Source: a virus. Taken from it: a stretch of 22,834 nucleotides of DNA. Below are positions 1-22,834 of the stretch, piece by piece. Location of the stretch: positions 1 to 22,834 of the IMG/VR virus record IMGVR_UViG_3300048590_000229; one strand, written 5' to 3'. Made by a program: the position numbers and the translations under genes. The number at the start of each line of letters is the position of its first letter. Within the stretch, counting starts at the first letter, position 1. The notes below the pieces were generated by a model. That model ran no database searches. It worked only from the letters and a program-made list of their open reading frames with translations, and had not been told where the DNA came from.

Positions 1-21
1 GGGCGCAAGGCCACCCACCTG

Positions 22-237
22 ATGCGCGCCGCCGAGAACCGCCAGCACGTCCTGGAGTTGTGCCGGGTGCGCTATCCGGACCCGGTGGACTGGCCGATGA
101 TCGTCGCCAAGCTCGGGCTCTCGCAGAGCCAGGCGCGCGCCCGACTGGCCGAGCTGACCACTGCCGGTCGACTCGAGCGGCTGCACAACTTGCGCACGCA
201 CGGCCGGCCCGACCTCTACCGCGCGGTGATGGCATGA
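22..237 (+). CDS. Small winged-helix-like DNA-binding protein (possibly 5'-partial)
   Basis: Encodes about 71 aa that read as a small winged helix. A helix-turn-helix-like stretch (WPMIVAKLGLSQSQARARLAEL, split here as WPMIVAKLGLS and QSQARARLAEL) is followed by a wing-like segment ending in GRPDLYRAV. This suggests DNA binding or transcriptional control within the early operon; no specific family is recognised. The frame stays open to base 1 (GRKATHL precedes the first ATG), so the true start may lie outside the window. ATG 22 has only a weak AAGG about 11 nt upstream. The stop overlaps the next gene's ATG as ATGA at 234-237, which points to translational coupling. Confidence 0.6.
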   Translation: MRAAENRQHVLELCRVRYPDPVDWPMIVAKLGLSQSQARARLAELTTAGRLERLHNLRTHGRPDLYRAVMA

Positions 238-437
238 CGGCCGCGACACAGACCCGGGATCCGCTGCAGCGCTTCATTGCGCAGCTGGCGGGCATCCACG
301 CGATGCGCACGGACACGGCGCCCAACTACGTGCTCTACGGGCACTTGAAGGCACAGCTGACGCGAGATTTCCCGGGCATTGAGCCGGCGCAATTTGATCG
401 TGCGGTGAGGGAAATCGCAAGGGCTTGCAACGTATGA
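234..437 (+). CDS. Small hypothetical phage protein
   Basis: A 67-aa protein starting at the ATG that overlaps the preceding stop (ATGA). The frame is open further upstream, but that part is the shadow of the preceding gene, so 234 is the better start. It appears mostly helical ([14 protein letters not shown] and [14 protein letters not shown]), with no recognised family and no Cys or catalytic signature. Its stop overlaps the ATG of the downstream HNH-type gene (ATGA at 434-437). It therefore lies in an uninterrupted translationally coupled chain of early genes. Function unknown. Confidence 0.55.
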
Positions 438-1351
438 AACCCATAGATAGAACCGGGCAGCGTTTCGGTCGCCTGCTGGTCCTTAAGCGGGCCGAAAGCG
501 ACAAGAAAGGCAATGCGAAATGGGAATGTGTCTGTGACTGCGGGGCACGGACTGTCGTGCTGGGCCATCAACTTGGTGGCGGAAAGACCCGGAGCTGCGG
601 CTGTCTTTCTGCAGACACATCTCGGCGATTTCAGCACGAAGTCACCAGGAAGAAGAACCTCGAGGGAAAACGGTTTGCGCGTCTTGTCGTAGAAAAGGTT
701 CTCTTTGCCGACCGACGATCGCTCGTGCAGTGCAAGTGCGATTGCGGGCGGGTCACAACAGTCGCGGCTTATTCTGTGCAGAGCGGGAACACAAAGTCGT
801 GCGGCTGTCTGAATCGGGACATATTGGCCGTTCGTACTTTGAAGCATGGGATGACCAATGCCCCGGAATATAACTGCTGGGCAAAGATGGTCAGCCGGTG
901 CGAGAACGCCCGCGACAACTCATTCAAGCACTATGGTGGCCGGGGCATTACGGTTTGTCGACGCTGGCGTTCGTTTGCGAATTTCTTCGCAGATATGGGG
1001 CCCAGGCCATCTCGCAGGCACTCGATCGACCGGATTGATGTAAATGGCGATTACACGCCAGAGAACTGTCGATGGGCGACGGACTATCAGCAGGCAAGGA
1101 ATCGTCGAAACAACAAGCTAGATGCCGCCCTCGCGGGACGAATCCGGGCAACCGCGATAGCGATGATCGAGACGCAGGCATCTATCGCCAAGCGGTTTGG
1201 TGTCAGCGCGTCACTGGTTTCGCACATTCACACTGGCCGGGTCTGGCCAGTGATCGACGTGCACGCGCTGGCGAACGCCGCAGAATCGGCTGGGCCCGAG
1301 CAGAGCGCCGCAGCGATCGAGGCTTTCGCGAAGGCCTTGGGGGTGCGCTGA
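434..1351 (+). CDS. HNH-type (His-Me finger) endonuclease with two Cys-rich ribbons and a C-terminal HTH
   Basis: A 305-aa putative homing or free-standing endonuclease. Two tandem Cys-rich modules, each of the form CxCDCG...SCGCL, occupy residues about 8-58 and 78-126; the Cys residues are 32, 34, 36, 55, 57 and 100, 102, 104, 123, 125. A core typical of phage HNH/AP2-associated proteins follows: [13 protein letters not shown] at about 166-178, then IDRID (198-202) and ENCRWAT (210-216). The C-terminus has a helix-turn-helix ([17 protein letters not shown], about 249-265). ATG 434 is chosen because it overlaps the preceding stop and has AAGGG about 11 nt upstream; a TTG at 425 is an alternative. 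Single-ribbon versions of this architecture are the ones I know, so the duplication is unusual. It is likely a mobile gene tolerated inside the early operon, ending in TGATG with the next gene. Confidence 0.75.
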
Positions 1352-2121
1352 TGCCAAATCGCATCCTTCGAGAAGGGATATTGACCAGCCCACGCATCGC
1401 GAAGCTGGAGTGGCCTGCAGAGGTTTTCTATCGGCGGCTTATGTCGGTCGTCGACGATTTTGGTCGGTATTACGCCGACCCGGGAATGCTGCGCGCGGCT
1501 TGCTACCCGCGCCAGCTCAACAAGGTTTCCGACTCGGACATTGGGAAGTGGCTTGCATGCGTGCAAAAAGCGGCCCTTGTAAGGGTGTACCCGGCACAGG
1601 ACGGGGAGCGTTACCTTGAGTTGCTGAATTTCGGCCAGCAGGTGCGGTCAAAGAAAAGCAAGTTCCCTGATCCGCTAAGCGAGTGCGATACAGATGGTTG
1701 CAGCACGCTGAGCGATTGCGTAGCAGATGATGAGCAGACGCCAGAAGATGCTCACCTAGACGTATCCGTATTCGTATCCGATGTACTGCCCGGAGCGAAC
1801 GGTGCGCAAGTGGCATCCGAACCGCCTGGACCCCGGGAACCGCCCGTGGCCGAACTCCCCCTCGTTGACGGGTCGTTGCACCGCATCGAGCGCGAGAAGG
1901 TCGAGAAGTGGTCCCGCGCCTATCCGGCGGTGGACATTCGGCGCGAGCTTTCGGCAATGCTGGTCTGGCTTGAGGCGCGGCCGACCAACCGGAAAACCCA
2001 GCGAGGCATCGAGCGGTTCGTGACCGGCTGGCTGGGGCGCGCACAGGACCGTGCACGAAGCGCACCGGGCGACCTGCTGCGAGGCGCGCAGCGCGACGAC
2101 CCGTTCGCGGGGGCGAAATGA
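1351..2121 (+). CDS. Replisome-organizer / helicase-loader-like replication protein
   Basis: A 256-aa protein resembling phage replication-initiation or replisome-organizer proteins. The N-terminal domain (about 1-105) reads as a winged-helix-like module with the characteristic start ILREGILTS...EVFYRRLMSVVDDFGRY. A low-complexity, acidic and proline-rich linker follows at about 110-175. The C-terminal helical module (about 180-245) contains WSRAYPAVDIRRELSAM and NRKTQRGIERFVTGWL, a pattern common at the ends of such proteins. Proteins of this type recruit or load the replicative helicase at the origin, and a DnaB-type helicase lies about 0.8 kb downstream. ATG 1351 overlaps the upstream stop (TGATG); the stop overlaps the next ATG. 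The exact role (initiator or loader) is inferred. No origin iterons were seen. Confidence 0.65.
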   Translation: MPNRILREGILTSPRIAKLEWPAEVFYRRLMSVVDDFGRYYADPGMLRAACYPRQLNKVSDSDIGKWLACVQKAALVRVYPAQDGERYLELLNFGQQVRSKKSKFPDPLSECDTDGCSTLSDCVADDEQTPEDAHLDVSVFVSDVLPGANGAQVASEPPGPREPPVAELPLVDGSLHRIEREKVEKWSRAYPAVDIRRELSAMLVWLEARPTNRKTQRGIERFVTGWLGRAQDRARSAPGDLLRGAQRDDPFAGAK

Positions 2122-2642
2122 TCGGGCTCAGTGTTTGGGTCGACATTCCTGGCTACGAAGGTCTGTACCAAGCGTCCAGATTGGGTGAGGTTCGCAGCCT
2201 GCGAAGCTCGCGCGGGCGAGGCGAGAAATTCGGCGTGCGCGTACTCAAGGGTCGCCCGAACGACAAAGGCTACCTGCGAGTAACGCTGTGCCGGGATGGT
2301 GTTAAACGCGATGAGTACGTTCACAGGTTGGTCCTGTTGGCGTTCCAAGGCCCTCCGCGTGACGGTTACGAAGCGGGCCATCTCAATGGGGTCAGGTCGG
2401 ACAACCGCATTGAAAACCTTTCGTGGGTGACTGGGACCGAGAACGCTTCACATCGGATCTTGCACGGCACCGCCCCCTCCGGGGAAAGGCACGGAGGGCG
2501 AAAAATCACCGCAGCGCAGGCCGCGGCAATCCGGGCAAAGTGTTCCGCAGGGATGGCGCAGCGCGTCGTGGCTGGTGAGTTTGGGATATCGCAGTCGCAG
2601 GTGTCGCACATCGCCCGCGGCCTGCAGTGGAGGGCGATGTGA
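2118..2642 (+). CDS. HNH homing endonuclease (NUMOD4 + HNH_3 type)
   Basis: A 174-aa typical phage HNH homing endonuclease. Residues about 6-28 match the NUMOD4 motif (WVDIPGYEGLYQASRLGEVRS). The HNH nuclease core runs from about 66 to 112 with YVHRLVLLAF, H88, D95-N96, N100 in ENLSW, and N109. The C-terminus (about 139-170) is a helix-turn-helix (VAGEFGISQSQVSHIARG) that probably contributes to target recognition. The enzyme would nick or cut DNA and spread its own gene by recombination. It starts at ATGA with the replication gene and ends at GTGA with the next gene, so it sits seamlessly in the operon. The C-terminal HTH closely resembles that of the other HNH-type protein about 0.8 kb upstream. 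Confidence 0.88.
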   Translation: MIGLSVWVDIPGYEGLYQASRLGEVRSLRSSRGRGEKFGVRVLKGRPNDKGYLRVTLCRDGVKRDEYVHRLVLLAFQGPPRDGYEAGHLNGVRSDNRIENLSWVTGTENASHRILHGTAPSGERHGGRKITAAQAAAIRAKCSAGMAQRVVAGEFGISQSQVSHIARGLQWRAM

Positions 2643-2971
2643 TAGGCCATCGCCAGATTATTGAGGCCCGCATGCGCCGCCAGCGTCCGACCCTGGTCGA
2701 GCTGGTGATCGGGCCTGCACCGGCGCCAACGCGCCTGTGGCATCCGGAGGGCGAGCTGGCCGAAGGGTGCGTGCCCGCCGTCTGGACCGACACGATCGCG
2801 CCCGAACTCGCCGACCTGCGCTTCCTGCGTGGGCTCAACGTCTCGGTGCTCGGGCAGTCCTGCAGCGCGGAGGCCTGGGGCCGCTGGTGGGACGCGATCG
2901 TGGCAGTCGAGCCGGCGCTGCTCATCGGCATCGACCCCCACACCGACGAGGTTGCGACATGGCCACAGTGA
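2639..2971 (+). CDS. Small hypothetical phage protein
   Basis: A 110-aa protein read from GTG 2639, which overlaps the preceding stop (GTGA). GGAGGG lies 4 nt upstream, supporting this start over ATG 2671. It has several Trp residues and a core of the form TLVELVIGPAPAPTRLWHP, then LGQSCSAEAWGRWWDAIVAVEP, ending in PALLIGIDPHTDEVATWPQ. No family or catalytic motif is recognised. The position between the HNH gene and the helicase suggests an accessory role in replication or nucleic-acid metabolism, by location only. Its 3' end overlaps the helicase start by 13 nt. Confidence 0.5.
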   Translation: MIGHRQIIEARMRRQRPTLVELVIGPAPAPTRLWHPEGELAEGCVPAVWTDTIAPELADLRFLRGLNVSVLGQSCSAEAWGRWWDAIVAVEPALLIGIDPHTDEVATWPQ

Positions 2972-3870
2972 TCGAGGCCGACGAGATCGACTTCGCGGCC
3001 TACATGCGCGAGTCCGAGCCGCATGCCAAGGTCAAGCCGGCCTCGAGCTACGTCGAGGAAGTGCTCAAGCACTTCGCGCCCAGCGAGAAGCCGCGCGGCG
3101 CCCTGCTGCCCTGGGCCAAGACGCACGACGACGTGCAGCTGCGGCCCGGTGAGCTGAGCATCTGGGCCGGCATCAACGGCCACGGCAAGTCGATCCTCAC
3201 CGGCCAGGTGTTCCTCGGGCTCGTGGCGCAGGGCTACCGCAGCTGCATCGCGAGCTTCGAGATGAAGCCCGTCGTCACGCTGGCGCGCATGACACGGCAG
3301 GCATCAGGCGGCGCCACGCCGGCGCCCGCGTTCATCCGCAGGTTCCACGACTGGACCGACGACAAGCTCTGGCTCTACGACCATCAGGGCCAGGTCGCGC
3401 CCGGCCAGATCCTCGCGGTGCTGCGCTACTGCCACGACAAGCTGCGCATGCAGCACGTCATCATCGACTCGCTCATGAAGGTCGTTCGCGGCGAGGACGA
3501 CTACAACGGCCAGAAGGATTTGCTCGACATCCTGACCGCGCACGCCCGCGACACCGGCATGCACGTCCACCTGGTCCACCACTCCAAGAAGCGCGAGGAC
3601 GAGTCCAAGGCCCCGGGCAAGTTCGACCTGAAGGGCAGCGGCTCGATCTCCGATCAGGCCGACAACGTGTTCATCGTCTGGCGCAACAAGCGCAAGCAGT
3701 TCGATGCGCAGGCCGGCCAGCACGTCGATCCCGAGTCGCCCGACCAGCTGCTCGTCGTCGAGAAGCAGCGCAACGGCGAATTCGAAGGCCGATTCGCCCT
3801 CTGGTTCCACGGCCCGAGTCAGCAGTACGTCGCCGGGCCGAACGCTGGCCCGCTTGAGTTCGTCTCATGA
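2959..3870 (+). CDS. DnaB / T7 gp4-type replicative helicase (RecA-fold ATPase)
   Basis: A 303-aa ATPase of the hexameric DnaB-like (SF4) helicase superfamily. Walker A GINGHGKS is at residues 71-78, an FEMK motif at about 100-103, Walker B HVIID at 166-170, and an H-motif-like LVHHSK at 205-210. The C-terminal part (SGSISDQADNVFIVWRNK and LLVVEKQRNGEFEG) matches the motif 4 and arginine-finger region of this family. It lacks the N-terminal primase-interacting domain of cellular DnaB and any primase domain, so it is a minimal phage helicase. It probably unwinds DNA at the phage fork together with the organizer-like protein upstream. ATG 2959 is chosen because extending upstream only adds out-of-family Arg-rich sequence. 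Confidence 0.85.
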   Translation: MATVIEADEIDFAAYMRESEPHAKVKPASSYVEEVLKHFAPSEKPRGALLPWAKTHDDVQLRPGELSIWAGINGHGKSILTGQVFLGLVAQGYRSCIASFEMKPVVTLARMTRQASGGATPAPAFIRRFHDWTDDKLWLYDHQGQVAPGQILAVLRYCHDKLRMQHVIIDSLMKVVRGEDDYNGQKDLLDILTAHARDTGMHVHLVHHSKKREDESKAPGKFDLKGSGSISDQADNVFIVWRNKRKQFDAQAGQHVDPESPDQLLVVEKQRNGEFEGRFALWFHGPSQQYVAGPNAGPLEFVS

Positions 3871-3902
3871 CATTTCGTGATGTGAAACGCAAGGAGAACG
3901 AC

Positions 3903-3998
3903 ATGGCGCTTTTCCTGCTCGGTTTTGTCCTTGGAATGGTGGTGGCCAGCTGCGCGCTGGTGGCCTGGGCGTGGCACGCGATGAGCCCGTTCGCATGA
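3903..3998 (+). CDS. Single-pass membrane micropeptide
   Basis: A 31-aa peptide consisting almost entirely of one hydrophobic helix (LFLLGFVLGMVVASCALVAW) with a short polar tail. ATG 3903 has an excellent ribosome binding site, AAGGAG at 3891-3896, 6 nt upstream. An in-frame ATG at 3867 overlaps the helicase stop (ATGA) and would add 12 polar residues. I prefer 3903 because of the ribosome binding site, but cannot exclude a 43-aa form. The stop overlaps the next ATG (ATGA at 3995). It is probably an inner-membrane peptide of unknown role; it is too short and isolated to call a holin. Confidence 0.6.
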   Translation: MALFLLGFVLGMVVASCALVAWAWHAMSPFA

Positions 3999-4150
3999 CC
4001 TGCGACAGCTGCCGCTACGCCAAGCAGATCGGCCCGGTGCTGTGCTGCGAGCACCCCGGGGCTTACCGGCCGCACGGCATGGCGCCGGCGTGCGCGGTCG
4101 AGGTTCACCCGGCCGGCGCCTGCGCTGGTCAGCGATGGAGGAAGCGATGA
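3995..4150 (+). CDS. Cys-rich putative zinc-binding peptide
   Basis: A 51-aa peptide starting with MTCDSCRYAK, with cysteines at 3, 6, 17, 18, 33 and 43, so CxxC followed by CC could form a small zinc knuckle. It begins by ATGA overlap with the membrane peptide and ends by ATGA overlap with the RusA-like gene; the pattern of coupled starts supports it being real. Small zinc-finger-like peptides of unknown function are common in phage early regions. No specific family is claimed. Confidence 0.55.
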   Translation: MTCDSCRYAKQIGPVLCCEHPGAYRPHGMAPACAVEVHPAGACAGQRWRKR

Positions 4151-4578
4151 TCCGGCTGACGATTCTCGGACAACCCTGTAGCAAGGCAAACCGACGCCAG
4201 ATCGTCACGATCGCCGGCCGGCCCACCCCGATCAAGTCGAAGGAGGCGCTGGCCTACGAGCGCGATGCGCTACGGCAGATCCCGCCGGCGGCGCGAAAGC
4301 GGCTTGAGGTCGCCCTGCGCATGACCGTCCGCATCTGGTACGCGAGCGAGCGTTCGGACCTGGACGAGTCACTGATCCTCGACGTGCTGCAGGACCGCTG
4401 GGCGAAGAACAAGCGCACGGGCACCCGCGAGCTGGTGCAGGCCGGCGTCTACCGCAACGACCGGCAGATCAGAGAGCGGCACGTCTACCACGGCATCGAC
4501 CGTGACAACCCGCGCACCGAGATCGAGATTGAGCCGATCGAGGATGTGCAGGCGGACTTGCTGGAGAGCGCTGCATGA
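4147..4578 (+). CDS. rusA: RusA-like Holliday junction resolvase
   Basis: A 143-aa protein of the RusA family, which are homodimeric, metal-dependent endonucleases that resolve Holliday junctions and phage recombination or replication branches. The N-terminus (IRLTILGQPCSKANRRQ) is typical. The acidic motif SDLDESLILDVLQ gives D71 and D73, and GVYRNDRQIRE gives D105. These correspond to the three catalytic aspartates known in the family (D70, D72 and D91 in E. coli RusA); the wider spacing to the third is common in phage members. The C-terminus is beta-rich (RTEIEIEPI). ATG 4147 overlaps the upstream stop and is preceded 3 nt away by GGAGGAA. The assignment follows from motif pattern and length, close to the usual 120-140 aa. 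Confidence 0.85.
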   Translation: MIRLTILGQPCSKANRRQIVTIAGRPTPIKSKEALAYERDALRQIPPAARKRLEVALRMTVRIWYASERSDLDESLILDVLQDRWAKNKRTGTRELVQAGVYRNDRQIRERHVYHGIDRDNPRTEIEIEPIEDVQADLLESAA

Positions 4579-4811
4579 GCGACCAACCCACCGTGCCCGA
4601 CACCCTGCGCTCGATCGCCGAGGGCGTCGAGGCCGCAGCAGAGCAGTCCGGCATCGAGCTGCTGGGCGTGCTCACGATCGTCTGGGTCGAGGGCGGTGGC
4701 TTGATGGTCAACGGATCATGCGAGGCTGTCGAGAACGCCGAGCGGCTGCTCGTCTCTGCGCTTGATGTGGTGCGCGTGAGCATCATCCAGCCGCCGTCCA
4801 CCGTGCAATGA
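4575..4811 (+). CDS. Small hypothetical phage protein
   Basis: A 78-aa protein starting by ATGA overlap with the RusA-like gene, with GGAG at 4563-4566 as ribosome binding site. It has an N-terminal amphipathic helix (TLRSIAEGVEAAAEQSG) and a beta-rich middle (LLGVLTIVWVEGGGLMVNGSC) followed by a helix (AVENAERLLVSALDVV). The overall look is a compact alpha/beta domain. No family is recognised and no function proposed. Its stop overlaps the next ATG (ATGA), continuing the coupled chain. Confidence 0.55.
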   Translation: MSDQPTVPDTLRSIAEGVEAAAEQSGIELLGVLTIVWVEGGGLMVNGSCEAVENAERLLVSALDVVRVSIIQPPSTVQ

Positions 4812-5053
4812 GCCGGGACACCGATGAATCTCGGATCAGCAAGTGCATCGGAAAAGTTCCGTTCGATTCCCGCCAGCGTGCCGAGCGCGCGGCCAAACGC
4901 AAACACGGGAGCGGTCGCCATGCCTACCTCTGCTCGTCCTGCCACGCCTGGCACGTCGGAACCTCGATCGCCAGCAACATCGCCCGGCGCAAGAAGCGCC
5001 AGATCCTCGAGCGGGCCCGCCGCCATGCCGCCCGGGCTGACGCCGAGGACTGA
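4808..5053 (+). CDS. Small putative zinc-ribbon phage protein
   Basis: An 81-aa basic protein. C13 in SKCIGKVPF and the motif YLCSSCHAWHVG (C42, C45, H46, H49) look like a small zinc ribbon; this pattern recurs in uncharacterised phage early proteins. The C-terminal half is Arg/Lys-rich and helical (IARRKKRQILERARRHAARA), consistent with nucleic-acid binding. It starts by ATGA overlap with the preceding gene, without a clear Shine-Dalgarno sequence, so translation is probably coupled. Function unknown. Confidence 0.6.
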   Translation: MSRDTDESRISKCIGKVPFDSRQRAERAAKRKHGSGRHAYLCSSCHAWHVGTSIASNIARRKKRQILERARRHAARADAED

Positions 5054-5300
5054 GCGCCCCGTCGTGACCACGGCCACCGCAGTCTCAGCGTGGGGCCGGC
5101 GCGTGCTCGACCTGCAGGAGCTGGGCTGGACCTACCGGCAGATCGCGGTCGCGGTGAAGTGCAGCCCCTCGCGCGTCTGGCAGATGGTGAGCGATCCGCA
5201 GTACGAGCCGATGCACTCCATGGGCCAGCGCATGCGCCGGCTGCACCTTCGCACCATCCTGGCCGAGCGCAAGCGGCGCCAGCAGGCCGGACAAGCCTGA
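5025..5300 (+). CDS. Small HTH-type DNA-binding protein, last gene of the early operon
   Basis: About 91 aa from ATG 5025, or about 78 aa from GTG 5064. Neither start has a strong ribosome binding site; GTG 5064 would avoid the 29-nt overlap with the upstream gene. The core contains a helix-turn-helix: LDLQELGWTYRQIAVAVKC then SPSRVWQMVSDPQ. A basic C-terminal helix follows (LHLRTILAERKRRQQAGQA). It is plausibly a phage transcriptional regulator or DNA-binding accessory. Its stop codon TGA at 5298-5300 forms the first three bases of the repeated intergenic element that precedes the tailspike gene. Confidence 0.6.
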   Translation: MPPGLTPRTERPVVTTATAVSAWGRRVLDLQELGWTYRQIAVAVKCSPSRVWQMVSDPQYEPMHSMGQRMRRLHLRTILAERKRRQQAGQA

Positions 5301-5340
5301 CCCGCATCCGGTACGCGGATGGCGCGATAAAGCGCGGGCA
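5298..5340 (+). promoter_or_regulatory. Repeated late-module element, copy 1 (candidate phage promoter)
   Basis: The 18-nt block TGACCCGCATCCGGTACG at 5298-5315 is identical to copy 2 and 16/18 to copy 3. It starts at the stop codon of the upstream gene. ATAAAG lies at 5327-5332, GATAAA resembling a -10 box, two bases further away than in the other copies. GCGGGC at 5334-5339 can pair with GCCCGC at 5355-5360. The element sits directly before the four-gene adhesion module. Promoter function is inferred from position and repetition; the spacing to the TGAC-like -35 is too long for ordinary sigma-70. Confidence 0.6.
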
Positions 5341-5363
5341 ATGAAGCACAGGACGCCCGCCGC

Positions 5364-8309
5364 ATGATCCAGTTCACCGCCTCCGTCTGGGCCGACATCC
5401 TCGCGCAGAGCACCGCGGCGGGCCGCGCCACGGTCCTGGCCGGGAAGTTCCCGTCGGGCGGCACGATCGAGCTGCTCGACGCAGCCGCCTCCGTGATCCG
5501 CACGATCGACATGGGCCCGTGGACGGTGAGCGGCGCGTATGCCGTCCCGGGCACCTACACCGACTCGGCGCTCGGTGGCGGCACGCCGGCCGTTGCGGTG
5601 TTCAAGGCCGGTGCGACCGAGATCATGCGGATGACGTGCGGCACGTTGGCCGGCGCCGACTACCGGCTGCTCGCCAACATCGTGGCCGGCGTGCCGATCC
5701 GGCGCGGCCCGTTCGCGGTGCTGTTCTTGCCGCCGCCCGCACCTGGCACGTCGCAGCCGAGTATCGTCTCCGCGCCCACGATCAGCGGCGTGGCCAGGGT
5801 CGGCCAGACGCTCACCGCCACGCCAGGCGTCTACGCGGGCAATCCGGTGCCCGCTGTGGCTCGACAGTGGTATTCCGGCGCGACTGCCATTTCCGGTGCC
5901 TCGGGCCTGTTCGTCACGCTCACCGGCGACGAGCTGGGCGGCATCATCACGTTCAAGGAAGTGCCGTCGAACTCGGTAGGCTCGATCACGGCAGTGAGCA
6001 ACTCGCTCGGGCCGGTGGTGGCGGCGGACCTGAATGCCGACGCGATCCCGGCGACCATCCAGATCAACCAGGGCGGGACGTTCGACCTGACGCCCTACGT
6101 CGTGGGCGGCGTGCCTCCCTACACGGCTGCGGTGGCGGTTGGCTACAGCCTGCCGACCGGGGTGACGCTGACCGGCCCGATGGAGCTGTCGGCGGCCATC
6201 GACGCGCCGCTGACCGAGGAACCGCTCCCGACGGTCAAGTTCGACATCGACGACTCTGCGCCGGTGGCGGCCACGCTGCCTGAGTTCGGATTGCTGTCCG
6301 AAACCGGCGGCACAAATCTGCCATTTACGGCCGCACATCCGTTCGATGAAGGCGCGGTCACGGCTGGAAATTCCGTGGTCGCCGACGGACTTTCGACTTG
6401 GCAGTGCATCCCGATCAACACCTGGCCGGACGGCTCGATCAGGCTGGCGTGGGTCAGTGGCCGGGCCACGCTGACGCAAAACGTCGCTCGCACATTGCAA
6501 CTGTCGGTCGGCCCGGCGAATGCAGGCACGCACCAATCGCTCGCCACGCTCCGGGCAGGGCTCACTTCCGGGTCAGTACAGGTGGCAGGTGACACCATTG
6601 ACCTGCCGACGCTGATCGCGGAAACGCCGTTCGACCTGTTCGGGAACGGCACGAATGCCATCTTCACCGGGCCGGAATGCTCGTACTGGATCTGGCGCAG
6701 GCGGGTCGCTGGCACCGCTCATCTTGAGCTGTTCGTGCCGATCCGGCTCTATGCTGGCGGCGCTATCGAAGTCATCACGCCGTGGGTGCAGAACGGGGAC
6801 TTCCTCGTTCCGGCTCCGACGGCCTACACCATCGGAATCACGCTGACGCTCAACGGCACGGTGCGGTACTCGCAGCCGTCGGTGACGATCTATCACCACC
6901 AGGTGCTGCCCCTCGTCAACGGCGATTCGACCAGCCGGAGCTACTGGTACAGCGGCACCGATCCGAAGGTGATCCCGTTGCACGACACGGCGGCGATTCA
7001 AGCCACGAAGCTTACGCCGAAATACCGCAGCCTGACGCCGAGCAGCACCAAGCTCGACAGTCTGACGCAGACGTACACCCCAGGGTGGAAGGGGAACACC
7101 ACAACTGGCATGAGCGACCCAGGGGCTAGCCCGCACATCGGCCCGCTCCCTCAGTGGTGTGCGCTGTACCTGACGAGCGGCGGGGATCGCCGGGCCTACG
7201 AGTGCGTGATTGCGAATGGCCTGTCGGCGGGGGCTCGGCCCGCCCACTACCGCGACAGCGGCGGCTACGGGGAGAACACCGGCCGCTACCTCAAGCAATC
7301 GAGTTACCCACAGGCGTCTCTGGCATCGCAGATGACTCCGGTAATACCGACAGGAACGGGCGGAACGCCATACGGAATCGACACCGCGCACCAGCCCTCG
7401 CTTGCCTACCTGCCCTGGATGCTGACCGGCGACATCTACTTCCTAGAGGAGCAGATGGCGTGGGTCACGCACAACTACATCTATTACAACTGGCTGTTCC
7501 GCGACCAGGCAGAAGGCATCTATCACCTGTCGAGCCGTGAGGAGCGCGGCATGGCGTGGGCTTTGCGGTCGCTGGGCCATCTGGTGGCTTCGGTTCCTGA
7601 CACGCACACTCTGCGCAGCGAGTGGATCAGCCAACTCCAATACAACGTGATCCACTGGCACGACAACTACGTGACCGGGACCGAGGGTACGGGGCTGGCG
7701 AACAACCTCGGCCTGATCCACAGAAAGTCTGGCGTTAGCGTCTATCAGAGCGCGAGCGACCTGGGAACGGCAACCCCGGTCGCGTGGTACGGCGCACCGT
7801 GGATGATGCACTTCCAGACAATGGCGCTGAAGATTTGCAAGGACATCGGGCCTGACATTTCCGCGCCCGCGCAATCTGCTCTCGACGCGCTGGTGCAATT
7901 TTCCGGGGGTTTCGCCACTGGCCTGGCTGGCGGAAACAGCAGCGGGTGGCCGTTCACGCGCTTTGCGCAGTATGTGTTCCCGATGCAGGACACGTTCGCG
8001 GGGGGCGGAGACTGGATGCCAAGCTTCGCGGCGGCGTGGACGTCATACAAGCTTGACCAGGGATTGCCGGAGGAAACGCCGTCGGCTGGCGATCCGATCT
8101 GGATACAGAACAGCACGATCAACTACGTCAGCGCGTTGCAGTGGGCCGAATCGAGTGCGCCAGCGACCGCCCTTGCTGCGCTGGCCTGTGCTGTCGAGGA
8201 AGGTGTGACCGGCGCTCAGGATGGTTGGAACAGCGTCACCGGAGCATCAAACTTTAGTACGGCGAGCATGAACGATTCGCCGCAATACGCACTGGAGCCG
8301 AGGCAATGA
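5364..8309 (+). CDS. Large tailspike/fibre candidate with Ig-like domains and a polysaccharide-lyase-like C-terminus
   Basis: A 981-aa probable receptor-binding protein. Residues 1-125 form an N-terminal module probably used for virion attachment. About 130-215 is a phage-type Ig-like domain (PTISGVARVGQTLTATPGVY...QWYSGATAISGASG), and about 218-275 a second putative Ig fold (PYVVGGVPPYTAAVAVGY). From about 290 a beta-sandwich-like segment carries TWPDGSIRLAWVSG. A helical region with HQPSLAYLPWMLTGDIYFLEEQ, SSREERGMAWALRSLGHL and WHDNY follows at about 670-800 and resembles alpha/alpha-toroid lyases of the exo-rhamnogalacturonan lyase (PcRGLX/YetA-like) type. Depolymerase activity toward a host glycan is inference; no catalytic residues can be assigned. 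It is first in the adhesion operon after the repeated element, with a weak AGGA 10 nt before the ATG. GC content drops from about residue 310 onward. Confidence 0.72.
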   Translation: MIQFTASVWADILAQSTAAGRATVLAGKFPSGGTIELLDAAASVIRTIDMGPWTVSGAYAVPGTYTDSALGGGTPAVAVFKAGATEIMRMTCGTLAGADYRLLANIVAGVPIRRGPFAVLFLPPPAPGTSQPSIVSAPTISGVARVGQTLTATPGVYAGNPVPAVARQWYSGATAISGASGLFVTLTGDELGGIITFKEVPSNSVGSITAVSNSLGPVVAADLNADAIPATIQINQGGTFDLTPYVVGGVPPYTAAVAVGYSLPTGVTLTGPMELSAAIDAPLTEEPLPTVKFDIDDSAPVAATLPEFGLLSETGGTNLPFTAAHPFDEGAVTAGNSVVADGLSTWQCIPINTWPDGSIRLAWVSGRATLTQNVARTLQLSVGPANAGTHQSLATLRAGLTSGSVQVAGDTIDLPTLIAETPFDLFGNGTNAIFTGPECSYWIWRRRVAGTAHLELFVPIRLYAGGAIEVITPWVQNGDFLVPAPTAYTIGITLTLNGTVRYSQPSVTIYHHQVLPLVNGDSTSRSYWYSGTDPKVIPLHDTAAIQATKLTPKYRSLTPSSTKLDSLTQTYTPGWKGNTTTGMSDPGASPHIGPLPQWCALYLTSGGDRRAYECVIANGLSAGARPAHYRDSGGYGENTGRYLKQSSYPQASLASQMTPVIPTGTGGTPYGIDTAHQPSLAYLPWMLTGDIYFLEEQMAWVTHNYIYYNWLFRDQAEGIYHLSSREERGMAWALRSLGHLVASVPDTHTLRSEWISQLQYNVIHWHDNYVTGTEGTGLANNLGLIHRKSGVSVYQSASDLGTATPVAWYGAPWMMHFQTMALKICKDIGPDISAPAQSALDALVQFSGGFATGLAGGNSSGWPFTRFAQYVFPMQDTFAGGGDWMPSFAAAWTSYKLDQGLPEETPSAGDPIWIQNSTINYVSALQWAESSAPATALAALACAVEEGVTGAQDGWNSVTGASNFSTASMNDSPQYALEPRQ

Positions 8310-9481
8310 CGCGCGTCTCGATCACTCGCAAGATCAACGTCCGCGATCCTGTCAGTCTGGTCCCGGCCTTGGGATATGCCTCGCTGATCGCCCCGGCACT
8401 CGCGCATCGTGCCGTAAAACCGTCCGGCATGACGAACGGGCAGTTCGACAAGGCGCTGTTCGAGGCATACGGGTCCGGCATCTTCGTTCAGGACTATTCG
8501 GCTGATGGCGCGTTCGTGGTCGCCGGATCAGGTGGTCATGCTCATTTTGAGATCGTCGGCGGCGCCGGATTCGACTTCACCACGCGCCAGTGGTTCTGGC
8601 GCGGAACGCCCGGATACAACGAGACAGGCGAGCCGAGCTTGGAGTCCGACACCAACGGTTCGCCCTGGTACGAGCTGAACGGATACCCGCAGGTTCCGTG
8701 CCCGCCACATCCCTACGCGAACATGGCCCAGGTCCGTGCAGCGGATGGCGGGGGGGCGAAGGGTTCGGTGCTGCACATTGCCCGCTCGGCGGTGGCCGGT
8801 GAAGCTCGGGACAGCTACACCGCGCATAAGTTCGACTGCGCCAGCGGGCAGTGGACTCGTGCCGCAAGCTCGCCGTGCCCGACTTCGGCCTACACGGTGG
8901 AGGGCGCTGCGGTATTCGATCCGGTGGCGAAGCGGTATTACCGGGTGCCGTCTCAGGCCAATTCGATCACGTCGCTTGCCTACCTCGATGCGCAGACGTG
9001 GGAATGGGGGTCGATCTCGTGGCCAGGGTTCCTGTCCTCTGGCAACACGACCTACAACAAGGGCTTCTACTGGTCCGGGAATGGCAAGCGCCTGCTGATT
9101 ATCGCTTGGGGCACGCTCTGGCAGGCGCTCGATCTCGATAACCCGTCGGCGGGGTGGACGACGCTCACGATGAGCGGCGACTCGCCCCTCGTCGATACGA
9201 ACGTGCCGGCTTGGCACCAGGCCGACGGGAGCCTCTACATCCGCTTCTCGTCGAGCGCGTCCGGCAACTCGCTGCGAAAGGTCGTGCCGCCCGCGAACCC
9301 GCTTTCGGGCACATGGGTGGTATCCACGGTGACGCTGCTCGGCGACACGGTTCCCGAGTTCATCGGATCGGCTGGCGGTGGCGTGCCATCGACAGCAGCG
9401 TACCAGTCCCTTTTCTACATCCCGAGCCTCCAGTGTCTCGGATGGGTCACCGCAGGCGGCGTTGCGCTGCTGAATCCATAA
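8306..9481 (+). CDS. Beta-propeller/kelch-like phage surface protein
   Basis: A 391-aa protein starting by ATGA overlap with the tailspike gene. After an N-terminal segment (about 1-50), repeated blade-like units appear, each with small residues, a Trp and a turn: FDFTTRQWFWRG, KFDCASGQWTRAASSP, VFDPVAKRYYRVPSQ, YLDAQTWEWGSISWPG, LDLDNPSAGWTTLTMSG and LSGTWVVSTVTLLG. This is the pattern of kelch/galactose-oxidase-type propellers, which in phages occur in fibres and glycan-binding proteins. No signal peptide is present. It is likely a virion accessory adhesin or a protein assembled with the tailspike. The fold is inferred from repeat pattern only. Base composition matches the lower-GC part of the preceding gene. 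Confidence 0.6.
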   Translation: MTRVSITRKINVRDPVSLVPALGYASLIAPALAHRAVKPSGMTNGQFDKALFEAYGSGIFVQDYSADGAFVVAGSGGHAHFEIVGGAGFDFTTRQWFWRGTPGYNETGEPSLESDTNGSPWYELNGYPQVPCPPHPYANMAQVRAADGGGAKGSVLHIARSAVAGEARDSYTAHKFDCASGQWTRAASSPCPTSAYTVEGAAVFDPVAKRYYRVPSQANSITSLAYLDAQTWEWGSISWPGFLSSGNTTYNKGFYWSGNGKRLLIIAWGTLWQALDLDNPSAGWTTLTMSGDSPLVDTNVPAWHQADGSLYIRFSSSASGNSLRKVVPPANPLSGTWVVSTVTLLGDTVPEFIGSAGGGVPSTAAYQSLFYIPSLQCLGWVTAGGVALLNP

Positions 9482-9490
9482 GGAATCGCG

Positions 9491-10762
9491 ATGCCTTCTG
9501 TAGCCGCAACCTCAGCAAAAACCAACAACTCGTCGACGCTTACGAAATCCGGGATCACAGTCGGCACCGGCCAGGCGCTTCTGGTCAAACTCTACGTCGC
9601 CAACTGGGACAGCACCGATATTTCAAGTACGCCGTCGGTGACATTCAACGGCGTGGCGCTGACCAAGCACAGCGAGGAGCTTTCTACGTCCGGGAACGGG
9701 GCGAAGAACTATGCGGCAGTCTGGTATGGATCGCCGTCCGCCGCGACCGCCTCGGTAGTTGCATCGCTTGGTGGTAACTACCAAGTCTCTTTCATGGAAA
9801 TCGAGGTCGTCTCCGACCCCGAATCGCCGCTGATCCGGTCCGTGGATTTCGTGACCGGCGATGCTGCATCGGAAGTGTCGAACTCGATCACGACGGTTTC
9901 CGGCGATCTGGTTACTGACCTGCTCCGCTGGCGCAACGACTCGGGAAGCTGGAACGCGCTAACGCCTGGAGGCGGGCAGTCGGAACTGATCGACGAAGCC
10001 GGCCCGCCGGAAGCCGAGAACTACTGCATGGCGTCGTCTTACGAGCAGGCGACCGGCACCAGCACCACGATGTCATACACGCTGACCGATGCAGGCAGCG
10101 ATGGCACGGGGTTCGTGCATATCCTGGTGGCCCTGACTGGCTCTGCTCCCGGGACAACGGTCACCCTGACCCCCGACCCGGCTTCCGTTCAGGTCGGCAG
10201 CACGCGCACCTTCACGGCCACCCGCAGCGCAGCGGCCGGAGCTGGCGGGGTGACGTACAACGTCGCGTCGAGCAATCCTGCAGTCGCAACGGTGCCCACC
10301 CCGCAGACGCTCACCGAGGCCGATAGCGACCTGACGTTCGATGCCACGGGAGTGAGCGTCGGCACGGCGAACATCACCATCACCAACGCGGCCGACTCGA
10401 GCGAGACGGATACCGTGGCGCTGACGGTGACGGCGGTCACGACCAAGCGGGCGAAGTTCCTCGTGCATCCCGACTTTGCCTCGGCGACCGGCATCACGAT
10501 CGAGGTCAACGAGGCGCCGACGGGCGGTGCTCTGACGGGCGCGAAGCTGGGCTTCACGACCGGCGTCGCCGCGGAGGCCACGCTGGAAGGCGGCCAGGCG
10601 GTCATCAAGGTGAACGCCGCCGACGTAGGCGCTTCTGCCTTGGCAGCTGCGACCAGCGTGCGGGCGATCTTCAAGGGCCTCGCGGCGTCAGGTTCGGCCT
10701 TGGGCAGCGGAGCTGAGGCCGGCAGCGTCGTCGTGGCCACCGGCACGATCATCGAGGAATAA
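9491..10762 (+). CDS. Phage fibre protein with a bacterial Ig-like (BIG2-type) domain
   Basis: A 423-aa Ser/Thr/Ala/Val-rich protein with AAGGA about 8 nt upstream of ATG 9491. Residues about 1-215 form a beta-rich jelly-roll-like domain (SGITVGTGQALLVKLYVA, FMEIEVVSDPESPLIRSV, GFVHILVALTG). Residues about 220-318 are a BIG2-like Ig domain (TVTLTPDPASVQVGSTRTFTA...ATGVSVGTANITITNAADS). The final about 100 residues (KFLVHPDFASATGITIEVNE...SVVVATGTI) form another beta domain. No catalytic motif was seen. Probably a structural fibre or receptor-binding accessory; Ig domains in phage proteins typically bind carbohydrate or decorate virions. It lies 9 nt after the propeller gene and 4 nt before the next gene, within one operon. 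Confidence 0.65.
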   Translation: MPSVAATSAKTNNSSTLTKSGITVGTGQALLVKLYVANWDSTDISSTPSVTFNGVALTKHSEELSTSGNGAKNYAAVWYGSPSAATASVVASLGGNYQVSFMEIEVVSDPESPLIRSVDFVTGDAASEVSNSITTVSGDLVTDLLRWRNDSGSWNALTPGGGQSELIDEAGPPEAENYCMASSYEQATGTSTTMSYTLTDAGSDGTGFVHILVALTGSAPGTTVTLTPDPASVQVGSTRTFTATRSAAAGAGGVTYNVASSNPAVATVPTPQTLTEADSDLTFDATGVSVGTANITITNAADSSETDTVALTVTAVTTKRAKFLVHPDFASATGITIEVNEAPTGGALTGAKLGFTTGVAAEATLEGGQAVIKVNAADVGASALAAATSVRAIFKGLAASGSALGSGAEAGSVVVATGTIIEE

Positions 10763-10766
10763 CGGC

Positions 10767-12902
10767 ATGTCGAACGTCGCGCTGACCACCCGGGACGGGT
10801 TCGCCAACGTCGCGGTGACGACGCGCGTCGAGACGCCGATCGCGCCGACGATCACGACCACCGCGCTGCCCGGCGGCACGGTCGGCGCGGTCTACAACCA
10901 GACGATCCAGGTCACCGGCACGGCCCCGATCACCTGCACGATCCAGTCCGGCTCGCTGCCGCCCGAACTGACGCTGAATGCGACCACGCGGCAGATCACC
11001 GGGCCTGCCCTGGCCACGCCTGGGCTTTACGAGTTCACGGTGCGCGCGACCAACGCGGCCGGCTTCGACGACCAGCTGCTTTCCATCCTGGTGCCGAACG
11101 AGGGTTCGGGCGGCACGGCGCCCGTGGTCACGACGGTCACGCTGGTGCCGGCGACGGCCGAGATCGCGGCCGGCGGTGAAACTGTCGATCTGGTCGCCAC
11201 CGTGGAGGATGAGAACGACGACCCGATCCCGAATCTGACAGGCACGCTTGGCAGCACGGCGATCGCATCGGCAGCAGGCGCGCAGCTGGCGCCGACCGAT
11301 GCTTCCGGCCAGGCCACAGTGCGGGTGACGAGCGCCAGCGAGGCCGGCACGGCCAACATCACGATCACCTTCGACGGCGTGGTGAGCAACGCCGCGGTCA
11401 TCACAGTGCGCTCGGGCGTCGAGGCGCCTACCGACATCACGCTCTCGGCGTCGTCGGTCCCCGAGAACTCGGCCAATGGCACGGTCATCGGGGCGCTGGC
11501 CGCCGTCGACCCGGATCAGCCCACCGGACACACGTTCAGCCTGACTGCCGACGCGGGCGGGCGCTTCGGCATCAGCGGCTCGAACCTGGTGGTGGCCAAC
11601 GGGTCGCTGCTGAACCGCGAAGCGGCGAGCAGCCATTCGATCACGGTCCGCGTGACCGACGCCGACGGGCTCACCTTCGACAAGTCGTTCACGATCACGG
11701 TCACGAACGTCAACGAGGCACCCACCGGCATCGCGCTGTCGGCCAGCTCGATCATCGAGGGGGCGGCAAACGGCGCGATCGTGGGCTCGCTCACCCGGAC
11801 CGACCCGGATTCCGGCGACACGGGCACCTTCTCGCTCGATGACGACGCTGGCGGGCGCTTCGCGATCGTGGCCACGGGTGCCACGACGGCGAACCTGGTG
11901 GTCGCTGACGGCTCGCTGCTCGACTACGGAACCGCGCAGAGCCATGCGATCACGGTGCGCTTCACCGACGCGGGCGGCCTGTTCACCACGCAAGCCTTCA
12001 CGATCTCGGTGCTCGAGGTCGCCTCGGGCGTCACGAGCGTCACGGTCACCCCGGCCGGCGCCTCGATCGCGAGCAACCAGACGCAGCAGTTCAGCGCGGT
12101 CGTGGCCGGCTCGCCCACGCCCAGCCAGGATGTCACCTGGTCGGTGGTCGCCGGCCCGGGCTCGATCAACGGCGCTGGCCTTTACACGCCGGCCGGCGGC
12201 GGCACGCCTACCGTCCGGGCCACGTCGGTGCAGGCCCCGAGCATCTTCGGCGAGGCCACGCTCACGGTCGTGGCGGTCGACGAGTCGGCGCCGTCCGTCT
12301 CGATCACCGCTTCGGCGTTGTCGGTCACCGAGCCCGGCTCGATCCTGCTCACGGCCAACGCGACCGACAACATCGGCGTGACCGAGGTCCGGTTCTATCG
12401 CGATGGCGCGCAGATCGGCCAGCCGCTGCTTGCCGCGCCATTCCAGCGCACGCTCACCGTTGGATCGAGCGCTGACAACGGGACGTTCGCCTTCACCGCC
12501 CGGGCCAACGACGCCGCGGGCAACTCCGCGCTGAGCGCGCCGCTCTCGATCACGGTCAACGTGGCCGGGGCGCCGCTGGCGCGCTCCACCGGACTTGCCG
12601 ACATGATCGAGATTCCCCGCAAGGACACCACCCGGGCCATCGTGTTCCAGCTCGCCGACGCGACGACCGGCGATCCGCTGTCGGCCGCGGTGCCCACCGT
12701 GAGCCTTTCGCGCAACGGCGGCGCGCCGCAAGCCGCCACCGGCGTGGTGACCGAAACCCAGATCCCTGGCACCTACGTCTACATGCCCAGCGAGGCCGAC
12801 GTGAACGTGGAGGGCGACATGCTGATCCTCGTCTCGGCCACCGGGGCGGCGGCGCTCGCGCCGATCACCACCCGGGTCGTCACCCCCTACGGCAAGCGCT
12901 GA
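10767..12902 (+). CDS. Multi-Ig/cadherin-repeat phage fibre protein
   Basis: A 711-aa protein built as a string of beta-sandwich domains. A putative Ig (He_PIG-like; GGTVGAVYNQTIQVTG...GLYEFTVRATNAAG) lies at about 22-112. A BIG1-like domain follows at about 120-214. Two tandem cadherin-like repeats occupy about 217-315 and 316-415; both carry SxSS(V/I)xE, DAGGRF, LVVA(N/D)GSLL and SHxITVRxTDAxGL. A BIG2-like domain lies at about 418-505, and a BIG/Ig domain with DNIGVTEVRFYRDG at about 508-610. The C-terminal about 100 residues differ and may be an attachment domain. Cadherin repeats usually bind Ca2+ through acidic residues (DPD, DAD, NVNEAP present here). Probably an adhesion fibre. GAGGA lies 8 nt before the ATG. 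Its TGA begins copy 2 of the repeated element. Confidence 0.7.
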   Translation: MSNVALTTRDGFANVAVTTRVETPIAPTITTTALPGGTVGAVYNQTIQVTGTAPITCTIQSGSLPPELTLNATTRQITGPALATPGLYEFTVRATNAAGFDDQLLSILVPNEGSGGTAPVVTTVTLVPATAEIAAGGETVDLVATVEDENDDPIPNLTGTLGSTAIASAAGAQLAPTDASGQATVRVTSASEAGTANITITFDGVVSNAAVITVRSGVEAPTDITLSASSVPENSANGTVIGALAAVDPDQPTGHTFSLTADAGGRFGISGSNLVVANGSLLNREAASSHSITVRVTDADGLTFDKSFTITVTNVNEAPTGIALSASSIIEGAANGAIVGSLTRTDPDSGDTGTFSLDDDAGGRFAIVATGATTANLVVADGSLLDYGTAQSHAITVRFTDAGGLFTTQAFTISVLEVASGVTSVTVTPAGASIASNQTQQFSAVVAGSPTPSQDVTWSVVAGPGSINGAGLYTPAGGGTPTVRATSVQAPSIFGEATLTVVAVDESAPSVSITASALSVTEPGSILLTANATDNIGVTEVRFYRDGAQIGQPLLAAPFQRTLTVGSSADNGTFAFTARANDAAGNSALSAPLSITVNVAGAPLARSTGLADMIEIPRKDTTRAIVFQLADATTGDPLSAAVPTVSLSRNGGAPQAATGVVTETQIPGTYVYMPSEADVNVEGDMLILVSATGAAALAPITTRVVTPYGKR

Positions 12903-12941
12903 CCCGCATCCGGTACGGCGGCATCCATAGAGTGCGGCGGG
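12900..12941 (+). promoter_or_regulatory. Repeated late-module element, copy 2 (candidate phage promoter)
   Basis: The block TGACCCGCATCCGGTACG at 12900-12917 starts at the stop codon of the fibre gene. CCATAGAGT at 12925-12933 lies at exactly the same offset as in copy 3. The element ends just before the terminase small subunit gene. It is proposed as a promoter for the packaging genes by position and repetition; this is inference. Confidence 0.6.
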
Positions 12942-12958
12942 AATAGCCCCGACCGCAC
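12932..12958 (+). promoter_or_regulatory. Leader hairpin just upstream of the terminase small subunit
   Basis: GTGCGG at 12932-12937 can pair with CCGCAC at 12953-12958, with an inner GGG (12939-12941) to CCC (12947-12949) pairing around the loop. The hairpin ends 2 nt before ATG 12961, where no Shine-Dalgarno sequence is visible, so it may influence translation initiation. There is no T-run, so it is not a standard terminator. Confidence 0.4.
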
Positions 12959-12960
12959 CT

Positions 12961-13488
12961 ATGTCCAGGAAGCTCAACCCCCACGGGATCACCGAGAAGC
13001 AGGCGCGCTTCGCTCAGGAGTACCTGATCGACTGCAACGCCGCGCAGGCCGCAAAGCGGGCCGGCTACGGCGCGCCCTACGAGCGGCGCGGCTATGAAGT
13101 GCTGAAGAACCCAAGGGTGGCCGCACTCATCAAGGCCGAGCAGGCCAAGTTGCGCGAGAAAGCCGGTATCGAAGCTGAAGATGTCGTGAACCAGGTCGCG
13201 GCGATCGTGTTCGCCGACCCGCGCAAGACGGTCGACAAGAAGGGCGTGCCGCTCGGGCTGCACCAGCTGGACGATGCGACCGCTGCGGCCGTGGCCAGCT
13301 ACAAGGTGACGGAGGGCGAGCAGTCGCGAACCGTCGAGGTCAAGTTCTGGGACAAGAACAGCGCGGCCGAGAAGCTGATGAAGCACCTGGGCCTGTTCGA
13401 GAAGGACAACCGCCAGCGTGCCGACCCGCTGGCCGAGCTGGTGCAGATGCTTCATGAGCGCGGCTCCCGACTCCCTGTTCGTCGTTGA
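12961..13488 (+). CDS. terS: Terminase small subunit (Terminase_2 type)
   Basis: A 175-aa protein with the hallmark start of the Terminase_2 family: GITEKQARFAQEYLIDCNAAQAAKRAGY (in pieces GITEKQARFAQEYL and IDCNAAQAAKRAGY), then VLKNPRVAALIKAEQ. This N-terminal HTH region recognises phage DNA for packaging. The middle is a helical oligomerization region and the C-terminus (SAAEKLMKHLGLFEKDN) is typical of the family. It would form a ring that recruits the large subunit to concatemeric DNA. ATG 12961 is the only plausible start and lacks a clear Shine-Dalgarno sequence. The 3' end overlaps the large-subunit gene by 35 nt. Confidence 0.9.
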   Translation: MSRKLNPHGITEKQARFAQEYLIDCNAAQAAKRAGYGAPYERRGYEVLKNPRVAALIKAEQAKLREKAGIEAEDVVNQVAAIVFADPRKTVDKKGVPLGLHQLDDATAAAVASYKVTEGEQSRTVEVKFWDKNSAAEKLMKHLGLFEKDNRQRADPLAELVQMLHERGSRLPVRR

Positions 13489-16012
13489 GGACTGGGAGAG
13501 CCCGCACTGGCGGCTCAACCACCTTTACACGATCGTCGACGACGAGGGCGCCGAAGTCCCGTTTCGCATGAACGGCGAGCAGGAGAAGCTGTTCGCGAAC
13601 CTCTGGACCTGGAACCTTGTGCTCAAGGCTCGCCAGGTCGGCTGCACGACACTCGTTGCGCTGATGGCGCTCGACCAGTGCCTTTTCAACACCAATTTCT
13701 CAGCTGGCGTCATCGCGCACAACCTGGACGACGCCACCAAGATTTTCCGCAACAAGGTCAAGGCTCCCTACGACAAGCTGCCGGAAGCGCTTCGCGAGAA
13801 AGTGCCCCTAGCATCGTCGACCTCGAGCGAGCTGGTGTTTGCCAACGGGTCGTCCATCGGCGTGGGCACGTCCATGCGCTCGGGCACGCTGCAATTCCTG
13901 CACATCAGCGAGTTCGGGAAGATCTGCGCCAAGTTCCCGGACAAGGCCAAGGAGATCGTCACCGGATCGTTTCCGACGCTCAAGGCCGGGCAATTCCTGT
14001 TCGTCGAGTCCACCGCGGAAGGCCAGGAGGGCTACTTCTACGAGTACGTGCGGGACGCACTTGCCGCGCAGAAGGAAGGGCGCCAGGAAACCGTCCTCGA
14101 CTTCCGGCTGCACTTCTTCCCGTGGTGGGAGAAGAAGGCCAACGCGATCGACCCGACCGGCGTGGTCATCGACAGCGAAATGTCGAAGTATTTCGTCCGG
14201 CTGGAGAAGGATCACGGCATCCGGCTCGCGCCCGAGCAGAAAGCCTGGTACGTCAGGACCGAGGCCAAGCTCAAGGGCGACATGAAGCGGGAGCACCCGT
14301 CCTACTGCATCGCCGGTACGGAACCAGTGTTCTCGCCCGCTGGCATCACGCAGATGAAGGATGTGCCGGTTGATGGCGCCACGGTCACGCGCTTCTTCGA
14401 TCAAGGCGAGAAGCCGGTATTCACACTGACAACGGATCTTGGCTACGAACTGACCTGTACCGCCGATCACCGCATCAAGACGCAGAACGGGTTCGTCGAG
14501 GCCCAATACCTCAAGCCAGGCGATCCGGTTCTGCTCGGACTTGGCGCTGGCGGAGGGTCGCCACAGATTGTCACATGGCATCCGTTGCCCTGCATCGAGT
14601 CTCGAATCGCGATCGATGAGGATTTCGCCGAGTTCGTGGGCTTCTTCATGGGCGATGGTTCACTGGGGCGGGATGTGCTCTCCGTCGTCTGCACCGCCGA
14701 GGACGTTGACGTGATTGATCGCGTGAAAACGCTCATCCGGCAGCACTTCGGATGCGAGCCCGGCTCGCGGGCGATCGGGTCGAACGCCGGTGGCGTAGAA
14801 ATTCGGGTCGCGAATGTGCGCCTCAAGTCAATGTTCAGCGCGCTCGGGCTGCTTCGCGAGAACGGCTCAGGCGGCATGATGCGAAAGGTCCACGTACCAG
14901 ACTTCATCAAGCGGTCGCCGACCCCGGTGGTGCGCGCCTTCTTGCGGGGACTATTTGAAGCGGATGGGTTTGCCCAGCGCGATGGAACAGGGGTGAAGTT
15001 CTTCACGAAGTACGCCGATTTCGCGCGTGACGTTCAACTGCTTTTGCTGCGCTTCGACATTACCTGCCGGCGCGCGCGTCACGACAAACACAACAGCGCC
15101 GGCTACACCTACGAAGGATGGGAGCTCACGCTGCGAACTGCGGAGGCGGCGCACTTTTCCGAGGCGATTGGTTTCGTCTCAGCCCGCAAACAGGCTCGCG
15201 CGATGATCCGTAAGGATGTGGCCGACGGCTATCGCGCCAGGCGCTTGCGGATCGACGGTATAGACACGGTGCGCAGCATCGTACCGGCCGGCGTGGCGCC
15301 CACCTTCGACATCACGACCGACACACATGAGTTCGTAGCCGGCGGGATCGTGGTGCACAACTGCGAAGAAGCCTTCGAGGTCGCCATCGACGGCGTGATC
15401 TACGCGCGCGAGCTCGAGCTGATGCGTCGGCACGGCCAGATCACCGACGTGCCATGGGATCCGTCGCTGCCGGTGAACACGTTCTGGGATCTGGGCCTGG
15501 GCGATGCCATGTCGCTGTGGTTCCACCAGCGCGTCGGCATGCAGAACCGGCTCATCCGCTACTTCGAGGATGCCGGCGAGGGTCTGTCGTACTACGTGAA
15601 CGAGATCCGCAGCCACGGCTACACGATGGGCACGCACTACCTGCCCCACGACGCCGACAACCGCCTGATGGGCGAGAACGTCGAGACGACGGCCGACATC
15701 CTGCGCCGGCTGCTGCCCGGCCAGTTCGTCGTGGTGGACCGGATCCGCGAGATCAAGGACGGGCTGAACAAGACCCGCGAGTTCCTGCCGAGCTGCTGGA
15801 TCGACCGGACCAACTGCGCCGCCGGGATCAAGGCGCTCGACTCGTACCGCTACGAGTGGGACGAGAAGCTGGGCCGCTGGAAGAACCACCCCTTGCACAA
15901 CTGGGCCTCGCACGCGGCCGATGCGCTGCGGCAGGGCGCCCAAGGCTTCAAGCCGCTGGGTGCCGCTGAGCCGGGCGGCTTCACCCGCCATCGAAGCAGC
16001 TGGAGAGCATGA
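13454..16012 (+). CDS. terL: Terminase large subunit precursor containing an intein
   Basis: An 852-codon precursor; removing the 352-residue intein leaves a 500-aa protein, the normal size for this packaging ATPase/nuclease. The ATPase domain has the variant Walker A KARQVGCTT (residues 58-66, Cys64 where Lys or Phe are more usual; the Lys of this family precedes the loop), then TNFSAGVIAHNLDDATKIFRNK in pieces, and a Walker B-like LHISEFGK with E153. The intein interrupts HPSY/CEEAF after residue 284. After it comes the RNase-H-like nuclease domain with FWDLGLGDAMSLWF, YLPHDA and NWASHAADALRQ. The protein translocates DNA into the prohead through the portal and cuts it. ATG 13454 is chosen because an upstream GTG (13418) reads out-of-family sequence. 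The stop overlaps the portal start (ATGA). Confidence 0.92.
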   Translation: MSAAPDSLFVVEDWESPHWRLNHLYTIVDDEGAEVPFRMNGEQEKLFANLWTWNLVLKARQVGCTTLVALMALDQCLFNTNFSAGVIAHNLDDATKIFRNKVKAPYDKLPEALREKVPLASSTSSELVFANGSSIGVGTSMRSGTLQFLHISEFGKICAKFPDKAKEIVTGSFPTLKAGQFLFVESTAEGQEGYFYEYVRDALAAQKEGRQETVLDFRLHFFPWWEKKANAIDPTGVVIDSEMSKYFVRLEKDHGIRLAPEQKAWYVRTEAKLKGDMKREHPSYCIAGTEPVFSPAGITQMKDVPVDGATVTRFFDQGEKPVFTLTTDLGYELTCTADHRIKTQNGFVEAQYLKPGDPVLLGLGAGGGSPQIVTWHPLPCIESRIAIDEDFAEFVGFFMGDGSLGRDVLSVVCTAEDVDVIDRVKTLIRQHFGCEPGSRAIGSNAGGVEIRVANVRLKSMFSALGLLRENGSGGMMRKVHVPDFIKRSPTPVVRAFLRGLFEADGFAQRDGTGVKFFTKYADFARDVQLLLLRFDITCRRARHDKHNSAGYTYEGWELTLRTAEAAHFSEAIGFVSARKQARAMIRKDVADGYRARRLRIDGIDTVRSIVPAGVAPTFDITTDTHEFVAGGIVVHNCEEAFEVAIDGVIYARELELMRRHGQITDVPWDPSLPVNTFWDLGLGDAMSLWFHQRVGMQNRLIRYFEDAGEGLSYYVNEIRSHGYTMGTHYLPHDADNRLMGENVETTADILRRLLPGQFVVVDRIREIKDGLNKTREFLPSCWIDRTNCAAGIKALDSYRYEWDEKLGRWKNHPLHNWASHAADALRQGAQGFKPLGAAEPGGFTRHRSSWRA
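14306..15361 (+). mobile_element. In-frame intein with LAGLIDADG homing endonuclease in terL
   Basis: A 352-residue intein. The N-terminal splice block begins with Cys1 (CIAGTEPVFSPAGITQMKDV). The block B motif TADHRI (TxxH, about residues 51-56) follows. The two LAGLIDADG (DOD) motifs are FVGFFMGDGS at about 109-118 and FLRGLFEADGF at about 212-222. The C-terminal blocks F/G are FDITTDTHEFVAGGIVVHN, ending in His-Asn. The +1 extein residue is Cys (codon 15362-15364). All residues known to be needed for protein splicing (Cys1, block-B Thr/His, penultimate His, terminal Asn, Cys+1) are present, so it looks splicing-competent. The endonuclease aspartates are also intact, suggesting an active homing element. 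It sits at the ATPase/nuclease junction of the terminase. Confidence 0.93.
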
Positions 16013-18399
16013 TGCAGCAGCGCTACTACGAACCGATCCAGTCCAGCCGCCTCGTCAATCCGGACGACCATCGCTTTGCCCAGGGCGGGCGCGACTTCGC
16101 CGAGCCCGAGAACGGGATGCCGCTGCGCACCCTGGAGCATTTCCTCGAGGATCTGCGCTGGGAGCCGACCTGGCGCACCGACGCGGACCGGGACTGCGAC
16201 TACTACGACAGCAACCAGCTCGACCCCGAGACGATCCACAAGCTCGAGGAAAAGGGGCTGGGCCCGCTCATCCGCAACATCATCAAGCCCACGATCGATG
16301 CCGTGCTCGGCCTGGAGGAGCGCACGCGCACCGACTGGAAGGTGGTGAGCGACTACGACGACGAGCAGGATGTGGCCGAGGCGCTGTCGGTCAAGCTGGT
16401 CGAGGCCGAGCGCGAGACGCGCGCCGACAACGCAATCTCCGACGCCCACGCCGGCCAGGTCAAGGCCGGGTTCGCCGCGGTCGAGGTCAGCCGGTCCAGC
16501 AATCCCTTCTGCTACCCGTACCGGGTCGAGCCGATCCACCGGCGCGAGCTGTACTGGGATCCGCGCTCGCGCAAGCCGGATTGGTCGGATGCCCGTTTCG
16601 TCATGCGAAAGCGCTGGTTCGACACGGACGTGGCAGCGGCCTATTTCCCGGCGCACGCGCAGCTGATCCGATTCGCGGCCGAAAACTGGGTCGGATGGGA
16701 GGAAGTCGCGCGCATCAGCGACTTCGACACCACGAGCCTCGTGCGCAGCCTGGAGCAAGAGCGCAGCACGTCGATTTCGGAAATGGAGTGGCGCGACAGC
16801 GCGCGCGGGCGCGTGTGCATCTACGAGGTCTGGTATCGGGTCTATCACCGCGGCTGGATCCTCAAGCTGCCGCGCGGCCGAACCGTCGAGTTCAACCAGG
16901 CCAACCCGCAGCACTTGGCGATCGTGACGGCCGGCGTGGTCGAGCCGATCGAGGCGGTCTACGACAAGCTGCGCTGCGCCTACTTCGTGGGCCCGCACCG
17001 GGTCGCGGACTTCGGCAGCAAGCGGCGCCGCTTCCCGTACATCCCGTTCTGGGGCTACCGGGAGGATCTGACCGGCGTGCCCTACGGGCTCATCCGCTCC
17101 ATGGTGAGCGTGCAGGACGAGATCAACGCGCGCCTGGCCAAGATGATGTGGCTGCTCAGCTCTCGGCGCACCGTCATCGACGCCGACGCTCCGGCGGTCG
17201 AGTTCAACACCCACTCGGACCTGACCCGCGAGATAGCCCGGGCCGATTCCTACATCGTGCTCAACCCGGGCCGGCGAAACGCCAACGCGATCACGGTCGA
17301 CGAGAACCAGCAGCTCGCCGACGCGCAGCACCGGGCGATGCTCGATGCGGTGGCCGCGATGCCCATGGTGAGCGGCATCTACGCTCCGCTGATGGGAAAT
17401 GTGAGCCAGGCCACGGCGGCGAGCGCGATCAAGCAGCTGATCGACCAGGGCACGACCACGCTCGCCGAGCTCAACGGCAACTACATGACGGCGCGCCGCG
17501 CGGTCGGCGAGGCGCTGCTCGAGCTGGTGCGCGAGGACAACGCGGACATTTCGGAGCAGGTCACGGTCGACACCGGCGTGTCCAAGCGCCAGGTCTACAT
17601 CAACCGGCGGGCGAAAGACCCGGGCACGGGCGCCGAGATCGTCGAGAACAGCGTGACGAACGCCTCGATCAAGGTGCAGCTGGCAGACGTACCGAACAGC
17701 CCGAGCTACCGCCAGCAGCAGTTCACGCTGCTCACCGAGGTCGCCAAGAGCCTGTCGCCCGAGGCCCAGCAGATCATGGTGCCGTTCATCATCGAGGCGT
17801 CCGACCTGCCCAAGCGGCGCGAGATCGCCAAGCTGCTGCGCGAGAAGATGGGCATTGCACTGGACGACAAGAGCCCGGAGGGCCAGGCCGCCAAGCAGAA
17901 GGCCGAACAGCAGGCCATGGCCGAGGCCGAGCAGCTGGCCAACAAGTTCGACGCCGAGCTGGAGGAATTGCAGGCCAAGGCGGCGAAGCTACGCGCCGAA
18001 ACCGACAAGATCCGCACCGATATTGCCCGCTCCGGCATGGACGAGCAGGGCAAGGCGGCGGCCAATGGCGAGCTCGACCGGGTGCGCGGCGACTACGAAA
18101 GCCGGATGCAGGAACTCACCCGCCAGCTGCAGGACGAGAAGATCAAGGCGGCCGACAGCAGGATGAAGTTGCAGGCCGAAACCGAGGCACGCGAGGCCGA
18201 AGCGCGCGAGGAAACCCAGCGCGAGCGCATCCGGGCCGAGGCCACGGTGAGCGCCGCCGAGATCGCCGCCAGCGCGAAGAAGGCCGAGGACAAGATCAAC
18301 GAGCGCATCGACGCGCTGCAGGCCGAGATGAGCGATCGGATCGGCGAAGTGGGCAAGAAGGCCGGCGAGAAGAAGAAAAGCGACGACGCCGAATCCTGA
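16009..18399 (+). CDS. P22-type portal protein with a long C-terminal coiled coil
   Basis: A 796-aa portal protein. The core (about 30-600) matches large podovirus portals: DCDYYDSNQLDPETIHKLEE and LIRNIIKPTIDAVLGLEERT (both near the N-terminus), IPFWGYREDLTGVPYGLIRS, VQDEINARLAKMMWLLSSRR, NVSQATAASAIKQLIDQG and LTEVAKSLSPE. It forms the dodecameric ring at the packaging vertex that couples terminase and neck. From about 617 to 790 the sequence is a charged Ala/Glu/Lys/Arg heptad region, a very long coiled coil comparable in place to the helical barrel of P22 gp1 (725 aa). ATG 16009 overlaps the terminase stop; a second ATG follows at 16012. The TGA at 18397-18399 begins copy 3 of the repeated element. 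Confidence 0.88.
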   Translation: MMQQRYYEPIQSSRLVNPDDHRFAQGGRDFAEPENGMPLRTLEHFLEDLRWEPTWRTDADRDCDYYDSNQLDPETIHKLEEKGLGPLIRNIIKPTIDAVLGLEERTRTDWKVVSDYDDEQDVAEALSVKLVEAERETRADNAISDAHAGQVKAGFAAVEVSRSSNPFCYPYRVEPIHRRELYWDPRSRKPDWSDARFVMRKRWFDTDVAAAYFPAHAQLIRFAAENWVGWEEVARISDFDTTSLVRSLEQERSTSISEMEWRDSARGRVCIYEVWYRVYHRGWILKLPRGRTVEFNQANPQHLAIVTAGVVEPIEAVYDKLRCAYFVGPHRVADFGSKRRRFPYIPFWGYREDLTGVPYGLIRSMVSVQDEINARLAKMMWLLSSRRTVIDADAPAVEFNTHSDLTREIARADSYIVLNPGRRNANAITVDENQQLADAQHRAMLDAVAAMPMVSGIYAPLMGNVSQATAASAIKQLIDQGTTTLAELNGNYMTARRAVGEALLELVREDNADISEQVTVDTGVSKRQVYINRRAKDPGTGAEIVENSVTNASIKVQLADVPNSPSYRQQQFTLLTEVAKSLSPEAQQIMVPFIIEASDLPKRREIAKLLREKMGIALDDKSPEGQAAKQKAEQQAMAEAEQLANKFDAELEELQAKAAKLRAETDKIRTDIARSGMDEQGKAAANGELDRVRGDYESRMQELTRQLQDEKIKAADSRMKLQAETEAREAEAREETQRERIRAEATVSAAEIAASAKKAEDKINERIDALQAEMSDRIGEVGKKAGEKKKSDDAES

Positions 18400-18440
18400 C
18401 CCGCATTCGGAACGCTTGCGCCCATAGAGTCCGGGCGCAT
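18397..18440 (+). promoter_or_regulatory. Repeated late-module element, copy 3 (candidate phage promoter)
   Basis: TGACCCGCATTCGGAACG at 18397-18414 matches the other copies at 16 of 18 positions and starts at the portal stop codon. CCATAGAGT at 18422-18430 is identical, and at the same offset, as in copy 2. The element opens the longest gap in the window, upstream of the scaffold and capsid genes, which require strong late expression. Promoter function is inferred. Confidence 0.6.
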
Positions 18441-18570
18441 GAGGACCGCACAGCAATCAAGCAAGGCAACCACGCGGCGCGCGAGCGCTGCGCGGTCCTC
18501 TTTCGCCCGGCCGCTGGGACAAACGGCAATCCAAACCCGGACCTATCCGAGAACTAGGAGCGTGTGGTGA
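18439..18570 (+). CDS. Possible 43-aa leader reading frame (uncertain)
   Basis: An ATG 15 nt after the start of the ATAGAG box opens a 43-codon frame (MRTAQQSSKATTRRASAARS...). Its TGA at 18568-18570 overlaps the scaffold GTG start (GTGA), as coupled genes do elsewhere in this genome. The peptide is Arg/Ser/Thr-rich, matches nothing I recognise, and much of it coincides with strong inverted repeats. It may therefore be a leader peptide or simply an open frame by chance. Confidence 0.2.
   Translation: MRTAQQSSKATTRRASAARSSFARPLGQTAIQTRTYPRTRSVW
18441..18500 (+). promoter_or_regulatory. Leader with two mutually exclusive hairpins before the scaffold gene
   Basis: Outer stem: GAGGACCGC at 18441-18449 is a perfect inverted repeat of GCGGTCCTC at 18492-18500, extended by CAGC/GCTG after one mismatch, and followed by TTTC. 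Inner stem: 18470-18480 pairs with 18485-18495 around a GCGA tetraloop (11 positions, one G-U and one A-C). The two stems share 18492-18495, so they compete. This could be an attenuator-like or mRNA-stabilising leader, or a weak intrinsic terminator; the T-run is too short to call it confidently. Confidence 0.45.
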
Positions 18571-19604
18571 GTACCGACATCGAAGCGATCGAGCGCAACC
18601 CCCTGTCCGTTTCCGAGCAAGACCTGCAGGCCATGATGGCCGAGCTGGGCGGCGAGGAACCCGACACCGATCCGCAGGCGGCCGACGACGGCGAGCCGGC
18701 GGGCGATGACGCGGGCGAGGCCGGCGAGCCGCAAGGCCAGCAGGCAGACCCGGACGAGGGCGCATCATCGAACGCGACGGTGCTGACACGCGACGGAAAG
18801 CACCAGATCCCGTACTCCGTACTGGAAACCGAGCGCAACCGGGCCCGTGAGGCCCAGCAAGCCGCGGAAGCCGCGCGGCAGCTGGCCGATCAGGAGCGGG
18901 GCGCGCGCGAGGCGCTGGAACGCCAGCTCGCCGAACTGCAACAGGCTGCCTCGACGGCCGCGCAAGGCACCCCGCAGGGTGAGCAGCGCAGCGCCGACGA
19001 GATCATCAGCCCGGACCAGCTCGAGGCGATCCGCGACGAGGCGCCCGACCTTGCGGCAGTGTTCGATCGGCTCATCGAGCGGGTGAACACGCTGCAGGGT
19101 GAAGTCCAGACGAGCCGGCAGACTGCGGAGCAAGAGCGCGCGGAGCGCCAGGCCGAGCAGCAACGCCGGGCGGCAGAGCGCGTCGAGCAGGCTATCGGGA
19201 ACAACCCGAAGCTGGTCTACACCCGGGCCGAGAATCCCGAAGTGTTCAACGCGATCGCCGAAATCGACGAATGGGTGCGCCAGAACCCGCAGTTCAAGGG
19301 CCTGACCCTGGAGAAGCGGTTCGAGAAGTCCGTCGCCATGTACGAGGCCGCGCATGGCCCGATCGAAATGCCTGGAAACGCCAGCCAGGCAGGCCGAGGG
19401 GTGAGTGCAGCGGCAGCGGCGGCCATCGCGAAAGCGAGCGGCGCGCCTGCCCCGAACACGCTATCTGATCTGCCCGGTGGTGGATTGCCCGCCCGCTCCG
19501 ATGCGGATGCGCTTGCCTCGTTGAGCGCCTCCGACCTTCAGCAGCGGATGCTGGACATGGACCCCGGACAGATCGAGACGCTTCTGGCGAAGCTACCCCT
19601 GTAA
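18567..19604 (+). CDS. Scaffold-like capsid assembly protein
   Basis: A 345-aa hydrophilic protein located directly before the major capsid gene. An acidic Asp/Glu/Gly/Ala-rich N-terminus (about 28-70) precedes VLTRDGKHQIPYSVLETERN, a signature often seen in scaffold proteins of N4-gp56-capsid phages. Two coiled-coil stretches follow (about 90-130 and 170-215), then a region with NPEVFNAIAEIDEWVRQNPQF and MYEAAHG. An Ala-rich low-complexity tail precedes a helical end (LQQRMLDMDPGQIETLLAKL). It would guide procapsid assembly and leave or be degraded before packaging. GTG 18567 is preferred over GTG 18564 because AGGAG (18556-18560) is then 6 nt upstream. The role is inferred from composition and position. 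Confidence 0.72.
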   Translation: MSTDIEAIERNPLSVSEQDLQAMMAELGGEEPDTDPQAADDGEPAGDDAGEAGEPQGQQADPDEGASSNATVLTRDGKHQIPYSVLETERNRAREAQQAAEAARQLADQERGAREALERQLAELQQAASTAAQGTPQGEQRSADEIISPDQLEAIRDEAPDLAAVFDRLIERVNTLQGEVQTSRQTAEQERAERQAEQQRRAAERVEQAIGNNPKLVYTRAENPEVFNAIAEIDEWVRQNPQFKGLTLEKRFEKSVAMYEAAHGPIEMPGNASQAGRGVSAAAAAAIAKASGAPAPNTLSDLPGGGLPARSDADALASLSASDLQQRMLDMDPGQIETLLAKLPL

Positions 19605-19616
19605 AGGAGTCTCGCA

Positions 19617-20906
19617 ATGTCGGGCACCCAAGTCTCGAGCGGCGACGCACTCGCCGTCAAGGTATTCAACGCGGCGCTGTTCGCGCAGACGCAGCGCAAG
19701 AACACCTTCACCAACCGCATGACCGGCTCGGCGCCGAAGCAGTCCGACGCCGAGGCCAAGATCCGCAACCAGACCTCGCCGGATTACCCGATCGTTCGCG
19801 TCACGGACCTGTCCAAAGGCGCGGGCGACCGGATCACGGTCGACCTGTTTCACACGGCCGGCGGCAAGCCGATCGTGGGCGACAGGCAGGCCGAGGGCCG
19901 CGGCGAGCGGCTGACCAGCTCCACCCAGGAGGTCCGCATCGACCTGCTGACCAAGGTGATCGACGCTGGCGGCAAGATGGCGCAGAAACGCACCAAGCAC
20001 AACCTGCGCCGCATCGCGCTGGCCCAGCTGGTGAACTACTTCGCCAAGCTCAACGACCAGATGACGCTGGTGCACATGGCCGGCGCGCGGGGTGACGACA
20101 CCGGCCACGACTGGGTGCTGCCGCTCATGTCCGATGCGGACTTCGCGGACATCATGACCAACACGCTGCTGGCGCCGTCGTACAACCGGCACTTCGTGGC
20201 CGACGGGTCGATCCTGCTGCGCGGCCCGACGAACCTGGCCTCGATCGCCTCGACCGACACGCTCAAGCTCGATCACCTGGACATTCTCTCGACCATGCTG
20301 GCCGAGGAACAGTTCAAGCTCCAGCCCATCAAGATCGAGGACGACCCGGCGGCCGAGGACGAGCCGCTGTACGTCATGTTCGTCTCGCACCGGGCCTGGA
20401 ACTCGATCAACACCAGCACGAGCACCACGAACAACTGGCGCACGTTCCTGCAGAACGCCTGGAACCGCGGCAGCTACGGCTCCAAGCACCCGCTGTTCAA
20501 GGGCGAAGCCGGCATGTGGGGCAACATCCTCGTCAAGCGGATGGAGCGCAACGTGCGGTTCAACCCGGGTGCCGTGGTCAAGGGCGTGGAGGTCGCGAAC
20601 CGTCTCACCGCCACCGAGACGAACATCACGGTGAACGCGGGCCTCAGTGCCGGCTACACCGTCGATCGCTGCCTGCTGCTGGGCGGTCAGGCCATGGCGC
20701 ACGTCTACGGGTCGAACGGCGACAACGGCACCTTCACCAACTGGAAGGAGCGGCGCTACAACTTCGAGCGTGCACTGGAAGTCATGGGCGACATGATGAC
20801 CGGCAAGACGAAGCTGCGCTTCGACTACATGGACGCCAACGGCAACCGCGAGCCGACCGATCACGGGGTCGTGACGGTCGACGTGGCGGCCCAGGCGCCG
20901 GTCTGA
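19617..20906 (+). CDS. Major capsid protein, N4-gp56 family
   Basis: A 429-aa coat protein. Features of the N4-gp56 / DUF4043-like capsid family are the N-terminal ALFAQTQRKNTFTNRMTG, VTDLSKGAGDRITVDLFH, LTSSTQEVRIDLLTKVIDAG, RRIALAQLVNYFAKLNDQM, the central DPAAEDEPLYVMFVSHRAWN and the C-terminal NFERALEVMGDMMTGKTKLR with DHGVVTVDVAA. This protein builds the icosahedral shell with an HK97-like fold. AAAGGAG at 19603-19609 overlaps the upstream stop and lies 7 nt before the ATG, the strongest ribosome binding site in the late region, as expected for the most abundant protein. A hairpin follows the stop. Confidence 0.9.
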   Translation: MSGTQVSSGDALAVKVFNAALFAQTQRKNTFTNRMTGSAPKQSDAEAKIRNQTSPDYPIVRVTDLSKGAGDRITVDLFHTAGGKPIVGDRQAEGRGERLTSSTQEVRIDLLTKVIDAGGKMAQKRTKHNLRRIALAQLVNYFAKLNDQMTLVHMAGARGDDTGHDWVLPLMSDADFADIMTNTLLAPSYNRHFVADGSILLRGPTNLASIASTDTLKLDHLDILSTMLAEEQFKLQPIKIEDDPAAEDEPLYVMFVSHRAWNSINTSTSTTNNWRTFLQNAWNRGSYGSKHPLFKGEAGMWGNILVKRMERNVRFNPGAVVKGVEVANRLTATETNITVNAGLSAGYTVDRCLLLGGQAMAHVYGSNGDNGTFTNWKERRYNFERALEVMGDMMTGKTKLRFDYMDANGNREPTDHGVVTVDVAAQAPV

Positions 20907-20915
20907 TCGCCGGGC

Positions 20916-20935
20916 GGGGCGCCTTCGGGCGCCTC
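20916..20935 (+). terminator. GC-rich TTCG hairpin after the major capsid gene
   Basis: GGGGCGCC (20916-20923), loop TTCG, GGCGCCTC (20928-20935): 8 paired positions with one G-U around a stable UUCG tetraloop, 9 nt after the capsid stop. No T-run follows, so it is either a weak or factor-assisted terminator or a 3' stabiliser of the capsid mRNA. Confidence 0.5.
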
Positions 20936-20970
20936 GCCAGCCAAACACCCTCTGAATCAGGAGAACGGAC

Positions 20971-21393
20971 ATGGCGGAAATCTACGCCCCGGACTACAAC
21001 GCGAAGCCCCTCTACATGGCCGAAGCCGGCAATGCGTGGGCCGAGAACTACTCGATCGCCAAGGCGGCGGCGCAGAACGACAAGCTCTACCTCGGGGTCA
21101 TCCCGGCGGGCGTGCAGGTCGATTTCGCGCGGCTCATCTTCGAGGACGGCGGCACCGGCGTGACGCTGGACGTGGGCTACGAGCCCATGGACGGCAGCAC
21201 GCCCGCCGCGGTCGGTGACTACTTCATCGACGGTCAGGACGTGGCCACGGCGGCCGGCTCGGCCTTCTCGGCTGCGCTGCCGATCACGTTCGAGAAGCCG
21301 GTGAAGCTGGTCGCGACGGTGCTCGGCGCCGCGCTCACCAACACGCCGCGCTTCGACGTGATCCTCAAGGGCAAGGTGGTCGGCGTCAAGTAA
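20971..21393 (+). CDS. Small capsid-associated structural protein (decoration/head candidate)
   Basis: A 140-aa protein with AGGAG about 8 nt before its ATG, placed right after the major capsid gene. It is beta-rich: DKLYLGVIPAGVQVDFARLIFED, VTLDVGYEPMDGS, PITFEKPVKLVATVLGAAL and FDVILKGKVVGV. The N-terminus MAEIYAPDYNAKPLYMAEAG is extended. Small beta proteins in this position are commonly virion proteins such as capsid decoration or head-stabilising proteins; that role is inferred from location and look only. It is framed by hairpins on both sides (after the capsid gene and after its own stop). Confidence 0.55.
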   Translation: MAEIYAPDYNAKPLYMAEAGNAWAENYSIAKAAAQNDKLYLGVIPAGVQVDFARLIFEDGGTGVTLDVGYEPMDGSTPAAVGDYFIDGQDVATAAGSAFSAALPITFEKPVKLVATVLGAALTNTPRFDVILKGKVVGVK

Positions 21394-21405
21394 GCGCCGA
21401 GCGCC

Positions 21406-21432
21406 GGCGGGCGGCCGCGGTGGCCGCTCGCC
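21406..21432 (+). terminator. Strong GC-rich hairpin between structural genes
   Basis: GGCGGGCGGCC (21406-21416), loop GCGGT, GGCCGCTCGCC (21422-21432): 11 contiguous paired positions with one G-U. It lies 13 nt after the stop of the 140-aa gene and before the next ribosome binding site. No T-run is present, so it may attenuate transcription into the neck genes or protect the capsid mRNA 3' end rather than stop transcription fully. Confidence 0.5.
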
Positions 21433-21452
21433 ACTTCCGAGAAGGAGCCGCA

Positions 21453-21833
21453 ATGGAAACCCTCAACATCCAGTACATCGGCAAGAAGGCGCTGTGCCAC
21501 GACTCCGTGGCGGGAACGGGCCTGACCTGGCGCCCGGGTGAAGTCCATCCGGTGCCGGTCGCGCAGGCGCTCATGCTGCTGCGCCATACCGATGTCTGGG
21601 CCACCGAGGACGGCGAGGAAGTCGCCGCTGCCCCCGCGCTCACGCCGGTGAACCGGCCCGAACCGCAGGTCGAGCCGCCCCTGATGCCGCCGGTGCAGAA
21701 CCTCGCCAAGCCGCAGCTCATCGAGCTGGCGCGCACCCAGTTCGGCGAGACGCTGGACCCCGGCATGAAGGTCGGCGACATGCGCAAGCGCATCGTGTCG
21801 CTGCAGAACTCCGGGCGCCAGCGCGCGGCCTGA
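21453..21833 (+). CDS. Small phage structural-region protein with a SAP-like C-terminus
   Basis: A 126-aa protein with AAGGAG (21442-21447) 5 nt before the ATG. The N-terminal part (IQYIGKKALCHDSVAGTGLTW...MLLRHTDVWATEDG) is a small beta domain resembling short phage head/neck proteins. A Pro-rich linker follows (about 66-82). The C-terminal segment (LAKPQLIELARTQFGETLD and MRKRIVSLQ) resembles SAP/HeH-like helix-extension-helix motifs, which often bind nucleic acids or partner proteins. It probably acts at the head-to-tail connection; family assignment is tentative. Six nt separate it from the next gene. Confidence 0.5.
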   Translation: METLNIQYIGKKALCHDSVAGTGLTWRPGEVHPVPVAQALMLLRHTDVWATEDGEEVAAAPALTPVNRPEPQVEPPLMPPVQNLAKPQLIELARTQFGETLDPGMKVGDMRKRIVSLQNSGRQRAA

Positions 21834-21839
21834 CGACCG

Positions 21840-22496
21840 ATGGCCACGCCGTTCGACGCCTGGGAGAACATCATCGCGACCGAGGTCAACGGGGCGCCCC
21901 TGCCCACGATGATCGACGCGGTGCGCGAGGCGGCCATCGAGTTCTGCGCCAAGACCCGGATCGACACCCGGATCGTGGCCGGCGTGGACATCGAGGCCGC
22001 CTATCCCGAGACGGCGGTGCCGGACAAGGATCCGAACGTGTTCCCGGGCTCGATCATCAACGTCTGGTCGACCTACGGCCGGATCGTGCCCAAAACCCGG
22101 CGCGAGCTCGAAGCCCTGTATCCGGACGGATGGGCCGGCGAGTCGGTCGCCACGACCTACGAGGTCAAGTTCTGGCACGCGCTGCGCCCCGGCGTGGTGC
22201 GCCTGGTGCCCTACGTGACCACCGACATGGCGGCCGAGCTGACGATCGAGGTCGCCTTCCAGCCGCGGCGCAACGCGATCGCCTGCGTGGACTGGCTCTA
22301 TGAGCTGTACGCCAAGGAGATCGGGTACGGGGCGATCGGTGCGCTGCACACGCACTCCGGCGCCCCCTACGCGCAGCCAGAGCGGGCCGCGTCCTACCGC
22401 GGCTGGTTCGAGCAGCGCATGAGCGAGCTGGCCGACCGGGGCGTGGCCGGGCATGCGAAACCGCGGCACCGGGTCGCCGCCGACGAGCTGAGCTGA
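21840..22496 (+). CDS. Neck/adaptor candidate, hypothetical phage structural protein
   Basis: A 218-aa protein beginning MATPFDAWENIIATEVNGAP. The N-terminal half includes a helix with LPTMIDAVREAAIEFCAKTRID, of a kind common in head-tail adaptor proteins, then a beta-rich central part (KFWHALRPGVVRLVPYVTTD, ELTIEVAFQPRR). A final helical part ends YRGWFEQRMSELADRGVAG. Position after the capsid and small structural genes, and just before another adaptor-like gene, fits a neck or gateway protein. No precise family is claimed. It ends in TGATG with the next gene. Confidence 0.55.
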   Translation: MATPFDAWENIIATEVNGAPLPTMIDAVREAAIEFCAKTRIDTRIVAGVDIEAAYPETAVPDKDPNVFPGSIINVWSTYGRIVPKTRRELEALYPDGWAGESVATTYEVKFWHALRPGVVRLVPYVTTDMAAELTIEVAFQPRRNAIACVDWLYELYAKEIGYGAIGALHTHSGAPYAQPERAASYRGWFEQRMSELADRGVAGHAKPRHRVAADELS

Positions 22497-22834
22497 TGAC
22501 CACGATGACCGTCCTTGAGGTCGTGACCGAGGTCCGCTCGCAGCTGCAGGACGCGAGCAAACGCTACTGGTCGGACGCCGAGCTGGTCGATTACCTGGTC
22601 GACGGCCGGATGGCGCTGTACTCGATCAAGCCCGAGGTCTACGAGACGACCGAGGAAGTGACGCTGGTGGCCGGGTCCGTGCAGACGCTTCCGAACGGCT
22701 CGGACGTGCTGTTCCGGCCGGTGCACAACGTCACGGCGGTATCGCAGCGCGAGATCACGACCGTGGACGGCCAGCTGCTCGCCCGGGCCCGGCCGCGCTG
22801 GCGCTCGCAGGCCGAGGCCGACGAGATCGTGCAC
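22496..22834 (+). CDS. Head-tail adaptor-like protein (DUF6682-like), 3'-truncated by window end
   Basis: The first 113 codons of a gene that runs off the window. It starts by TGATG overlap. The N-terminus LEVVTEVRSQLQDASKRYWSDAELVDYLVDGRMALYSIKPEVY (pieces VTEVRSQLQDASKRYWS and ELVDYLVDGRMALYS) matches the helical start of phage adaptor proteins annotated as DUF6682. A beta strand region (EEVTLVAGSVQTLPNGSDVLF) follows. Such proteins probably join portal and tail. The assignment rests on the N-terminal pattern and gene order; no stop is seen before 22834. Confidence 0.6.
   Translation, partial: MTTMTVLEVVTEVRSQLQDASKRYWSDAELVDYLVDGRMALYSIKPEVYETTEEVTLVAGSVQTLPNGSDVLFRPVHNVTAVSQREITTVDGQLLARARPRWRSQAEADEIVH

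Follow-up and report, generated by a model that had tools for sequence, protein, structure and literature searches.

The C protein of phage Mu activates four late promoters, Plys, PI, PP and Pmom (PMC4461284). In the middle promoters of T4 it is the MotA box, centred near -30, that replaces the -35 element (PMC6755090), and the late promoters of T4 genes e and soc sit within an inhibitory leader hairpin (PMC3014915). Here we describe a virus fragment in which three copies of a short element stand between genes, and we think it somewhat probable that they make up a family of late promoters in this phage, with one such promoter heading each late block of the fragment.

The window, by which we mean the whole stretch of DNA analysed, is a 22,834-base virus fragment of 66% G+C. 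It carries replication genes (a DnaB-like helicase and RusA), a gene for a 78-aa helix-turn-helix (HTH) protein, large genes of the adhesion type whose products have Ig and cadherin domains, and late genes for terminase, a P22-like portal, a scaffold-position protein and the coat. The closest named phage is Achromobacter phage CF418P1 (coat identity 56%), and the wider group comprises F116-type Pseudomonas phages and P22-portal Stx phages. The closest relative, L006/L007, has 76% coat identity to the window. An intein splits the gene for the large terminase subunit (13454-16012); its endonuclease domain is of the LAGLIDADG type (LAGLIDADG_3 E 1.7e-14), and its splicing domain scores slightly below the cutoff (E 2.6e-8). 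The replication region contains two HNH homing-type endonuclease genes (428-1351 and 2118-2642). The genes and copies of the element are as follows.

5064..5300, + strand: 78-aa HTH protein, candidate regulator; copy 1 begins at its stop codon, and it occupies the place of the relatives' Q-position gene
5297..5343, + strand: copy 1 (block 5298-5315, ATAAAG 5327-5332, then CGGGCAATGA), preceding the adhesion-type genes
12899..12946, + strand: copy 2 (block 12900-12917, CCATAGAGT 12925-12933), preceding the terminase and portal genes
12961..13488, + strand: terminase small subunit, terS (Pfam Terminase_2 E 1.2e-32)
16009..18399, + strand: P22-like portal (Pfam P22_portal E 1.2e-107)
18396..18442, + strand: copy 3, with 2 mismatches (block 18397-18414, CCATAGAGT 18422-18430), preceding the scaffold and coat genes and having a diverged homolog in L007
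19617..20906, + strand: major capsid protein (Pfam Phage_capsid_3 E 1.6e-104)

The element consists of two boxes. The first is the 18-nt block TGACCCGCATCCGGTACG, present at 5298 and 12900 (18/18 identical in both) and at 18397 (16/18). In all three copies the TGA stop of the upstream gene supplies the exact first bases of the block, and a C precedes it. The second box is ATARAG: ATAAAG at 5327 in copy 1, and ATAGAG at 12927 and 18424 in copies 2 and 3, which have CCATAGAGT in common at equal offset. These features had been pointed out in a sequence-only reading of the window, and a recount confirmed them all; the spacing from CTGACC to ATARAG, which that reading had put at 21-23 nt, measures 24, 22 and 22 nt in copies 1, 2 and 3. 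On the + strand of the contig ATARAG occurs only three times, each time adjoining a block copy. A chance origin of the three copies was considered and is ruled out by two comparisons. At up to 3 mismatches, both strands of the 22,834-bp record hold 3 matches to the block, where dinucleotide shuffles lead one to expect 0.04, and none of 100 such shuffles gave 3 matches. When 25 gene ends were compared over 19 nt, beginning 1 base before the stop codon, the three pairs of copies had 19, 17 and 17 identities; the best other pair had 13.

In pairwise alignment the likeness runs for about 50 nt, in copies 1 and 3 beyond ATARAG into CGGGC-AATGA, while the stretch between block and ATARAG differs among copies in both sequence and length. 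Because block and ATARAG are conserved while the spacer and the downstream DNA have diverged, selection rather than fresh duplication accounts for the likeness. A scan of both strands of the early region of the window found no copy of the block, as the sequence-only reading had noted. Its further claim, that one copy heads each late module, stands for the part seen, the record being a 22,834-bp virus fragment.

The boundary between early and late genes in related phages provides a useful comparison. In the relatives the early region is closed by a gene of about 207 codons, at the position of lambda Q, which matches nothing in Pfam or PHROG. In ten distinct relatives (L022, L028, L029, L031, L033, L034, L036, L037, L039 and L040) the TGA stop of this gene is overlapped by TTGACA or TTGACT, so that in this group TGA plus C often serves as the core of a late -35 box. 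The TTGACW is followed by a 17-nt spacer, by CAAAAT (CAGAAT in L040) and, after these, by a hairpin that is rich in G+C and has a U-tract; the spacers were counted by eye, with L029 confirmed by a promoter scan as positive control. Judged from its sequence, this layout is that of a lambda pR'-like sigma-70 promoter followed by a terminator, and putative late promoters overlapping a stop codon are thus usual in this phage group. By analogy, the ten relatives support what had been proposed for the window, namely that a shared stop codon saves space. The orphan family of about 207 aa (L029 2847-3542, with homologs in L022, L028, L031, L033, L034 and L036-L040) is a candidate new antiterminator family, its possible Q-type role being suggested by position only.

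Copy 1 lies at the same early/late boundary as the relatives' promoter and starts CTGACC. It has no -10 box 16-18 nt downstream, and the relatives' Q-position gene, searched against a database that included the window, has no match there. Moreover, between 5000 and 22834 of the window no sigma-70-like site was found (TTGACA-like and TATAAT-like boxes 16-18 nt apart; 0 found, 1.3 expected); late transcription must therefore begin or proceed by another route. An alignment of copies 1-3 with the relatives' pR'-like promoter was not significant, and homology of the two was rejected.

If the copies are promoters, the 18-nt block would replace the -35 element and would be bound by a phage-encoded specificity factor, while a weak -10 (TAGAGT, or TAAAGC in copy 1) would be opened by the host RNA polymerase. 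With TAGAGT at -12 to -7, the block would extend from about -40 to -23, with its centre near -31. Each block starts TGAC because the TGA stop plus C yields this core, the end of the preceding gene being reused. What we infer is that the copies act as promoters, where the -10 lies, which protein is the factor and that the host polymerase is used. Of the readings considered, a promoter-type element appears the best supported, by the placement of the copies, by a diverged copy that follows a terminator-like hairpin and by the want of a late sigma-70-like site.

The diverged copy was found in L006/L007, where CTTACCCCTCGGCAACACATGCGCTCAGAGACT lies 50 nt past the stop codon of an adhesin gene, 3' of a terminator-like hairpin and 5' of a conserved scaffold leader. 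Only 3 of 2000 shuffled sequences align with copy 3 as well as this site does, in what was one of twelve comparisons. The likeness is suggestive of a diverged copy of the element, with 20 nt from CTTACC to the aligned AGAGAC in L007. Since the copy sits 3' of the terminator-like hairpin, a new start would be needed there. It lies off any stop codon yet has the same layout, and stop anchoring is therefore not essential. In the same stretch of L006/L007 (1-1300) the adhesin-type gene stands immediately 5' of the scaffold gene, unlike in the window; given this adjacency, late modules have been reordered.

No further full copy of the element came to light elsewhere. Exact and gapped scans of IMG/VR gave no match to the full motif; the block alone gave 12, all unlike the window copies at N positions, and none starting at a gene stop with ATARAG downstream. 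The full motif was likewise absent from 797 bacterial genomes. At up to 2 mismatches, the block occurred in three related host genomes about as often as a reversed-pattern control and in four phage contigs not at all; a BLAST search of named phages with the element gave no match above noise. A search of relatives for block plus ATARAG, the check that the sequence-only reading had proposed, thus yielded one diverged copy, in L006/L007, and no further full copy in the fetched contigs. In two distant relatives (L097 3482 and L098 1017) the portal stop codons are followed by CCCCCATTCGG and CCCCCGTTCG, which are like the start of copy 3 and without ATARAG; the portal-end likeness in L097 is TGACCCCCATTCGG.

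Several points count against a promoter family. TAGAGT matches the -10 consensus at 4 of 6 positions only, the spacing varies by 2-4 nt, the candidate factor matches generic HTH models alone, and the motif rests essentially on one fragment plus one diverged copy. In addition, RNA hairpins are predicted beside the copies:

5332..5363, + strand: predicted RNA hairpin 3' of ATAAAG, its 3' arm adjoining the ATG at 5364 (z -1.8)
12927..12962, + strand: RNA hairpin predicted to extend from ATAGAG into the start codon of terS (z -5.4)
18431..18511, + strand: long predicted RNA hairpin 3' of CCATAGAGT (z -4.1)

At copies 1 and 2 the predicted hairpins begin at or inside the proposed -10/start region, which would count against promoters there: a transcript from the proposed start would miss the 5' arm. 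As folded, they would speak both against a simple promoter and for a role in RNA. They may also form a second layer of control at these two copies, the entire hairpin being present in read-through RNA only, as in the logic of T4 gene e (PMC3014915).

A role in RNA is also brought to mind by a motif in the spacer between portal and scaffold genes, just 5' of the scaffold leader:

18506..18527, + strand: RNA motif CCC-n-stem-NGGGAYAN-stem, candidate H-type pseudoknot, 5' of the scaffold gene and distinct from the three-copy element
18538..18561, + strand: scaffold leader CGGACCTATCCGAGAACTAGGAGC, kept in relatives, with a short hairpin and a Shine-Dalgarno sequence

The motif consists of CCC, 1-3 nt, a stem of 4-7 bp, NGGGAYAN and the stem again, and is located before the scaffold leader. 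In 1.2 Mb of coat-related loci it has 29 forward matches, 26 of them before a scaffold gene, vs. 2 reverse matches. In other phage loci, 1.1 Mb in all, there were 0 forward and 3 reverse. It is found at L005 22162-22180 and L007 1236-1257, in L021, L024, L029 and L101, and in others. All four pairs of the stem change on both sides (98% paired; covariation 0.41 vs. 0.07 shuffled), and the covariation is destroyed when the pairing partner is slid. The CCC/GGG pairing is nearly constant, and covariation speaks neither for nor against an H-type pseudoknot. Rfam, run on six sources of the motif including the window, matched only tRNAs and not the motif. In most relatives a terminator separates the motif from the scaffold leader, which is nearly invariant across the group (CGGACCTATCCGAGAACTAGGAG) and has a hairpin loop, CCTA, complementary to the Shine-Dalgarno TAGG. 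It is a natural guess that the motif is a candidate site for translational or read-through control of scaffold and coat synthesis. According to a 2010 review, the pseudoknot of T4-type gene 32 is possibly the sole viral case that autoregulates translation (PMC3014915).

Could it be that the block is transcribed from upstream and that its RNA, together with the hairpin 3' of it, signals antitermination, processing or stability between modules? We regard this as doubtful. A hairpin is predicted after all three copies, two of them clearly beating shuffles, and in the relatives the same spacer between portal and scaffold genes does contain a covarying RNA motif. But the three hairpins are unlike one another in sequence, in size and in where they lie, prediction gave no structure common to them, and the block has no shared structure of its own. 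Copies 1 and 2, moreover, have no U-tract terminators after them. The window's counterpart of the relatives' motif is the separate feature 3' of copy 3; homology of copies 1-3 with that motif was also tried directly and rejected, the alignment not being significant.

It is decidedly unlikely that the block plays no part in regulation and merely marks a joint, a boundary left when late modules were duplicated or reshuffled. The different module order of L006/L007 would suit such a history. Against it, exact stop anchoring, together with ATARAG at a conserved distance across diverged sequence, points to selection on the two boxes, and the diverged copy in L007 has the same layout without a stop codon.

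The sequence-only reading had suggested that a phage factor or a dedicated polymerase reads the element. Its promoter-type sense is retained here, but promoters for a dedicated RNA polymerase of the phage, single-subunit or other, are very improbable. Although the two-box spacing is non-canonical and the rest of the genome lies outside the fragment, the spacing differs among copies (24, 22 and 22 nt, and 20 nt in L007), the sequence flanking the box is unconserved (copies 2 and 3 differ in the 7-9 nt adjoining ATARAG, which is where the strongest conservation of a T7-type core would be expected), and the fragment has no polymerase gene. Programmed readthrough of a leaky UGA-C, adding a shared PA(S/F)GT tail in the same frame after each stop, is hardly credible: copies 2 and 3 can be read onward in frame (PASGTAASIECG, PAFGTLAPIESG), but copy 1 meets TAA nine codons on, the three proteins are not related to one another, the copy in L007 lies away from a stop codon, and the conservation of ATARAG would be left unexplained.

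Returning to the promoter family, the first candidate for its specificity factor is, by position only, the 78-aa HTH protein. It matches PHROG 6223 (E 1.1e-7) and, short of the Pfam cutoff in both cases, HTH_23 (E 2e-4) and Sigma70_r4_2 (E 0.01). Its helices are predicted at residues 10-19, 24-31, 35-43 and 54-75 (pLDDT 72.5), and a fold search returned generic HTH proteins alone (E >0.4). It does not reach Pfam Mor, and it has 11 of 26 residues in common with a Mor-like protein of L029. No relatives were found in named phages or in IMG/VR; there is one weak match (35%), in L138, and no relative was found linking the HTH protein with the box.

A bolder proposal, which we consider rather unlikely, is that within this group a single long-range Q-type late promoter has been replaced by local late promoters with a new box, and that their starts lie in the 5' arms of hairpins which would hide the start codons of read-through RNA, so that late genes would be translated only from their own promoters. 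If the promoter family itself is real, a phage of the P22-portal type would have traded one antiterminated late operon for separately driven modules. Whole modules could then move and yet keep their late timing, and module order does differ in the closest relative. The concrete outcome is an 18-nt site and a 78-aa candidate factor.

In closing, the comparison with known systems can be made explicit. Mu drives each of its late operons from a separate late promoter, and these promoters have non-consensus -10 and -35 elements and a common activator site at the -35 region (PMC4461284); in the window the common box at three module heads may be such a site, but its sequence is another one and the factor here is a candidate only. 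With the T4 middle promoters (PMC6755090) the window would share a box near -31 with a -10 element downstream, if TAGAGT is the -10. T4, however, needs a good -10, whereas the window's is weak (4/6), and no AsiA or MotA homolog is known for the window. At copies 1 and 2 the proposed start falls within the 5' arm of a hairpin that extends to the start codon, which recalls T4 e and soc, except that the window hairpins are predicted only, and one of the two is weak. A T7-type promoter has a contiguous conserved core of about 23 bp that includes the start, unlike the variable interval between block and ATARAG. Lambda pR'/Q, as seen in the relatives and at pR' of Stx phages (PMC6266700), shares the genome position at the end of a regulator gene and the TGAC over its stop codon. 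It differs in that the relatives have TTGACW-N17-CAAAAT plus a terminator as the sole promoter seen, whereas the window has another box, in three copies, and no Q-position gene. Thus, a set of activator-type late promoters would be of a known kind, and what is new, on the evidence of one fragment, is the box and its contrast with the single late promoter of the relatives.

Follow-up and report, generated by a model that had tools for sequence, protein, structure and literature searches.

The large subunit of the phage terminase (TerL) is a frequent host of inteins, and the idea that such elements control DNA packaging has also been published. In mycobacteriophages, TerL inteins have been reported at seven sites, named a to g, two of which are one residue apart at Walker A, and both splicing and the cutting of intein-less alleles have been shown for several of them (PMC5050341). 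The TerL intein or inteins of the cyanophage Mic1 were described in the ATPase and nuclease domains, with a proposed control of packaging (PMC7156551), and that of phiCbK lies in the N-terminal part of the protein and has Pro1 (PMC3556154). Delta crAss-like phages also have TerL inteins (PMC7886860), although we found no account of the insertion site in that report. Inteins that share a site in orthologous proteins are, as a usual rule, close relatives, whereas those that occupy separate sites within one protein have often diverged strongly (PMC2814812).

Our study concerns the TerL gene of a complete IMG/VR virus record, a linear stretch of 22,834 bases that we call the window, which carries an intein in the linker between the ATPase and nuclease domains. 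We identified a full-length homologue in the crAss-like phage cr56_1 (NC_055890, Buchavirus), whose gene is annotated merely as terminase large subunit. Both are class 1 inteins with a LAGLIDADG endonuclease and occupy the identical TerL motif (33.7% identity by tblastn, E 4e-47; 36% in the alignment), but the cr56_1 intein is inserted three codons upstream (EH/CITPQEAC; here and below, the slash marks the insertion point), in a recoded gene (TAG = Gln) of an unrelated phage group. The mycobacteriophage sites fall within Walker A, Walker B, helices or the C-motif, or next to them (PMC5050341), whereas ours is in the interdomain linker, so that it differs from sites a to f, which that report placed in other motifs. 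Site g was also considered and rejected: the comparison of ET08 with the intein-free Gizmo reads YLASSPY/SKIG, elsewhere than the linker, and the ET08 intein is only distantly similar to that of the window. The inteins of Mic1 and phiCbK resemble ours as TerL inteins with endonuclease or Hint domains; the phage records that the window intein matched included none of either phage. The best solved matches, the TliVMA intein (PDB 7QSS/7QSU) and PI-PfuI (1DQ3), share the same fold of a splicing domain plus LAGLIDADG, but they belong to another host gene and have about 17-19% identity.

The terminase gene and its genomic context

The TerL frame, including the insert, is open on the plus strand from a GTG at 13,418, with a likely ATG start at 13,454, to position 16,012. 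The N-extein (13,454 to 14,305, plus strand; 284 aa from the ATG) gives TerL matches to phrog_26724 and phrog_2 and has a predicted fold similar to T4 gp17; it contains the ATPase domain, with the Walker-A-like motif KARQVGCTT, and its last residues are KREHPSY. The C-extein (15,362 to 16,012, plus strand; 216 aa), recognized by a match to phrog_2472, the alignment and the predicted fold, opens with CEEAF, and its RNase H-like nuclease domain begins near TFWDLG. Counted from the ATG at 13,454, the joined exteins make 284 + 216 = 500 aa. A terminase small subunit gene (12,961 to 13,488, plus strand; phrog_51, E 1.9e-32) overlaps the TerL start, and the gene of a P22-type portal protein (16,009 to 18,399, plus strand; PF16510, E 1.2e-107) overlaps its stop and is followed, downstream of TerL, by a Phage_capsid_3 major head protein. 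The Burkholderia phages JC1, DC1 and BcepIL02 are among the named phages whose TerLs match best; since JC1 is classified in Lessievirus, the source of the window is likely a Bcep22-like podophage.

Other genes of the window were also recorded. A free-standing HNH endonuclease with a NUMOD4 domain (2,118 to 2,642; HNH_3, E 4.8e-12; NUMOD4, E 3.7e-11) is a probable second homing element on the contig. An ORF at 425 to 1,351 strongly matches HNH endonuclease families in PHROG (phrog_374, E 2.8e-82), although no Pfam HNH match was found in it, and it overlaps by 280 bases, in a different frame, the start of a replication-initiator-like ORF (1,072 to 2,121). Upstream of the terminase, the region 9,491 to 12,902 encodes two proteins: cadherin, He_PIG and several Ig-like domains were recognized in one, which is 711 aa long, and the other matches an Ig-domain structural protein family. 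The sole match of a 981-aa ORF at 5,364 to 8,309 is a weak one, to a single PHROG family without an assigned function.

A class 1 intein with intact motifs

The intein (14,306 to 15,361, plus strand), assigned from motifs, Pfam, alignment and model, comprises 352 in-frame codons in a frame that is open throughout; it starts with Cys-Ile-Ala and ends with Val-His-Asn followed by Cys, giving the junction KREHPSY/CEEAF, and these are exactly the coordinates proposed in an earlier note made from the sequence. Its features, all on the plus strand, are the N-terminal nucleophile Cys1 (14,306 to 14,308), the block B TxxH (T52-A-D-H55; 14,459 to 14,470), a LAGLIDADG endonuclease domain at about residues 104-305 (14,615 to 15,220; Pfam, model helices and matches to I-DmoI) with its first motif, EFVGFFMGDG (D117; 14,630 to 14,659), and its second, AFLRGLFEADG (D220; 14,936 to 14,968), the terminal His351-Asn352 (15,356 to 15,361) and, directly after the intein, the +1 Cys codon TGC (15,362 to 15,364). 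In an alignment of 40 related inteins, C1, T52, H55, D117, D220, H351 and N352 are invariant, as is G118 beside the first catalytic aspartate. Pfam Intein_splicing matches residues 17-352 (E 2.8e-9, above the model's cutoff) and LAGLIDADG_3 residues 208-288 (E 1.6e-15), and the closest NCBIfam models are of intein-bearing proteins. An AlphaFold2 model built with 40 family sequences has a mean pLDDT of 94.7 and holds the two LAGLIDADG motifs in helices 105-117 and 206-220, each with its catalytic acidic residue, as in a two-motif monomeric enzyme. Its top PDB matches are the TliVMA/PhoVMA inteins and PI-PfuI, followed by I-DmoI endonucleases, the best Foldseek E value being 1.5e-21 against the 7QSU intein. 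The GC3 of the intein (0.75) is lower than that of the flanking exteins (0.88 and 0.92), which fits a foreign insert.

With Cys1, the TxxH of block B, the VHN/C end, the Hint fold and a host protein that is collinear after removal, this element is very probably a complete class 1 intein with a homing endonuclease, mobile in the TerL of a P22-portal-type phage. An open 352-codon insert that has all the motifs and lies at one spot of an otherwise collinear protein rules out a chance pattern. Inteins commonly go through a stage of dead endonuclease or decay in the homing cycle, and a single copy on a contig without close relatives would be compatible with an element that splices but has lost its endonuclease, or that is decaying and merely retained. 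We consider this unlikely, because both aspartates, both LAGLIDADG helices and all the splice residues agree with the family-invariant positions and the frame is open; a structure model cannot separate an active intein from a slightly damaged one. Given catalytic residues that are invariant across the 40-sequence alignment, splicing and endonuclease activity are likely, and "apparently active", as the earlier note put it on finding the splice residues and both acidic motifs intact, is a fair inference from sequence.

Insertion site and intein-free relatives

The alignment with seven intein-free phage TerLs shows a single clean gap of 352 aa within PS-x/x-E-E-A-F, and 80 of the 80 nearest IMG/VR homologues of the joined exteins have no intein and align straight across the site. 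Of 474 phage records in which TerL found a match, none covers 80% of the precursor at a single place. In a model of the precursor, whose matches include the T4 gp17, D6E and P74-26 terminases, the junction is predicted to fall inside a low-confidence linker (residues 281-287) that joins the final helix of the ATPase domain (260-280) to the nuclease core, which starts with a strand from residue 674; the model thus agrees with the earlier note that the domain boundary is the insertion site. The insert is in frame and long, and automatic annotation would give one protein of 864 aa, as expected if the segment belonged to the normal terminase fold, but the exact alignment gap and the clear intein fold rule this out and leave it a negligible probability. 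The closest intein-free relative, L017, has 54% TerL identity and an empty site. A nearer intein-less allele was not found for the window TerL, and recent homing is therefore not seen for this intein.

With the insert lying between the ATPase and nuclease domains, unspliced TerL would probably be inactive according to the model, and a signal late in infection could in principle trigger splicing and thereby delay packaging. This timing role, suggested in the earlier note and, for the TerL of Mic1, in the literature (PMC7156551), is quite improbable here: no regulation is visible in the sequence, the five TerL inteins tested in E. coli spliced quickly (PMC5050341), the uniform lack of the intein in the 80 nearest relatives indicates that the step is not needed for such phages, and a selfish element explains the sporadic presence. 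Thus, the earlier interpretation holds for a homing intein with intact motifs at a domain boundary but not for its role in timing.

A family of inteins at one terminase motif

Searches of viral contigs and genomes with intein profiles only, covering IMG/VR, one genome per species and named phages, yielded a family of 50 inteins, in which the window and cr56_1 are included. All 50 sit in TerL, within the motif E-Y-P-x-x-x-E-E-A-F. In a tree with 12 other inteins, of which three come from other TerL sites, they group as one clade (support 95/96); the order of the 12 among themselves is unsure owing to long branches. Within the window's group, the inteins are 39-55% identical and their TerLs 28-36%; inteins more alike than their hosts fit horizontal movement. 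Apart from a distant Streptomyces element and a Halorussus match, a search of plasmids found nothing. The TerL inteins of Perkons (P-loop), cr118_1 (nuclease part) and Dulem virus 41 were examined as candidate members and fell at other sites, outside the clade; that of the Gordonia phage JonJames was left out of the tree.

Several additional observations concern these genomes. Two members, L172 and L173, come from genome assemblies, and L173 and L279 form a nearly identical pair whose TerL exteins are 99.7% identical over 343 aa and whose inteins are just 95.0% identical, which suggests faster evolution or recombination in the intein than in the host gene. The N-terminal parts of the TerL frames of L101 (1,958 to 4,000) and L105 (1,814 to 4,000) have weak Hint matches, together with a weak LAGLIDADG match in L101; in addition to the intein in the linker motif, each of these genes thus probably contains another one. 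Directly upstream of the intein-bearing TerL of cr56_1 there is an annotated homing endonuclease gene (L007, 1,068 to 1,868). A second intein group (L153-L156, L285 and L288), related to the TerL clade at E values of about 1e-19 to 1e-37, has a common site in another protein, which looks like a glycosyltransferase (downstream flanks SPLKILEAGA, SWLKPLEMSA and SNIKWMESSM).

Register of insertion

We numbered the motif from its Pro (P+0) to its Phe (P+7) and defined the register as the position of the residue that follows the intein. With all registers set automatically except those of L104 and L172, which were set by eye, the 50 inteins are distributed over P+0 (7), P+1 (11), P+2 (25), P+3 (2, the window and L097), P+5 (1) and P+6 (4), and they are followed by Cys in 27 cases, Thr in 14 and Ser in 9. 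On the intein tree of 50 rows, the register requires 14 changes, against 23.0 with shuffled labels, and none of 200 shuffles was as low; at least 14 register changes would thus be needed on the best intein tree. AU tests reject a single clade for P+0 (p 4e-4), P+1 (7e-44) and P+2 (9e-112) and, weakly, for P+3 (0.036), and the P+6 inteins form one clade (support 98/93). In a smaller set, the intein tree needs 8 changes against 13.7 when shuffled (0 of 200 as low), whereas the terminase tree, which has long branches in this set, needs 10 against a shuffled mean of 11.2 (42 of 200 as low), a result that rejects the host gene as the cause of the register. As judged from these trees, the register follows the intein and not the terminase. 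The clearest case comes from the immediate neighbourhood of the window intein, with L097 (P+3), L272 (P+2) and L275 (P+1), whose inteins are 49-55% identical and whose TerLs are 29-36% identical.

Misplaced boundaries or misalignment could produce apparent register differences, since the exteins have diverged widely (28-36% identity within the window's group) and the anchor Pro is itself absent in the P+0 group. We regard such an artefact as highly improbable: the intein ends are pinned by C1 and by HN plus C, S or T, and the anchor spacing is constant once the inteins are removed, with the acidic P-2 and the aromatic P+7 keeping their distance in nearly all 50 spliced sites (the few residue exceptions are mainly crAss-like members). 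Moreover, the near-identical flanks of L097 and the intein-free L311 fix one register exactly, and misalignment would not be expected to make the register track the intein tree.

A fixed target at the DNA level was also considered and rejected, as the information per base over the 50 spliced sites peaks at the codons for P-2 (Glu) and P+7 (Phe) and is low between them; no longer shared DNA sequence appeared across these sites. The family departs from the usual relation between site and relatedness of inteins (PMC2814812), being one lineage in six neighbouring registers, with the register going with the intein and not with the host gene. As far as could be found in the literature, mostly outside subscription journals, neither a shift or sliding of an intein's register nor a linker-tied clade that changes register has been reported, and register change within one intein lineage is undescribed.

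The residue after the intein

Among 40 gapless unique intein-free motifs, the native residue at the position of the window's +1 Cys is Pro in 34, Ala in 4, Ser in 1, Phe in 1 and Cys in none. L017 reads HRENPSY-P-EEAF where the window has KREHPSY-C-EEAF, an outright codon replacement from CCG to TGC. The nearest intein relative of the window, L097, allows a closer comparison with L311, an intein-free TerL that is 75% identical to it and presents the empty site: L311 reads HQEYPTT-P-EEAFVASGNTFF and L097 HQEYPTT/C-EEAFVASGNTFF. The amino-acid change at the junction is thus conserved Pro to Cys both in the window and in this close pair with and without the intein. Since a precursor lacking the +1 nucleophile could not splice, the +1 Cys most likely arrived with the intein.

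The arrival of the +1 codon with the intein is not universal across the family, judging from two counter-cases. The crAss-like phage cr118_1, intein-free at this place, has a native Cys at the P+0 of the cr56_1 intein, and Thr, the +1 residue in 13 of the 25 P+2 members, is also the commonest native P+2 residue (21 of 40 relatives of the window). For the P+6 group, the IMG/VR search for intein-free relatives returned the query's own contig alone, and the phage matches were too distant for the native residue to be read.

Proposed mechanism

In the splicing that we propose, Cys1 would attack the peptide bond after PSY, the chain would be transferred to the +1 Cys and Asn352 would then cyclise, giving a 500-aa TerL and a free 352-aa intein. 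The endonuclease, freed or still in the precursor, would cut intein-less TerL genes at the stretch coding for EYP...EEAF, and repair from the intein-bearing copy would spread the intein; a motif that is conserved in many kinds of phage presents the enzyme with a common target. Splicing, DNA cutting, homing and the travelling of the +1 Cys codon with the intein are steps that we infer. Allelic homing by itself would keep the register fixed, and our guess is that the register may shift when a recipient that matches poorly repairs a break and the +1 codon stays on the intein side.

Another explanation of the registers is that related inteins residing in other genes, a reservoir outside the sampling, invaded TerL on separate occasions. 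The sampling, which covered only IMG/VR, one genome per species and named phages, and the long branches are compatible with this, but no intein of the clade was found outside the TerL motif, in searches that used the intein sequence only, and we consider separate invasions rather unlikely. To a further reading we give about an even chance: one intein lineage may have spread horizontally through very different TerLs with many register changes inside an eight-codon motif, at least sometimes bringing its own +1 nucleophile codon in place of a conserved host residue, so that the mobile unit would be the intein plus one codon and the target a protein-coding motif with no fixed nucleotide position.

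Taken alone, the window intein is one more phage intein, mainly useful for the correct annotation of TerL. The register-changing family is the part worth following, and the L097/L311 pair makes the reading of register and codon testable. If homing can shift the register and carry the +1 codon, an intein could also enter targets in which one exact codon does not yet encode Cys, Ser or Thr.
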